A stretch of DNA of 63,001 nt, taken from Rhodospirillaceae bacterium (GTDB lineage: Bacteria; Pseudomonadota; Alphaproteobacteria; Thalassobaculales; Thalassobaculaceae). The translations under genes and the position numbers were made by a program. The notes beneath the pieces are model-generated. The model was given only the letters and a program-made list of their open reading frames with translations. It searched no databases and had not been told where the DNA came from. Positions 1-63,001 of this stretch are shown one piece after another (position 1 is the first letter of the stretch; every line of letters starts with the position of its first letter). Where the stretch lies: the NCBI GenBank assembly GCA_002722775.1, contig PBMU01000045.1:1-63001 (forward strand), given 5' to 3'.

Positions 1-2
1 TG

Positions 3-2129
3 CCGCGCACTCTCCTCCAACTCGTCACATTTTTGGCAGCCCCTACACTTGGGATCGCCGCGATTCCGGCGTCAGACTGGGTCAGCACACGGATCGCGGA
101 CGTCCGATTGGTAAGCGCAGCCTCGGGCACCGATAATGTGGACACGGTTCCGCTGGGCCTTCATTTCAAGCTCGCGCCTGGCTGGAAAATTTATTGGCGG
201 ACACCCGGCGACACCGGGTTTCCGCCGGATCTCCAGATAAAGTCCGCTACAAATCTGGAAAAGCTCGACTGGAAGTGGCCAGTACCCAGCCGGTTCACCC
301 ACTTTGGCCAGCAGAGCTTCGGTTACGAAGGCGAGGTTCTCTTTCCAATAACCGCGAGACTCATCCAAGCGGGCAAACCCCTGGGAATCGACGCAACGGT
401 TCACGCTCTCGCCTGCAGCGATATATGCGTCCCGATAGATGTATCCCTTAACTTGACACTACCTGCGGGCCCGGCGGGCCCGACGGTTTTCACCCAACTA
501 GTGAGCCGCTATCGCTCGCTCGTGCCGGGCCCTTTCAAAGGAACCGGGCTCGAGCTCACCGTCGTGCGGGTGGCCGTCGTTGCATCGGGACCAATGATCG
601 AGGTGGCAATCCGATCTGACGAGCCGCTTCGGGGGCCCGATGTGTTTGTCGAGGCAGAGATGAATTCGGGATTCACTTTCGGGACGCCCAAGGTGCGGCT
701 CGCGGCAGACAAACGGGAGGCTGTCTTCATGCTGCCTGCCACCGTACCGAAGGATGGTGTTCTCAATGGTCTGAATGTCGGGGTGACAATAGTCGACGGC
801 GCACGATTCGCTGAGGTCCAGACGAAAGTGGGCGCATTAGGGACCAAAACTAACACGTGGGCTGCTGTCGTTGAGCCAACGGCGCCCACTAATGTCTTAA
901 CCTGGTTAACGATGCTTGCGTTAGGAACTCTCGGCGGACTGATTCTAAACCTGATGCCCTGCGTGCTGCCAGTTCTTTCGTTGAAATTGCTCAGCGTACT
1001 GCGTTACGGCGGATCCGAAGCACAGAAGATCCGGTGGGGTTTCTTAGCTTCGGCTGCTGGTATCATAACGAGTTTCCTGGTGCTCGCCGTCGGCACGATT
1101 CTGCTCAAACACGCGGGTCTCGCAGTCGGTTGGGGCATCCAATTCCAGCAACCAGTATTCCTTGCAGCTATGGCCGTCCTCGTGACGGGTTTCGCTGCAA
1201 ACCTGTTTGGATGGCTCGAGATCGCGCCTCCTACCTTCCTTTCCTCGATCGGCAACCCCCGCGGCCAAACTGGTGGGCATTTCCTGACCGGGGTATTTGC
1301 GACACTGCTCGCAACCCCCTGTTCCGCGCCGTTTCTAGGCACGGCTTTAGGCTTTGCACTATCGCGTGGATCGGTCGAGATTGTTTCGATATTCGTCGCT
1401 ATGGGTGTCGGCCTTGCCCTGCCCTACCTGTTAGTGGCGGTCTATCCCGGATTTGTGAGGGCGTTACCACGCCCCGGAATTTGGATGCAACGGCTTCGCA
1501 TTTTTTTAGGGTGTGCGCTACTTGCCACAACCTTCTGGTTATTGAGCATTATCAGCGCGCTGACCAGCATTCTTTGGCTTTCCGCAATGGCGTTGTTACT
1601 TGCAACGGCGGCCGCAATCCTAGCATTTTCTAGGAACCGGGACCGCAGACGAAAATCGATTGCAGCGGCGGGCTTTTTTGCTTTTTTGGTATTAGCGATC
1701 GGCGCCAACCATCAGGACCCGGGCATTGGGTCGACTAAATTCGCAAGATCGGTGCCGACGTCTACGAGAGCCGAGGCGGTCAAATGGGAAGATTTCGACC
1801 TAAAAAAGCTCAAAATCTTGGTCGCTGAGGGCAACATTGTCTTGGTCGACGTAACCGCTGATTGGTGTCTAACCTGCAAGGTCAACAAGATTATGGTCCT
1901 CGACAGCGTCCAAATCGTCAATCGGATCACTTATCACGGAGTGAAAACTATGCGGGCGGATTGGACTAGGCCAAACGCCACTATCGCTGCCTATCTCGCG
2001 TCATTCAGGCGTTATGGCGTTCCGTTCAACGTGGTCTACGGGCCGTCCGCACATGATGGCATCCCGCTGCCTGAGCTCTTGTCAAAGTCAGGGATCCTCA
2101 AGGCATTCGACCAAGCGGCTGAAAGGTAG
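3..2129 (+). CDS. Protein-disulfide reductase, DsbD/ScsB family (5' end outside window)
   Basis: Moves reducing equivalents from cytoplasmic thioredoxin across the inner membrane to periplasmic thiol partners. The frame is open to the left edge and the first residues look like a signal peptide, so the true start lies upstream; the TTG at 33 is only the first possible start inside the window. Numbering from that TTG, all three cysteine pairs of the family are present: C128/C132 in the periplasmic N-terminal domain, C310 and C430 in the membrane domain (MPC and TPC motifs), and C612-L-T-C615 in the C-terminal thioredoxin-like domain. About eight hydrophobic segments lie between residues 285 and 570. 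A peroxiredoxin follows on the same strand. Family is clear; DsbD versus ScsB subtype is not resolved. Confidence 0.9.
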   Translation, partial: PRTLLQLVTFLAAPTLGIAAIPASDWVSTRIADVRLVSAASGTDNVDTVPLGLHFKLAPGWKIYWRTPGDTGFPPDLQIKSATNLEKLDWKWPVPSRFTHFGQQSFGYEGEVLFPITARLIQAGKPLGIDATVHALACSDICVPIDVSLNLTLPAGPAGPTVFTQLVSRYRSLVPGPFKGTGLELTVVRVAVVASGPMIEVAIRSDEPLRGPDVFVEAEMNSGFTFGTPKVRLAADKREAVFMLPATVPKDGVLNGLNVGVTIVDGARFAEVQTKVGALGTKTNTWAAVVEPTAPTNVLTWLTMLALGTLGGLILNLMPCVLPVLSLKLLSVLRYGGSEAQKIRWGFLASAAGIITSFLVLAVGTILLKHAGLAVGWGIQFQQPVFLAAMAVLVTGFAANLFGWLEIAPPTFLSSIGNPRGQTGGHFLTGVFATLLATPCSAPFLGTALGFALSRGSVEIVSIFVAMGVGLALPYLLVAVYPGFVRALPRPGIWMQRLRIFLGCALLATTFWLLSIISALTSILWLSAMALLLATAAAILAFSRNRDRRRKSIAAAGFFAFLVLAIGANHQDPGIGSTKFARSVPTSTRAEAVKWEDFDLKKLKILVAEGNIVLVDVTADWCLTCKVNKIMVLDSVQIVNRITYHGVKTMRADWTRPNATIAAYLASFRRYGVPFNVVYGPSAHDGIPLPELLSKSGILKAFDQAAER

Positions 2130-2311
2130 ATCACCTCGTCTGTGATGACCGCACCCCTACTATCTCGGTAACACTGGATTCCCTTTGCAATCTGCCTATC
2201 TTGTAACCATCGGGTCTGACCAGTCCGACAAAGAAAACATTCGGCGACAGATTACTGCATTGCCGGTCGTTAAAAGAACAAGTGTCATTACGCTGGAAAA
2301 GGAATTAGGAC

Positions 2312-2794
2312 ATGAGCATCAAAGCTGGCGACAAGGTTCCCGCGGTTTCACTGAAACACAAGTCCGCGGACGGCATTACCGACATTTCCTCCAACGATCT
2401 GTTTGGCGGTAAGAAGGTCGTAATTTTTGCACTTCCCGGCGCTTTCACCCCAACCTGTTCGGCGAAGCATCTTCCCGGTTTCATTGCAAAGGCGGATCAG
2501 CTCAAAAACAAAGGCATTGACACGGTCGCCTGTCTATCTGTCAACGACGCTTTTGTGATGGATGCTTGGGGCAAGGATCAGAACGTCGGCGATAAGGTGA
2601 TGATGTTGGCGGATGGCAGCGCTGAGTTCACCAAAGCCTTGGGCCAGGTCCTTGACCTCACGGATCGCGGTATGGGCGTTCGGTCGGCCCGCTACGCTAT
2701 GATTGTCGATAACGGCACAGTTAGCGAATTATTCGTCGAAGAGCCTGGTGCCTTTGAGGTATCAAGTGCCGAATACGTACTTAGCAAACTATGA
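2312..2794 (+). CDS. Peroxiredoxin, Prx5/redoxin family
   Basis: A thiol peroxidase of 160 residues that would reduce hydrogen peroxide or alkyl hydroperoxides. The peroxidatic cysteine is C49 in the PGAFTPTCS motif, and the active-site arginine is in the GVRSARYAM stretch. The only other cysteine is C74 (TVACLSVND), a position conserved in Prx5 but not normally the resolving one; there is no C-terminal resolving cysteine. It therefore probably works as a 1-Cys enzyme recycled by glutathione or glutaredoxin (inference). No signal peptide is seen, so it should be cytoplasmic. The ATG follows a purine-rich AAGGAATTAGGA stretch. It lies 182 bases after the DsbD-type gene; joint transcription is possible but not shown. 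Confidence 0.93.
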   Translation: MSIKAGDKVPAVSLKHKSADGITDISSNDLFGGKKVVIFALPGAFTPTCSAKHLPGFIAKADQLKNKGIDTVACLSVNDAFVMDAWGKDQNVGDKVMMLADGSAEFTKALGQVLDLTDRGMGVRSARYAMIVDNGTVSELFVEEPGAFEVSSAEYVLSKL

Positions 2795-4249
2795 GCCATA
2801 TCAAATTTAAGTTATTTGCGAACGGCGTTCTGGATCCCGGCCAGCGTTTCTTCTGATAGTTTTCGGGAAAACCGTATTGCAAAATGCTGCGGGCCGCCGG
2901 GTTTCCCCGGCGACCCACACCAACACGCGCTTTCATCGAAAGTGCCGGGACTCACCAATGGGTCTGTCTTGGCACGGACTCCCGCCGGTATTGCGCGACA
3001 CCTCACAAGCCGGAATCGTCCTCGGTCGACATTTGCGCAGACGCCGACATCCGACTACCGCACCCACCTTGGCCGAACGGCGCGGCTGTGGACACCCATC
3101 CAGGGCACTCCCCAGGCCGATCCTTAGATCAATCTGGAAAAGCCCCACGGCGACCCGTATGTATCGCAACCGTCACCGCTTTCCCGCCGCCGCCGGAGTA
3201 CGAAGCGGCGAAACCCGATTTCAGCTTGCCCCGCAACCTGTTTTCACAGATACCCTTAAAAGAGTTGCAGATTCTTGATGTTGAGCCCCGTGAGGATCGT
3301 AATCTTCAAATACTACATTGCGGGCAACACAACTACGTGTCACTACAAAAATGAGTGATAGGATCATCAGCGTCAATAAAAAAATCAACATATTCCCAAT
3401 AAATGTTCTATAATGCGGATTTATTTATTTAATAACATATTTTCCACAGAATTCTCCACAAACGCGCCCGGCCCATTACTTTACTATTTGTTTGAAATTC
3501 TTTGAGCATTCTATTCTTTAGACAACCAGGACGAATGATCCCCGGTTTTTCCTGAGCAGGACGTGTGATGGCGGGGATAACCCCCAGTCTTGAACTAACA
3601 CAAAAATTGACCACCACGAGGTTACCAAAATGGAAGCCCTAGCATTTTTGTATTAGCGTCGCACTCTCAATCAGGCTCCTGAGTTATTGCGAACGGCAGA
3701 GCAATCGCGCGGTCGCATTATAGCTAACACAGGGCCGCGCCTGCGCGACGTGTCCGTCTCGGCAAATTCCATCCTGATCATACGACCCTTCAGGCTGTTA
3801 ACGAATAAATTACAGGCTCGTGCTGCCGTGAATGCGACGTCATTGAACAGACCGGTTGAGGTTAATCGGCTGACGATCGTCTCGATCCATCCCAACATAG
3901 AGTCCAAGTTTATCGCGGGGCGGCCCGATACAGGGAGGCCTCGTCCACGATTGGCATCCAGCGAGACGGTTGGGGCACTTCCCACTACCTCCTGCGCGAC
4001 GGATGTTCCATCTCTTACGATTGTCGCGTCATCACCCCGGCGACAATCTCTCGTCGGCAAAATCAAGACAAGACCCGGCCACTATTTTGGAGAACCTCAC
4101 AATTATCTAATTCTTTACATGTTACTGTGTTTGAATTTTTATATGCGAAATCAAATTAACGGCGGGGCCTTCATACTGAAAAACCCTGCCAGGGCACTGA
4201 ATAACCTGATAATTTTCCGCCAACTTACAGATTGGATTAACATCACGCG
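2795..4249. other. 1.45-kb gap without a recognisable gene
   Basis: Several overlapping open frames exist on both strands (for example plus 2884-3354 and 3687-4325, minus 2812-3006 and 3671-4066), but none resembles a family I know, and their composition (runs of R, P, S, T) suits non-coding frames. The left half is GC-rich and could be a decayed gene. From about 3340 to 3520 the DNA becomes very AT-rich and carries two DnaA-box-like 9-mers. An imperfect 13-base direct repeat (CAGGACGAATGAT at 3527, CAGGACGTGTGAT at 3557) lies just to the right. The stretch 4080-4240 is again AT-rich and probably holds the promoter of the dCTP deaminase gene. Confidence 0.6.
3440..3460 (+). other. Pair of DnaA-box-like 9-mers
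   Basis: TTTTCCACA (3440-3448) and TTCTCCACA (3452-3460) each differ by one base from the DnaA box TTATCCACA, in the same orientation, 12 bases apart. They border an AT-rich segment to their left (about 3350-3440). This may be chance, a DnaA-titrating or regulatory site, or part of a replication origin. The flanking genes are not those usually next to alphaproteobacterial oriC. Confidence 0.3.
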
Positions 4250-5389
4250 ATGGATCCAGCCTCAAAAGCGAACCAAACGCTTCGAAGCACCGGAATACTT
4301 GGAAGTCAAACGCTCCGCGAGATGATCAAGGCTTGCCGGATCGAAGCGGACACCGCGATCAATGAACACCAGATCCAACCCGCTAGCCTTGATTTGAGAC
4401 TCGATTCCACCGCCTACCGCGTTCGCGCAAGCTTTCTTCCCGGCCGCAACGCAAAGGTCGCAGACAAGCTTTCTCTGTTGGAGATGCATCGGATCAACCT
4501 TACCGAAGGAGCGGTGCTGGAGAAGGGCTGCGTCTACATTGTCCCGCTTATGGAACGGATTAATCTTCCAAATAGTGTCTCGGGCACGGCCAACCCCAAA
4601 AGCTCCACCGGTCGCCTCGATGTTTTCACCCGTCTGATTTGCGACCATACCGGCGAATTCGAGGCAGTGTCGGCCGGGTATTCTGGTCCGCTCTATGCTG
4701 AGATCTCACCACGTACGTTTTCGATTTTGGTCCGGCGGGGAAGTTCACTCAACCAACTCCGCCTGCGCCGTGGAAACCCTCGAGCGGCGGACTCGGCCAT
4801 GCGCAAACTGCAAAAGGTCGATGGCTTAGTACACAGTGAGTCAGGGGAAGTTGATATCAACGACGGCGTAGCTATCAGCGTCGATCTAGAGGGGGACACC
4901 AAAACCGGCCTGGTGGGTTACCGCGCTAAGCCGCACACGGCACTTATCGACGTAGATAGGCCTGACGCCCACGATGTGTGGGACTTTTGGGAGCCTGTGC
5001 TAAGCCATAAAAACCAGCTGACCGAGCTTATCCTTAATCCGGACGAATTCTACATCCTGATGTCCAAGGAATACGTCTCGGTTCCATTGGATCACGCAGC
5101 GGAGATGCGGGCCTACGACACACGTGTGGGCGAGTTTAGAGTGCATTATGCAGGCTTCTTTGATCCGGGATTCGGTCACGCAGCGGCAGGTGGGAGCGGC
5201 AGTCGAGCGGTGCTCGAAGTTCGCTCGCACGACGTGCCGTTCTTGATCGAGGACGGCCAAACCGTTTGCCGCGTAGTCTACGAACCAATGGTCGAGATTC
5301 CCGACAAACTCTACGGCTTGAGCGGGATCGGTTCGCACTATCAGGGCCAGGGACTTAAACTGTCAAAACACTTCCGAGCTCCAATTTAA
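4250..5389 (+). CDS. dcd: 2'-deoxycytidine 5'-triphosphate deaminase, long alphaproteobacterial type
   Basis: Deaminates dCTP to dUTP in pyrimidine deoxynucleotide supply. The 379-residue protein is about twice the length of the E. coli enzyme and looks like a tandem arrangement of the dUTPase/dCTP-deaminase fold. The substrate-binding motifs IQPASLDLRL (residues 42-51) and SGTANPKSSTGRLD (111-124) are in the first half. A second jelly-roll-like half runs from about residue 190 to the end. The ATG at 4250 is used because family members carry about 20 residues before the ACRIEA-type segment; the ATG at 4322 is a possible internal alternative. It stands alone between two gaps, so it is probably transcribed from its own promoter. 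Confidence 0.9.
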   Translation: MDPASKANQTLRSTGILGSQTLREMIKACRIEADTAINEHQIQPASLDLRLDSTAYRVRASFLPGRNAKVADKLSLLEMHRINLTEGAVLEKGCVYIVPLMERINLPNSVSGTANPKSSTGRLDVFTRLICDHTGEFEAVSAGYSGPLYAEISPRTFSILVRRGSSLNQLRLRRGNPRAADSAMRKLQKVDGLVHSESGEVDINDGVAISVDLEGDTKTGLVGYRAKPHTALIDVDRPDAHDVWDFWEPVLSHKNQLTELILNPDEFYILMSKEYVSVPLDHAAEMRAYDTRVGEFRVHYAGFFDPGFGHAAAGGSGSRAVLEVRSHDVPFLIEDGQTVCRVVYEPMVEIPDKLYGLSGIGSHYQGQGLKLSKHFRAPI

Positions 5390-5865
5390 CACAATTTCTG
5401 AAAAGCATCCGCCCCGCACCACGGGGATAGGCCGGTGACTAGAGCCCCAACATTCGCACGAATGGTTGAAGAATTAGTGTGGGTGCATGTTGGTCTCAGT
5501 ATCTGGATAAACCTTTAAGGCTGACCGCCCGTCCGCCTGCTAACCACGCCGACCGCTCCGATCTGGCTCTGGACAACCATGACCTTGACCGCATGTCACC
5601 GACCGGCGTCGGACAAAACCCGGTGTTAAAAACTTGGCTCTACTCAACCTCGTTTTGCCTTTCGGAGATCCGGCCGAGTATGGAACTGTTTACACCCCTC
5701 AACCATCGGAGGCAGCCCTCAGCGCGTGGCTTATTCGGATCCGCGAGATGATCACTAATCTAACCTAGCTTGACATTGGTCCTCTCGACCGGTTTTATCC
5801 CTGCCCTCTTGAGCGTTCTGGGCGTCCCGGAGCGCTCTTCGGAGCTTTGATGAAGGAGGCGTCTC
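5390..5865. other. 476-base intergenic region before argD
   Basis: No credible gene. A GTG-started frame at 5479-5751 has no family resemblance and no ribosome binding site. A short hairpin (CCCCG, 5-base loop, CGGGG; 5412-5426) follows dcd, but no T-run comes after it, so it is only a weak terminator candidate. The right part holds the likely argD promoter. Confidence 0.6.
5770..5798 (+). promoter_or_regulatory. Candidate sigma-70 promoter of argD-argF-hslO
   Basis: A perfect -35 box TTGACA (5770-5775), 17 bases, then TTTTAT (5793-5798) as a moderate -10. The predicted start near 5805 would leave a leader of about 60 bases before argD. Confidence 0.45.
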
Positions 5866-7041
5866 GTGGTTACATCGGTGATGCCCACTTACGGACGGAT
5901 CGACATCGCTTTCGAGTGGGGGGAAGGATCCTACCTCTACAGCACGGCTGGGCAACGGTTTCTCGATTTCGCCACCGGTATCGCGACCAATTCGCTTGGT
6001 CACGCGCATCCGCATCTAGTCAACAAGGTTCAGGAACAGGCGGGCAAGCTCTGGCATGTTTCTAATCTTTACAACATTCCCGGCCAGATGGAGTTCGCAG
6101 ACCGCCTGGTAGCGAATTCCTTTGCCGATACTTGTTTCTTCTGCAATTCCGGTGCGGAAGCCATGGAAGGGGCCCTTAAGGCCGCACGTAAGTATCATTT
6201 CGCTAATGGCGATTCAAAACGCGAGGAAATGGTCTGCGTTAGTGGCGCGTTTCATGGCAGAACCTTAGCCACGTTGTCGGCCGGAGATAATGATAAGTAT
6301 CGGGAGGGGTTCGGCCCACGTCCTGGCGGTTTCAAGCACGTAGCTTTCGGAAACCTTAACGAGATGCGCGCAGCCATGTCGAATGAAACGGCGGCAATCG
6401 TGGTTGAACCAATCCAGGGCGAAGGGGGGGTCAACCCCGCGAGCGCTAAGTATCTACATTCGTTGCGCGAGATCGCGGACGAGTTCGGGGCGCTCCTAGT
6501 TTTTGACGAGGTGCAATGCGGCATGGGACGGACAGGCCATCTTTTCGCCTATGAGTTGTCGGGAATCATGCCCGATGTAATGGGCCTCGCTAAGGGGTTG
6601 GGAAGTGGATTTCCGGTTGGAGCGGTTCTCGCGACTGAGAAGGCGGCGTCAGGAATGGTGCCCGGCACTCATGGTTCGACGTATGGCGGGAACCCGCTCG
6701 CAATGGCAGCGGGCAACGCCGTCCTAGATGTAATGTTGGAGCCAAGATTTCTCAATTCAGTGAAAGAAAAGGGCGCCTATCTCGAATCAGCGCTTCAGGA
6801 TCTGGTCTCGCGTCATCCCAAGACCTTAGATTCTGTGCGTGGGGTTGGCCTTATGCGGGGTTTGAAATGCGTGTGTGCCAACAGCGATCTGATGACAGCG
6901 GCCCGGGGTGCAGGCCTCCTAACGGTCGTCGCCGCGGAAAACGTGCTACGCATCTTACCGCCACTGACAGTATCGACAGAGGAAATCGACGAGGCAATCC
7001 AGAAACTCGACGAAGCCTGTGCAATGGTAGCCGCCGTCTAA
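5866..7041 (+). CDS. argD: Acetylornithine aminotransferase
   Basis: PLP-dependent class-III aminotransferase that converts N-acetylglutamate semialdehyde and glutamate to N-acetylornithine and 2-oxoglutarate; family members often also serve as succinyl-DAP aminotransferase. The protein has 391 residues. The PLP lysine is K243 in the GLAKGLGSGFP motif, preceded by the VFDEVQCGMGRTG segment with the cofactor-binding aspartate. The GTG start at 5866 is chosen because AAGGAGG (5853-5859) lies 6 bases upstream, and because homologues begin with the same MPTY segment a few residues in. It is first in a plus-strand run, followed 36 bases later by argF, as in many alphaproteobacteria. Confidence 0.96.
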   Translation: MVTSVMPTYGRIDIAFEWGEGSYLYSTAGQRFLDFATGIATNSLGHAHPHLVNKVQEQAGKLWHVSNLYNIPGQMEFADRLVANSFADTCFFCNSGAEAMEGALKAARKYHFANGDSKREEMVCVSGAFHGRTLATLSAGDNDKYREGFGPRPGGFKHVAFGNLNEMRAAMSNETAAIVVEPIQGEGGVNPASAKYLHSLREIADEFGALLVFDEVQCGMGRTGHLFAYELSGIMPDVMGLAKGLGSGFPVGAVLATEKAASGMVPGTHGSTYGGNPLAMAAGNAVLDVMLEPRFLNSVKEKGAYLESALQDLVSRHPKTLDSVRGVGLMRGLKCVCANSDLMTAARGAGLLTVVAAENVLRILPPLTVSTEEIDEAIQKLDEACAMVAAV

Positions 7042-7077
7042 ACGATCGTTTAACCGCGGTGACATGGGGGCCGTGAC

Positions 7078-7983
7078 GTGACGGCAAGGACCCGACATTT
7101 TCTCGATTTGGACGCGATAGACGCCGCCGAATTGCGTGTCATCATTGATGCCGCAGCCGCTATGAAACGCGGAGAGTCGGGTCTCAATAAGCCGCTCGAA
7201 GGGAAATTCCTAGCCATGATCTTCGAGAAACAATCGACCCGCACGCGTGTGTCTTTTGAGGTCGCCATGAAACAACTAGGTGGTGAAGTCGTTGTCCTGA
7301 ATAGCAACGACCTACAACTCGGGCGTGGCGAAAGCGTAGCGGACACCGCCCGCGTGCTATCCCGTTACGTCGACTGCATCATGATGCGAACCTACGGATC
7401 CGAGAGGATCGCCGAAATGGCGGACTACGCAAGCGTCCCTGTGATTAATGGGTTAACCGACAGCACCCCCCCCTGCCAGTTGATGGCCGATGTGCTCGCC
7501 TTTGAGGAACATCGGGGTCCGATCAAAGGCCGAACCGTGGCATGGAGCGGCGACGGTAATAACATGGCCGCGTCTTGGATCCATGCATCGGTAAAATTTG
7601 GATTTAAATTAAAAATAGCGACACCTCCAGAGTTATCCCCCGACCCCGCTTTGTTAACGTGGGCAGATAAAAATGGTGGGTCGGTAGAGTTAATGCACGA
7701 CCCTCGAGCGGCGGTGGCTGGGGCGGACTGCGTCGTCACTGACGCCTGGGTCTCCATGGGCGACAACGAGGCAAGCCGACACAATATGTTGGCTCCTTTT
7801 CGGGTGGACGCTACGCTCATGGGAGCTGCTAAGGAGAACGTGGTGTTCTTACACTGTCTACCTGCCCATCGTGGCGAGGAAGTAACAGCGGATGTGATTG
7901 ACGGGCCGCAGTCTTTGGTCTGGGACGAAGCCGAAAATCGCCTACATTCCCAGAAAGCCATACTGGCCTGGTGCCTCCAATAA
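7078..7983 (+). CDS. argF: Ornithine carbamoyltransferase
   Basis: Catalyses carbamoyl phosphate plus ornithine to citrulline in arginine synthesis. The 301-residue length is normal for the family. The carbamoyl-phosphate loop STRTR is at residues 53-57, and the HCLP ornithine-site motif at 259-262 is followed by AHRGEE. It starts with GTG after a GGGGG tract about 9 bases upstream. The gene lies directly after argD, and its stop is only 2 bases before the preferred hslO start, so the three are probably one transcript. Confidence 0.97.
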
Positions 7984-7985
7984 TC

Positions 7986-8960
7986 ATGGTAGCTAACGGC
8001 ACCAACGGCGGCGCCGGGCCTGGCATGCCCCGCGACGACATCATCCTGCCGTTTCAGGTCGAACCTTTCAGTATTCGTGGCCGGTTCACACGCCTGGGCA
8101 AAGCCGCAAACACCATTCTTGCCGCTCATGACTATCCAGACCCGGTCGCACGACTGATGGCTGAAATGCTCGTACTTGCCCCGTCCCTCGCGGGCGCGTT
8201 GAAGTATGAAGGTGTGTTTACACTCCAAATCAAGGGTAACGGACCCGTGACAACATTGATGGCCGATGTTACCAGCGAAGGCGCGCTCAGGGGCTACGCT
8301 GGTTTCGATTCGAAGGCAGTGACAACGCTAGCGAACGAGCATGGCTCCACCGTGCCACTTCAGCGTCTTACCTGCGGCGGCTACATCGCGTTCACCGTCG
8401 ACCAAGGCCGCCACGCGGAACGCTACCAGGGGATCGCAGAGCTGGCCTGTGCCAGTCTCGCCGAATGCACGCAGGCTTATTTTCGCAATTCGGAACAGTT
8501 GCAGACGGGAATCAAAATCGCCGCCACACAAACGAACGACGCCTGGCGTGCATCATCACTGATGATCCAACGCCTCCCTTTCTCTGGCGACGAAGGCATA
8601 GCGGCGGGGATCACCGAGGATGAGTATGACGAGAGTTGGCGCACTGCGCTCGTGCTGATGAGTAGCTGCACGACGGATGAGTTGGTGGGGTCGAACCAAG
8701 CGCCCGAGGCTTTGCTCTACCGGCTTTTTCACGAGACCGGGGTCCGAACCTATCCCGACCAAATGGTCAAGGCACAATGCCGCTGTACTGTCGAGAAGGT
8801 GGAGCGCGTGCTGCGTTCCCTCACCACCGAGCAACTCAACGACATGACAGTGAATGGCGTCGTCTCGGTAGTCTGTGAGTTCTGCAAGGACGAGCGCCAC
8901 TATAACGAGGAAGCGCTTGCGACGTTGCGGGCGACATCGGACAATGAGATCGCCTCTTAG
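7986..8960 (+). CDS. hslO: Redox-regulated chaperone Hsp33
   Basis: Cytoplasmic holdase activated by oxidative unfolding when its zinc-binding cysteines form disulfides. The four zinc ligands are present near the C-terminus: C265-R-C267 and C297-E-F-C300, counting from the ATG at 7986. I prefer this ATG over the in-frame GTG at 7971, which lies inside argF, although the longer form cannot be excluded. The 324-residue length is slightly above the roughly 290-300 typical of enteric Hsp33 but usual in alphaproteobacteria. Following argF is a recurring alphaproteobacterial arrangement; a functional link to arginine synthesis is not implied. Confidence 0.94.
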   Translation: MVANGTNGGAGPGMPRDDIILPFQVEPFSIRGRFTRLGKAANTILAAHDYPDPVARLMAEMLVLAPSLAGALKYEGVFTLQIKGNGPVTTLMADVTSEGALRGYAGFDSKAVTTLANEHGSTVPLQRLTCGGYIAFTVDQGRHAERYQGIAELACASLAECTQAYFRNSEQLQTGIKIAATQTNDAWRASSLMIQRLPFSGDEGIAAGITEDEYDESWRTALVLMSSCTTDELVGSNQAPEALLYRLFHETGVRTYPDQMVKAQCRCTVEKVERVLRSLTTEQLNDMTVNGVVSVVCEFCKDERHYNEEALATLRATSDNEIAS

Positions 8961-8991
8961 TCCAACGGATGAAGCACATAGGACTCAGCCG

Positions 8992-9621
8992 ATGCGTGAT
9001 ACAATGAGACAAAAGCTTGCCCGACATGGCCCGGGCCTGGTGTCGAGACGGTGGATGCTAGCACTGGCAGCTTTATCATTAGCGCTGGCAGCATGCGATA
9101 CACCCAATCCGGGCGTCGAGTTTCCCGACCTCACTTTCACCCATAAGCCACCAATCCAACTAGCCGTGGGCAAAGTTAGGATCATCAACGAATACAAGAT
9201 GCCGTTCAAAACGCCTAATGTGGAGCATTTAGCACCTGTAGCCCCGGGTGCGGCGGGGGAACGGTGGGCCGCGGACATAGTAGAACCAGTGGGCCGGGAG
9301 CTCACAGCTCTCTTCGTCATCACCCAAGCAGCAATCACCGAGGAAAAACTTAAGATAAAGACTGGGGTCCAAGGCCTGTTCAGCATCGACCAGTCAGAGC
9401 GATACATCACTGAACTGGAAGCTCGTATCGACATCTTCGACGGTTCGAAGCGTCTTGGAACCGCGCGGGCACTCGCCTCGCGCTCCCAGACAGCGCGGGA
9501 GGACACCACACCAAACCAGCGTGCCAAATTATTATACGCCTTAGTCGAGCGATTGATGGCGGATTTCGATGATGAAATGCGTCGTCAGGTGGAGACGCAT
9601 CTCACGGACTTCCTCCGTTAG
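8992..9621 (+). CDS. Conserved lipoprotein of unknown function
   Basis: A 209-residue predicted lipoprotein. A basic N-terminus and hydrophobic stretch lead to the lipobox LAAC with the lipidated cysteine at residue 35; the following residue is D, which in enteric bacteria would favour inner-membrane retention. The mature part has no motif I recognise, is rich in charged residues, and ends with a probably helical segment. The reading frame is open further upstream, but the ATG at 8992 is the start that gives a sensible signal peptide; the ATG at 9004 is equally workable. It lies 31 bases after hslO and 9 bases before pdxY. Similar lipoproteins next to hslO occur in other alphaproteobacteria as far as I recall; function unknown. 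Confidence 0.8.
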   Translation: MRDTMRQKLARHGPGLVSRRWMLALAALSLALAACDTPNPGVEFPDLTFTHKPPIQLAVGKVRIINEYKMPFKTPNVEHLAPVAPGAAGERWAADIVEPVGRELTALFVITQAAITEEKLKIKTGVQGLFSIDQSERYITELEARIDIFDGSKRLGTARALASRSQTAREDTTPNQRAKLLYALVERLMADFDDEMRRQVETHLTDFLR

Positions 9622-9630
9622 AACGCCCGC

Positions 9631-10467
9631 ATGGCCATCCTCTCCATTCAATCCGCCGTCGCGGTCGGCTACGTCGGCAATGCCATGGCCGAGCCGGCCC
9701 TTAACGCGCTGGGCCACGAGGTATGGCGAGTTGACACCGTTGCCTTCTCCAACCACCCAGGACGTGGCCCATTTACGGGCGACGCTCGGACACCAGAGGA
9801 GGTAAAAGATATCGTCCAGGGAATCGCGAATCTGGTTGAATTGAGCAGCTGCACAGCGGTGCTGTCAGGGTATTTGGGAGAGGCCGGCACAGCCGACTCG
9901 GTGGCTCAAGCCGTCACGTTTGTCAAACAAGCCAATTCAGAGGCGTTCTACATCCTCGATCCAGTATTGGGAGACAACGGGCAGGTCTTCGTGGCAGCTG
10001 GTATCCTAGAAGCGATGCGTGACCAATTGGTACCACTTGCCGACATCGTGCTGCCTAATCCAAGTGAACTCAGTTGGCTGACCGGGCGGCAAGTGACCGA
10101 CGCCGAGGAGGCACTCGCTGCTGCCCGCGCACTGCTGGCTGAGGGTCCAAACCAGGTGGTGGTCACGGGTTTGGTGGAAGGAGACGAGGTCGCGAACTAC
10201 CTGATAACCGCCAATACGACATTGCGGGCCGCATCCACCAAAAGGGATCGGCGTTTCAACGGGACAGGTGACCTGTTTGCTGCGCTCTTCATCGGCTGGC
10301 TTCTACGCTCCGCGAGCCCGGCACAGGCGCTCGCCTCCAGTGTCGCAGGGTTGGAAATAGTGATGGACGAGACCCTCCGTCTCGGGTTCGAGGACCTTGC
10401 GATCATCCCGTGTCTAACTAGTCTGGCCGCCGCTGGTGAGGTTCCCACCGCACTTCTGCCCGATTGA
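9631..10467 (+). CDS. pdxY: Pyridoxal kinase
   Basis: Phosphorylates pyridoxal with ATP to make pyridoxal 5'-phosphate in the B6 salvage pathway. The 278-residue ribokinase-superfamily protein starts with the typical SIQSAVAVGYVGN segment and has the vitamin-binding GRGPFTG-type loop. The C-terminal anion-hole and catalytic motif reads FNGTGDLFAA, where the usual GTGD aspartate is the base. Length and overall pattern fit PdxY rather than PdxK or ThiD. It is the last gene of the plus-strand run and converges on asd with a gap of only 4 bases, so transcription from both sides must stop in or beyond the opposing gene. Confidence 0.93.
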   Translation: MAILSIQSAVAVGYVGNAMAEPALNALGHEVWRVDTVAFSNHPGRGPFTGDARTPEEVKDIVQGIANLVELSSCTAVLSGYLGEAGTADSVAQAVTFVKQANSEAFYILDPVLGDNGQVFVAAGILEAMRDQLVPLADIVLPNPSELSWLTGRQVTDAEEALAAARALLAEGPNQVVVTGLVEGDEVANYLITANTTLRAASTKRDRRFNGTGDLFAALFIGWLLRSASPAQALASSVAGLEIVMDETLRLGFEDLAIIPCLTSLAAAGEVPTALLPD

Positions 10468-10471
10468 CCAG

Positions 10472-11497
10472 TCAGACCGCCTTTTTCAAGTGGGTTTCGA
10501 CTAGTACTTCGGCAATCTGCACCGCGTTCAGCGCGGCACCTTTGCGCAGGTTGTCGGAGACACACCAGAATACGAGCCCATTATCGACCGTCGTGTCGCG
10601 GCGCACACGGCTTATATAGACCGCGTCCTCGCCAGCACATTCCTGCGGGGTAACATAGCCCTGGTCCTCGCGGTGGTCGACCACCACCACGCCCGGAAAT
10701 GCGTTCATCACGTCACGCGCGCCCTGCTCGTCGATCGGTCTGTCGCACTCGACAAAGACTGCCTCGGCATGACCAATGAACACAGGGACACGCACGCAAT
10801 GGGCCACGAGCCTGACGTCTGGGTCCAGGATTTTCCTGGTCTCAGCCGTCATTTTCCATTCTTCCTTAGTGTAGCCGTCATCCATGAAGATATCGATATG
10901 AGGGATGCAGTTGAATGCTATCTGCTTGGTGAACTTTTCGTTCTCAATTGGGTCGTTTACGTAGACAGCCCTAGTCTGATTGAACAACTCATCCATGCCA
11001 GCGTTGCCTGCACCCGAGACCGATTGGTAGGTGGAAACCACAACCCGTCTAATGCCGAATACATTATGCAAAGGCTTCAATGCCATCACCAGTTGCGCGG
11101 TCGAGCAGTTCGGGTTCGCGATAATCTTACGCTTGGAATACCCGGCCAGATCGGCCGCGTTGACCTCGGGCACTATCAACGGCACGTCGGGATCCATGCG
11201 CCATTGCGAGGAATTATCAATCACCACACAATCCTGCGCGGCGGCCTTGGGGGCGAATTCCTTAGAGACCGACCCGCCTGCCGTCAACAGGCAGATGTCG
11301 GTGCCGCTGAAATCATAGGCCTTTAAAGCCTGAACTCTTAGAGTTCGATCTTCGCCGAAGGAAACCTCTTTGCCGACCGAGGCCTCCGATGCGAGCGCAA
11401 CCACTTCATCCGCCGGAAAGTCCCGTTCTTCTAGTGTCTGCAATATCTCCCGGCCTACCGCGCCGGTTGCACCGGCCACCGCAACCCTATACCCCAT
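10472..11497 (-). CDS. asd: Aspartate-semialdehyde dehydrogenase
   Basis: Reduces aspartyl phosphate to aspartate semialdehyde, the branch point for lysine/DAP, threonine and methionine. The protein has 341 residues from the ATG at 11497. The NADP-binding GATGAVG motif is at residues 11-17 and the catalytic cysteine is C131 in NPNCST; the HCVRVPVF segment carries further active-site residues. An ATG at 11524 adds nine residues, but family members begin directly with the MGYRVAV-type strand, so the shorter start is preferred. It is the last gene of the minus-strand leuC-leuD-leuB-asd series, 102 bases after leuB. dapF and dapB of the same pathway branch also lie in the window. Confidence 0.96.
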   Translation of the reverse strand: MGYRVAVAGATGAVGREILQTLEERDFPADEVVALASEASVGKEVSFGEDRTLRVQALKAYDFSGTDICLLTAGGSVSKEFAPKAAAQDCVVIDNSSQWRMDPDVPLIVPEVNAADLAGYSKRKIIANPNCSTAQLVMALKPLHNVFGIRRVVVSTYQSVSGAGNAGMDELFNQTRAVYVNDPIENEKFTKQIAFNCIPHIDIFMDDGYTKEEWKMTAETRKILDPDVRLVAHCVRVPVFIGHAEAVFVECDRPIDEQGARDVMNAFPGVVVVDHREDQGYVTPQECAGEDAVYISRVRRDTTVDNGLVFWCVSDNLRKGAALNAVQIAEVLVETHLKKAV

Positions 11498-11599
11498 GAT
11501 GTCTATCCAATCTCTTTCCGACATGGCGCCGGACCCGTTTCACCAAGGAAACGCGGGCGGGTGGTTTACGCATCCCAACGTTGATTGGCAATGCGGCAC

Positions 11600-12712
11600 T
11601 TAAACTACGTTGTCAAGTTCCCTCAGGATGCTGTCCATCATAACATTGGTGGAGACCCTGACCATGCCATCGGCCATGATGTCAGGGGTCCGGATACCAG
11701 AGGCCAGCACCCGCTCAATTGCGCCGTCGATCATGTCGGCGTCATCACTCATTTCGAAGGAATACCTCAGCGCCATAGAGAAACTGAGCAGCTCAGCAAT
11801 CGGGTTTGCAATCTTCTGCCCCGCGATATCCGGGGCTGAGCCGTGCACCGGCTCATATAGCGCGTGGCGCTTGCCAGTAACCTCGTCGACTGCGCCAAGC
11901 GAGGCGGATGGCAGCATGCCAAGCGAGCCCGTGAGCATAGCAGCGCAATCGGAAAGCATGTCACCAAACAGGTTATCAGTGACGATCACGTCAAACTGCT
12001 TCGGATAGCGCACTAATTGCATGCCACAATTGTCGGCATACATATGCTCAGTCTCAAGATCCTCGGCCTCCGCAGAAAACAGCGTGGTCATTGTCTCGCG
12101 CCAAAGCACGCCCGACATCATAACGTTGGCTTTCTCCACCGAGGTAACCTTGCCGCGCCGCTTGCGCGCCAGATCGATCGCCACCCGGCCAATCCGTTCA
12201 ATCTCGGGCGTGGTATACAAATTGGTATCAAAGCCCTTCTTGGTTCCGTCGCCCAGATCTTCGATGCCGCGCGGTTGGGCGAAGTAAATGCCGCCGGTCA
12301 GCTCGCGGAGGATCAGAATGTCAAGTCCGGCGACAAGATCACGTTTAAGGGTGGAGGATCCTGCCATAGCCTCGAACACCATGGCCGGGCGTAAGTTGGC
12401 GAATAGATCCATCTCTTTGCGCAAGCGAAGCAAGCCTCGCTCCGGCTTCTCCTCGAACGGAAGATCGTCGTATTGCGGCCCCCCGACAGAGCCGAACAGA
12501 ACCGCGTCGGCGTCGACCGCGTCGGCCAACGTTTCGTCGGTCAGCGGGGTACCGTGGGCGTCATAAGCGGCGCCACCAACTAAACCCTCCTCGACATCGA
12601 ATGTCACGGAACGTTTTTTGGCCAGCCAGTCAACCACGCGCAAAACTTCGTTTACGACTTCAGGTCCTATCCCATCGCCGGGTAGGACCAACAGTTTTTT
12701 ATTCGATTGCAT
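11600..12712 (-). CDS. leuB: 3-Isopropylmalate dehydrogenase
   Basis: NAD-dependent oxidative decarboxylation of 3-isopropylmalate to 2-oxoisocaproate precursors in leucine synthesis. The protein has 370 residues, the normal length. Signature elements are the start [10 protein letters not shown], the RELTGGIYF loop around residue 135, the [12 protein letters not shown] metal-binding segment around residue 245, and the [13 protein letters not shown] nucleotide-binding motif around residue 287. It lies 154 bases downstream of leuD on the same strand, so it is either in the leuCD transcript or has its own promoter in that gap. Confidence 0.97.
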
Positions 12713-12866
12713 GGGAGAAATCCAATTCCGTTACCGCGTCGCCAGCGCGCGGATTGGGACTTAGACCCAATAGGCACGATGGGCTTGGACCCTTGGATCG
12801 CCGAGGCTTCACACCTTCTCAAATTAAATAAGGGCCTGCGCGTGGGCGACAACCATGATGATTGAG

Positions 12867-13472
12867 TCACGCCCAGGGCTGCTGGGTCGAACGCTTGTCC
12901 TCGAAATTTTTGATCTTGTCGTCCTTCTGCATAGTGAGCCCTATATCGTCGAGACCGTTAAGCAAGCAGTGCCGGCGAAATTCATCGATCTCAAATTTCA
13001 ATTTTTCACCGTTTGGCCGGCCTATCTCTTGTTTCTCAAGGTCAATGTCAAGCACCGAATTGGCGCCCCGCTCGGCGTCGTCCATCAACTCGTCCAACTG
13101 CTGCTTGGTGACCTTGATCGGCAGAATACCGTTCTTGAAACAGTTGTTGTAAAAGATGTCGGCGAAGCTAGTGGAAATGACGCAGCGGATGCCGAAATCC
13201 AGCAATGCCCAGGGCGCGTGTTCACGCGAAGACCCGCAGCCGAAATTGTCACCAGCAACGATGATGCTGGCCTTACGGTAGGCCTGTTTATTAAGAACGA
13301 AATCAGGCTTCTCAGACCCATCTTCGTTGTAACGCATCTCATGGAATAGGTTTTTTCCAAGACCCGTGCGTTTAATCGTGCGCAGAAACAATTTAGGTAT
13401 AACTTTGTCCGTGTCGACATTGATCATATTCATCGGCGCAGCGACGCCGCGATGCGTAGTGAACTTTTCCAT
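12867..13472 (-). CDS. leuD: 3-Isopropylmalate dehydratase, small subunit
   Basis: Small subunit of the heterodimeric LeuCD isomerase, which interconverts 2- and 3-isopropylmalate. The 201-residue protein shows the aconitase swivel-domain pattern, including [16 protein letters not shown], which contributes substrate-binding serine and arginine. The ATG at 13472 has GGAG 7 bases upstream, within the 17-base gap after leuC. The last residues (after about 190) are polar and variable, as usual in the family. Confidence 0.96.
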
Positions 13473-13489
13473 CTTTCATCTCCATCGCC

Positions 13490-14899
13490 TTAGTCTAGCT
13501 CGCGCACGTCGGCGAGACGACCTGTAACCGCCGCCGCCGCTGCCATGGCTGGGCTGACTAAATGGGTGCGTCCTCCGAAACCCTGACGGCCTTCGAAGTT
13601 GCGGTTAGAGGTAGATGCGCAACGTTCTCCTGGCTCCAGCCGATCGACATTCATCGCCAGGCACATTGAACACCCCGGTTCCTGACGCCAGTCAAACCCC
13701 GCTTCGCGAAAAACGTCCCCGAGACCTTCCTGTTCCGCTTGCTCACGCACCAAGCCGGACCCCGCGACGATCATCGCGTGCACGCGATCTGCCACCTTAC
13801 GGCCTTTCGCGACGGCAGCAACCGTGCGCAAATCCTCGATCCGTCCATTAGTGCACGATCCGATAAAAACTTTGTCAATCGACAGCTGTGAAATTGGCGC
13901 CCCGGGGGTCAAGCCCATGTATTCGAGTGAGCGTTCGGTTTTTGCGCGGCGCAATTCATCATCTATCACAGCTGGATCCGGTATGTTACCGGTCACCGGG
14001 ACCACCTCCTCGGGATTGGTGCCCCAAGTCACTTGAGGAACAATGCCAGCAGCGTCTAGCAGAACCTCGGTGTTATATATCGCACCTTCATCGGACGGCA
14101 GTTCCTTCCAGTAAGTCACAGCCTGTTCGAAGGCGCCCGCCTTAGGCACCATCGGACGACCCTTCAGATATTCAAAGGTGGTCTCGTCCGGCGCGATCAT
14201 GCCTGCTCTAGCCCCCGCCTCAATCGCCATGTTGCAGACGGTCATGCGTGATTCCATGGACAAATTCTTGATCGCGTCCCCGGCAAATTCGATCACGTGC
14301 CCAGTGCCGCCTGCGGTACCGATCTTGCCGATGACGGCCAGGATCACGTCCTTCGCCGTCACCCCAAACGGCAGACAGCCCTTGACTGTCACCCGCATGT
14401 TCTTGGCCGGGGTCTGCAGTAGCGTCTGGGTTGCCAGCACGTGCTCCACCTCGGACGTTCCTATGCCAAAAGCAAGGGCGCCAAACGCGCCGTGGGTCGC
14501 CGTGTGGCTGTCACCGCAAACTATGGTCATGCCCGGCTGCGTGAAGCCTTGCTCCGGTCCGATAATGTGGACGATACCACGACGCACATCCTGAAGACCG
14601 AAGTAGGGGACACCAAATGCTTTGACGTTCTCCTCCAGGGTTTCAACCTGAATGCGGGAATCTTCCTCAACGATACCTTGGGTGATGTCGGTAGTTGGCG
14701 TATTGTGGTCGGCGACCGCAAGCGTGCGGTCGGGACGGCGTACGCTCCGGCCGGCAGCACGAAGTCCCTCAAAAGCCTGCGGGCTTGTCACTTCGTGCAC
14801 CAGGTGCCGATCAATATAGATCAGGCAGGTCCCATCCTCCTGTTGATCGACCAGATGGGACTCCCAAATCTTGTCGAACAATGTTCGCGGCTTCGCCAT
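13490..14899 (-). CDS. leuC: 3-Isopropylmalate dehydratase, large subunit
   Basis: Carries the catalytic [4Fe-4S] cluster of isopropylmalate isomerase. The protein has 469 residues. The three cluster cysteines are recognisable in the IGSCTNGR motif (about residue 350) and the CSMC pair (about residues 411-414). I choose the ATG at 14899, giving the usual [12 protein letters not shown] start, over an open extension to 14968; an AGGGGGTGAT stretch precedes it as a ribosome binding site. It is the first gene of the leuC-leuD-leuB-asd series. I see no leader peptide with leucine codons in the 226-base gap before it. Confidence 0.97.
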
Positions 14900-15125
14900 C
14901 GTCGCATCACCCCCTATCTTACCTATACTGATATCCGCGTGCGGGCCGCAACATAGTGGATCCCTCACTTCCGAGAAAGGCGAAATTATCAGCCGGCGTG
15001 GTGGAGGACGAACCGTTCCTCGTCCATCTTCCCTAGCATCGTGACGGCATCCGCCCGGAAAGCGGCCCCGGCACTAGTTACTGCAGGGTCGTGATCCTCA
15101 GCGGCGCGGAGCCAGCATTTGCTTT

Positions 15126-15515
15126 TTATTCCGCCTTGGCCTTAGCCTTCCGAGAGCGGGTCACCTTTTCGGCGATGCGGGCCGATTTGCCACGGCGGCC
15201 GCGGAGGTAATATAGCTTGGCGCGGCGGACCCGGCCGCGGCGCACCACCTCAATATCGGCGATGCGGGGTGAGTAAAGCGGAAAGACTCGCTCCACTCCC
15301 TCGCCATAGGAAATCTTCCGCACCGTGAAATTAGAGTTGATCGAGTCCGCTTTGCGCGCAATGCACACTCCTTCAAAAACCTGAACGCGTTCACGCGTAC
15401 CCTCAACCACCTTGACATGGACCCGAAGTGTGTCACCCGGCCCAAATTCGGGCACGGGCCGGTCAGTTTCGACCTTGGAGACATGTTCTTTATTGATCTT
15501 CTCGACGATATTCAT
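15126..15515 (-). CDS. rplS: 50S ribosomal protein L19
   Basis: Large-subunit protein at the interface with the 30S subunit. The 129-residue protein is standard for L19, with the [13 protein letters not shown] and RVQVFEGV segments and the [10 protein letters not shown]-terminal signature, followed by a short basic Lys/Ala tail typical of alphaproteobacteria. Its ATG overlaps the trmD stop (ATGA), so translation is likely coupled. It is the last gene of the ffh-rpsP-rimM-trmD-rplS operon. Confidence 0.98.
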
Positions 15516-16264
15516 CCGTCCTGCTCCACGTCGGTGCCGGTGGTCGTCTGTTGAACCGCCGGGATCTTCTTTCCGAGTTGGTAGCGGCCCCAGAGATCCG
15601 GTCGCCGCTCCCGCGTTATCTTTTCCGCCTGTTCACGCCGCCATTCTTCGATCCTGGCGTGGTGACCCGACAACAACACCTCGGGAACAGCTCTACCCTG
15701 CCATTCCCGCGGCTGGGTGTAGAGGGGGTATTCCAGTAACCCCCCCACAAAACTCTCCTCGGCCAATGCGCCCGTCGCCCCTATCACGCCGGGCAGTAGC
15801 CGGACACACGCATCAAGTACCGCGAGGGCAGCGGTCTCGCCGCCCGAGAGCACAAAGTCGCCAAGGCTGACCTCTTCCAAACCACGGGCGTCGATCACCC
15901 TTTGATCCAGACCCTCGTAACGGCCGCAAACCAGAACGACCCCCCCATCGTCCGTCAAGCTACCGGCCATCGACTGATCGAATGGCACACCACGCGGCGA
16001 AAGATATATCCGTCGCCCGGGCACCGTCTCGATCGAAGCCAATGCGGCGTTGACCACGTCGGCGCGGAGCAACATTCCGGTACCGCCACCAAAAGGAGTG
16101 TCGTCCACGGAGCGGTGCTTATCGCGCGCAAACTCGCGGATGTCCAGCGCTTTCAGCTCCCAAACGCCTTTTTCCAACGCCTTTCCCGCAAGCGAGACAC
16201 CTAACGGCCCAGGAAATATCTCCGGGAACAATGTCAGTACCGTGGCCCGCCATGGTGGTGTCAC
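15512..16264 (-). CDS. trmD: tRNA (guanine37-N1)-methyltransferase
   Basis: SPOUT-class enzyme that methylates G37 next to the anticodon with S-adenosylmethionine, preventing +1 frameshifts. The protein has 250 residues. The trefoil-knot region holds [11 protein letters not shown] and the [10 protein letters not shown] segment (about residues 110-145), which bind the cofactor. It begins with GTG, overlapping the rimM stop by 4 bases, and ends overlapping the rplS start by 4 bases. Confidence 0.98.
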
Positions 16265-16803
16265 AAGCCTGTTTCCCGGTCATCATCCGCCTCGCGATTC
16301 TTGTACAGCATTCCAGGCATCGGATCGACCAATAGTGTTCGCGCATCCAGGTCGATAACGGGCACGGTCCGCCGATCGAAGGGGAGCAGAACGGTTTTGT
16401 TCGAACCCGCTAGGCGGACATCGATAAGATCTCCCGCCCCGAAATCATGCACTGCGACGACAATCCCGATCTCCGCCCCATTCAAGTGGTCCACCTGGAG
16501 GCCGATCAGGTCGGCATGGTAGTACTCGTCCTTACCAACCGGTGGCAGGGTTTCACGCAAAACATGGAGCCTGGTACCTCTTAGGGCCTCGGCCGAATCC
16601 CTGTCGCCAACACCGTCGACTCTGGCAAGTAGCGCGCCTCTGCCACGGCCGATCACGGTCAGCGCTATGGGCTCTCCTTGGTCATCTTCCAATGGGCCGT
16701 AGCAGGCCACCGCCTCCTCGTCCTCGGCGAAACTCTTTACACGGACCAACCCTTGCAGCCCGTGCGCGCCAATTATCACCCCGAGACAAACCCGTTCGGC
16801 CAT
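16261..16803 (-). CDS. rimM: 16S rRNA maturation factor RimM
   Basis: Assists maturation of the 30S head by binding ribosomal protein S19. The protein has 180 residues: an N-terminal RimM domain opening with [21 protein letters not shown], and a C-terminal PRC-barrel of about 80 residues with the [11 protein letters not shown] segment. The ATG at 16803 is preferred over the adjacent GTG at 16806. It ends in a 4-base overlap with the trmD GTG start and begins 45 bases after rpsP. Confidence 0.96.
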
Positions 16804-16848
16804 CACTCTAGCCCCAGGTTGCGGACCCGATCGAACCTACCTCATTCA

Positions 16849-17298
16849 TTACTCCGCGGCCTTTTCCTCCTCACCACCACTGCCAATGGCCTCCGCCGGC
16901 GTCTCTTCCACGGGTTGCTCAGTATCTACTTCCGAGGTGGCTTTCTCTAACGGTTCGGTCTCAGCCGACGCCGCAGCTTCCGCCTCACGCTCGACACGTT
17001 TCTTCCCAGGTGCAGACTTCTTCGGCTGGTCACGAATCTCATAAGACGGCATTAAGTCCATCGAGGCTAAAAATTTGTGCACCCTATCGGTGGGACGTGC
17101 GCCAACCGACAGCCAGTGCTTAACTCGGTCCTGATTGACGGTCAGGCGCTGTGGATGGTCCTTGGGCACCATTGGGTTGTAGGTACCAACCTTTTCAACG
17201 AATAGGCCATCGCGGGGTGAGGTGTTTTCCGCCACTACAATCCGGTAGAAGGGGCGCTTCTTGGCGCCACCGCGCGCTAATCGAATCTTCAAAGCCAT
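16849..17298 (-). CDS. rpsP: 30S ribosomal protein S16 with acidic C-terminal tail
   Basis: Core 30S assembly protein. Residues 1 to about 80 match S16 ([20 protein letters not shown] start, [18 protein letters not shown]). The remaining 65 or so residues are a low-complexity tail rich in E, A and P, probably disordered; such extensions are common in alphaproteobacterial S16, which explains the 149-residue length against about 82 in E. coli. It lies 30 bases downstream of ffh. Confidence 0.97.
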
Positions 17299-17328
17299 TA
17301 TCTCAAATCTCCAGTTGCAACCTTGGTT

Positions 17329-18858
17329 TCACCGTTTCTTCTTCGAGAAACGCGAGAGCGGCGGTGAGCCACCCAATCCCGGGAGCCCTCCCGGCAATCC
17401 ACCAGATACGCCGGTCATTGCCCCTCCTAGCCCGCCGGGCAAGGGAAGTTGTCCGCCCGGAGGGAACCCAGGTTCTAAAACACTCGCCTGCAGATCCTGG
17501 GGCGAGGGCATGTTGCCGTCTAAAAGGGTGCCCAGCCCCTTCATCCCGCCCATCTTTCCCATCCTCTTCATCACCCTTACCATGTCCATGTGCTGCTTTA
17601 AGAGACGGTTGATTTCAGGCACCGTGGCGCCAGCGCCAGCTGCGACGCGGCGTTTACGTGACGCGTTCAACACCTTAGGGTTCTTGCGCTCGGCTTTGGT
17701 CATCGACTGGATGATCGCTGCCTGGCGGCCGATCGCCTTGTCATCGACGCCGGCACTCCCCATCTGTTTCTTCAGTTTAGCCACGACGGGCAACATTCCC
17801 ATCAACCCGCCGAGGCCTCCCATCTTGGAGACCTGTTGGAGTTGCAAGAGCATGTCGTCCAAGTCGAACTTGCCCTTCTGCATACGGGCCGCCAGGCGCT
17901 CTGCCTCTTCAGCTTCGATGGTCTCTGCAGCCTTCTCAACTAGGCTCACCACGTCGCCCATACCCAGGATACGGCCAGCCACCCTTTCAGGATGGAAATC
18001 CTCTAGCTTGTCCACCTGTTCGCCAGTACCGACCAACTTAATCGGCACCCCAGTAACGACCCTCATCGAAAGCGCAGCACCGCCGCGCGCATCGCCGTCC
18101 ATACGGGTCAGCACGATCCCAGTCAGTCCGATCTGCTCTTGGAAGTTGCGCGCGGTGTTTACCGCGTCCTGACCGGTCATGGCATCGGCCACTAAGAGAG
18201 TCTCGGTAGGATTGACTACATCGCGGATCTGACGAACCTCGTCCATTAGCCCCGCGTCGATCGAAATCCGTCCGGCGGTATCCAACATGACAACGTCATA
18301 TCCTTGCAGGCGCGCCGCCGTCATCGCGCGTTTAGCGATCGAAAGCGCGGTCTCCCCTTCGGCGACCGGCAATGTCGCCACACCGGTCTGCACACCTAAA
18401 ACGCGGAGCTGCTCACGCGCTGCTGGACGGGTGACATCAAGCGAGGCCATCATCACTTTCTTCTTGTCGCGGTTGTGGAGCCGCGCAGCTATCTTCGCCG
18501 TCGACGTCGTCTTGCCTCCTCCTTGCAAACCCACCATCAGTATCGGGACTGGCGGAACCGCATTAAGCTCAATCCACGCTGCCTCAGCACCCAACATCTG
18601 AACCAAGTTATCGTAAACGATCTTGATCACCTGCTGACCCGGCATAACCGAGCGAATCACCTCCTGGCCCACCGCGCGCTCGCGCACCTTGTCGATGAAT
18701 TGCTTGACCACGTCGAGGGCAACATCTGCCTCCAATAGCGCAATCCGGACCTCACGCAACGCCGCCGTAACATCAACTTCATTTAAAGCGCCGCGCCGCT
18801 TCAGTCGGTCCAAGACCTCGCCAAGACGATCCGACAGGGTGTCGAACAAAACAGCCAC
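17329..18858 (-). CDS. ffh: Signal recognition particle protein Ffh (SRP54)
   Basis: GTPase that, with 4.5S RNA, binds signal sequences of nascent membrane proteins and docks with FtsY. The 509-residue protein has an N-terminal helical domain, a G domain with the P-loop GLQGGGKTTSTAK (about residues 107-119), DTAGR and the TRMDGDARGG closing motif, then an M domain (from about residue 300) with Met-rich and MxGxGM-like segments. The C-terminus is a long Gly/Pro/Leu-rich tail. It starts with GTG at 18858, immediately preceded by AAGGA, so the start could be a few codons off. It heads the operon running to rplS. Its receptor gene ftsY lies 3.7 kb away on the opposite strand. Confidence 0.97.
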   Translation of the reverse strand: MAVLFDTLSDRLGEVLDRLKRRGALNEVDVTAALREVRIALLEADVALDVVKQFIDKVRERAVGQEVIRSVMPGQQVIKIVYDNLVQMLGAEAAWIELNAVPPVPILMVGLQGGGKTTSTAKIAARLHNRDKKKVMMASLDVTRPAAREQLRVLGVQTGVATLPVAEGETALSIAKRAMTAARLQGYDVVMLDTAGRISIDAGLMDEVRQIRDVVNPTETLLVADAMTGQDAVNTARNFQEQIGLTGIVLTRMDGDARGGAALSMRVVTGVPIKLVGTGEQVDKLEDFHPERVAGRILGMGDVVSLVEKAAETIEAEEAERLAARMQKGKFDLDDMLLQLQQVSKMGGLGGLMGMLPVVAKLKKQMGSAGVDDKAIGRQAAIIQSMTKAERKNPKVLNASRKRRVAAGAGATVPEINRLLKQHMDMVRVMKRMGKMGGMKGLGTLLDGNMPSPQDLQASVLEPGFPPGGQLPLPGGLGGAMTGVSGGLPGGLPGLGGSPPLSRFSKKKR

Positions 18859-18973
18859 TCCTTATCTCGTGCCCGGGTTCAATCGCAAAACAGTGATCGC
18901 GCCCGTGCTCGAAACTCGAGGACGGACGGAACCCGTAAAGGTCTCAACGGCAGGCGCTGTCGAGAACGCGCGG

Positions 18974-19003
18974 TTTATAGGCGAGGCGGGAGTGGGGTGT
19001 CAA
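18974..19003 (-). promoter_or_regulatory. Sigma-70 promoter of the ffh-rpsP-rimM-trmD-rplS operon
   Basis: On the minus strand a perfect -35 TTGACA (18998-19003) is followed by an 18-base spacer and TATAAA (18974-18979) as -10. This predicts a start near 18967 and a leader of roughly 110 bases before ffh. Confidence 0.7.
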
Positions 19004-19035
19004 TGGGATCGAATGATAGACGGTACCCCTGCGCG

Positions 19036-20112
19036 TCATCTCCTAGCGACCGCGTCGAATTCGGCTTGGGTCATACCATTCTCACAACCCGATTTTGTCA
19101 TCTCGGCCCACGTGTTCTCGTCGATCGGGATACCTTCGGCCTTGCGTTTAACGATTGTTTCCTGTTCAGGCTCGCCGGCGACGCGAATTTTGTCAAAGCC
19201 CTCAGCTGGCTGGCCGGATTTCACGTATCCCACAAGGCTGTCAAATTCGTCGGCGAAGGGCACGCCGGATTGGAATCCGGCGGGATCGATGAGGATGGTG
19301 AGCATGTTATTTCGGATCGTCTCGCCGGTGTTAAGTTCTGGTCGTGCCGTCCCGCCGCCGGGTAATCCGCCTGCCAGTAGGTCGCACAACAGAGCCAAAC
19401 CGTAGCCTTTGTGCTGTCCGAAGGAGAGCATGGCCCCCATCGGATCGCGGAACACCACACCAGGATCCGTCGTTGGCTTGCCGTTCGGCCCAACCAGCGC
19501 GTCATCCATTGGCATCTGGTTTTCCGCATAGTGCGCAACGCGGACCTTTCCTTGGGCGACCCGGCTGGTGGCCATATCGAGCACCAGCATAGGGGTCTTC
19601 TCTGTTGCAGGAATGGCTGTGCAGTAGGGATTGGTTGAGTAACGCGCCTCATATCCGCCGTAGGGCGCCACATAGGGCTTGTGTCCAGTTGCGTTCACGT
19701 AGTGGATTGAGATGAAGCCCTCCTTAGCGCACATCTCACCCCAGGCACCGATCCGCCCAAGATGGTGCACGTTCCGCAGCCCAACGATCGCTGCGCCGGT
19801 CCGCTTTGCCTTATCTATGGCGAGATTCATGGTCTCCGCGCCAACAGTCTGCCCATAACCCATGTTGCCGTCGATCAGCAGATAGACGCCGTTGTCGGTA
19901 ACGATCGTTGCAGCGGCGCCCGGATTCATCGTTCCGGATAACGCGTGCTGCATGTAGCGCGGCGCGAGCCCGACGCCGTGGCTGTCATGGCCCATCAGGT
20001 TAGCCTGGACGAGGTTGGACGCGACCGCAACGGCTTCACCATCGTCACTGCCAGCGCTTCGCATCATTCTGGTGACGACATTCATCAATGCTTCGTGCCT
20101 GACGATGAACAC
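19036..20112 (-). CDS. Malate/lactate/ureidoglycolate dehydrogenase family oxidoreductase
   Basis: NAD(P)-dependent 2-hydroxyacid dehydrogenase of the Ldh_2 (YlbC/HcxB-like) family. The 358-residue protein has the family landmarks: GHDSHGVGLAPRY near residue 41, where the serine and histidine line the active site; the VGLRNVHHLGRIGAW segment near residue 110; and GQHKGYGLALLCDLLAGGLPG near residue 225. Substrate cannot be told from sequence; malate, lactate, sulfolactate or ureidoglycolate are all possible. It starts with GTG, with AGGAG about 8 bases upstream. It is divergent from dapF and lies upstream of the ffh promoter, co-oriented with that operon. Confidence 0.9.
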   Translation of the reverse strand: MFIVRHEALMNVVTRMMRSAGSDDGEAVAVASNLVQANLMGHDSHGVGLAPRYMQHALSGTMNPGAAATIVTDNGVYLLIDGNMGYGQTVGAETMNLAIDKAKRTGAAIVGLRNVHHLGRIGAWGEMCAKEGFISIHYVNATGHKPYVAPYGGYEARYSTNPYCTAIPATEKTPMLVLDMATSRVAQGKVRVAHYAENQMPMDDALVGPNGKPTTDPGVVFRDPMGAMLSFGQHKGYGLALLCDLLAGGLPGGGTARPELNTGETIRNNMLTILIDPAGFQSGVPFADEFDSLVGYVKSGQPAEGFDKIRVAGEPEQETIVKRKAEGIPIDENTWAEMTKSGCENGMTQAEFDAVARR

Positions 20113-20132
20113 CGGCTTTCTCCTTTTGGTTG

Positions 20133-20149
20133 AAAGTCGGCGCGACTTT
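20133..20149. repeat. Inverted repeat between the dehydrogenase gene and dapF
   Basis: AAAGTC, 5-base loop GGCGC, GACTTT: a perfect 6-base-pair palindrome about 20 bases upstream of the dehydrogenase start and about 80 bases upstream of dapF. It could be an operator for the divergent pair; there is no T-run to suggest a terminator. Confidence 0.3.
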
Positions 20150-20230
20150 ACCCAAAGCCTTGGTCATTGCAAAACGTGGATGCGGCATGCGCCCTTTGAT
20201 CAGGTTGGCGCTAGGCCAAAGCAGGCGTAT

Positions 20231-21079
20231 ATGAACCACATGACTAGGTTTGCCTTCACCAAAATGCATGGTCTCGGTAATGACTTCGTTGTCGTCGACG
20301 CGCGTAAGAACGCGCCAGACCTGAGCCCCACCGCTTATCGAGCTATCAGTGACCGGCGCCGAGGTGTCGGTTGTGATCAGTTCCTGACCATATTACCACC
20401 TCGCAATGATGGTGCCGTCTACATGACCATTCACAATCCCGACGGATCGGAGTCGGAAGCCTGCGGCAATGGCACCCGCTGCGTTGCCGCAACCTTGATG
20501 GACGAAGCCGAGAGCGACTCAGTAGTGGTCGAAACGTTAGCCGGGTCGCTTGCGTGCTCGCGCGACGCGAATGGCCAGGTGACCGTAGATATGGGACCAG
20601 CGCTGTTTGGATGGCACGACATTCCACTCGCCCATGCGACCGACACTCTTCATGTCCCCCTTGAGGACGCGCCGGCCACCGACTGCGTTTGCGTGAACAT
20701 CGGTAACCCGCACGCCGTTTTTTTTGTCGACAACGCCGAGGCCGTGGCCTTAGCAGAAATTGGCCCGGCGCTGGAACACCATCCAATGTTTCCAGAACGG
20801 GCCAATGTCGAGTTCGTTACCGTTCTCTCCCGAAGCGAGTTACGTATGCGTGTCTGGGAGCGAGGAGTCGGCGTCACCCAAGCTTGTGGGTCAGGCGCTT
20901 GCGCCACACTTGTCGCCGCGACACGACGCGGCCTCGTCGGACCCAAGGCCGACGTAGTTCTGGATGGCGGCACGCTTACCGTGGAATTGGCCAAGGACGG
21001 CCGGATATTAATGACGGGTCCGGTCGCTATGAGTTTTTCGGGTGTAATTGATGTTCAAAATCTATTACAGGCGCTTTGA
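20231..21079 (+). CDS. dapF: Diaminopimelate epimerase
   Basis: Interconverts LL- and meso-diaminopimelate for lysine and peptidoglycan synthesis. The protein has 282 residues from the ATG at 20231, with a second ATG three codons later that also fits; the frame is open far upstream but lies antisense to the dehydrogenase gene there. The two catalytic cysteines are in the ACGNGTRC motif and the ACGSGACA motif, the usual pair near one quarter and three quarters of the protein. KMHGLGNDFVVVD is the family start. mtaB and ftsY follow on the same strand after 221 bases. Confidence 0.96.
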   Translation: MNHMTRFAFTKMHGLGNDFVVVDARKNAPDLSPTAYRAISDRRRGVGCDQFLTILPPRNDGAVYMTIHNPDGSESEACGNGTRCVAATLMDEAESDSVVVETLAGSLACSRDANGQVTVDMGPALFGWHDIPLAHATDTLHVPLEDAPATDCVCVNIGNPHAVFFVDNAEAVALAEIGPALEHHPMFPERANVEFVTVLSRSELRMRVWERGVGVTQACGSGACATLVAATRRGLVGPKADVVLDGGTLTVELAKDGRILMTGPVAMSFSGVIDVQNLLQAL

Positions 21080-21300
21080 TACCCTAACCTTGTATCACAC
21101 ACCTGGGCGTCGCCTAATCCAGGAAAGCTAGGAGGCCAAGGCACCGGCTGAAGATTTAAACTCTTACATCATCTTGAACCTTTTCCGGGTTCACTTGGAT
21201 CGACATACCTTAGCCCCGAGCGACAGTCTGCGAGATTGAGGGTTTACTACATGCTGCTCATTGCTTGATTTCCAGCGGATTTCCCGTCATTTCTTCGGAC

Positions 21301-22587
21301 ATGGTCCGGAAACCTGACCCGATCCAACGCGTTGAGACATTCGGCTGTCGGCTGAATGCTTTCGAGTCCCAGATTATCCGCGAACACCTGGGACCGACAA
21401 GTGACCGGGAGCGTATCATCTTCAACACTTGCGCCGTCACCGCCGAGGCTGAACGCCAGGCCCGACAGGCGGTTCGCCGTGCTCGACGCGCAAACCCGAA
21501 AGCCGAAATCGTGGTGACCGGTTGTGCCGCCCAGGTCGATCCAAAACGCTTCGCGGAAATGCCCGAGGTCGACCGAGTGGTCGGCAACGAGGACAAGCTG
21601 CAGGCGGAGACATGGGCTGCAACTTACCCGGATGGACGCAGCCCTCGGGTGGTAGTCAGCGACATCATGGATGCCACCGAAACGGTACCTCATCTGATCA
21701 CCGGATTGGATGGACGCACCCGCGCCTTCGTCCAAGTCCAACAGGGCTGCGATCACCGCTGCACCTTCTGCATCATTCCCTACGGGCGCGGCAACAGTCG
21801 CTCGGTCCCGATTGGCGAGGTCGTCCGCCAAGCCAGCACCCTGGTCGAGAATGGTCACCGTGAGTTGGTTCTAACCGGGGTTGACATCACGAGCTACGGC
21901 GGCGACTTGCCGGGAAGTCCAAACCTGGGTCAGATGGCTCGTCGGCTCCTGGCATCAGTGCCTGAACTGCCCCGTCTGAGGTTCTCGTCCATCGACCCGA
22001 TGGAGGTGGACGAAGAACTTCTGCGCCTCTTCGCCGAGGAACCACGCCTGATGCCCCATTTACATCTAAGCGTACAGGCGGGTGACGATTTAGTATTAAA
22101 AAGGATGAAGCGCCGCCATACACGCGATGACCTGATCCGGCTCGCCACCCGGTTGCGCAACCTTCGCCCAGATATCGTGCTGGGTGCAGACTTCATCACC
22201 GGCTTTCCGACTGAGAACGAGACCATGTTCAAGCGCTCTCTAGATCTCATCGAAGAGGCTGGGCTCGTTCACTTGCATGTTTTCCCCTACTCGGCCCGCG
22301 AGGGAACACCAGCCGCCCGGATGCCACAAGTGCCCGCAGCAGACCGTAAAGAACGCGCTGCGCGATTACGTGCTCTCGGCAAAGCCGCTCTCGCAAGCTT
22401 CGCAGAAAATCGTTTGGGTCGAAAAGAACGGGTTCTGGTTGAGCACGGTTCCGCAGGACTCACTGAGCAGTTACTTCTTGCGACATTGAAAGGAACACAT
22501 GCCATCGGGACAGTCGTCGAAGCCATCGTCACGGGGGTTGAGGGGGTTGAGCTTCACGCCGAACCGGCAGCAACGGTCACCGCATGA
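21301..22587 (+). CDS. mtaB: tRNA t6A37 methylthiotransferase MtaB
   Basis: Radical-SAM enzyme that inserts a methylthio group into t6A at position 37 of ANN-decoding tRNAs. The protein has 428 residues. The N-terminal UPF0004 domain has its three cluster cysteines in FGCRLN, FNTCAVT and VTGCAA. The radical-SAM domain has CDHRCTFC (CX3CX2C) near residue 150, and a TRAM-like C-terminal part follows. I start at the ATG at 21301, which gives the usual short lead before ETFGCRLNAFES; a TTG at 21265 would add 12 residues. The stop overlaps the ftsY ATG by 4 bases. Confidence 0.95.
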   Translation: MVRKPDPIQRVETFGCRLNAFESQIIREHLGPTSDRERIIFNTCAVTAEAERQARQAVRRARRANPKAEIVVTGCAAQVDPKRFAEMPEVDRVVGNEDKLQAETWAATYPDGRSPRVVVSDIMDATETVPHLITGLDGRTRAFVQVQQGCDHRCTFCIIPYGRGNSRSVPIGEVVRQASTLVENGHRELVLTGVDITSYGGDLPGSPNLGQMARRLLASVPELPRLRFSSIDPMEVDEELLRLFAEEPRLMPHLHLSVQAGDDLVLKRMKRRHTRDDLIRLATRLRNLRPDIVLGADFITGFPTENETMFKRSLDLIEEAGLVHLHVFPYSAREGTPAARMPQVPAADRKERAARLRALGKAALASFAENRLGRKERVLVEHGSAGLTEQLLLATLKGTHAIGTVVEAIVTGVEGVELHAEPAATVTA

Positions 22588-23537
22588 GCCCAAACAGGCA
22601 AGAGGATGCCGGGACGGAAACACGGGGTTGGTTTCAACGCCTGAAGAATGGACTTACGCGTTCTTCGGACAAGCTGGTCGGTAACATATCGGCGTTATTC
22701 ACCAAAAAACGGCTCGATGACGAGACTATTGAGGAGTTGGAGGAGCTGTTAATCACGGCCGACTTAGGTGTAGCGACAGCTGCACGGCTTACACAAAATC
22801 TGGCTGCAGAGAAGTTTGACAAGGAGGTCACCAACGAGGAGGTCCGCGAGTCCTTCGCCACCGATATCGCCGATATACTAGAACCGATAGCACAGCCGCT
22901 CACTATCGACCACACCAGGAACCCACATGTGGTGTTGGTCTGCGGGGTGAACGGAAGCGGCAAGACAACGACAATCGGCAAACTTGCTCGCCAATGGAAA
23001 TCGGATGGCCTAACCGTCTGGCTCGCTGCGGGCGATACATTCCGGGCCGCCGCCATCGAACAACTCCAGGCTTGGGGCCAACGCGCCGGCGCAACCGTCA
23101 TAGCTATGCCAAAAGGTTCGGACCCTGCTGCTTTGGCCTTCGATGCCATGGAACAGGCCCAAGCGGCCAGTGCCAACGTTTTAGTTGTAGACACCGCTGG
23201 ACGTCTGCAGAACCGAGCTGAATTGATGGAGGAACTCGCCAAGGTCGTTCGCGTAATCAGAAAACACGATGCAACGGCGCCGCACGATTGCCTATTGGTT
23301 CTCGACGGAATGACCGGCCAGAACGTCCATAGCCAAGTGAAGGTGTTCCGCGAGATGGTTGATGTGACCGGCCTAATCGTCACCAAACTCGACGGTTCGG
23401 CCAGGGGCGGCGTAGTGGTAGCCTTAGCTCAGGAATTCGGCCTGCCGGTCCACGCAGTCGGCGTCGGTGAACAACCTGAAGATTTGCGCTCCTTCGAAGC
23501 CCTGGCCTTTGCTCGCAGTCTAATGGGGCTTGAATAG
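22584..23537 (+). CDS. ftsY: Signal recognition particle receptor FtsY
   Basis: Membrane-associated GTPase that receives Ffh-ribosome complexes. The 317-residue protein has the NG domain: helical N part (residues 25-90), then P-loop GVNGSGKTTTIGK (about 115-127), DTAGR, TKLDGSARGG and the closing GVGEQPEDLRSF segment. The acidic A domain found in E. coli is missing; only about 20 polar residues precede the NG domain, as in other alphaproteobacteria. Translation should be coupled to mtaB through the ATGA overlap. Confidence 0.97.
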   Translation: MSPNRQEDAGTETRGWFQRLKNGLTRSSDKLVGNISALFTKKRLDDETIEELEELLITADLGVATAARLTQNLAAEKFDKEVTNEEVRESFATDIADILEPIAQPLTIDHTRNPHVVLVCGVNGSGKTTTIGKLARQWKSDGLTVWLAAGDTFRAAAIEQLQAWGQRAGATVIAMPKGSDPAALAFDAMEQAQAASANVLVVDTAGRLQNRAELMEELAKVVRVIRKHDATAPHDCLLVLDGMTGQNVHSQVKVFREMVDVTGLIVTKLDGSARGGVVVALAQEFGLPVHAVGVGEQPEDLRSFEALAFARSLMGLE

Positions 23538-23562
23538 CAACTATCAAACGGGAGGATCGATT

Positions 23563-24615
23563 ATGGCGGATGCGATCAATCAAAAAATCTCCAACTCCCG
23601 CGCCGATTTCTACGAGCGGATTGGTGAGCAATCGATGGCACCACTTTGGGAAGTGATGCGCGGTCTAGTTACACCCGAGCCCGATAGTCCATGTGTGCCC
23701 GCACTCTGGCGCTACAACGACATCCGGCCCCACATCATGGAGGCGGGCGCGCTGATAACCGCGAAGGAAGCCGAGCGACGCGTACTTGTGCTGGAGAATC
23801 CTGGCATGGTTGGCCAATCTCGTATCACTCGCTCTCTTTATGCTGGCATGCAGTTGATCCTGCCCGGCGAGATTGCGCCGGGCCATCGCCACACCCAGAC
23901 CGCTTTGCGTTTCGTGATTGAAGGATCGGGAGCCTATACGGCCGTCGACGGCGAAAAAACACTCATGCAGCCCGGTGACTTCGTGATTACCCCACAATGG
24001 GGCTGGCATGATCATGGAAACGACAGCGACGCGCCAATGGTTTGGCTCGACGGGCTCGACATACCGATCGTACAGCTCTTCGATGCAGGCTTCTCAGAAC
24101 ATTACGAAACTAACAAACAACCACTAACCCGTCCTGAGGGTGACGCGTTGGCTCGTTATGGCAGTGGATTGTTGCCCGTCGACCAGGAAATGGGCGCCGT
24201 ATCCTCTCCAGTGTTCAATTACCCCTACGCACGCACCCGCGAGGCGCTGGAGACTATGCGGCTCACGGACGAATGGGATCCATGCCACGGCCTCAAGATG
24301 AAATACGTAAACCCGGTGACCGGCGATTATGCGATGCCCACCATGGCTACCTTCATACAATTGCTTCCCAAGGGGTTCGAGGGCAAACCCTATCGCTCCA
24401 CCGATGGGATGGTTCACGTCTGTGTCGAGGGCACCGGCGAAACGGAAATTGACGGAAAGGTCTTCGCCTGGGGCCCTCGGGACACTTTTGTGGTGCCAAG
24501 CTGGGCACGCCATGTTCATAAGGCCAATTCTGGCGACACGGTACTGTTCGGTTTCTCCGACCGGGTTGTCCAGCAGAAACTCGGCCTCTGGCGTGAATCT
24601 CGCGAAGACTGCTAG
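23563..24615 (+). CDS. Gentisate 1,2-dioxygenase-like bicupin
   Basis: Fe(II)-dependent ring-cleavage dioxygenase family that opens gentisate to maleylpyruvate. The 350-residue protein has two cupin domains. The first carries the metal histidines H108 and H110 (PGHRHTQ) and H149 (WGWHDH); the second, from about residue 250, is the degenerate cupin usual in this family. The ATG at 23563 has GGGAGG about 7 bases upstream. Substrate could also be 1-hydroxy-2-naphthoate or salicylate, which related bicupins cleave. No maleylpyruvate isomerase or fumarylpyruvate hydrolase gene is nearby. It lies 25 bases after ftsY and may simply be read through from it. Confidence 0.87.
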   Translation: MADAINQKISNSRADFYERIGEQSMAPLWEVMRGLVTPEPDSPCVPALWRYNDIRPHIMEAGALITAKEAERRVLVLENPGMVGQSRITRSLYAGMQLILPGEIAPGHRHTQTALRFVIEGSGAYTAVDGEKTLMQPGDFVITPQWGWHDHGNDSDAPMVWLDGLDIPIVQLFDAGFSEHYETNKQPLTRPEGDALARYGSGLLPVDQEMGAVSSPVFNYPYARTREALETMRLTDEWDPCHGLKMKYVNPVTGDYAMPTMATFIQLLPKGFEGKPYRSTDGMVHVCVEGTGETEIDGKVFAWGPRDTFVVPSWARHVHKANSGDTVLFGFSDRVVQQKLGLWRESREDC

Positions 24616-24669
24616 TCTTTTCTAAACGGGTGCGGTCGGTGCTCTTCACTCTCATTACCAGGATTTCCG

Positions 24670-25458
24670 ATGCGAATTACCACTTGGAACGTCAATTCCG
24701 TTCGCCTACGGGAGCCACTATTGTTCAAACTTTTGGAGAAAATTGAGCCAGACATATTGTGCCTGCAGGAGACCAAGTGCACGGATGACCAGTTCCCGAC
24801 AACGGGGTTCATCAAGGCCGGTTATCCCCATATCACGACGCGCGGGATGAAGGGATACAACGGGGTTGCAATTATCTCCCGCCTGCCCTTCGAGGAAACA
24901 GGTGGCGAAGACTGGGTCGGTAAGCAGGATTGCCGGCACGTCTCGGTCAGGTTAACGGGTGGGCTGGAGTTACACAATTTTTACGTCCCCGCTGGCGGCG
25001 ACGATCCGGACCCAAAACAGAACGGGAAGTTCGACCACAAACTCAAGTTCCTGGACGAAATGCACGGATGGTTCGGGGCCCAACGTCTAGCCGACGCGCC
25101 AATGGTCTTGGTTGGTGACTTGAACATTGCGCCGCTGGAGAACGATGTCTGGTCGCACAAGCAATTGCTTAAGGCTGTTAGCCACACGCCTGTAGAGGTG
25201 AAACAGCTCAACAAATTCAAGAACGGGCTTGGCTGGATCGACACGACGCGCCATGTCATACCAGAGCCTGAAAAGGTCTACTCCTGGTGGAGCTATCGGG
25301 CTCGCAATTGGTCCGCTGCCGACAGGGGTCGGCGACTGGATCATATCTGGGTGACCCCACCTTTGAAGGCCCGAATCCAGAAGTCATCAGTCCTGCGGGA
25401 AGCCCGCGGCTGGGAGAAGCCCTCCGACCATGCCCCAGTGACGACGGTTTTAGAGTGA
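24670..25458 (+). CDS. xth: Exodeoxyribonuclease III
   Basis: Class II AP endonuclease and 3'-5' exonuclease for base-excision repair. The 262-residue protein matches the ExoIII family throughout: start ITTWNVNSVR, LQETKC (metal-binding glutamate near residue 36), VGDLNIAP (about residue 150), WSYRA and the C-terminal SDHAPV motif with the catalytic histidine. It follows the gentisate dioxygenase gene by 54 bases and converges on denD. Another base-excision repair gene, nth, lies 8.4 kb away. Confidence 0.95.
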   Translation: MRITTWNVNSVRLREPLLFKLLEKIEPDILCLQETKCTDDQFPTTGFIKAGYPHITTRGMKGYNGVAIISRLPFEETGGEDWVGKQDCRHVSVRLTGGLELHNFYVPAGGDDPDPKQNGKFDHKLKFLDEMHGWFGAQRLADAPMVLVGDLNIAPLENDVWSHKQLLKAVSHTPVEVKQLNKFKNGLGWIDTTRHVIPEPEKVYSWWSYRARNWSAADRGRRLDHIWVTPPLKARIQKSSVLREARGWEKPSDHAPVTTVLE

Positions 25459-25552
25459 GGCCGCCTCGAGACGGCGTCATCTCAACGTAAAAGGCCTGAC
25501 GATGAGCGGTTTCAAAAGAAATTCATCCTTTCGACCTGCCCTTTTCACTGTT

Positions 25553-26545
25553 TCAGGCAGCGAACACCCCGTCGAGTTCATCCTCGATGAACCCCAGGAT
25601 CACTTCGTCCATCGAATTGTCGCGGACCAGACCAAGATTGGTTGCCTTAGCTGTTTCAAACTCCGGCGGCCAACCACTAACAATGGCCTGTATAAAGGTG
25701 TCGGGCTGCCAATCGATACGATCTACCACCGTCTTTCCTGCGACCCGTTCCAACGCGTCAACCATTTCCCTGATCGTTAAGGTGAACCCCGGGAGCGTTA
25801 CTTCACGAGACGGGCCCCATTCAGTTTCGTCCAAATTGTGCGCTCGTAATACGTTTTCGACAATTGTACGCGGCGACGCCAGAAACATCCGAGAACCCGG
25901 CGTCACTGGACAAACCGCCCGCTCTCCCTGCAAGGGCTCACGGATGATCGAGCTCGCGAAAGTGGATGCTGCCTTGTTGGGTTTGCCGGGGCGCACCACG
26001 ACGGTCGGAAACCGGAGAGCGCGGCCATCTACAAATTGCTTGCGGCTGTAGTCGTTAACCAACAGTTCACCGATGACTTTCTGAGTGCCGTAGGAGGTTC
26101 CCGGTGTACGCGCGGTCATGTCGGTGATAACGCCGGGGACGTCCCCCCCGAAAGCGGCGCAGGAACTAGCAAACACCACCTTGGGCCTGGTGCCATGACG
26201 CCGACTTATTTCAAGAATCTGCCTGGTCGCATCCAGATTGACGGCCATACCGAGATCGAAATTCTCCTCGGCCCCCGCGCTCACGACGGCAGCCAAGTGA
26301 AACACGGTGTCGGTATCCGAGGGGATCGCTTTTTCAATCGCCGCTAGGTCTGTTATATCTCCGGTTACTAGAGCCACGCGTGGATCGTCGGAAAGCTCAT
26401 CTGGACCGCCCACTACATCAAAAAGGATCAACCGTTCTATCCTCTGCTCACGACCGTTCTTATCAATTAATGCGTTTGCATCCAATAGTCGGCGAGCTAG
26501 CTTGCGACCAATGAAGCCAGAAGCGCCTGTTATAGTCACATTCAT
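25553..26545 (-). CDS. denD: D-erythronate dehydrogenase
   Basis: Short-chain dehydrogenase/epimerase family protein matching DenD, which oxidises D-erythronate to 2-keto-D-erythronate with NAD. The protein has 330 residues. The Rossmann motif GASGFIG is at residues 6-12, and the catalytic YxxxK (YGTQK) is near residue 147 with an upstream SS pair in FASSCAAFGG. The ATG at 26545 has GGGAGGT 9 bases upstream. It follows otnI by 18 bases on the same strand, which supports the erythronate assignment over a generic nucleotide-sugar epimerase. Confidence 0.88.
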   Translation of the reverse strand: MNVTITGASGFIGRKLARRLLDANALIDKNGREQRIERLILFDVVGGPDELSDDPRVALVTGDITDLAAIEKAIPSDTDTVFHLAAVVSAGAEENFDLGMAVNLDATRQILEISRRHGTRPKVVFASSCAAFGGDVPGVITDMTARTPGTSYGTQKVIGELLVNDYSRKQFVDGRALRFPTVVVRPGKPNKAASTFASSIIREPLQGERAVCPVTPGSRMFLASPRTIVENVLRAHNLDETEWGPSREVTLPGFTLTIREMVDALERVAGKTVVDRIDWQPDTFIQAIVSGWPPEFETAKATNLGLVRDNSMDEVILGFIEDELDGVFAA

Positions 26546-26563
26546 GAGGTTTTTACCTCCCAA

Positions 26564-27337
26564 TCAATCACCAGAGAACCAGCCGAGGCCTGCCAGGGTA
26601 TCGCCCTTGGGTCGATACTCACACCCCACCCAACCGCCATAGCCTAGTTCGTCCATTAGATCAAAAAGGAAGGAGTAATTGACCTCTCCCACGTCTGGCT
26701 CATGTCTCCCAGGGATGCCTGCAATCTGCATGTGGGAGATCAAGTTGAAATACTCTCGCATGTGAACCGCGAGATCTCCCTCCATGATCTGACAATGATA
26801 AAGGTCGAATTGCAGGCGGATATTGTCGGCCCCCACTTCTTCTATAATGGAACGTGCCTGGGCTTGGTAGTTAAGGAAGTAACCTGGAATATCGCGCGTG
26901 TTAATCGGTTCAATGATCAGGGTTTTGCCACGTGCAGCGGCTACAGGTGCCGCTCGTTTTAGGTTAGCCACCATGGTTGCCCTACATGCGGCACGTTCGG
27001 AATCATCCGTTACCAAACCGCTCATCGCGTGAATACACGAATTACCAAGAATCTCCGCATAATCCAACGCTTGCTCAACAGCCTTTTCGAATTCGGCTTC
27101 CTTGCCTGGCACAGCGGCAAAACCTCTCTCACCGTTCTCCACATCACCAGAAAAAGTATTAAAAAGGACTTGAATCAACCCGTTCTCGTCGAGTTTTGCT
27201 TTGAGCTCACCAGCGGGCCAGTCATAAGGAAACAAGAACTCCACCGCAGCGAATCCAGACGCGGCGGCGGCGGCGAACCGGTCGAGAAAATCCTTCTCGG
27301 TGAACATCATAGAGATGTTGGCAGCAAATTTCGGCAT
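26564..27337 (-). CDS. otnI: 2-oxo-tetronate isomerase (hydroxypyruvate isomerase family)
   Basis: TIM-barrel isomerase of the Hyi/OtnI family, which converts 2-oxo- to 3-oxo-tetronate in erythronate and threonate breakdown. The protein has 257 residues. The family motifs [14 protein letters not shown] (start), [14 protein letters not shown] (metal-binding glutamate near residue 143), [12 protein letters not shown] and GCEYRP (second glutamate near residue 240) are intact. The ATG at 27337 is preferred to an upstream in-frame start at 27364. It is divergent from otnK, with 114 bases between the two starts, presumably a shared regulatory region. Confidence 0.9.
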
Positions 27338-27451
27338 GGCTTGTAATCGTCTCTTGATTTTCATTGGAACGGTGTTGAGTTACAGCGACACAATATACGA
27401 CCATCGCACGACCGACAAAGCGCTACCTTGACCAACTCCGGAAGGTCCACC

Positions 27452-28720
27452 ATGACCCCAATCCTGGGATGCATCGCCGACGACTTCACGGGCGCCACCG
27501 ATCTCGCGAACACGTTGGTGCGGGGCGGCCTCAGGACCGTACAGCTGCTGGGCGTGCCCAATCCCAATAGTCCGATTCCCGATGTTGATGCCGTAGTCGT
27601 GGCATTGAAGTCCCGAACCATCCCGGCGACGGACGCGGTGGCCCAATCAACAGCGACACTGGATTGGCTTCGTATGACCGGCGCAAGGCAGTTTTTTTTC
27701 AAGTATTGCTCAACATTCGATTCCACTGACGAGGGAAATATTGGACCGGTTATCAGTTCGCTTATGGATACCTTGGAGACCGATTTCACAATCGCTTGTC
27801 CTGCCTTTCCAGAAACCGGGCGGACTATCTTCAAGGGGCATCTTTTTATTGGCGACCAACTCCTATCCAACACACATATGGCAGACCACCCCCTTACCCC
27901 CATGACGGACAGCAACCTCGTTGGCGTACTTCAACGTCAGACCAGCCGCCGGGTGGGTTTGGTACAGCACAGTCAGATCGAACAAGGTGCCGACAGGATC
28001 CGTGAAGCTTTCCGCACCTTGAAGGCCGAAGGCAAGTCGATCGCGATTACCGACGCCGTGACCGACGACCAACTGCACCTCATTGGTCCGGTTCTGGACG
28101 ACTTAGCTCTGGTCACCGGCGGTTCAGGGATCGCGATCGGGTTGCCCGCCAACTACAGGAGGGCGGGTCTAATCTCCGAGACCTTGGGCTCTGATTACGT
28201 GCCCTCAGTAGCGGGGCCGTCACTGGTGCTCTCCGGCAGTTGTTCGGCCGCGACCCGGGAGCAGGTGGCCAGGTTTGAGAAATCCTGGCCCAGCCATCGC
28301 CTCGACCCCCTAACACTCGCGGCCAACGATGATGCGGTTTGTCGGGCGGTTGAATGGGCAAGAAGCAAAGTGTCCGATGGACCGGCCATGATTTACGCGA
28401 GTGCACCGCCAGAGGATGTTAAACGGACCCAAGACGCGCTTGGACGCGCAGAAGCTGGGGCGCTGGTCGAGAACGCTATGGCGCTGATCGCCCGTGCGCT
28501 GATTGGGCACGGGGTGCGTCGTCTTGTAGTGGCGGGTGGAGAGACATCCGGCGCGGTAGTAAACGCGCTAGGGATAAAGGGTCTCAGAATAGGCGCCCAG
28601 ATCGACCCGGGCGTTCCCGGCACCATGACAATTGGAACGCCGGAACTCGCGCTAACTCTAAAGTCCGGGAACTTTGGGACCCCAGATTTCTTCGAGAAGG
28701 CACTCAGGGCAATGCCCTGA
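27452..28720 (+). CDS. otnK: 3-oxo-tetronate kinase (four-carbon acid sugar kinase)
   Basis: ATP-dependent kinase of the DUF1537/OtnK family that phosphorylates 3-oxo-tetronate at C4. The protein has 422 residues. The N-terminal substrate-binding domain starts with GCIADDFTGATDLAN and contains the KYCSTFDST segment (about residue 87). The C-terminal nucleotide-binding domain contains VAGGETSGAV and ends with the GVPG segment. The ATG at 27452 has GGAAGG about 6 bases upstream. Together with divergent otnI-denD it gives three of the four steps from D-erythronate; the aldolase/decarboxylase OtnC is not in the window. Confidence 0.92.
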   Translation: MTPILGCIADDFTGATDLANTLVRGGLRTVQLLGVPNPNSPIPDVDAVVVALKSRTIPATDAVAQSTATLDWLRMTGARQFFFKYCSTFDSTDEGNIGPVISSLMDTLETDFTIACPAFPETGRTIFKGHLFIGDQLLSNTHMADHPLTPMTDSNLVGVLQRQTSRRVGLVQHSQIEQGADRIREAFRTLKAEGKSIAITDAVTDDQLHLIGPVLDDLALVTGGSGIAIGLPANYRRAGLISETLGSDYVPSVAGPSLVLSGSCSAATREQVARFEKSWPSHRLDPLTLAANDDAVCRAVEWARSKVSDGPAMIYASAPPEDVKRTQDALGRAEAGALVENAMALIARALIGHGVRRLVVAGGETSGAVVNALGIKGLRIGAQIDPGVPGTMTIGTPELALTLKSGNFGTPDFFEKALRAMP

Positions 28721-28956
28721 TTGACGGGGCTGCAACATGGATCAATGACACTTACCACGATTTCACTGCCGCCAGCGCAGCCGCTGATGGCCGGGGCAGA
28801 ACTGATTGATAGTACTATGACAGCGCGGTCACGATCGGATTAGTAAAAACCCTATACATAAAATGTCTTCGTACTATCGGCCTTCCGAAGATTAGCAGTC
28901 TTCACAATGTCCAACATAACCGGATGGCGTCGCGGTTTGGCGAAGTTCCCTTACCG

Positions 28957-29487
28957 TCAACCAATGAATTCAAACAAATTACTGCTAATTAGATGATTGT
29001 ATGTGGCAATTGTGTCCGAACCGAAACAACAGAATATAATTTTGTGCAGTGACAACCCAGCCACTATACGAGCCGGTACGGTTCTAATGGCCACACAGGA
29101 AGCCAGTTCGAGGGGATAGACATAGATCCCTGCACTAATCGCGGGAAATGCGATGGAGAGAACCGCTTGTTCGAGCGCCAAGTCGAGGACAGAATCGTAA
29201 CAGGCGGCCAATTTTTCCGCTTTTTCCGCACCGCCACCTCGTCAGATAGGCCCGCCAGTGTGGATTACGTGACGAGCGTATAAGCAATGGCCACCCGGGA
29301 TCTTTGATTCGCCTGTCGGGCATCCTCCTAACCCCCTGCATTCCGCGAGTAAACCCGGGTCCGCGACGCTATGGATAGTGCGATCTACGCCGGCTCCGCC
29401 AAGAAGGCTTTCATTGGCTACGTTTAGGATTGCATCTACCTTGAGGCCGGTAATTTCACCGGGGACGACCTCAAGCTTTGTTTGCAT
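28957..29487 (-). pseudogene. Macro-domain protein (MacroD/YmdB type) interrupted by one in-frame TGA
   Basis: Read through one stop, this is a full-length ADP-ribose-binding macro domain of about 176 residues, similar to E. coli YmdB, which removes O-acetyl or ADP-ribosyl groups. Landmarks in order are [20 protein letters not shown] with [10 protein letters not shown], then [23 protein letters not shown], the TGA at 29242-29244, then RGGGAEKAEKLAACY, SIAFPAISAGIYVYP, and an intact C-terminus. The TGA takes the place of the tryptophan that follows VIHTVGPV in YmdB, so TGG to TGA is the simplest explanation. The frame is not shifted. Other drift is visible (STGVYGYP-type loop changed to SAGIYVYP). 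The start overlaps the end of the AmpG-like gene by 17 bases. It is either a recent pseudogene, a sequence error, or less likely a readthrough gene. Confidence 0.82.
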
Positions 29488-30814
29488 CTTCTGTAATCTC
29501 TTGTGTTGTGACCAAAGTTTTCCGCCGCCCAACATGGTTTGGGAATTTTCGTATCAATAGCAGCAACACGGCAAGCCCCGGCCCGGCGATTGCAACCGAT
29601 ACGACGAAGAAGTCAAACCAGCCCACCAAATCCACCAACCAACCCGAGGGCGATGACAACAGCGTGCGGCCAAGTGCCATGAAGGCTGATAAAAGTGCGT
29701 ATTGGGTGGCAGTGAAGGCCGTGTTGGTGAGACTGGAGAGATAGGCAACGAACGCTGCAGTTCCCATGCCTCCCGTTATATTTTCGACCGCAATAGTAAC
29801 CGTAAGGACAGCCAAGTCATTCCCAACCAAGGCCTGATAGGCGAAAACGAAATTTGATACGGCCTGCAATATTCCGCTGATCAATAGTGCGTTGAGCAAC
29901 CCGACTTTTTGGATCAACAACCCTCCGACGAAAAGACCCAGGCCCAACGCGATCACTCCAAACAACTTAGTGACCTCGGCGATTTCCGTCTTGGTGAACC
30001 CCAGGTCGATATAAAATGGATTGGTCATTATAGAAAGGAATGCGTCACCCAGCTTGAAAGTGATGATGAAAAGGAGGATCAGCAGCCAACCCGGCCTCGT
30101 TGTAAACTCGGTAAATGGCGCCAACACATAGGTTTTAAGCCAGTCAACCCAGCCTTTGGGCTCTTTTTGGCCATCTTCCGGGGCCACTACGGGCGGGGGT
30201 GGCTCGGGGCTAACCAAAATGGTTACGGTGCCGACAAGCACCAACGCGGCCATAGCCAGATACGCATGGGTCCAGGTCCATTGGTCCGCCAGAATTAGTG
30301 CGCCAGCGCCAGCCACCAGCATTCCTCCCCGGTAACCATAAGTTACAGCCGCCGCGCCCACGCCTTGTTCCTCGTCCTCCAGTGTTTCGATGCGGTAGGC
30401 GTCGATGACGATGTCTTGGCTTGCCGAAAAGAATGCGCCCAAAATTGCGAAGGCCGCCATTAGCCAGGGCGCCCGCCCAGGATCTGTAAAGGCCAATCCT
30501 CCGATAGCCAGCATCAACATGGCTTGGGTCGCTACCATCCAGCCCCTGCGTCGGCCCAAGAGAGGGGTGAGGAACGGGATGCGTAACCCGTCCATAAACG
30601 GGGCCCAGAGGGGTTTCAGCGCATAGGGTAGCCCGACAAGGGAAAACACTCCGATCGCGGTGCGTTCTATCTCCGCCTCGCGCAACCAGGCACTAAGGGT
30701 GCCGAAGGAGAGCAAAAGGGGAAGACCGCTTGCAAAGCCGAGCAGCATGACGACGATGACACGGCGTTGCAAATAAGGGGTGATCCATTGGCCCAGTAGC
30801 CGGGCCGTGGGCAC
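29471..30814 (-). CDS. MFS permease, AmpG-like
   Basis: Inner-membrane permease of the AmpG family, which imports anhydro-muropeptides for cell-wall recycling. About 447 residues with some 12 hydrophobic segments. The N-terminal half has the typical [21 protein letters not shown] segment and [14 protein letters not shown], the latter characteristic of AmpG/SLC33 transporters. I use the GTG at 30814; a TTG at 30850 would add 12 residues and overlap the preceding kinase gene by 23 bases. The C-terminus is a short polar cytoplasmic tail. The lytic transglycosylase gene mltA is elsewhere in the window. Substrate is inferred from the family. Confidence 0.87.
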
Positions 30815-30827
30815 GAAGGAAACAACC

Positions 30828-31820
30828 CTACGCAAACTTTGCCGCCGCAAGCACCTTTAGGTCCACCTCGGGTCGGGCCCCATAGTGGGTGATTATTTCT
30901 GATGCGGCGATCCCGCCTAGTCTGCCGCACTGGGCGAGCTGCTTTCCGTGAGTATACCCGTAAAGGAATCCGGCAGCATAAAAATCCCCAGCGCCGGTAG
31001 TGTCGACGACTTCCTTAGTTGGTTCCGGGTCTAAGTCGTAGATTGTGTCTCCCGACAGGACCACCGAACCCTTCGCTCCTCGGGTAAGGGCCACCGCCTC
31101 GCAATTTCCTCTTACAGCCTGTAATGCCTCATCGAATTCCCCGGCCTCGTAGAGGGAGATTATCTCTGCTTCGTTGGCGAAAAGAATGTCTACATGCTGT
31201 TCTACCAAATCCCTGAATTCCTCCCGGTGTCGGTTCACGCAAAATGGATCTGATAAACTTAGTGAGACCAGACCACCATGATCATGTGCGATTGTTGCCG
31301 CCTTAAGGAAAGCATCCTTTGCGCGCGGCGGGTCCCAAAGATATCCTTCAAGATAAACTACCTTGCTGCGGCGGACCTGATCCTCATTGACGTCTTCTGG
31401 TCCGAGGCTGGCGCATGCGCCGAGATACGTATTCATTGAACGTTGAGCATCTGGTGTGACCAGGACGAGGCAGCTTGCGGTACGGGGGCCTCCGCCGTTT
31501 GGGGCGGTCTCGTATTCCACACCTCGGGCGGTGATGTCATTCCGGAACGTCCGGCCAAGTGCATCGTCTTTTACTTTGCCAATAAAAGCGGCCGTGCCTC
31601 CAAGTTGAGTCACACCCACAATTGTGTTAGCGGCGGAGCCACCGGACATTTCGATGCCGGGCTCCATTTGTTCGTAAAGTACGTTCGAACGGCTCTCATC
31701 AATCAAGGTCATAGCGCCCTTTTTGATACCGTTTAGTGATAAGAACCGATCAGTTGTAGGGGAGATAATGTCGACGATGGCGTTGCCAATACCGGTAACA
31801 TCGATGCTCTTGTCGGACAT
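30828..31820 (-). CDS. Adenosine kinase-like PfkB family sugar kinase
   Basis: Ribokinase-family kinase of the type usually annotated as adenosine kinase in alphaproteobacteria, phosphorylating adenosine to AMP. The 330-residue protein has the substrate-binding GGSAANT motif (about residues 56-62), the LSLSDPFCV segment, NEAE around residue 208, and the catalytic DTTGAGDFYAAGF anion-hole motif near residue 275. An upstream ATG at 31832 adds four residues. It overlaps or nearly touches the AmpG-like gene, so the two are likely cotranscribed. Substrate is inferred from family similarity; other nucleosides or sugars are possible. Confidence 0.85.
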   Translation of the reverse strand: MSDKSIDVTGIGNAIVDIISPTTDRFLSLNGIKKGAMTLIDESRSNVLYEQMEPGIEMSGGSAANTIVGVTQLGGTAAFIGKVKDDALGRTFRNDITARGVEYETAPNGGGPRTASCLVLVTPDAQRSMNTYLGACASLGPEDVNEDQVRRSKVVYLEGYLWDPPRAKDAFLKAATIAHDHGGLVSLSLSDPFCVNRHREEFRDLVEQHVDILFANEAEIISLYEAGEFDEALQAVRGNCEAVALTRGAKGSVVLSGDTIYDLDPEPTKEVVDTTGAGDFYAAGFLYGYTHGKQLAQCGRLGGIAASEIITHYGARPEVDLKVLAAAKFA

Positions 31821-31952
31821 TGCTGATTCCATGAAAATGTACGGGCGAGTCTATCTTAGTTCTGGTTAACAGCAAAGGTTTCAACGGGTCTTGTGTGCTG
31901 CGCCGCCATGTGTTCTCTGGTGCGCAGACGATACATAGGTGGGAAAAGGTCA

Positions 31953-32624
31953 ATGTTTGGGGCATTGTCCAAGGCATTTGCGCAACTACCCGAGAGAGCG
32001 CTATTAACGTCCGTGATTCTTTGTCTTTTTGCCGCGCTGTTTATGATCGGGGCGTGCGGGGTCTTTAGTTGGTTTTTGATTGTCGAGTTAAGTTTTTTTG
32101 GGGATGAACGTTATGACAAACTCGCTGCCACGGTCGGAACGATTGTACTAATATTCGGCACGATGCTTGTCTATCCTTCGACAGTTATGGTTGTTGCCGG
32201 GTTCTTTTTAGATAATGTTGCCGGGGCGGTCGAAACAAAATACTACCCTTTGTTGCCCCCGCCACGGCGTCAGGGTTTGGGCGAAATTCTCAGGTCCTCG
32301 TTGTTGCTGTTTGGCATCACCGTCTTCCTTAATATCCTTCTAGTTTTCCCGGTCTATCTTCCCTCCATTTTATTCCCACCGCTTGGGATCGCCGTTTTTT
32401 ATTGTTTGAATGGGTATCTATTAGGGCGAGAGTTCTTTGAGATGGTAGCGGTCCGTCATATCGGGGCTGTAGATGCAAGAGCACTGCGACGGGCACATCG
32501 TTGGACGGTGATGGCCGCCGGGGTCATGATAACAATCCTAACCACAGTTCCTATATTAAACTTGGCGGCGCCGGTAATAGCGACGGCCTTTATGGTACAT
32601 GTTTTCCACATGTTGCGCGCTTAG
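31953..32624 (+). CDS. EI24/CysZ-like multi-pass membrane protein
   Basis: A 223-residue inner-membrane protein of the EI24 domain family, which includes the sulfate permease CysZ. At least four strongly hydrophobic segments are visible (about residues 18-45, 60-85, 125-150 and 195-215). The YYPLLPPPR segment and the FYCLNGYLLGREFFEMVA motif typical of EI24 proteins lie between them. The ATG at 31953 starts the family-like sequence; the frame is open to 31893 without a better start. It is divergent from the kinase gene. Sulfate transport is possible, but no sulfur genes are nearby. Confidence 0.82.
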   Translation: MFGALSKAFAQLPERALLTSVILCLFAALFMIGACGVFSWFLIVELSFFGDERYDKLAATVGTIVLIFGTMLVYPSTVMVVAGFFLDNVAGAVETKYYPLLPPPRRQGLGEILRSSLLLFGITVFLNILLVFPVYLPSILFPPLGIAVFYCLNGYLLGREFFEMVAVRHIGAVDARALRRAHRWTVMAAGVMITILTTVPILNLAAPVIATAFMVHVFHMLRA

Positions 32625-32855
32625 AGCAATACGTGGTATTATAAATATTATGGAATATATTGAAATTTCTTGAAATTCGGCAAACTCGTCCAAAGTTTTA
32701 TTCGATTACTGTTGTTTTGGTGGGGAACCGAAGAGGAATTAAAGCCAGTCCTTAGTTTATGAGAGCCGCCCAATACGGCTAAGACAGGACGGCGAAAATA
32801 ACGTATAAGGTCGAGTTCCGTTAGGCGCATTAATATACCCAACAAAGGAGCACCA

Positions 32856-33326
32856 ATGGCTTCCAGCAAGTCCCCTACGGCCGGGTTTGTGCCGGAAATC
32901 CCGCGCCGCACAATCGAACTCCCCGGTGCGCCAAATCGACGTTCCCAACTCAACCAGCGGGGCGCGGCTAACGCTGAGGGAAAACAACTCGTCGTTGGAC
33001 GGGAAATTTCTCTCAGTGGTGCCATCAATGCGTGCCAGACGCTGATCGTTGAGGGGACTGTCGAGGCGACATTGGAAAACAGTGAGGTGTTGGAAATAAC
33101 CGACACTGGGGTGTTTCGGGGGATGGTGACAATTAACGCAGCCACGATCGCTGGCTCCTTTGAAGGCACACTTACAGTTCGTGATCAACTTAGTGTTCGG
33201 AGTACCGGACGCATTAAAGGCACGGTGCGATATGGGCAGATCGAGATCGAGGAGGGTGGGGAAATAGAAGGCGACGTGTCAGTGGTTAAAACACCCAACA
33301 AACCAGCGCCTAAAACGGAAGGTTAA
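32856..33326 (+). CDS. Bactofilin
   Basis: Polymer-forming cytoskeletal protein that assembles into membrane-associated filaments and recruits envelope or peptidoglycan enzymes. Of 156 residues, about 45-140 form the right-handed beta-helix domain, with repeating GxI/V turns (VVGREISLSGAI, VEGTVEATLE, GTLTVRDQL, GRIKGTVRYGQIEI, GGEIEGDVSV). The flanking N- and C-termini are polar and rich in P, R and K, as in the family. The ATG has AAAGGAG about 6 bases upstream. One base separates its stop from the GTG of a lipoprotein gene, so the two are probably an operon. Confidence 0.93.
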   Translation: MASSKSPTAGFVPEIPRRTIELPGAPNRRSQLNQRGAANAEGKQLVVGREISLSGAINACQTLIVEGTVEATLENSEVLEITDTGVFRGMVTINAATIAGSFEGTLTVRDQLSVRSTGRIKGTVRYGQIEIEEGGEIEGDVSVVKTPNKPAPKTEG

Positions 33327-33327
33327 C

Positions 33328-33834
33328 GTGGGAGGCAAGAATTTTGGCAACCCAATAGGTCTTGTCATTCGGTTCCGAGGTTTATGGATCGCTGGAATGT
33401 TGGTTTTGGGCGGTTGTACCGGTTTACACACAGATAGTGGTTCGCAGTCCGCGTCGGCCCACGCTGGTACTTCCAACTCATCCTCCCAGCGTGATAATGG
33501 GCGGGTAGATAACCTTCCATCCGACCCGGCCGAAGTTCATGTGGTTTCTCCGTTTACTGGTGCGGAGCGGGACCCCCAAAGACTTCTCAGAATGGGGGGA
33601 GGAAAAGTAACCTCTATTCTAGGCACACCTAAGTTCGTTCGAAGAGAAGCATCCGCACGTGTTTGGCAATACCGAACGGTGTCATGTGTTCTTAATCTTT
33701 ATTTTTACAACGAAGCGGATGGCCTCCGGGTCGTTTATTACCAGTTTCATTCTACGGAAGGAGCACCCGTTTCTAGTGGAGCGTGCTTTGAATCCCTTCT
33801 ACTCGGCCGGGGCGACGGGTCGGTCAAAAGTTAG
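33328..33834 (+). CDS. Small lipoprotein with SmpA/OmlA-like core
   Basis: A 168-residue predicted lipoprotein. The hydrophobic segment ends in lipobox VLGGC with the lipidated cysteine at residue 30, followed by a Ser/Gly-rich linker. The C-terminal part (RLLRMGGGKVTSILGTPKF, RVWQYRTVSCVLNLYFY) resembles the outer-membrane assembly lipoprotein fold in which a G-x-P-turn and a WQY strand recur, but the match is not strong enough for a name. It starts with GTG one base after the bactofilin stop. Its 3' end overlaps the convergent nth gene by 11 bases. Coupling with bactofilin suggests an envelope role (inference). Confidence 0.78.
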   Translation: MGGKNFGNPIGLVIRFRGLWIAGMLVLGGCTGLHTDSGSQSASAHAGTSNSSSQRDNGRVDNLPSDPAEVHVVSPFTGAERDPQRLLRMGGGKVTSILGTPKFVRREASARVWQYRTVSCVLNLYFYNEADGLRVVYYQFHSTEGAPVSSGACFESLLLGRGDGSVKS

Positions 33835-34477
33835 GGACTGTTTTGTCTTTGTAACAACAAAGGTCTTCCACAACACATTTTTGACAGTCCGGCTTACGCG
33901 CCTTGCAGACGTATCGTCCATGTAGAATTAGCCATTGATGAGCATGGAGTTTCCAATGGTTAGGGATCCGTTTTTCAAACCCTAACTCCACCTTAAGAGG
34001 CGTGTTTCCTGGTGCCAATCCGGTTCGGTTTCCAATCCGGAAAAGATGGGTGTCAACAGCGATAGTGGGTTTTCCAAAAGCAATGTTGAGCACGACATTT
34101 GCTGTCTTGCGTCCAACGCCTGGCAAGGTTTCCAGGGCCGTCCGATTGCTTGGAACTTTGCTGCTATACTTTCGCACCAGGATTTCTGACAAACCGATTA
34201 TGTTTTTTGCCTTGGAGTTGTAGAGGCCGATAGTCCTTATGAACTCTTTCAAACGCACGGCACCCAACTCGATCATCTTCTCCGGCGTGTCAACCGCCAG
34301 AAATAGGGGGGTCGTAGCGCGGTTTACCCCGACGTCGGTGGCCTGTGCGGAGAGGACCACGGCGACCAAAAGAGTAAATGGGTTGGTATAGTGCAGTTCA
34401 CCCTGTGGTACCGGGTCGTGGTCCGCCAATCGTTTGAAGAAGGTTTCAATATCTTCCTTCTTCATTTGTTTTGACAT
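33824..34477 (-). CDS. nth: Endonuclease III
   Basis: Bifunctional DNA glycosylase/AP lyase that removes oxidised pyrimidines. The 217-residue protein has the helix-hairpin-helix LPGVGRKTANVVL (118-130) with the catalytic lysine K124, the catalytic aspartate D142 in VDTH, and the [4Fe-4S] cysteines C191, C198, C201 and C207 in the exact CX6CX2CX5C spacing. It is convergent with the lipoprotein gene and divergent from the DUF2244 gene. Confidence 0.97.
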   Translation of the reverse strand: MSKQMKKEDIETFFKRLADHDPVPQGELHYTNPFTLLVAVVLSAQATDVGVNRATTPLFLAVDTPEKMIELGAVRLKEFIRTIGLYNSKAKNIIGLSEILVRKYSSKVPSNRTALETLPGVGRKTANVVLNIAFGKPTIAVDTHLFRIGNRTGLAPGNTPLKVELGFEKRIPNHWKLHAHQWLILHGRYVCKARKPDCQKCVVEDLCCYKDKTVPNF

Positions 34478-34561
34478 TGGCTATCTAAACTCCTGTGTTT
34501 TTAAGGGGCCCCGGAATTCTAGCCCGTTTACGAAGAGGCGCCGTACGAGTATTGTACTTTC

Positions 34562-35077
34562 ATGAGGGTTATACGTGACCAACCGCCGGGAGCCCCTTCA
34601 GACATTAAGCCACTAATATTGTTCGAAACAGTGGTTTCGCCGCACCGGAGCCTGTCATCGGTTGGGTTTTTGCTCCTAATGGGCTCGCTTGTTGGTCTGA
34701 GCATTGCGATAGGGGCTGGGTTCATGCTGGTAGGGGCCTGGCCCGTGATTGGGTTCCTTGGGATAGACGTCGCACTAATCTACCTCGTTTTTCATATCAG
34801 CTATAAATCGGGTCGGCGCTCCGAACGGATACGACTAACGTGCAATAGCCTTGAGGTTTTGGTTCTGGATGAGTCAAGACCGATGTGTCGAACAATTATT
34901 CAGCCCTATTGGGCTCGCGTCGAGCTTAAAACACTGGTCGGGGGACGGAAAAGGCTCCTGATAAGATCACACGGAAGGACACTGGAGGTTGGCGCCTTTC
35001 TGGGAGCCGACGAGCTAGATGCGTTAGCTGGGTCTCTGTCTGAGGCCATACGAGGTGTTCAAAATGCCACTTCGTAA
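34562..35077 (+). CDS. DUF2244 membrane protein
   Basis: A 171-residue protein of the DUF2244 family, common in alphaproteobacteria and often found next to nth. An N-terminal ILFETVVSPHRSLS segment precedes two transmembrane helices (about residues 35-57 and 60-80), then a soluble beta-rich part with the family WARVEL segment, and a C-terminal helix (GADELDALAGSLSEAI). Function is not known. It converges on dapB, with 23 bases between the stops. Confidence 0.85.
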   Translation: MRVIRDQPPGAPSDIKPLILFETVVSPHRSLSSVGFLLLMGSLVGLSIAIGAGFMLVGAWPVIGFLGIDVALIYLVFHISYKSGRRSERIRLTCNSLEVLVLDESRPMCRTIIQPYWARVELKTLVGGRKRLLIRSHGRTLEVGAFLGADELDALAGSLSEAIRGVQNATS

Positions 35078-35100
35078 TTAGGGTTTCGGCAGTATCAAGT

Positions 35101-35916
35101 TTACTGTGATTTTAAGCCTAATACGTCCTTCATGTCGTAGAGACCCGGGTCACGGCCGACAGTCCACTGCGCCGCGCGAACAGCGCCTGCTGCATATATG
35201 TGGCGGCCAGCGGCCTTGTGTGCGATTTCCAATCTTTCCCCGGCACCGGCGAAGATCACGGAGTGATCCCCAACAATGTCTCCGCCCCTAAGTGCCGCAA
35301 AGCCAATTTTCCCCTTTTCGCGCGTCCCCGTATGTCCTTCGCGTGAAGCCATTCTTGCCGAATCGAATTCCACGCCCCGTCCAAGGGCGGCCGCCCGCCC
35401 CAGCCCCAAAGCCGTCCCGGAAGGCGCGTCAATCTTTCGGTTATGGTGGATTTCGAAAATTTCTATGTCGAAGTCGTCGTCAAGAGCGCGCGCGACCTGC
35501 TCTACCAAAACGAAGAGAAGATTTACGCCCAGGCTCATGTTTGGGGCAAATACTACTGGTGCCAATTTCGCGGCATCGCAAAGCGCCGCTTCTCCAGATC
35601 CATTGACGCCCGTGGTACCCACAATCCAAGGTGTTTTCGACGCTCTCGCCGCTTTAGCATGCGCATCTACCGCGTCAGGGAGCGTGAAGTCTATGACCAC
35701 GTCCGTAGTTTCGAACAACTCCAACGCGTTGGCCGTCGCCGGAAGTTTGAGTGCTTCAGTTTTGCATATTTTACCAATATCAATGCCTTCATACGCACTA
35801 CCCGGCCTTACCGAGCCTGCTCCAAGAGCGACGCCCTCGGTTTCCATGACTTTTCGAACAATCATTGTTCCCATATGCCCTGAAACACCTGCGACCCCAA
35901 TCGATAGATTTTGCAT
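35101..35916 (-). CDS. dapB: 4-Hydroxy-tetrahydrodipicolinate reductase
   Basis: NAD(P)H-dependent reductase in the diaminopimelate/lysine pathway. The 271-residue protein has the nucleotide-binding GVSGHMG motif (about residues 10-16), the DFTLPDAV segment, the catalytic EIHHNRKIDAPSGTAL motif (about residues 155-170), and GxxxxHSVIFAGAGERLEI near the C-terminus. The start is the ATG at 35916. asd and dapF of the same pathway are also in this window but not linked to it. Confidence 0.96.
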   Translation of the reverse strand: MQNLSIGVAGVSGHMGTMIVRKVMETEGVALGAGSVRPGSAYEGIDIGKICKTEALKLPATANALELFETTDVVIDFTLPDAVDAHAKAARASKTPWIVGTTGVNGSGEAALCDAAKLAPVVFAPNMSLGVNLLFVLVEQVARALDDDFDIEIFEIHHNRKIDAPSGTALGLGRAAALGRGVEFDSARMASREGHTGTREKGKIGFAALRGGDIVGDHSVIFAGAGERLEIAHKAAGRHIYAAGAVRAAQWTVGRDPGLYDMKDVLGLKSQ

Positions 35917-36078
35917 GCTCCTTTTCCTCCCCTTGTTTGGATGTCGGCACTTCGATCTCCGGTCACAGACCCCAGATCGCCCAAACTAACAAATCCAAAC
36001 GCTTCTTGAAAAGCGAAGTTGATTAACCTCCTTTCCTAGCTTAATAAATCGGGTCGCTATATCGATTCGATACTGAGG

Positions 36079-36615
36079 ATGGTTGTTGTGAATCTTTCAA
36101 CGCTGTGTCTATGTTTGCTGTGCGAAGCCCCTATGACCGGCTACGAGATTCATGGTCGAATTTGGAACGACCTAAGACATTTTCAACACGCCAGTTTTGG
36201 CGCCTTATATCCCGCACTCGGAAAACTAAAAACCGCTGGGTTTATCTCCACCCCCCCAACCGGATCGTCGGCCTTGGCGAAGAAAAAGTTCCAAATCACT
36301 GTGACGGGACGGTCTGAGCTCATGGCCCGACTGTCCCGACTATCAGGAGCAGAGAGTTATCGGTCAGAATTTCTTTCGGCGCTCTACTTTTCCAACCATA
36401 TGGACTTGGACGCGGTGGAAACATTAATCAACCAGCGGTTGTCTGACCACCGGCAAATCAGACGCCACCTTCGGGGCCTACCTATTCCAGCAATGACCGA
36501 GGGCCAACGGTTTACAGTCCGTTACGCACTTTCCATACAATCCGCGGCAATCGATTTTCTAGAAGGCGAGGGTCGTGCAATCCTTGCCGCACTGAAACAA
36601 GAGCGCTACCAATAA
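36079..36615 (+). CDS. PadR family transcriptional regulator
   Basis: A 178-residue DNA-binding regulator. Residues 8-85 match the PadR winged helix (LCLCLLCEAPMTGYEIHGRI, then SFGALYPALGKLKTAGFI, then the wing), and the C-terminal half is helical and would mediate dimer formation or ligand binding. It is divergent from dapB and followed by a clear terminator, so it is a single-gene unit. No efflux or phenolic-acid gene, the usual PadR targets, is adjacent; the target is unknown. Confidence 0.88.
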   Translation: MVVVNLSTLCLCLLCEAPMTGYEIHGRIWNDLRHFQHASFGALYPALGKLKTAGFISTPPTGSSALAKKKFQITVTGRSELMARLSRLSGAESYRSEFLSALYFSNHMDLDAVETLINQRLSDHRQIRRHLRGLPIPAMTEGQRFTVRYALSIQSAAIDFLEGEGRAILAALKQERYQ

Positions 36616-36649
36616 CTCGTTATAACGCTTTGATATTTCGACTAATCAT

Positions 36650-36672
36650 CGCCCGTCCAGGGCGCTTTTTTT
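36650..36672 (+). terminator. Rho-independent terminator after the PadR gene
   Basis: Perfect 5-base-pair stem CGCCC/GGGCG with loop GTCCA, followed by C and seven T. It lies 35 bases after the PadR stop and before the convergent dnaJ 3' end. Confidence 0.82.
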
Positions 36673-36755
36673 CCAGCGTCATACCATTGGCGTTCCACAG
36701 TATGACTGTTAATACCGATACTACTCCGCAAAACCACTCCTGGCACTCCGATCCA

Positions 36756-37883
36756 CTACCCGCGATAATCGTCCCAAAGCTCCTTAACTCGATCAAAAAA
36801 GCCAGCGGATTGAGGGCTTGTTGAATCACTTTGATTATCCGCAAATTCACTCAAAAGTTGTTTCTGTTGCTTATTTAAATTCACCGGTGTTTCCACTGCC
36901 GCCTCTACATAAAGGTCCCCGCGTGCCGGGCTCCGAAGAACGGACATGCCCTTTCCCCGGAGCCTGAACTGGGTTCCACTTTGCGTCCCGGGTTTGACCG
37001 TAATTAGGGCACGGGACCCCTCCACCGTCGGAACTTCAATTTGTCCGCCAAGTGCCGCCGTTGTCATTTTCAACGGAACCCGACAATAAATATCAGCGCC
37101 TTCCCGCTTGAAAAGAGGGTGTTCTTCGATCGAAAGGAAGATATAGAGGTCGCCCGGCGGTGACGATCGCACGCCAGCTTCCCCTTCTCCCGCGAGCCGG
37201 ATGCGGGTTCCCTCCTCGACACCTGCGGGAATAGTAACGGAGAGCATTTTCTCTTTACTGACCCGCCCCCTGCCATGGCAGGACCCGCATGGGGTCTCAA
37301 TCACCCGGCCGGCTCCATTGCACGTGGCACAAGTCCGCTCGATGGTAAAAAATCCCTGTTGAACCCGGGCACGTCCGCTGCCTTGGCACGCTCGGCACGT
37401 GATTGGTTGGGATCCGTCCTTGGCCCCACTACCCGAGCACGGCTCGCACGTCACCGTACTCGGAACCTTGATCTCCGTCTGACGCCCCTTGAAGGCTTCC
37501 TCTAACGTGATGTTCATATTGTAACGCAGATCGGCCCCACGGCGATTGCCGCCCTCGCGCCTACCCCCCATAAAGTCGCCGAACATTTCATCAAATATGT
37601 CGGCGAAACCAGCTCCGAATCCTTCGAATCCCGAAGCCGACCGCCCACCCCCGCCGTTTTCAAAAGCAGCGTGCCCAAACCGATCATAAGCCGCCCGCTT
37701 CTGCTCATCCTTCAAAATGGCGTAAGCTTCGTTGACCTCCTTGAAGTGTTGTTCGGCACCGGGGTCATCCGGATTTCGATCAGGATGATATTTCATCGCA
37801 AGTTTACGATAAGCAGACTTTAATTCCGCGTCGTCCGCCTCGCGCTCGACTCCGAGGGTTTCGTAATAGTCTCGTTTTGACAT
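36756..37883 (-). CDS. dnaJ: Chaperone DnaJ
   Basis: Hsp40 co-chaperone that delivers clients to DnaK and stimulates its ATPase. The 375-residue protein has the J domain with HPD at about residues 33-35, a Gly/Phe-rich linker (residues 75-115), and four CxxCxGxG zinc repeats ([32 protein letters not shown]; about residues 145-215), then the C-terminal substrate-binding domains. It follows dnaK by 131 bases on the same strand and is probably transcribed with it. Confidence 0.98.
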
Positions 37884-38014
37884 TACTCGTGCTCGTCCCC
37901 GGCGCGTTTAAGCAATTTCCAACGCCTTGATGATGGCTTCCGAAAAGCCCACTCCGGATATTTCGGACCGATCACGCCATTATTAAGCGCGCCCCAACCT
38001 CGCATCCGGTTTGC

Positions 38015-39964
38015 CTACGCCGACTTGTTGCGATCCGTTTCGTCGACCTCTTCAAAATCTGCGTCCACCACGTCCGATTCTCCCCCTGGGGCTTCCGCTG
38101 TACCACTACCCGCCCCCTCCGTAGTGGTGTCGGCGGAGCTCGGCGCCGCGTCCACTTCCTGCTGGGCCTTATAAAGCGCCTCGCCAAGCTTCATTGATGA
38201 CTGCTGCAAAGCGTCGACTTTAGCCTTTATCGCCTCGCCATCATCGCCTTCTACGACCACCTTAACTTCGGCAATCAGGTCTTCAACTTCGCGCCGCTCC
38301 GTTTCGTCGATTTTTTCGCCTATATCCGAAAGCATTCCTTCGGTGGTGTGGATCGCCTGTTCGGCCTGGTTTTTGATTTCGACCAGCTCCCGCCGCCCCT
38401 TATCAGCTTCAGCGTTCTGTTCGGCCTCGTGGATCATCTTCTCGATATCTTCCTCGGACAAACCACCAGAAGCCTGAATGCGGATCTGCTGTTCCTTGCC
38501 CGTCGCTTTATCCTTAGCCGAGACATTTACGATCCCATTTGCGTCTATGTCGAAGGTGACTTCAATCTGCGGGACACCACGTGGCGCCGGCGGAATACCA
38601 ACCAAGTCGAACTGGCCCAAAACCTTATTATCGGCGGCCATTTCACGTTCGCCCTGGAACACCCGGATAGTTACCGCTGTCTGATTATCTTCAGCAGTGG
38701 AAAAAACCTGGCTCTTCTTGGTCGGAATGGTTGTGTTCCGGTCGATCAGCCGCGTGAACACGCCACCAAGCGTTTCGATTCCGAGCGACAGAGGCGTCAC
38801 GTCAAGCAACAACACATCTTTCACGTCGCCCTTCAGCACACCCGCCTGTATTGCCGCACCAATGGCGACCACCTCGTCCGGATTAACGCCACGATGGGGC
38901 TCACGACCAAAAAAATTCTTAACCGTCTCCATGATCTTAGGCATGCGGGTCATACCGCCAACCAGGATTACCTCATCGATCTCACCAGCGCTGAGACCAG
39001 CATCTTTGAGGGCCGATTTACACGGATCAACCGTGCGCTGAACCAGATCTTCAGCCAGCGCCTCAAGCTTTGCGCGCGTGAGCTTAATGTTGAGATGCTT
39101 TGGTCCGGATTGGTCAGCGGTAATGAACGGCAAATTGATCTCGGTCTGTATTGAGCTGGAAAGCTCAATCTTTGCCTTTTCGGCCGCTTCTTTGAGGCGT
39201 TGAAGCGCCAGCTTGTCGGAGCGAAGATCAATCGCGCTTTCTTTTCTAAACTCGTCGGCTAGGTAATCGATCACCCGATGATCAAAATCCTCCCCGCCGA
39301 GGAATGTGTCGCCATTGGTCGACTTTACTTCGAAAACTCCGTCCCCAATTTCCAGAACCGAAACATCGAAGGTGCCCCCGCCAAGATCATAGACCGCAAT
39401 GGTGCCGGTATTCTTCTTATCGAGACCATACGCGAGTGCGGCAGCTGTAGGCTCATTGATAATCCGCAGTACATCGAGACCCGCGATCTTCCCGGCATCC
39501 TTGGTCGCTTGTCGTTGAGCATCGTTAAAATAAGCCGGAACCGTAATGACCGCCTGGTCGACGGCATCACCAAGAAATGCTTCAGCATCCTCCTTGAGTT
39601 TCCGCAACGTAAAGCTGGAAATTTGGCTCGGGCTGTACTTTTCGCCCTGTGCCTCAACCCAAGCATCGCCGTTTTCACCAGGCACGACTTGGTAAGGCAT
39701 CAGGTCCGAGAACTTCTTGGCTGCGTCATCGTCATGACGCCTGCCGATAAGGCGTTTGATCGCAAACAATGTGTTCTCTGGATTGGTCACCGCCTGGCGT
39801 TTGGCCGCCTGGCCCACAAGTCGCTCGCCATCGTCCGCAAATGCTATCATCGAGGGGGTAGTACGCGCGCCCTCGGCGTTTTCGATGACACGAGCGTCCG
39901 TGCCATCCATGAAGGCAACGCACGAATTAGTGGTACCCAGGTCGATTCCAATTACCTTAGCCAT
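38015..39964 (-). CDS. dnaK: Chaperone DnaK (Hsp70)
   Basis: ATP-dependent Hsp70 chaperone. The 649-residue protein has the ATPase signature [12 protein letters not shown] at residues 5-16, [14 protein letters not shown] near 195, and [10 protein letters not shown] near 340. The substrate-binding domain contains [17 protein letters not shown]. The C-terminal lid ends in an acidic/Gly-rich tail. A sigma-32-type promoter lies upstream. Neighbours are dnaJ downstream and, beyond the DUF1848 gene, grpE and hrcA. Confidence 0.98.
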
Positions 39965-40047
39965 GTATTCCTCTTTCGCTCAGCCACCGGAGCAAGCCCC
40001 GAAAGCACCAAACCCGATGCCAATTTTAAAGGTTCACGCTGTAAAAG

Positions 40048-40078
40048 CTATATAGGAGGACAGCAACGCACCTGCAAG
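40048..40078 (-). promoter_or_regulatory. Sigma-32 type heat-shock promoter of dnaK
   Basis: On the minus strand CTTG (40075-40078), 18 bases, then CCTATATAG (40048-40056). This fits the alphaproteobacterial heat-shock pattern CTTG-N17/18-CYTATNT. The predicted leader is about 80 bases. Confidence 0.65.
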
Positions 40079-40210
40079 CGCAAGACGTTCCCAGTCGTCT
40101 GTACCGGAGGACGAATTCGGAAAAGGCGGACGGCCGCGACAGCGCCATCTTGCCCCATCGGCCCTCTCGGGCCAAAGTCGCGATGTTGGTAAATATGCAG
40201 GGTCAATCCT

Positions 40211-41092
40211 ATGATCATTTCTGCCAGCTATCGAACCGACATACCCGCCTTCCACGCCGAGTGGTTCGCGGAGAGATTTTCCGCGGGTTTCTGCGAGGTT
40301 CGCAATCCCTATTCTAACGCCACAACGCATGTTTCACTTGCGCACGAGAACGTTGACGGCTTCGTGTTCTGGACACGGAGACTTACTCCTTTCCTGCCAA
40401 TGCTCAACCGGCTGAAGGATATCGGTGCGGCATTCGTCGTGCACTATACGATCACCGGGTACCCCCGCGAACTCGAACCAGCCTTACCCACCTGGCAACA
40501 TGCGGTCCGCGAGGTTGCCGGGGCCGCTCGGCAGTTTGGGCCGCGCACCTTTGTTTGGCGCTACGACCCGGTGCTCCTAACAAGCATCACCCCACCTAGT
40601 TTTCATCGCGAGAACTTTAGCCAACTGGCGAAAATTTTAACTGGAGAGGTCGACGAAGTCATTCTATCCTTTGCGCATATCTACCAAAAAACCCGGAGAA
40701 ATATCGAACGCGCGGCCAATCACCACGGGTTTACTTGGCGGGATCCCGAATCAGGAGAAAAGCGGGCTTTATTGGCCGATTTAGCCGCGATCGCAGCTAA
40801 AACCGGTTTGCGCCCGACGCTTTGCGCCCAACCCGAGCTCAGCATCGACGGATTGGAGCCGGCCCGCTGCATCGACGCAGCGCGCTTGTCCGACGTGAAG
40901 GGCAAGCCGGTCGTGGCTCGCGAAAAGAGCCACAGAACGGGTTGCCTTTGCGCGGAATCTCGAGACATAGGCGCCTACGATACTTGCGTGCACGGTTGCG
41001 TCTATTGCTACGCGGTGCGCACCCGAGAGATCGCAAAGCAGGCTCTTCTTATCCGGTCCAGATTGACGCCGGATGACCGGATTTCACTTTAG
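40211..41092 (+). CDS. DUF1848 family protein with C-terminal cysteine cluster
   Basis: A 293-residue protein of the DUF1848 family; function is not established. The N-terminus (MIISASYRTDIPAFHAEWF) and a FVFWTRRL-type segment near residue 52 are family hallmarks, with WRYDPV at about 116-121. Near the C-terminus, C245 and C247 are followed by RDIGAYDTC and the cluster C259-x3-C263-x2-C266 (DTCVHGCVYCYA). That spacing equals the radical-SAM CX3CX2C motif and resembles the spore photoproduct lyase type, but here it sits at the end of the protein rather than near the start. An iron-sulfur cluster is likely; radical chemistry is inference. It is divergent from dnaK and convergent with grpE. Confidence 0.85.
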   Translation: MIISASYRTDIPAFHAEWFAERFSAGFCEVRNPYSNATTHVSLAHENVDGFVFWTRRLTPFLPMLNRLKDIGAAFVVHYTITGYPRELEPALPTWQHAVREVAGAARQFGPRTFVWRYDPVLLTSITPPSFHRENFSQLAKILTGEVDEVILSFAHIYQKTRRNIERAANHHGFTWRDPESGEKRALLADLAAIAAKTGLRPTLCAQPELSIDGLEPARCIDAARLSDVKGKPVVAREKSHRTGCLCAESRDIGAYDTCVHGCVYCYAVRTREIAKQALLIRSRLTPDDRISL

Positions 41093-41105
41093 ACCCGGGC
41101 CAGCT

Positions 41106-41123
41106 AGCCTGAACAATCAGGCT
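41106..41123. terminator. Hairpin between the DUF1848 gene and grpE
   Basis: Perfect 7-base-pair stem AGCCTGA/TCAGGCT with loop ACAA, located 14 bases after the DUF1848 stop and spanning the grpE stop codon. There is no T-run on either strand, so if it terminates transcription it may need Rho or act as a 3' end stabiliser. Confidence 0.4.
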
Positions 41124-41752
41124 GTTGTGTCTAGATTCTCGATCGTCCCATCATCGACCGGACCTTTAGCGACCCCAACCATGGCCGCGCGCAACACCCG
41201 GTCCTCGATTGCGTATCCCGGCTGCAGCACTTGAACAATAGTGCCTGGTTCCTCGGCGGGGTCTTCAACCTCAAACATGGCTTGGTGGAAATTGTAGTCG
41301 AACTTTTCGCCCATGGGTTGGATTTTACGAATCCCATGCTTTTCGAATGCAGCGAGCAATTCCCGCTCCGTCATTTCAACCCCTATGATCAGATTACGAA
41401 CCACCTCGTCAGCGTTATCCAGATCCTTTGGTGCTGATTCTAGTGCTCGTCGTAAGTTGTCGGCAGCGCTTAACATATCCTTCGCGAAATTTGCGATTCC
41501 GAACTTGCGCGTCTGCTCACGCTCCCGGTCTGCGCGCTTACGCAGATTGTCGGTTTCGGCCACCGCACGCAAAAACTGGTCCTTTAGTTCCGTGACCTGA
41601 GACTCGAGCGCCGCTTCACGCTCCTCGACGGATTCTGATGGGTCGGCCGCCGTTTCTATATCTGACTCGCCTACTGGTTCGGTGATTTTCTCAACCTCCG
41701 GTTCAGACACTACTTCCTCGGGTTTTTCTTTATCCTGGTCTTGTTCGGACAT
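41117..41752 (-). CDS. grpE: Nucleotide exchange factor GrpE
   Basis: Releases ADP from DnaK. The 211-residue protein has a long acidic, disordered N-terminus (residues 1-40, rich in E and D), a coiled-coil helix (about 45-90) with the AETDNLRKRADRE signature, and the C-terminal beta domain ending in RAAMVGVAKG. It follows hrcA by 104 bases. I see no CIRCE element or convincing heat-shock promoter in that gap, so it may rely on readthrough from hrcA. Confidence 0.96.
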   Translation of the reverse strand: MSEQDQDKEKPEEVVSEPEVEKITEPVGESDIETAADPSESVEEREAALESQVTELKDQFLRAVAETDNLRKRADREREQTRKFGIANFAKDMLSAADNLRRALESAPKDLDNADEVVRNLIIGVEMTERELLAAFEKHGIRKIQPMGEKFDYNFHQAMFEVEDPAEEPGTIVQVLQPGYAIEDRVLRAAMVGVAKGPVDDGTIENLDTTA

Positions 41753-41856
41753 TCTGACCTCAGTTCAAACAGTTGGAATTCCGGTCAGCCCTCATGTAAG
41801 CAATCCGACAGTGATTGCAAACACGCGATCAATCAAAAAACGCTTATCGCTTATAC

Positions 41857-42906
41857 TCAATCCAATATTCGACCAATAAGTTTAGAGGTATAGTCAACCA
41901 TCGGGATGACGCGTGCATAATTCATCCTAGTTGGCCCGATCACACCCAATGCGCCGACCACTTTTCGTTGTTGGTCATGATATGGCGCTATGATCATTGA
42001 ACATCCAGCATTCTCGAATAGCTTGTTTTCCGAGCCGATAAATATTTGCACGCCCTCCGCCAAGCCCGTTGCGTCGAGCAAGTGAACCATGGACTCCTTT
42101 CTTTCCAAGGCCTCGAACAAGGTGCGGATGCGTTCCAGGTCTTCTATCGCGTTCAGGTCATGCAGCAGTTTCGACTGACCCCGCAATATTAGTGACCCAC
42201 CTTGCACCCCGCCGGCCCAAAGCGCTACTCCGTCGGCAACCAGCTTGTTAGTTAGTACGTCTAGCTCGGTCTTCTCTGCTTCGATTTCCGTCAGAATCTG
42301 GGATCGTGCTTCATCCATTGTCCCGTTTGCCAACCGGTGGTTGACATAGTTTGTTGCCTTTACCAGGGACGAGACTGGCAGGCCCGGAGGAATATCGATA
42401 ACTCGGTTTTCCACCATGCCACCATCGGTCACCATAACAACCAATGCCCGATCACGGGCCAACGGCACGAATTCTATTTGGCGCAAAGGAGCGTCACTCT
42501 TGGGCGATATAACCAGGCCGGCACACTCTGTCAGGCCCGACAATGCGGAGCCTGCTTCTTCTAGCACTTCCGAGAACGTGCGACCCGCAGCTAGGCACTG
42601 CACCTCCAAACTCTCCCGTTCGTCCCTCGAGAGATCACCACCAACCTCCATGAGGCCGTCAACGAACATCCGCAACCCAAGATCTGTCGGCAATCGGCCC
42701 GCGGAGGTATGCGGCGCGAAAAGGAGCCCCACGTCTTCCAAATCAGCCATTACGTTTCGAATGGTCGCTGGAGAAAGGTTTGAGTCGAGGCGTCGAGAAA
42801 GCGTTTGCGAACCAACCGGCTCTCCGGTTTCCACAAAGGCCTCCACGATGCGCTGAAAGACTTCGCGGGATCTCTCATTAAGCGATAGCACTGTGGAACT
42901 AGGCAT
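41857..42906 (-). CDS. hrcA: Heat-inducible transcription repressor HrcA
   Basis: Repressor of class I heat-shock genes, which binds CIRCE operators and needs GroEL for activity. The 349-residue protein has the N-terminal winged helix (LNERSREVFQRIVEAFVETGEPVGSQTLSRRL, with only key parts cited here), a GAF-like middle and a dimerisation insert. The ATG at 42906 matches the family start. A TTGACC/TAGATT promoter sits so close that transcription should begin at or next to the ATG. No CIRCE (TTAGCACTC-N9-GAGTGCTAA) is visible anywhere around hrcA, grpE or dnaK. Confidence 0.96.
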   Translation of the reverse strand: MPSSTVLSLNERSREVFQRIVEAFVETGEPVGSQTLSRRLDSNLSPATIRNVMADLEDVGLLFAPHTSAGRLPTDLGLRMFVDGLMEVGGDLSRDERESLEVQCLAAGRTFSEVLEEAGSALSGLTECAGLVISPKSDAPLRQIEFVPLARDRALVVMVTDGGMVENRVIDIPPGLPVSSLVKATNYVNHRLANGTMDEARSQILTEIEAEKTELDVLTNKLVADGVALWAGGVQGGSLILRGQSKLLHDLNAIEDLERIRTLFEALERKESMVHLLDATGLAEGVQIFIGSENKLFENAGCSMIIAPYHDQQRKVVGALGVIGPTRMNYARVIPMVDYTSKLIGRILD

Positions 42907-42912
42907 CCTGCG

Positions 42913-42941
42913 AATCTAGAAACCGTTGGCCCGGCGGTCAA
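42913..42941 (-). promoter_or_regulatory. Promoter of hrcA predicting a leaderless transcript
   Basis: On the minus strand TTGACC (42936-42941), a 17-base spacer, and TAGATT (42913-42918). Only 6 bases separate the -10 box from the hrcA ATG, so the usual 6-8 base spacing puts the first nucleotide at the start codon. No ribosome binding site fits in between. Confidence 0.55.
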
Positions 42942-42979
42942 TGAGGCAGAGGGAGGTAGCCCAGTGGTCCGCTAGACGC

Positions 42980-42995
42980 CAGGCTCCTGAGCCTG
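42980..42995. repeat. Palindrome in the hrcA-rph divergent region
   Basis: CAGGCT, loop CCTG, AGCCTG: perfect 6-base-pair inverted repeat, about 75 bases upstream of hrcA and 40 upstream of rph. It could be an operator or an RNA hairpin in the rph leader. It does not match CIRCE. Confidence 0.35.
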
Positions 42996-43035
42996 TACGG
43001 TCGCGCCCCATCGCATAAAACAGCGGAGCAATTGC

Positions 43036-43770
43036 ATGGTAACAACCGAGCTTCGACCATCTGGCCGCGCGCCCGATCAATTGCGCACGATTAAGCTCGA
43101 AGCCAATTACGCCAAATATGCTGAAGGTTCATGCCTGACCAGATTCGGTGACACTCATGTGCTCTGTACAGCAAGCATCGAGGAACGGGTCCCGCCCTTT
43201 ATCAAGGGAACCGGCCGGGGTTGGGTAACGGCTGAATACGGTATGCTGCCCCGCTCCACCCACACCCGCACTGATCGGGAGGCCTCGCGGGGTAAACAAG
43301 GCGGGCGCACCCTAGAGATCCAACGTTTGATTGGACGATCGTTGCGGGCGGTCACCGATACTGCCGCGCTCGGCGAGCGTCAGATTCGGATTGACTGCGA
43401 TGTCTTACAGGCCGATGGCGGAACCCGAACCGCGGCGATCACCGGGAGCTACATAGCCCTACATCAGGCCTTAGATCAGCTAGTTAAATTTGGAGTTCTT
43501 CCCTCGGTGCCCCTGATCAACCAAGTAGCAGCCATATCTTGTGGACTTTACAAAGGAACACCCGTCTTGGACCTCGACTATGCCGAGGACAGTAATGCTG
43601 AGGCTGACGCTAATTTCGTTCTCACCGGCAACGGCGGCATCGTCGAAATTCAAGCGACTGCAGAGGACGAACCTTTTTCCGGCGAACGTTTTGATACGTT
43701 GCTTGCTCTGGCGCGTCTAGGGATACAAGAACTGATCGCCTGCCAAAAAATCTGCCTCGAAATAGACTGA
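43036..43770 (+). CDS. rph: Ribonuclease PH
   Basis: Phosphorolytic 3'-5' exoribonuclease that trims tRNA precursors. The 244-residue protein matches throughout: [11 protein letters not shown] start, [33 protein letters not shown] with the active-site residues, [10 protein letters not shown], and [14 protein letters not shown] with the phosphate- and metal-binding aspartates near residue 118-124. It heads the rph-rdgB-hemW run and is divergent from hrcA, a conserved arrangement in alphaproteobacteria. Confidence 0.98.
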
Positions 43771-43784
43771 CGGAGCGTGGGGCC

Positions 43785-44411
43785 ATGACCCGCACCTTCA
43801 CGGGGAGCCGCTTGCTCGTGGCAAGCCATAACGCGGGCAAGGTGCTCGAGATAATTAAGCTTTTAGAAGGACTTTCGATCGCTGTGGTTTCTGCCAGCGA
43901 TCTCAGCCTTGCAGAGCCAGAAGAGACCGCTAATAGTTTTATCGGTAATGCTGAATTGAAAGCTCTTGCAGGGGCGCGTGCATCCGGGATCCCGGCTCTA
44001 GCCGACGATTCGGGCCTCGTGGTCCACGCGCTGGCCGGCAATCCTGGTATCTATTCGGCTCGCTGGGCCGGTCCAAACAAAGATTTCACCATGGCGATGC
44101 ATAAGGTAGAGGACGCGCTCGTCTGTTTGGAATCAAAGACCGGAGCCGTGCCCAGCCGTCGCGCAAGTTTCGTGTGTGCGCTCTCATTCGCCTGGCCAGA
44201 TGGCCACGTCGAGACTGTCGAGGGGGAGGTTTCTGGTCAACTGGTCTGGCCACCAAGGGGTGACGCTGGGTTTGGCTATGACCCAATCTTCGTGCCTGAA
44301 GGCCACGACAAGACTTTCGGAGAAATCGAACCGGATTTGAAACATTCACTGAGCCACCGTGCAGATGCGTTCACCAAGATGCTGGCATCGGTGTTCGGAA
44401 AAAACGGGTGA
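43785..44411 (+). CDS. rdgB: XTP/dITP diphosphatase (RdgB/HAM1)
   Basis: House-cleaning pyrophosphatase that removes deaminated purine nucleotides such as dITP and XTP. The 208-residue protein has the [10 protein letters not shown] substrate loop (about residues 11-20), the [10 protein letters not shown] motif with the catalytic aspartate, YSARWAG, and the FGYDPIF motif near residue 165. It starts 14 bases after rph and its stop overlaps the hemW GTG start by 4 bases. Confidence 0.97.
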
Positions 44412-45598
44412 CGGACAACGTCGACGACGGGTTTGGCCTCTATGTCCATTGGCCATTCTGCCTATCCAAGTGCCCCTACTGCGACTTCAACAGCCATGTG
44501 AGCGGCGCTGTCGATAACGATCGTTGGCGCCGCGCACTCCTCCACGAACTCGAGAGCCTCGCAACACGCGTTACGTCTAGGCACCTAAAGAGTGTTTTCT
44601 TTGGGGGCGGCACGCCCTCACTGATGGACCCCGACACAACGGCCGTCATTATTGAGGCCGCCCGGAACATCTGGCCGAATAACGCAGAGCCAGAAATCAC
44701 ACTGGAAGCCAATCCAACCTCAGCGGAAACCTTCCGTCTACGGTCTTTCCGGGCCGCTGGCGTCAATCGGCTATCGCTCGGAATTCAAGCCCTAAACGAC
44801 GAGGATCTTGCTTTCCTAGGTCGAACCCATATGGCTCGCGAGGCGCTCGGCGCGTTGGATATCGCCAAGTCCTGTTTCGAAAGAGTCTCTTTCGACCTGA
44901 TCTATGCCCGCCCTCGGCAGTCATTGGTTTCGTGGGAAGCGGAACTTCGCCAAGCAATCGCTCTGACCAGTGAACATTTATCTGTCTATCAGCTAACCAT
45001 TGAGCCCGGCACCCAATTCCATGCTCGCCATGGACGAGGTGAAATTCCACTGCCCGACGAGGATCTAGGCGGAGCTATGTTTGAACTGACGCGAGCACTC
45101 TTAGCCGGCGCCGGGCTGCCTGCGTACGAGATTTCCAACCACGCCCGCCCAGGCGCCGAATGTCAGCACAATCTGGTCTATTGGCGCAGCCAGGACTATC
45201 TCGGTATTGGGCCTGGCGCTCATAGCAGGATAACTAGACAGAACGGGCACCGCTATTCTTTGCGGGCTCATCGTGCGCCATCCATCTGGCTCGATCATGT
45301 GGAAAAATACGGGCAAGGGGTGATTGAGGAAGCTTCGCTTTCCCGATGGGAATCAGTTGTTGAGTTTTTGATGATGGGTCTGCGGCTAACCGAAGGTGTG
45401 TCGAGATCAAGGCTCGAATTCATAGCAGAAGAGAGCCTTGAAGATATGTTCAACGCCAATGATCTCGCAGCACTGATTGACCAAGGATATATCAGGGTCG
45501 ACAGAACGGTCATCCAGGCGACGGAATCCGGACTACAGCGCCTTGATGGTGTTCTCGCGATGCTACTCGCTAGACCGCAATTGCGGCCTGCCCTATAG
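44408..45598 (+). CDS. hemW: Radical SAM family heme chaperone HemW
   Basis: HemN-like radical-SAM protein now regarded as a heme chaperone rather than a coproporphyrinogen dehydrogenase. The 396-residue protein has the cluster motif CLSKCPYC (CX3CX2C, about residues 18-25), GGGTPSL near residue 60, the LSLGIQ segment, and a C-terminal HemN domain. The GTG start overlaps rdgB. Its end overlaps the convergent LppC-like gene by 6 bases. Confidence 0.95.
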
Positions 45599-47041
45599 AC
45601 CCAAATCCGTAAAACTGGTTGGTGCAGGATCGATTACCCGCAACTCACGATCCGTTACCTCAATGACCGCCAGACCCCGCTGATTGGCTCCGTTAGGGAG
45701 CAGCCGAAAGATCCCGTCCACGCCAGAAAATCCCCGTGCATCCGTCAGAGCGGCGGCCCCATAATTGGGGCCTCCCTCGCCATAGGAGAGCGCCACGGCG
45801 AGGAGCATCGCGTCATAACCGAGCGACGCCAAGCGCAATGGTGGTCGACGATACACTTTCTCGAATTTCTCCTCGAATAAATATCGTGTATCAGGCGGCG
45901 GCGCGGCGTACCAGCCACCAAAAAGGGCCGGCTCGCTAGTAAGGCCGTGCGTTTCATCCCACTGGATAGCACCCAAAAGACGGACCCGCGCCGGATCGAC
46001 ATCATAGAATGCGAGCAGTGGGGCGAGGGCCATCAATTCCCGGCCCCCGGCCGGAAACAATAAAGCCTCGAACGACGGGTCCCCCAAAGTGTCGCGATTG
46101 GCCAACCGCCGCAACGCCTTCTTAGATATCTGGTCTGTCCTGCTTTCGAGCAAAGCTCTCTGGCGCACCAAGGCTGATTTTCGTGAATCGTAATTGGAAA
46201 ACTTCCGCACTAGAGCGGAATGATCCGTTTCGTCAGGATCGTAATAGGCTACCTTTGTGATTTGTTTCCCGCTTTCCTCCAACACTTTCCGTGCGGAGGC
46301 CATGGTCAATTCGCCATATTCGTTGGAGGGCAACAGGGCGCCAAAACTACCATAACCCTTGTGCGCGGCGAAGCTAATAACCCTACGGATCTGTTGGTCT
46401 GGCAAGAATCCGATGACATACACCCCGTCACCGGCAATGCTCTTGTTGTTTGAGAAACTCACAACATTCACGCCCGCCTCGAACGTAACGGAGCGTACCG
46501 CCGCGGCTGAATCCCCGAACAATGGGCCAAGAATCAGCTGGGCCCCCTCGGCCACCGCTAACCGGGCCGCGTCCTCTGCTCCTTCGGGCGTGCCCTTAGT
46601 GTCGAAGATCAGAACCTGTAGATCATCATCCGCGACTTCGAACAGCGCGAGTTGAGCCGAATCTAACAACGCCCGACCCGTTTGCGCATCGCGCCCAGAC
46701 AGCGGCAAAAGCAACGCTATCCGCCGTTCGGCCGGCGGGTCCACGGTTGTTTCCCGATCACGTGTGATTGCCACCAGGTCAATTTTTTCCGGCGGGGGTG
46801 TGGGTCGTTTGGTCACCGGAGCAGAACCGGCAGGCGGTGTCGCAGATTCCGGTGTGCTTTCAGCCAGTTTCATCCTGGCGGGTGCGGGTGATGCGGCGTC
46901 GGCGTGATCAAAATTAGTCGGAGTGGTCTGACACCCCGCAAGTAAAATCAAAGCGGCGCAATGAAAGACTACGACAACACTGGTCAGAACCTTGGTCCCT
47001 TTAACTCCATAAATGGTCCCTGGCGACGTTATGGCGCTCAC
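45593..47041 (-). CDS. Penicillin-binding protein activator, LppC/LpoA family lipoprotein
   Basis: Predicted outer-membrane lipoprotein whose E. coli relative LpoA activates the peptidoglycan synthase PBP1A. From the GTG at 47041 it has 482 residues; this start has GGAG about 6 bases upstream, whereas the first possible TTG at 47080 has none. The lipobox is LAGC with C37, then a Pro/Ala-rich linker, then a periplasmic-binding-protein-like fold (IALLLPLSGRDAQTGRALLDSAQLALFE near residue 100). The N-terminal TPR domain of enteric LpoA is missing, as in other alphaproteobacterial members. Function as an activator is inferred from the family. Confidence 0.87.
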   Translation of the reverse strand: MSAITSPGTIYGVKGTKVLTSVVVVFHCAALILLAGCQTTPTNFDHADAASPAPARMKLAESTPESATPPAGSAPVTKRPTPPPEKIDLVAITRDRETTVDPPAERRIALLLPLSGRDAQTGRALLDSAQLALFEVADDDLQVLIFDTKGTPEGAEDAARLAVAEGAQLILGPLFGDSAAAVRSVTFEAGVNVVSFSNNKSIAGDGVYVIGFLPDQQIRRVISFAAHKGYGSFGALLPSNEYGELTMASARKVLEESGKQITKVAYYDPDETDHSALVRKFSNYDSRKSALVRQRALLESRTDQISKKALRRLANRDTLGDPSFEALLFPAGGRELMALAPLLAFYDVDPARVRLLGAIQWDETHGLTSEPALFGGWYAAPPPDTRYLFEEKFEKVYRRPPLRLASLGYDAMLLAVALSYGEGGPNYGAAALTDARGFSGVDGIFRLLPNGANQRGLAVIEVTDRELRVIDPAPTSFTDLGL

Positions 47042-47339
47042 TTTAATCTCCACCCACCGTTTTGGGGCAACACCGATCAAGCTGACGGCGCCACTAAACT
47101 AGGCCAAAATGACTAGACTATGGCAAGCACCGATCTCGCATTTTTTGATATTTTTAAGTCGGCGCTGCCACGAAAAACAGTTAGAAAAGAGGTTTTTTAG
47201 CCCTCCATTGTCCCAATGCATCAGCAGATATTCCTTCCCGCGACTTCGCGGTGGTGTACCGGCGGTTTCCAACCCATATTGGTAACACGTGGACCGGTGG
47301 TAGTCGGGTCCCATGTTGAGGGCTCGAGGGGGGGCTTGA
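47042..47339. other. Divergent intergenic region between the LppC-like and BON lipoprotein genes
   Basis: About 298 bases with no credible gene. A tight palindrome, CCGCG-ACTT-CGCGG (47238-47251), lies roughly 90 bases upstream of the BON gene and 200 upstream of the LppC-like gene. No clear -35/-10 pair was found. Confidence 0.5.
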
Positions 47340-47948
47340 ATGAAATTGAGGCTTGGTAGGCAAATCCAGAGCGCTACAATGATTGGGGTGATACTGTTTG
47401 GGCTTCTGCATCTTGCGGCGTGCAGCCCAACCGGTGCCCTGCTCAGCGCCGGTGCTGGAGTGGCTAACGCGAACCAAACCGAGAAGGGCCTGCGGTCCAC
47501 AGCGACAGATTTGCGGATACACGCCGAGATAAATCATTACCTGTTCCAGAAGGACTTTGATCTATTCGGCGCGGTTTCCATAGCAGTCGAACAAGGCCGC
47601 GTTCTGCTAACGGGATCGGTCGCCACTCCCAAGCACCGAATTACTGCAACTCGCCTCTCCTGGCAGGCCGAAGGTGTCCGCGAGGTTCTCAACGAGATTC
47701 AGATCAAGAACAACGTCGGCATAACCGACAAGGCACGTGATGTGTTGATCAACCGACGTCTTCAGAGCCAACTTCTTCTCGACAAAAATATCCGCTCCAT
47801 CAATTTCAGTACCGATGCGGTGAATGCGGTGGTCTACTTGTTTGGTATCGCAAGGGATCAGGCCGAGCTTGACCGGGTTATCAACCACGCCCGCAATATC
47901 CAATATGTGTCGAGAGTGGTGAATTACGTAACGATTGCGAACCGATAA
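47340..47948 (+). CDS. BON-domain lipoprotein, DolP/YraP-like
   Basis: A 202-residue predicted lipoprotein with lipobox LAAC, C28, and two BON domains (about residues 57-125 and 135-202), each with the pattern of a helix, a VEQGRVLLTGSV-type strand pair and a helix. E. coli DolP has the same architecture and supports outer-membrane integrity. It is divergent from the LppC-like gene, echoing the lpoA-dolP neighbourhood of enteric bacteria. The stop overlaps the next ATG by one base (TAATG). Confidence 0.88.
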   Translation: MKLRLGRQIQSATMIGVILFGLLHLAACSPTGALLSAGAGVANANQTEKGLRSTATDLRIHAEINHYLFQKDFDLFGAVSIAVEQGRVLLTGSVATPKHRITATRLSWQAEGVREVLNEIQIKNNVGITDKARDVLINRRLQSQLLLDKNIRSINFSTDAVNAVVYLFGIARDQAELDRVINHARNIQYVSRVVNYVTIANR

Positions 47949-48790
47949 TGGCTGAGGGTTTTCTGCCAGAGGAAAAAATCCGGGCCGCTGCTAAGCTCGG
48001 TGATAGCCCGATCGATATCGCTGCCGTGGCCCTCGCATTCGCAGCCCTCGACCACCCCCGAGCGCCGCTCGAACATTATATCAAATCCATAGCAATGATC
48101 GCGGAGGCGGTTGATGCACGCGTAAACGTGCTTGGAGGCCGACCTTTGAGTGAAAACTTGGCCGCCAGCCTTGGCCGAGCAATAGCCGGTGACCTCGGCT
48201 ATAAGGGCGATGCAGCAACCTACGACGATCTGCAAAACGCGAACCTGATTCGCGTTATCGATCGCCGAAAGGGGCTACCCGTTACATTGGGGATCCTTTA
48301 CATCCATGCAGCTCGCGCCCAGGGTTGGCGGGCGGAAGGCCTAAACTTTCCGAATCATTTCCTAATTCGGGTTTGGATTCATGGGCGCGCCGCCGTCCTT
48401 GATCCATTTAACAATGGCCGACTGATCCAAGCAGAAGCGCTCCACGATTTGGTCCAACAGATAACCAGGGGCCAAAGTGATCTTTCGCCCGGGGCCACCC
48501 AAGCAGTAACGGACCGTCACGTGGTTTTGCGGCTCCAAAACAACATTAAGCTGCGCCTTCTCCAGAATGAAAAGTTTGATGGGGCCCTGAAGGTCTTGGC
48601 GCGAATGCTGCTGCTTGCACCCGACCATAAACAACTAGTCCAGGAAGCAGGAGTGGTGAACGCCCGGTTAGGGAACCTTAGGGCTGCGGTCTCACTATTA
48701 CGCGACTATTTAGGTAGTGACGCGGGTAGCCCGACGGACCGTCGTGAGACGGCGCGGCTTTTACAAAGCCTCGAGTTGCGGCTCAATTGA
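47948..48790 (+). CDS. SirB1/transglutaminase-like protein with TPR-like C-terminus
   Basis: A 280-residue protein of the SirB1 (YchA) family. The core motif, [22 protein letters not shown] followed by [11 protein letters not shown], is near residues 100-140 and resembles a transglutaminase-like fold; the usual catalytic cysteine is not evident, so enzyme activity is uncertain. The C-terminal 80 residues are helical with TPR-like character. There is no signal peptide. It is translationally linked to the BON lipoprotein gene. Confidence 0.82.
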
Positions 48791-48902
48791 TTCGCAAGGA
48801 CCCGTTGTTTTGCTGGCTGTGAGGTTGAATAAGGTCCGCCTGGCGGGCATGATCGCGGCGCATTCGCCGCCTCGGCGCGTATCATTCCCGGAGAACTTCA
48901 AG

Positions 48903-49844
48903 ATGGGCATTAACGTCGCCATCCAGATGGACCCTATGGAACCGCTTGACATCGACGCAGACAGCAGTTTTGCCCTAGCTATGGAAGCACAAATACGGGG
49001 GCACACCCTGTTCCATTACCTGCCGCAAAACCTTTCCTTAAAGGATCGTCTCGTTACAGCTAAGGCGCGACCCCTGTCTGTTCGGCGGGTTCGTGGAGAC
49101 CACTTCGAGATGGGGAAAGAGACGACCATCGACCTCGCCGGCGACGCTGATGTTGTGCTCATGCGCCAGGATCCACCCTTTGACATGTCCTACATCACTG
49201 CCACGCATGTGCTTGAGCACATCCATCCTGCCACTTTGGTAGTAAACGATCCGGGCCACGTCAGAAATGCACCCGAGAAGCTTTTTATAACCCATTTTGA
49301 CGGCCTAATGCCGCCGACCTTGATTACCAATGATGAGCGCGAGATCCATGCTTTTCGGGCAGAATACCATGATATCATCATAAAGCCGTTGTTTGGCAAT
49401 GGGGGCGTCGGCGTTTTCCATATCAGACCTGGTGACGAGAACCTGAGCTCATTGCTGGAAATGTTCAGTGATTTTTATCGTGAGCCAATCATCGCCCAGC
49501 GCTATCTTCCAGAGGTGCGCCAAGGCGACAAGCGGGTGATACTAGTGGACGGCAAAGCGGTGGGGGCGATCAATCGGGTGCCCGCCCAGGGAGAAGCGCG
49601 CTCGAACATGCATGTCGGCGGCACTCCCTTAAAATGCAAAATGACCCGAAGGGACCACGAGATCTGCGAGACCATTGGCCCCGCCTTGGCCGACCGCGGG
49701 CTCATTTTCGTTGGCATAGACGTAATTGGCAACTACCTGACGGAAATCAACGTAACCTCGCCCACTGGCATCCAGGAACTTGGTCGTTTCGACGAGATTA
49801 ATGTTGAGGCCATGATCTGGGATGCGATCGAAAGCCGCCTTTAG
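48903..49844 (+). CDS. gshB: Glutathione synthetase
   Basis: ATP-grasp ligase joining gamma-glutamylcysteine and glycine. The 313-residue protein starts at the ATG at 48903 (VAIQMDPME family start), with GGAG 11 bases upstream; in-frame extensions to 48717 overlap the previous gene and lack homology-like sequence. ATP-grasp landmarks are [14 protein letters not shown] near residue 160, [14 protein letters not shown] near 200, and the glycine-rich [10 protein letters not shown] near 290. Its product could support the 1-Cys-like peroxiredoxin at 2.3 kb. Confidence 0.96.
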
Positions 49845-50137
49845 CTTGGACCGCGGGTTGGTCTCAGCCCAGACTCTCATGGGCCAGCGAGCTCAGCAAA
49901 TGTCAATTTATCCCGGCGCCTGGGAGATTTAGATTCTTCCGGATTCATTTTTGGTAACGGGTGAGCAATGACTATCTAGTTATTTCTAAAAATATATGAG
50001 GCGGGGCCTGCGGACCAACGTAATTGGCAGCTGAGCGTCCACCTTTGTTGTAACGAAGTGGAAAATTCTCCCTCCTGCCCTGCTTCAGCGTCTTTAGGGG
50101 CTTGACAAGGCCTGAAACTAAAATCAAGGAAACCTGA
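49845..50137. other. Intergenic region between convergent gshB and hinT
   Basis: About 290 bases. No gene, tRNA or strong hairpin with a T-run was found; the part around 49940-50000 is AT-rich. Confidence 0.5.
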
Positions 50138-50506
50138 TTAGTCTCTGGACGGCGACAGCATACGCCCCATCGGCCGGCCACCGAGTACATGCATGTGAAA
50201 ATGCGGCACTTCCTGGATCCCGTCCGGCCCATTGTTCGAAATGGTGCGAAAGCCCCCCCTCGCCAGGCCGGTAATCTGCACCACCTCGCCTATAGCACTG
50301 ATGAAGGCCGCGTGCTCCTCCTGGGTGCCTTGGGCAATGAATTCCGCCATGGTTGCGTAGGCGCTTTTGGGAATCACAAGTACGTGGACGGGAGCTTGGG
50401 GATGAATGTCGTGAAAGGCTAGCGCGTGTTCATTCTCGAACACTGTTTTGTTTGGGATTTCGCCACGCAAGATCTGAGCGAAAACATTGTCCTTGTCATA
50501 GGTCAT
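50138..50506 (-). CDS. hinT: Histidine triad (HIT) nucleotide-binding protein
   Basis: Purine nucleoside phosphoramidase of the HINT branch. The 122-residue protein has the active-site triad H102-F-H104-M-H106 (PHFHMHVLGG) and the ARILRGEIP-type start (FAQILRGEIPNKTVFE). It follows hisE by 3 bases; hinT at the end of the his operon is a recurring alphaproteobacterial arrangement. Confidence 0.96.
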   Translation of the reverse strand: MTYDKDNVFAQILRGEIPNKTVFENEHALAFHDIHPQAPVHVLVIPKSAYATMAEFIAQGTQEEHAAFISAIGEVVQITGLARGGFRTISNNGPDGIQEVPHFHMHVLGGRPMGRMLSPSRD

Positions 50507-50509
50507 GCG

Positions 50510-50848
50510 TTATCTCCCCTTGGGATCATTGCTGACACCGCGGCGCGACCGCTCCTCAAAGCCAGAAACCCCTGCGCGCCTTTCGAGTTTGCGCCAGACG
50601 TCGCCCGGATCGACCCCCGTAGCCGTCCACAGAACAAGCAGGTGATATAGCAGGTCAGCGCTCTCGGCCGCCACTGTCTCAGGCGTACCCGACAATGCTT
50701 CCACGACGGTCTCGGTAGCCTCTTCCCCAACCTTGCGGGCGATCGTTGGCACGCCGCGCTTAAAAAGACTGGCGGTATAGGAGATGGAGGGATCCGCTCC
50801 CTGACGGCCCGATATTGTTTGTTGGAGGATGTCTAGCGGGTGGTTCAT
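50510..50848 (-). CDS. hisE: Phosphoribosyl-ATP diphosphatase
   Basis: Second step of histidine synthesis, hydrolysing PR-ATP to PR-AMP. The 112-residue protein is a stand-alone HisE, not fused to HisI. The MazG-like helical signature [16 protein letters not shown] and [12 protein letters not shown] is intact, with its metal-binding acidic residues. The ATG at 50848 overlaps the hisF stop (ATGA). hisI, hisD, hisG and hisC are not in this window. Confidence 0.95.
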
Positions 50849-51609
50849 TGACAAGGCCTCACCGGTAATTTGGCCTCGGCCATGTGGGCCTTGGCGTCCG
50901 AAATGCTGAAGATACCAAAATGAAATACGGTGGCGGCGAGAACCGCTGACGCGCCTCCTTCTCGGACCCCCTCGACGAAGTGATCAAGTGTGCCCACGCC
51001 GCCGGATGCGATCACTGGTACCGAGACCGCGTCCGATATCGCCCGGGTAAGCGGAAGGTCGAAGCCCGCTTTTGTACCGTCACGGTCCATCGAGGTTAAT
51101 AGGATTTCACCGGCACCATGGTCAACCATTCGACGCGCCCACTCGACCGCGTTGAACTCTGTTTCCTGCCGCCCCCCGTGGGTAAACACTTTGAAATTTC
51201 CATCTTTCGCCCGTTTGGCGTCGATAGCGACTACGGTGCATTGGGAGCCGAACCTGGTGGCCACCTCGCGGACAAATTCGGGTCGGCTCACAGCCGCCGT
51301 GTTTATCGAGACTTTGTCCGCGCCAGCGAGCAATAGCTTACGAACGTCCTCAACTCTGCGAATACCGCCTCCAACGGTGAGCGGCATAAAACAATGTTCC
51401 GCAGTAGCGGCGACAACATCGAACAAATTGTCGCGATTATCGCTGCTGGCTGTAATGTCAAGGAAGCAGAGTTCGTCCGCGCCCTCAGCGTCGTAGACCC
51501 GTGCCTGCTCAACGGGGTCTCCGGCGTCCACTAAGTCGACAAAATTCACGCCCTTGACAACTCTACCGTCCTTTACGTCAAGACAGGGGATTATCCGAAT
51601 AGTCAGCAA
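50845..51609 (-). CDS. hisF: Imidazole glycerol phosphate synthase, cyclase subunit
   Basis: Uses ammonia from HisH to form IGP and AICAR. The 254-residue TIM barrel has D11 in IPCLDVKDG and the second catalytic aspartate near residue 130 (VVAIDAKR), with phosphate-binding loops TVGGG and ASGGVG. It overlaps hisA by 7 bases and hisE by 4. Confidence 0.98.
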
Positions 51610-52352
51610 CCCGCCGCCACCTCCAACGGTGCGTCCCGCAAGACCTTCAGACCTTCCACAAGATCAAGACGCCCGTCATACAAAGCACGCCCACAAATCA
51701 CCCCAGCAACACCAGACCGCGCCTTGGCCTTAAGCGCATGCAAGTCAGCGAGGGAACCGACACCACCGGATGCAATTACGGGAACCTCAACCGCTTCTGC
51801 GAGTCTTGCAGTGGCTTCCACATTAACGCCGCTAAGTGCGCCGTCTCGCTCGATGTCGGTAAAGATAATCGCCACCACCCCGGTATCCTCGAACCGTCTG
51901 CACAGCTCGATAGCCTCTATCGACGATATGTTAGTCCATCCCTCGGTCGCCACATAGCCATCGCGGGCATCTATGCTAACCGCGATCTTCCCCGGATATA
52001 TTTCGCACGCCTGTTTCACCAAGCCGGGATTTTGCAACGCGGCGGTCCCGAGAATGATCCGGCTTACCCCCTTGGCGAACCAGGCTTCAACCCGGTCCAT
52101 ATTCCGGATGCCCCCCCCAAGTTGGACAGGCACACCAGCACCAAGTATTGCGTCGACCGCAGACCCGTTGACCGAGCGGCCCTCGAGAGCGCCATCGAGA
52201 TCGACCACGTGTAACCAATCGCAGCCTGCGTTCGCGAAAGCGCGTGCCTGAGCCCCCGGATCATTATTGTAGATCGTCGCGGATGCCATTTCACCTTTCA
52301 GCAAGCGCACGCAATCGCCATTTTTGAGATCAATCGCCGGGAATAGGATCAC
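51603..52352 (-). CDS. hisA: ProFAR isomerase
   Basis: Converts ProFAR to PRFAR in histidine synthesis. The 249-residue TIM barrel is a paralogue of HisF, with D8 in [15 protein letters not shown] near residue 80, and a catalytic aspartate near residue 130 (SIDARDG). It overlaps hisF and follows the GNAT gene by 29 bases. Confidence 0.98.
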
Positions 52353-52381
52353 CTTAATTCTTTGTCCTTATTCTAATCTCG

Positions 52382-52927
52382 TTAGTCCATGTTCTTAAAA
52401 TAAAAATGTCCAGCAACATCTCGATCACCTACACGAGCGTATCGTGGGTGCGATCCAAATCGTGTGTACCCTCGACTCTCATAGAGCCTAATTGCCGCGA
52501 TCTGCGTTTCTCGAACATCTAAATTAAGTACCCTGAAACCGATCCCGCGAACATGGCTCTCCGCTACTTCCATGAGTTGCGCGGACAAGCCGTGGCCACG
52601 AGCCCAGGGCGCGACGAAGTTAGTCGTTAGATTGCAAGCGAAACTCTGTGCTTCGTTATTACGGGTGGGTCTTAGAATCTGGCACGACCCCGCGATCACA
52701 CCGTCAAGACGGCCAACAATAAGATCACGTTCCGGTATAAGGATCACGCCGCGCCAATAAGCCTCCAATACATCACGCTCAGGCGGAGAGACCCAGCCGA
52801 AACCCCCACCATATCGGATCGCGGCTTCTGCCGCGTCGCAGAGATCATTTAGATCTGCGTTGGAGAGTTCATCTATCCGCCCAACCGTAATCTCCGGCCG
52901 CGCGAAGGATTCTCCATTTTTAGCCAT
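52382..52927 (-). CDS. GNAT family N-acetyltransferase in the his operon
   Basis: A 181-residue acetyltransferase of the GNAT fold. The acetyl-CoA binding motif A is seen in NFVAPWARGHGLSAQLMEVAESHVRG (R/Q-x-x-G-x-G/A type, about residues 105-130), followed by NLDVRETQIAAIRLYESRGYTRFG, the typical motif B. It sits between hisH and hisA with gaps of 10 and 29 bases, so it is cotranscribed. The same position is occupied by a GNAT gene in other Rhodospirillales, as I recall. The substrate is unknown. Confidence 0.88.
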   Translation of the reverse strand: MAKNGESFARPEITVGRIDELSNADLNDLCDAAEAAIRYGGGFGWVSPPERDVLEAYWRGVILIPERDLIVGRLDGVIAGSCQILRPTRNNEAQSFACNLTTNFVAPWARGHGLSAQLMEVAESHVRGIGFRVLNLDVRETQIAAIRLYESRGYTRFGSHPRYARVGDRDVAGHFYFKNMD

Positions 52928-52937
52928 CGCCGGCTCC

Positions 52938-53588
52938 TCAAGGCCGCCAGTCGAGGAAGTTGCGGATCAGGCGAAGGCCGTTAGCCTGGCTCTTTTCCGG
53001 ATGAAACTGCGTACCGATGAGATTATCTCGCCCGACGACGGCGGTCACAGAGCCGCCGTAATCCGTCGTCGCCAACAGCGCATCGGGGCGCTCCAGCCGC
53101 ATCTGATAGCTATGCACGAAATAAACATGGGACCCGGGCTCGATGCCATCCAGAATTGGATGCGCGTCGGATGTCGGGACAAGCTGGTTCCAGCCCATAT
53201 GCGGAACCTTGAGCGGCCGATCGTCGAATATGGGCGCAAGCGGCACGACCCTGCCACTCAACCATCCGAGTCCCGGAGTGACTGTGTGTTCGTGACCGCT
53301 CTCGGCCATCAGTTGCATCCCGACACAGATACCAAGAAATGGCTTGCCCGCCTTGGCGACCTGCTCGTCCAGCGATTCGCGCATGCCGTCCATTGACTGC
53401 AGTCCCTCCATGCATTCAGCGAAGGCTCCAACCCCTGGCAGGACAATATGCGCCGCTGTTCGTAATTCGTTGGGCTCAGCCGTTACCGTGACTGCCTGCC
53501 CGCGGTCAGACCCGGCCGCCGCCTTTCGAAACGCCTTGGCCACCGAGCGCAGATTACCTGATCCATAGTCAATGATCGCCACGGTCAT
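52938..53588 (-). CDS. hisH: Imidazole glycerol phosphate synthase, glutaminase subunit
   Basis: Class I glutamine amidotransferase that feeds ammonia to HisF. The 216-residue protein has the nucleophile elbow GICVGMQLM (cysteine near residue 88) and the catalytic histidine and glutamate in GTQFHPEKS near residue 195. It follows hisB by 7 bases. Confidence 0.98.
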   Translation of the reverse strand: MTVAIIDYGSGNLRSVAKAFRKAAAGSDRGQAVTVTAEPNELRTAAHIVLPGVGAFAECMEGLQSMDGMRESLDEQVAKAGKPFLGICVGMQLMAESGHEHTVTPGLGWLSGRVVPLAPIFDDRPLKVPHMGWNQLVPTSDAHPILDGIEPGSHVYFVHSYQMRLERPDALLATTDYGGSVTAVVGRDNLIGTQFHPEKSQANGLRLIRNFLDWRP

Positions 53589-53595
53589 TGCCAGT

Positions 53596-54213
53596 TTATG
53601 CCTCGACGTCAGTTCCGCCGAGCGATCCCTTTGTCGACGGTATGGTATCAGCGGCGCGCTGATCGATAGTAACGGCCTGTCTCAAAGCGCGGGCCAACCC
53701 CTTATAACACGATTCTATAATGTGATGGGTGTTGTCGCCATAGAGGTTTGTCACATGCAGCGTAATCCCAGCCGACTGGGCGAAGGCTTGGAACCATTCC
53801 TTAAAGAGTTCCGTGTCCATCGCGCCAAGCTTCGCCTGGGGCATGTCTACGCGCCAGACTAGATATTGGCGCCCTGAGATGTCGAGAGCAACCTCGCTCA
53901 ACGCCTCGTCCATGGGCACGCGCGCTAAGCCGTAACGGGTAATTCCCGTCCGAGCACCAAGCGCGCGCCGCACGGCCTCACCGACAACGTAGCCTGTGTC
54001 TTCGGTCGTGTGATGAAAGTCGATATGCAAATCGCCCTCGGCCTGGATTGAGAGGTCAAATAAGGAATGCCGTGATAGTTGTTCCAGCATGTGGTCGAGA
54101 AAACCTATTCCGGTCGTCACGTCATAGAGCCCTGTGCCATCGAGGTTGACGGCAGCGCAAATACGCGTCTCTTTGGTGACGCGTTTGACTGTGGCGGTGC
54201 GTGGATCGCTCAT
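53596..54213 (-). CDS. hisB: Imidazoleglycerol-phosphate dehydratase
   Basis: Manganese enzyme that dehydrates IGP to imidazole acetol phosphate. The 205-residue protein is the monofunctional form without the histidinol-phosphatase domain. Metal-binding histidine motifs are [26 protein letters not shown] and [12 protein letters not shown]. It is the first his gene of this minus-strand run and is divergent from hslV. Confidence 0.98.
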
Positions 54214-54363
54214 TTTCGATCTTCCGTCGTTGTGGCGCGCTATTTATCAGGAACCAAACCGGCTGGCCAGTCCACCCAACGGGGTTCCTTAAACGTTTTG
54301 GCTTCCCATATCTTGACGAAGCCCAAACGACCCTGGGACCCGATGGAGAGGATGAACGGTCCA

Positions 54364-54909
54364 ATGAGCGACGACGAAGCGACTTGGCATGGCACGACAA
54401 TACTTTCCATCAGAAAGGGTGAAACCGTGGTGATCGCTGGCGACGGCCAGGTCACTCTAGGAAATACTGTGATTAAAAGTCAGGCACGAAAAGTGCGGCG
54501 GCTTTCTGGTGGGTCCGTGATTGCAGGTTTCGCTGGCGCTACAGCGGACGCTTTCACATTGTTCGAAAGACTTGAGGCCAAGCTTGAGCAACACCCGGGG
54601 CAATTAACCCGCGCTTGTGTCGAGCTCGCAAAGGACTGGCGCACAGACCGGTATCTTCGGCGGCTGGAAGCGATGATGGCGGTTGCGGATCAAAAAGTTT
54701 CGTTGATTCTTTCGGGAACAGGCGACGTGCTGGAACCGGAGGACGGCCTTATCGGAATTGGGTCCGGCGGCACTTTCGCGCTTTCGGCCGCTAGAGCGCT
54801 TATTGATCGGCGCGACATGGACGCCGAGGGAATCGCTCGACGCGCCATGGAGATTGCCGCTGGAATTTGTATTTATACCAACGAGAACATCACGATAGAG
54901 TCGCTCTAG
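54364..54909 (+). CDS. hslV: ATP-dependent protease subunit HslV
   Basis: Threonine protease of the HslUV (ClpQY) complex. The 181-residue protein begins with a short propeptide; the catalytic threonine is T11 in [12 protein letters not shown], exposed after processing. The [12 protein letters not shown] and [17 protein letters not shown] segments match the family. I use the ATG at 54364; in-frame ATGs at 54343 and 54352 would only lengthen the propeptide. hslU follows by 21 bases. Confidence 0.95.
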
Positions 54910-54930
54910 GCGGCCAGACCTGGAAGAACC

Positions 54931-56238
54931 ATGACCACCTTTAGTCCCCGCGAAATCGTTTCCGAACTAGATCGCTTCATCGTCGGCCAGACCAGCGCTA
55001 AGCGTGCGGTTGCCATTGCGTTGCGCAACCGCTGGCGCCGGCAGCAGCTGGCCGAAGCAATGCGCGAGGAAGTACAGCCGAAAAACATTCTGATGATCGG
55101 ACCAACAGGCGTAGGCAAAACCGAGATAGCGCGCCGTCTTGCGCGTTTAGCCGAGGCGCCATTCATTAAAGTCGAGGCGACTAAATTTACTGAAGTTGGT
55201 TACGTCGGCCGGGACGTGGAACAGATAATCCGCGACTTGGTTGAAGTGGCCTTGACCATGGTTCGCGATCGAATCCGAAAGGAGGTCATGGCCAAAGCGG
55301 AGCTGCTTGCGGAAACAAGAGTGATCGAGGCGTTAGCGGGCGATGGTGCGCGGGAGGAAACGCGCCAAAAATTCCGTAAGATGTTGCGTGAGGGAAGTCT
55401 GGACGAGAAAGAAATCGAGATTGAGGTTTCAGAATCTGGCGGGAGCATGCCGACTTTTGAGATCCCGGGCGTACCTGGCGCACAGATGGGCATGATCAAT
55501 CTTAATGACATGTTGGGAAAGGCTTTTGGCGGACGAAGCCGACAGCGGACTATGACAGTTGCTGAATCTTACGAGGTGCTGCTAGCTGAAGAGGCTGACA
55601 AGCTGCTCGACGAAGATCGTGTGGTGCGCCAAGCAATCGATGCGGTTGAGCAAAACGGTATCGTCTTTCTTGACGAGATTGACAAGATCTGTGCCCGCTC
55701 CGAGCGCCACGGCGCGGATGTCTCGCGCGAAGGAGTGCAACGCGATCTCCTACCGCTAATTGAGGGTACCACAGTCGCAACCAAACACGGTTCGGTCCGG
55801 ACCGACTTCGTGTTATTCATCGCCTCGGGTGCGTTCCATCTGTCAAAACCGGCTGATCTACTGCCAGAATTGCAGGGTCGTCTGCCAAATCGCGTCGAGC
55901 TCCAGCCACTGAACCGCGACGACTTTCAGCGCATTCTAACCGAGCCCGAAAATAGCCTAATCAAACAGTACACGGCTCTATTGGAGACCGAGACCGTCAC
56001 TCTCGACTTCAAAGACGAAGCAGTAGATGCCTTAGCCGATCTCGCCGTCGAGGTGAACCGCAACGTCGAGAACATCGGCGCGAGACGTCTTCATACGGTG
56101 CTGGAAAAGCTTCTGGACGAGATCAGCTTCAGCGCCTCCGACCGCCCCGGGGATATGGTGGTGATAGACGCCGACTACGTACGCCGTCACGTGGGTGATC
56201 TTGCTAAGGATACAGATCTTTCGAAATTCATTCTCTGA
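54931..56238 (+). CDS. hslU: ATPase subunit HslU of the HslUV protease
   Basis: AAA+ unfoldase that feeds proteins to HslV. The 435-residue protein has Walker [10 protein letters not shown] (about residues 58-66), the pore motif GYVGRDVE, an intermediate I domain (about 110-230), Walker [12 protein letters not shown] and a sensor-2 GARRLHTV segment, and it ends in the conserved DLSKFIL C-terminus that activates HslV. Confidence 0.98.
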
Positions 56239-56252
56239 TTCTGCCCCGAAAT

Positions 56253-56630
56253 TCAGAAACGCGGTCCATCATGGTCTGCCGGATCACGCAGTTCGGCTAG
56301 CAATGCATCGAGGCGGGAATCGTCCAGATCCCCGATTCTCTCTGCTAAGCGGTTAGCTAATTCGGTAGCCTTCGGGCTCAAGCCCTGAGTGTCAATAACA
56401 GCCCTGGGATGAGAAAGCTCCGCGAGACGGCGTAGTGCTTCAGCATCGCCCCAAATAAGACCGAAATAAGCACAAATCTGATGAAGCAGTCCTATCGTCG
56501 GGCGACCTTTTTTCCCGTGCTCCAACGCCGAGAGGTAGGCCGACGATACCTGAAGGGTCTTCGCCATCTGGGCCATAGTGACCCGCTTCTCCTCACGCAA
56601 TTCACGCAGCCTGACACCGAAAGGCGTCAT
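56253..56630 (-). CDS. Helix-turn-helix (XRE family) transcriptional regulator
   Basis: A 125-residue regulator with an N-terminal XRE HTH (about residues 5-60: VRLRELREEKRVTMAQMAKTL, then SSAYLSALEHGKKGRP) and a helical C-terminus. The ATG at 56630 overlaps the smr stop (ATGA), which decides the start over the longer open frame. It is the last gene of the lutA-lutB-lutC-smr-xre run. Its regulatory target is unknown; autoregulation or control of the lut genes is possible. Confidence 0.88.
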   Translation of the reverse strand: MTPFGVRLRELREEKRVTMAQMAKTLQVSSAYLSALEHGKKGRPTIGLLHQICAYFGLIWGDAEALRRLAELSHPRAVIDTQGLSPKATELANRLAERIGDLDDSRLDALLAELRDPADHDGPRF

Positions 56631-57226
56631 GGCCCTCTCCGCCGTTTGAGTAAGACATAAAGTGCCCCCGCCCCCCCGTCGGCTGGTTGGGCCGGTGTGT
56701 AAGCCAAAACAATAATATCTAACGGCGGTTCCGAAAGCCATCGCGGCACCATGCGGCGCAGAACACCCGATCCACTCAAGAGCGCGCCCTCGGCGCTCCG
56801 GCGCCCCTTGCCGGTAATTACCAGTAGACACCGATCCCCCCTGCGTTGTCCGTCGATCAAGAACTCTGCAAGCGCAGCGCGCGCCTCTTCCTTGGTCATC
56901 CCATGCAAGTCAATTCGGCCGCTGATCTCTATCTTCCCGCGTTGTAGTCGACGCGCGGTGCGGCGGTCCAAGCCTGGCACATGGCCAGAATCGTGATCCG
57001 CGAGAGAAACAGGTATCCCCCGTATTTTTGATTGCTCGAGTGCGCGGAGTGGTCTGGTTTGCCTGGTTTTACGCTCGGTTACATTCGAACCCGGTTCATC
57101 ATCCCGGGTGATTTCATCACCGCTTGGGTTAATCTGAGGGAAAAGTGGCTTTACATCGGTCAAAACCCGTTGAAAAAGCTCCAAGTCTTGCTCCGTCGGC
57201 TGTATCGGTCTGGGGCGGCGCGCCAT
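56627..57226 (-). CDS. Smr domain protein
   Basis: A 199-residue protein with a C-terminal Smr domain (about residues 95-195), as found at the end of MutS2. The signature is IDLHGMTKEEARAALAEFL followed by VITGKGRRS and the conserved GALYVLLKR end. The N-terminal 90 residues are charged and probably disordered. Smr domains can act as nucleases on RNA or DNA; the role of stand-alone members in alphaproteobacteria is unclear. It starts 3 bases after lutC and overlaps the HTH gene. Confidence 0.92.
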   Translation of the reverse strand: MARRPRPIQPTEQDLELFQRVLTDVKPLFPQINPSGDEITRDDEPGSNVTERKTRQTRPLRALEQSKIRGIPVSLADHDSGHVPGLDRRTARRLQRGKIEISGRIDLHGMTKEEARAALAEFLIDGQRRGDRCLLVITGKGRRSAEGALLSGSGVLRRMVPRWLSEPPLDIIVLAYTPAQPADGGAGALYVLLKRRRGP

Positions 57227-57229
57227 TTG

Positions 57230-57892
57230 TCACCGCCCCACTAGAATTAGATGGAGACGGAGTGGGCCATGTACACCAATCTGTATTTTCTGCTCGATAT
57301 CGCCTGTACGTGACGGTCCAGTGATGAAATTTGCTGACCTCGGGTTAGTCCCGTTCACACGCAGCAGGTCCCATGCATCCTCATAGGCCGGAACCACATC
57401 GTTGCGAAACAGAACGACGAGGTGTGTGGGCGGGACAAAATTCAAGGTTGTCGGGTTTTCCGGACCAGAGACAAGAAGCAAGGTGCCGGTTTCGGCCACG
57501 CCCGCCAAACCTTTTGAAAGGCTCGCCTCATCGGCCTTCTCCGCCGCTCCCATTCGGACCTCTACGGTCGGCGCGGCGGCCCAGTCAAGGTCATGCAATC
57601 CCGGTGCCTGAACCAACCGTGCGGGTAGGTTCTCGTTCGCTAGATAATCCATCACAGCTTGCGGGATCTCACCCCTGTCGCTGACCTCAACGACACTCGT
57701 GCTTGCAGCACGCGCCTTCGCTATGAATAAATCAATGAGAGCTGCTGGCGGCTGGCCCGCCCGTGACGGAATTAGGTGGCGTGGATGGGAGCGGATTCGT
57801 TCCTCAAGCGCTGCACGGGCTTCTCCATATATCGGCCCACGACGCAAGGATTGACGAATGGTAGACAGGATCACGTCGCGTGTTTCGCTCAT
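57230..57892 (-). CDS. lutC: Lactate utilization protein LutC
   Basis: LUD-domain subunit of the LutABC L-lactate oxidation complex. The 220-residue protein has the VAETGTLLLVSG and PTTLNFVPPTHLVVLF segments and the C-terminal GPSRTGDIEQKIQIGVHGP motif typical of LutC/YkgG. The ATG at 57892 shares one base with the lutB stop (TGATG). Confidence 0.94.
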   Translation of the reverse strand: MSETRDVILSTIRQSLRRGPIYGEARAALEERIRSHPRHLIPSRAGQPPAALIDLFIAKARAASTSVVEVSDRGEIPQAVMDYLANENLPARLVQAPGLHDLDWAAAPTVEVRMGAAEKADEASLSKGLAGVAETGTLLLVSGPENPTTLNFVPPTHLVVLFRNDVVPAYEDAWDLLRVNGTNPRSANFITGPSRTGDIEQKIQIGVHGPLRLHLILVGR

Positions 57893-59307
57893 CAACGCTC
57901 CCCCCTGCGATATCGGGTCAAGAAGGTGCCACCCTCAGGGGCTGGCAAATCCCTGTTCGCCGTCCAACCCCCCACCAGAGGCAGCGATTTTAGTCTTCCG
58001 CGACCGATGGCGAGGGCCGCCAATACGCCAACGCCAATCCCGGTCAGGGTGCGATACAACGCCGGTCGGCCAGCAAAGTAGGACCAAAAAAACAATGCAA
58101 ATTTGCTTACTTTCCCTCCATGACCCTGCTGATGAGCCGAGTTTCGATGGTGCCTCATCATCTTGATCAGGGGAATTTTCATGGGACAAACCTGTTCGCA
58201 TTGGCCGCAAAATGTCGAGGCGTTGGGAAGATGAGCGCTCGCCGCAATGTTCGTGAGTGATGGGGTCAGAACAGCGCCCATAGGACCGGGATATATCCAC
58301 CCGTAAGCGTGTCCGCCAACCGCGCTGTAGACTGGACAGTGGTTTATGCAAGCCGCACACTGGATGCATCGCAACATGTCCTGTTGGTTTGTACCGAGCA
58401 TCGACGATCGGCCGTTATCAACCAAAACAACGTGATAAGCTTTGGGGCCATCCAGGTCGTCAGATCGCTTGGGGCCGTTTGAGACCGAAGTGTAAACAGA
58501 AAACTCTTGGCCGGTTGATGACCGCGCTAAAAGCCGCAAAATGGCAAAGGCGTCTTCCATCGTCGGCACGATTTTTTCCAAGCTCGCAACCACCACGTGA
58601 GTTCTCGCCAGCGTCTGGGTTAGATCCCCGTTACCTTCGTTGGTAACAATTATGCTGGAGCCGGATTCGGCCACGAGAAAATTTGCGCCGGTGATGCCGA
58701 CCTCAGCAGAGAAATAGGCTTCACGTAATCGGGTGCGCGCCTCGGCAGTGATGTCGGCTGGCTCTGATAACGCCCGGGTGGGATCTAGACCCTCGTGGGC
58801 TTCACGAAAGGCGTCGCCAATCTCCTCCTTGGTCACATGAACTGCTGGAACGATGATATGGCTGGGCGGCTCGTCGCGTAGCTGAATTATGTACTCACCC
58901 AGGTCGGTTTCGACCCGGCGAATTTCGCTTGCATCTAAGGCCTCATTCAATCCGATTTCCTCAACCACCATAGACTTACCCTTGGTCACCGTCCTGGCGC
59001 CGGCGTCACGACAAATTCTCATGATGGTATCTCGGGCCTCCTTCGCATTCCGGGCCCAATGCACCTTGCCGCCGCTGGCTCTTACGTTGCGCTCGTAGAT
59101 TTCGAGATAGACGTCAAGATGGTCCAGCGTGTGGTCCTTGATATCCCGTGCAACATTCCGAAGCTCTTCGAACTCCGGAAGATCAGCAACCACTTCGGCA
59201 CGATTAATAGGAAAGCCGCGCTTCAGGTTGGCTAGCGCTGCCTGAAGAACGGGATTGGCTAGTGCAGCTCGAGAATTATCTATAAATCTATCAGAAGTGT
59301 GGTTCAC
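57892..59307 (-). CDS. lutB: Lactate utilization iron-sulfur protein LutB
   Basis: Iron-sulfur and LUD-domain subunit of LutABC. The 471-residue protein has an N-terminal LUD domain (about residues 60-290, with AGARTVTKGKSMVVEEIGLN) and two ferredoxin-like cluster motifs, CIQCAACINHCP (about residue 305) and CGQCEQVCP (about 358). A hydrophobic stretch near residue 420 is also usual. It starts with GTG overlapping the lutA stop by 4 bases. Confidence 0.94.
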   Translation of the reverse strand: MNHTSDRFIDNSRAALANPVLQAALANLKRGFPINRAEVVADLPEFEELRNVARDIKDHTLDHLDVYLEIYERNVRASGGKVHWARNAKEARDTIMRICRDAGARTVTKGKSMVVEEIGLNEALDASEIRRVETDLGEYIIQLRDEPPSHIIVPAVHVTKEEIGDAFREAHEGLDPTRALSEPADITAEARTRLREAYFSAEVGITGANFLVAESGSSIIVTNEGNGDLTQTLARTHVVVASLEKIVPTMEDAFAILRLLARSSTGQEFSVYTSVSNGPKRSDDLDGPKAYHVVLVDNGRSSMLGTNQQDMLRCIQCAACINHCPVYSAVGGHAYGWIYPGPMGAVLTPSLTNIAASAHLPNASTFCGQCEQVCPMKIPLIKMMRHHRNSAHQQGHGGKVSKFALFFWSYFAGRPALYRTLTGIGVGVLAALAIGRGRLKSLPLVGGWTANRDLPAPEGGTFLTRYRRGER

Positions 59308-60101
59308 TGTCTGACACCAGTCCCCGCTATTGGCGGGATATCGTCAACTCCTGCCAGCGCCTCCGCTACATGTCGGAAGGCTAATGGACTACCCTCCCGG
59401 CTGGCCTTCCCCGCCATGTTCAACAAGCAGCCGAGATCTCCAGCGAGCACGGTGTCGCCGCCGCTAGCTTCAGCGTCCCGAATTTTATTAGTCACCATGG
59501 CGTTAGAAATATCAGAATATTTCACACAAAACGTTCCGCCGAAACCGCAGCAGACCTCCGGTTCAGCCATTTCATGAAGCTCCAGTCCGCGAACCTTAGC
59601 TAAAAGACCGCGCGGTTGTTGCTTCACTCCAAGTTCGCGAAGCCCGGCGCAGGAGTCATGGTACGTGACGGCTCCACCCCTGTGAACCGGAACCAGGTCA
59701 GCCCGTAGCACATCGACTAAGAATTCTGTCAGTTCGTGCGTGCGTTCCGAAAGCCGCTTCGCTCTGGGTCCATTCACTGGATCGTCGGCAAACAACTCAG
59801 GCACGTGATGCGATAGCATCCCCCCGCAAGATCCCGAGGGTACGACCACATGATCAAAGTCCTGAAAGGCATCGAGCCATGCGAGCACCACAGCTCGGGC
59901 AGTAGCGGGGTCGCCCGAGTTATAGGCTGGTTGCCCACAACAGGTCTGGATTTCGGGCACTTCGACTTTGCAGCCCGCTTGCTCGAGAAGCTTTATCGTC
60001 GCGAAACCTACGCTCGGTCGAAAGAAGTCAACCAGACAGGTGACAAACAAACCGACCCGAATGGGCGGTACCGTGCCGGGTTCGGGCCCAATTTGTTTCA
60101 T
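59304..60101 (-). CDS. lutA: Lactate utilization Fe-S oxidoreductase LutA
   Basis: CCG-domain subunit of LutABC, related to GlcF and HdrB. The 265-residue protein contains two cysteine-rich CCG motifs: CCGQPAYNSGD near residue 58, and CCGFGGTFCVKY near residue 195. The order lutA-lutB-lutC with 1-4 base overlaps is that of the Bacillus lutABC operon. The gene lies 82 bases after mltA. No lactate permease or LutR/LldR-type regulator is adjacent; the HTH gene at the far end is XRE, not GntR. Confidence 0.93.
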   Translation of the reverse strand: MKQIGPEPGTVPPIRVGLFVTCLVDFFRPSVGFATIKLLEQAGCKVEVPEIQTCCGQPAYNSGDPATARAVVLAWLDAFQDFDHVVVPSGSCGGMLSHHVPELFADDPVNGPRAKRLSERTHELTEFLVDVLRADLVPVHRGGAVTYHDSCAGLRELGVKQQPRGLLAKVRGLELHEMAEPEVCCGFGGTFCVKYSDISNAMVTNKIRDAEASGGDTVLAGDLGCLLNMAGKASREGSPLAFRHVAEALAGVDDIPPIAGTGVRQ

Positions 60102-60183
60102 GAGCAGCCTCCGTCGAGTTATTACCCCTGGAATCTAACGGGAATGCTTAAAACGCAGCCGTGTAGCTTGCAAGCCCCGCGGG

Positions 60184-61374
60184 TCATCGTGATCGGGAAC
60201 TCACCCGGCCTTTGGGTATGAAAACAAAGTAGGAACCGCCGGCTTTCATCGGGCCCGCAAGGCGTTCGGCCATCGATCCGTTTCCCCAAAAAATATCGGC
60301 CCGGACTGGGCCCTTGATTGCGCCTCCCGTGTCCTGCGCTACCATTAAACGGCGAAGACGCTTACCAGCTTCATCAGGATAGTTAACGTCGATCCAGACG
60401 GGCAGGCCAAGCGGAATGGCTCTTGGATCCACGGCCAAAGAGCGGCCGGGCGAAAGAACTACGCCTTGAGCACCCAAGGGTCCATCACCCCGAACCTCAC
60501 GAAAAAAAATATATGCCCCGTTTAGGTTCATCACCGTGTCTTTTTGTGTAGGGTTTTTCTCCAACCAAGCGCGAATCTTTTGCATCGACATTCCTTCACG
60601 TGGAATGGCGCCTGTCTCGATTAAGTGGCGGCCTATTGGGTAATACGCGTGTCCGTTATGACCGTCGTACCCTATCCGCATTGCCGCGCCATCGGATAAA
60701 CGTACGCGCCCGGATCCTTGGATATGCAGAAAGAATGCGTCCACTGGGTCGTCTAACCAAACCAATGGCTCCACGATCCCCTCCAGGCGGCCCGCCCTTA
60801 TGTCAGACCGCGAATAGTAGGGCTTTAACCTACCGTTTATAACCCGTCCAGAAATGCGCCTGCCCGCAAGGTCATTGCGCCAATCACCAAGATTGACCAG
60901 CACCAGATCGCGTGGGCGACGATAGATCGGGATCGTGAATTTCTTATCCTTATGTCGGGATCCCAAGAGGTCGGCTTCAAAGTAACCGGTGAATAGCCCC
61001 ATTTCCGGATCGTTACCCATGACGCGATAAGGTGTGAACCAGGTCTCAAAATATCCCCTTGCTTGTTCCGCATTTAGTTCTGATTGCGGTATCGCCTTGC
61101 AAGCGTCGGCCCAGTCCTGCACGATACCAGCGTACTGATTTATGGCCATCGGAACATTCGGTGAACGCTTGGCGATGACCGCACATGACCGGGCAAAAGC
61201 CGGCAATGCCGCTGCTACGCTATCGAGCCGCCAGCCCGGCAAATCGGTGAAACGAACCGCCTCGAATGCCGGAGACCCCTTGAGGCGGGCAGGTCGTGTC
61301 AGATCATCCGGTTTTGCGCAAGAAGCTGCGACCAACGAAAACACCACAGCTGCGGTCCAATGATAGGTTTTCAT
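60184..61374 (-). CDS. mltA: Membrane-bound lytic murein transglycosylase A
   Basis: Cleaves peptidoglycan glycosidic bonds forming 1,6-anhydro-muropeptides, the substrate class of the AmpG-like permease in this window. The 396-residue protein has a signal peptide with lipobox VAASC (C19), the MltA barrel domain (LFTGYFEADLLGS, HIQGSGRVRLSDG), and the C-terminal 3D domain with the catalytic aspartate in AQDTGGAIKGPVRADIFWG. It lies 24 bases after the Tim44-like gene. Confidence 0.95.
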   Translation of the reverse strand: MKTYHWTAAVVFSLVAASCAKPDDLTRPARLKGSPAFEAVRFTDLPGWRLDSVAAALPAFARSCAVIAKRSPNVPMAINQYAGIVQDWADACKAIPQSELNAEQARGYFETWFTPYRVMGNDPEMGLFTGYFEADLLGSRHKDKKFTIPIYRRPRDLVLVNLGDWRNDLAGRRISGRVINGRLKPYYSRSDIRAGRLEGIVEPLVWLDDPVDAFFLHIQGSGRVRLSDGAAMRIGYDGHNGHAYYPIGRHLIETGAIPREGMSMQKIRAWLEKNPTQKDTVMNLNGAYIFFREVRGDGPLGAQGVVLSPGRSLAVDPRAIPLGLPVWIDVNYPDEAGKRLRRLMVAQDTGGAIKGPVRADIFWGNGSMAERLAGPMKAGGSYFVFIPKGRVSSRSR

Positions 61375-61398
61375 AAACCGACCGACCGCCGCTGCTGA

Positions 61399-62085
61399 TC
61401 AAGTGATTTCTTCGGGGTCCCTGATGGCTATTAATTGCCAGTTCGGGTCACCGGATCGCACATCCCGGGCAAATAGCCAAACATCTGTCAGGTTCTCGAT
61501 CCGATCCGGATCACCCTCAACTATATCGCCCGCGGAGCTCCGCAACACTTTGACCTGATCAGTCAAGAACTCGACGGTTACGGTAACAATTGTACCGTCG
61601 ATTTCGACGGCTTCAATAGACGTAGACTTCATTGAGGAAATAGTCGTCTCGAGTGTTTCTCCCGCCCTTTCCCGATCCTCAATCGCGGCGTCAAAGTTCT
61701 CGTATAGTGCGGGGGCCAACAAGTCCCGAAGTTGGTCACGTTCGCCCCGAGCGAACGCGCCCACGGTCCATTCGTATGCTGCTTTTGCGCCGCTCAGGAA
61801 CTCACGATCATCGAAATCTGGATCCAGGGACTTAAGCCTGGTCATGCCATCCATTTCCGAATCATCATCACGATTGGATTCTGCCTCGACTGGACTTTCC
61901 TTATCCGTAAGAGCAATCACGTTGTCGTTATCCGCATTATCCTCCGGCTGACGAATAAATGGATTCGACCGACGTTGTTGCTCGTGGCCGGTACGACGCC
62001 CGAGTACCCGTCGCAACTGAAACACCAGATACCCGGCAAGCATGGCAAAGATAATGATATCAAAGAATGCGAAACCGTCTCCCAT
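61399..62085 (-). CDS. Tim44/TimA-like domain protein
   Basis: A 228-residue inner-membrane protein with one N-terminal transmembrane helix (residues 6-22), an acidic disordered linker (about 35-85), and a Tim44-like domain (about 90-228: FLSGAKAAYEWTVGAFARGERDQLRDLL). It is the bacterial relative of mitochondrial Tim44; its role, possibly as a membrane adaptor, is not settled. It is upstream of mltA on the same strand and divergent from fxsA, the common alphaproteobacterial layout. Confidence 0.9.
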   Translation of the reverse strand: MGDGFAFFDIIIFAMLAGYLVFQLRRVLGRRTGHEQQRRSNPFIRQPEDNADNDNVIALTDKESPVEAESNRDDDSEMDGMTRLKSLDPDFDDREFLSGAKAAYEWTVGAFARGERDQLRDLLAPALYENFDAAIEDRERAGETLETTISSMKSTSIEAVEIDGTIVTVTVEFLTDQVKVLRSSAGDIVEGDPDRIENLTDVWLFARDVRSGDPNWQLIAIRDPEEIT

Positions 62086-62284
62086 CTCGCGTCTTCGGTC
62101 GGAGGTTAGACTAGACCGCCGTCCGCCCTTTCTTTACCTGTCTCCAGTGAGGCCCATTCAGAGATACCAGACATGATGCGAGACCGCCCAGCAACCCTGA
62201 ATTACTTCAGTATATGATCGCTCCGTTCACTAAACAAAAACGGTATACCACACTAAGTACGTTGTCACTGACCAAAGAGCAACC

Positions 62285-62818
62285 ATGAGCGCTGTCCTTT
62301 TCCTCGTTTTTTTCATTGGCCTTTCAGTTGCTGAAATCCTTGCATTTATCGAGGTCGGCGGGAGGATTGGGGGTTGGTCAACAGTTGCCGCAACTATCGC
62401 CACAGGAATCACCGGGGTCATTTTGTTCCGGGTCCAGGGAATAAGCGCCCTTGTGGCAGCTAAAACTAATCTAGAACATGGCCGCATGCCGCTAGAGGAG
62501 CTCGTCGGTGGTGTTGGCTTGCTTTTCGCCGCTATGTGCTTATTGGTACCGGGCTTTATCACAGACCTTATCGGGCTGGCATTATTTATTCCCGCGGTTC
62601 GGGTTATCGTTCTTGCAAAATTGATTCACGGGATGTTTATGCGTAGCCACATCAGTCCTTCGCTTTGGGGTAAAGATTTGCGAGAGCCTCACCAATACTC
62701 TGGCACTATCGACGGAGAATACGAGGATGTCACTGAAAATGACGGAAAACTGCCGCCCGAGAGCTTAACCTACGATCGCGGGGTTAGTGGGGAACAAAAA
62801 GGCGGGACGGAGCCATGA
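62285..62818 (+). CDS. fxsA: FxsA family membrane protein
   Basis: A 177-residue cytoplasmic membrane protein of the FxsA family, named for phage exclusion suppression in E. coli. It has about three to four hydrophobic helices (residues 1-22, 28-50, 72-105). The MPLEELVGGVGLLFAAMCLLVPGFITD signature and a polar C-terminal tail of some 60 residues are typical. In many alphaproteobacteria secB follows; here a histidine phosphatase gene does, overlapping by 4 bases. Confidence 0.9.
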   Translation: MSAVLFLVFFIGLSVAEILAFIEVGGRIGGWSTVAATIATGITGVILFRVQGISALVAAKTNLEHGRMPLEELVGGVGLLFAAMCLLVPGFITDLIGLALFIPAVRVIVLAKLIHGMFMRSHISPSLWGKDLREPHQYSGTIDGEYEDVTENDGKLPPESLTYDRGVSGEQKGGTEP

Positions 62819-63001
62819 TACTTGTTCGCCATGGACAGTCCGAGTTCAACGCGGCCTTCGGCAAGAACCGGATCGATCCGGGAATCGAGGATCCGTCGAT
62901 CACTGCGTTTGGCGCAGAGCAAGCTTTGATATCCGCGCAGTTGGTTCAATCAATGTCAATCAGCCGGTTGATAAGTAGCCCTTACAGGCGGGCCCTCGAA
63001 A
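62815..63001 (+). CDS. Histidine phosphatase (phosphoglycerate mutase-like), 3' end outside window
   Basis: Only the first 62 codons are inside the window. The N-terminal RHGQSEFN motif (residues 5-12) carries the phospho-accepting histidine H6, and SSPYRRALE near residue 54-62 carries a second conserved arginine, both diagnostic of the histidine phosphatase superfamily. Substrate cannot be inferred. The ATG overlaps the fxsA stop (ATGA). Confidence 0.87.
   Translation, partial: MILVRHGQSEFNAAFGKNRIDPGIEDPSITAFGAEQALISAQLVQSMSISRLISSPYRRALE

Follow-up and report, generated by a model that had tools for sequence, protein, structure and literature searches.

A DUF1848 gene between dnaK and grpE

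The window, by which we mean the whole 63,001-nucleotide stretch of DNA analysed here, carries between dnaK and grpE, and on the opposite strand to both, an open reading frame that runs on the + strand from an ATG at 40211 to a stop codon at 41090–41092 and encodes a protein of 293 aa (Table 1). An earlier note on this DNA had described the gene in this setting, together with C245, C247, a DIGAYDTC segment and the motif C259-x3-C263-x2-C266, and the coordinates and the translation agree with that description in each respect. The protein is a plain member of the family DUF1848 (PF08902), from which it shows no difference: residues 2–268 match the profile over its full length (positions 1–262 of 262) at 286.7 bits, well above the curated cut-off of 30.5 bits. 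The same note called the family one without established function, in keeping with the unknown-function name that PF08902 carries. The host genome (~70% complete) holds one copy.

Table 1. Coordinates in the window of the DUF1848 gene, its flanking genes and the elements of the encoded protein.
Feature	Coordinates	Strand	Basis or remarks
dnaK, flanking gene	38015..39964	-	next of 12 reference genes in 63/80 loci
Spacer of 246 bp separating the dnaK and DUF1848 genes, which start divergently	39965..40210		ORF coordinates
DUF1848 gene, 293 aa, proposed circularly permuted radical-SAM protein	40211..41092	+	PF08902 E 2.9e-85; relatives in 80 loci
Residues 1–204: barrel strands numbered beta-2 to beta-7, with helices	40211..40822	+	AF2 model, VIA-align, hhalign
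C205	40823..40825	+	end of last barrel strand before the linker; first extra invariant cysteine
C220 (RCID)	40868..40870	+	linker; second extra cysteine
C245-x-C247	40943..40951	+	just before beta-1; third and fourth extra cysteines
Residues 248–267: beta-1 and cluster loop with C259, C263 and C266 (CX3CX2C)	40952..41011	+	alignments, model
Residues 272–283: helix alpha-1, with which the permuted core ends	41024..41059	+	model, DSSP
grpE, flanking gene	41117..41752	-	next of 12 reference genes in 43/80 loci; many contigs short

The C-terminal cysteines are, we take it, likened in Pfam's own PF08902 entry to the cluster of the radical-SAM family PF04055. The window protein gave no match to PF04055 at E up to 1 (in a search whose filters remove most matches above 0.1) and none to the spore photoproduct lyase models PF20903 and TIGR04070 at E up to 1, and PDB sequence searches using DUF1848 returned no credible match. 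The sole hint from NCBIfam is a weak match of residues 249–272 to the cysteine-loop region of PA0069 (NF033668), which at 17.1 bits against a cut-off of 360, and over those residues only, leaves the protein outside that family. A literature search that covered few subscription papers, and whose silence is therefore weak evidence of absence, found no paper naming DUF1848 or PF08902 and no permuted radical-SAM family among the papers listed; the permutations treated in one paper (PMC1282579) concern Rossmann-type methyltransferases.

Among the 80 related loci, dnaK adjoins and diverges from the DUF1848 gene in 63, with a gap between tblastn matches of median 242 bp (range 165–1718 across the 63). 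This adjacency may be plain vertical inheritance, because the 80 loci were chosen by similarity to the window protein and neighbours were judged among 12 reference genes only. Surveying the neighbourhoods, as the earlier note had proposed, showed a place beside dnaK that is conserved in most of these relatives but not in the plasmid and other copies inspected, which have different neighbours. No CIRCE element occurs in the window at up to three mismatches, and a sigma-32-like pattern has no match in the gap between dnaK and the DUF1848 gene and is no commoner in the window than expected (49 observed, 59.8 from shuffles). At four of the 80 loci (L045, L064, L069 and L077) the neighbouring reference gene is nth, encoding endonuclease III, on the same strand.

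Seven conserved cysteines

A genome collection yielded 156 relatives, from which 80 loci were kept; these contain 81 ORFs. The first alignment comprised the window protein and 74 of the 81 ORFs, leaving out five whose start pattern did not fit (L003, L021, L022, L061, L077), one cut at a contig end (L049) and a second fragment in L026. In these 75 sequences C205, C220, C245, C247, C259 and C266 are each present throughout (75/75), and C263 is present in 74. By the ORF list, CX3CX2C occurs in 78 of the 80 loci, the exceptions being L055, with an Arg, and L049, where the motif is cut off. In the L055 protein, a close relative, this Arg replaces the second cluster cysteine (CPHGR); no other such case was seen among the 80 loci, and it is either a natural variant or a sequencing error. 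At L026 a partial second DUF1848 C-terminal segment, consisting of the cysteine loop and tail, lies at about 7958, ~1 kb behind the full gene, and is probably a decayed duplicate.

Conservation extends to 61 further ORFs from archaea, from the phylum of a Chloroflexi-labelled genome and from viral contigs. Two ORFs whose matches were split or short had been removed from this set, which contains 43 distinct sequences; two of these 43 recur from the first alignment and 17 occur in A4. All seven cysteine columns are filled in 61 of 61, except that of C220 (60/61), where the lone exception looks like a local misalignment. Two further residues, R117 and D119, are likewise kept in all 61. The three cysteines with the radical-SAM spacing CX3CX2C, C259, C263 and C266, are thus conserved in 74–75 of 75 and in 61 of 61 sequences. 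The five C-terminal cysteines named in the earlier note are indeed conserved, but the set was incomplete: because C205 and C220 show the same degree of conservation, the pattern is one of seven cysteines, not five.

Predicted structure and fold comparison

An AlphaFold2 model computed from 86 sequences has a mean pLDDT of 94.9 and a pTM of 0.92. Its chain opens with a strand at residues 2–5, the strand counted as the seventh of the barrel spans 201–204, a further strand at 251–253 stands directly before the CX3CX2C loop, and the final helix covers 272–283 (DSSP). The N-terminal part, which the earlier note had called barrel-like, accordingly holds strands beta-2 to beta-7 within residues 1–204 of the predicted model, and a (beta-alpha)6-type barrel core is present, on that predicted model only.

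Foldseek searches of the PDB returned, among the best 50 rows, only unrelated TIM barrels, with TM-scores up to 0.38. When Foldseek's 1000 candidates were re-ranked by VIA-align, a DALI-like comparison of which the best 50 rows were examined, rows 1–15 were all radical-SAM proteins by entry title (Z 8.6–9.9), comprising Elp3 (Z 9.9), biotin synthase, spore photoproduct lyase (SPL), PFL activating enzyme (PFL-AE), SuiB, viperin and RlmN; rows 16 and 17 were other TIM barrels, LeuA (8.4) and a designed barrel (8.3). These Z values are modestly above background, the typical best Z being 7–8 for models without a clear match. A predicted fold without a SAM site, which the earlier note had held would speak against its proposal, is not what emerged at the level of the fold, where radical-SAM entries lead the comparison.

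The alignment to SPL also indicates where the chain begins. VIA-align pairs model residues 1–206 with residues 134–341 of SPL (4fhc), and the profile of the archaeal family described below puts the SPL cluster cysteines at chain positions 117, 121 and 124. We take these to be C90, C94 and C97 in the usual numbering, an offset of 27, so that SPL residue 134 lies in the stretch that aligns with the beta-2 motif of the archaeal family. The SPL residue that corresponds to DUF1848 residue 1 therefore comes after SPL's CX3CX2C, and sequence and structure agree in placing the opening of the chain between alpha-1 and beta-2.

HemW, encoded in the same window at 44408–45598, served as a canonical control; its model was predicted from 25 sequences, namely that of the window and 24 of the 27 found in the loci (pLDDT 90.5), and was put through the same fold comparison. 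Eight PDB entries are common to the rows examined in both lists, although they represent three kinds of protein only (five Elp3, two PFL-AE, one DesII). On these entries, taken in the order 8asw, 6ia6, 5l7j, 5l7l, 3c8f, 8fo0, 6qk7 and 8hzv, the HemW alignments start at 86, 10, 7, 9, 17, 17, 94 and 111, and those of DUF1848 at 174, 78, 78, 78, 71, 71, 174 and 181. Residue 1 of DUF1848 thus aligns 54–88 residues later than the HemW start, an offset that in these models fits a missing beta-1, cluster loop and alpha-1. PMC11659888 describes nearly all radical-SAM structures as having a core that starts with beta-1, followed by the CX3CX2C loop. In DUF1848 beta-1 and this loop lie at the C-terminus, and because the core does not start with beta-1 we call the family a permuted relative that would work like a radical-SAM enzyme, rather than an ordinary member.

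Archaeal relatives with the blocks in swapped order

When 148 genomes from one archaeal phylum were searched with PF08902, 15 gave matches above the cut-off and 16 gave weaker ones. Four of the weak ORFs match in two pieces and in swapped order, with profile positions ~232–262 coming first and ~60–220 later in the chain. For two of these proteins PF04055 Radical_SAM gives a match (E 2.9e-14 and 1.7e-11), and both also exceed the DUF1848 cut-off, at 40.0 and 44.2 bits against 30.5 and in two stretches each; their NCBIfam relatives include PA0069, mobile pair B, Rv2578c and spore photoproduct lyase, none of which reaches its cut-off. An HMM of our own, built from 86 DUF1848 sequences and applied to 15 archaeal ORFs (L109–L123), found the cysteine block in the N-terminal part of all 15, followed by the barrel block in eight and alone in the other seven; the reverse, DUF1848-like order was found in none of the 15. 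Three of the eight barrel-block matches are individually not significant (i-E 0.015–0.078).

The order of the motifs in the archaeal family, as aligned, is CxC, CX3CX2C, SxSxSSDPYPP, RxDP, CREG and CDG, and that in DUF1848 is SASYRTDIPA, WRYDP, C205, C220-x-D, C245-x-C247 and CX3CX2C; on these alignments, the archaeal motifs are those of DUF1848 in rotated order. Six of the seven cysteines (C205, C245, C247, C259, C263 and C266) are paired with archaeal cysteines through alignments, C205 with that of FCREG and C245-x-C247 with the N-terminal CxC, and the counterpart of C220, the SCDG cysteine, was paired by eye only, no alignment extending that far. Both extra cysteine motifs are retained in 22 of the 23 archaeal-family loci (24 of 30 genomes fetched, the gene going unrecognised in one locus). 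Within the 148 genomes DUF1848 is present in 15 and the archaeal family in 30 (scored as present above 350 bits, the next best being 153), and none has both, a non-overlap with a chance probability of 0.028 that is confounded by kinship. No relatives of the archaeal family were found in the viral contigs.

In native order, profile–profile comparison with hhalign aligns DUF1848 to the archaeal family over 33 columns with a score of 61.9; when DUF1848 is rotated with cuts at residues 210–240, the alignment extends over 228–229 columns with a score of 92.4–92.6 (E 7e-13). In the control comparison of the archaeal family with PA0069, both non-permuted, rotation never helps: the score is 254 (169 columns) in native order or with cuts outside the aligned core, and 134–238 with cuts inside it. 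DUF1848 and PA0069 yield no joint alignment in any rotation, the best being either the cysteine block (22–23 columns) or the barrel block (75 columns) at ~53.5 each, so that the evidence from rotation comes from a single archaeal family. With plain HMMER a rotated DUF1848 model gained almost nothing on the archaeal proteins (at best 45.4 bits, against 45.2 for the native model), because both models score the two blocks apart.

This behaviour of HMMER, which handles the blocks as separate, is what one would expect if the N-terminal 230 residues were an ordinary TIM barrel and the tail a separately acquired ferredoxin-like or zinc-finger element, unrelated to radical-SAM chemistry; the assorted non-radical TIM barrels that Foldseek alone returns and the lack of a PF04055 match in the window protein point the same way. 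We nevertheless consider such a composite very unlikely, since both blocks match single archaeal radical-SAM proteins in swapped order, one rotated profile alignment spans the two of them, and the radical-SAM entries that head the DALI-like list are aligned from beta-2 onward. The earlier note's proposal of a circular permutation is instead where the evidence converges, with the swapped blocks, the rotation scan, the predicted structure and the HemW control all in agreement.

Distribution, neighbours and possible substrate

DUF1848 has a patchy distribution, with matches in 6 of 398 genomes from the phylum to which the window belongs and in 15 of 201 from that of a Chloroflexi-labelled genome, and the family is spread over Alphaproteobacteria, Chloroflexi-type bacteria, archaea, plasmids and viral contigs. 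One uncultured 735-kb phage record (L199, LR756501.1) encodes a DUF1848 protein. On five viral contigs (L129, L131, L133, L134, L135) a gene of 283–304 aa lies just upstream of the DUF1848 gene on the same strand; three such upstream genes were searched against Pfam and NCBIfam and gave no match, and two that were inspected by eye contain several cysteines and a glycine motif like that of class I methyltransferases. A Roseburia plasmid (L196, 4322–6942) carries consecutive genes for a macrodomain ADP-ribose hydrolase, Sir2 and DUF1848, and another DUF1848 copy has an endonuclease as a neighbour.

The archaeal seven-cysteine gene has a neighbour of its own. In 9 of 23 loci (L155, L157, L208, L211, L212, L214, L215, L217 and L219) it is directly preceded, on the same strand, by a DUF84-type (ITP/XTPase-like) gene, an identity that rests on Pfam tests in two of the nine loci and on a BLAST cluster in the rest. 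This adjacency suggests that the archaeal family is linked to damaged or deaminated nucleotides.

Might DUF1848 then repair or modify bases of DNA or RNA, as spore photoproduct lyase does? We regard this elaboration of the permutant reading as a possibility to be held tentatively. It is encouraged by the weak resemblance that the archaeal relatives bear to spore photoproduct lyase, by one archaeal DUF1848 gene being followed directly by mobile pair B and Fpg, by AlkB near another copy on a cyanobacterial plasmid, by nth beside DUF1848 in 4 of the 80 loci (12 reference genes), by ParB-like or DNA methyltransferase families in up to 4 of 30 neighbours of the viral copies, and by the position of the archaeal family directly behind the DUF84-type NTPase gene in those 9 of 23 loci. 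Against it, DUF84 is near none of the DUF1848 loci searched, the Roseburia plasmid carries the macrodomain–Sir2 pair instead, and no partner recurs widely: the commonest Pfam family is present in 5 of 51 neighbours, among the best 25 of 54 families. The scan of archaeal and Chloroflexi-type neighbours that gave this figure covered 51 of 113 proposed neighbours, and the families in it (again the best 25 of 54) included NERD, in 5 of the 51, and tRNA-synthetase families, in 3, a recurrence that may reflect related genomes. Outside Alphaproteobacteria the neighbour surveys yielded no recurring partner of clear meaning. Taken by analogy, a nucleic-acid substrate would be a guess, and a rather doubtful one.

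A probable natural circular permutant of the radical-SAM barrel

Judged by the sequence comparisons and the predicted model, the gene at 40211–41092 very probably encodes a natural circular permutant of the radical-SAM barrel, a reading that explains the data best and in which the chemistry is carried over from canonical members; the interpretation is supported at the level of fold and sequence. The chain would start at the canonical beta-2 and end with beta-1, the CX3CX2C loop and alpha-1. C259, C263 and C266 would bind a [4Fe-4S] cluster, on whose open iron SAM would sit and be cleaved to the 5'-deoxyadenosyl radical as in canonical members, with the radical chemistry taking place inside the barrel.

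Such a fold might also have given up the radical chemistry and hold a metal in a structural or regulatory role, perhaps sensing redox state or metals beside dnaK, as the divergent arrangement with dnaK in 63 of the 80 related loci and the four extra cysteines could suggest. This we think very unlikely: CX3CX2C is kept in 78 of the 80 related loci and in all 61 distant ORFs, as are R117 and D119 in the latter, the shared spacer has neither CIRCE nor a sigma-32-like site, and dnaK is absent from the 6 kb around four annotated copies on plasmids.

The four extra cysteines, C205, C220, C245 and C247, would bind a second metal site, either an auxiliary Fe–S cluster or zinc, at the junction of the ancestral N- and C-termini. 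Such a site would, in the non-permuted family, tie the two chain ends together, and the archaeal-family counterparts of the four cysteines do sit at the two ends of the chain. Were the ancestral ends held by a metal site, as they may have been, their fusion and the opening of new ends would be tolerable, which could explain how the chain came to be rotated. We offer as a speculative scenario, which is perhaps not the likeliest in all its parts, that the family is a natural permutant in which a second, four-cysteine cluster stapled the ends and so enabled the permutation, and that it may be an unrecognised enzyme of nucleic-acid repair or modification, carried by some phages.

What marks a sequence as a radical-SAM enzyme is an early CX3CX2C with the barrel after it; a family with the rotated order escapes PF04055 and remains a DUF. 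Other permuted radical-SAM families may be worth seeking with rotated profiles. DUF1848 is not ordinary, yet on present evidence it is no new kind of chemistry.

Comparison with known systems

ThiC is a radical-SAM enzyme whose cysteines also lie close to the C-terminus, its CX2CX4C motif being in a separate, swapped domain. DUF1848 differs from it in having CX3CX2C, without the ThiC motif, and in that its cysteines belong to the barrel itself. The likeness to spore photoproduct lyase (4fhc) is one of fold (Z 9.4, rmsd 3.3, 182 residues), and the difference lies in the position of CX3CX2C, which precedes the matched region in the lyase and is C-terminal in DUF1848. PFL activating enzyme (3c8f, 8fo0) also matches in fold (Z 9.2–9.3, rmsd 2.8–2.9, 160–164 residues), but aligns with HemW from residue 17 and with DUF1848 only from residue 71. 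The archaeal seven-cysteine family, itself distant from the NCBIfam families PA0069, Rv2578c, mobile pair B and spore photoproduct lyase, shares with DUF1848 the cysteine pattern, the beta-2 S-x-S..D-x-P motif and the RxDP motif; it differs in having CxC and CX3CX2C at the N-terminus and the other two cysteines at the C-terminus. On the sequence alignments, this archaeal radical-SAM family, with the same cysteine pattern rotated, is the nearest non-permuted relative of DUF1848 that we found.
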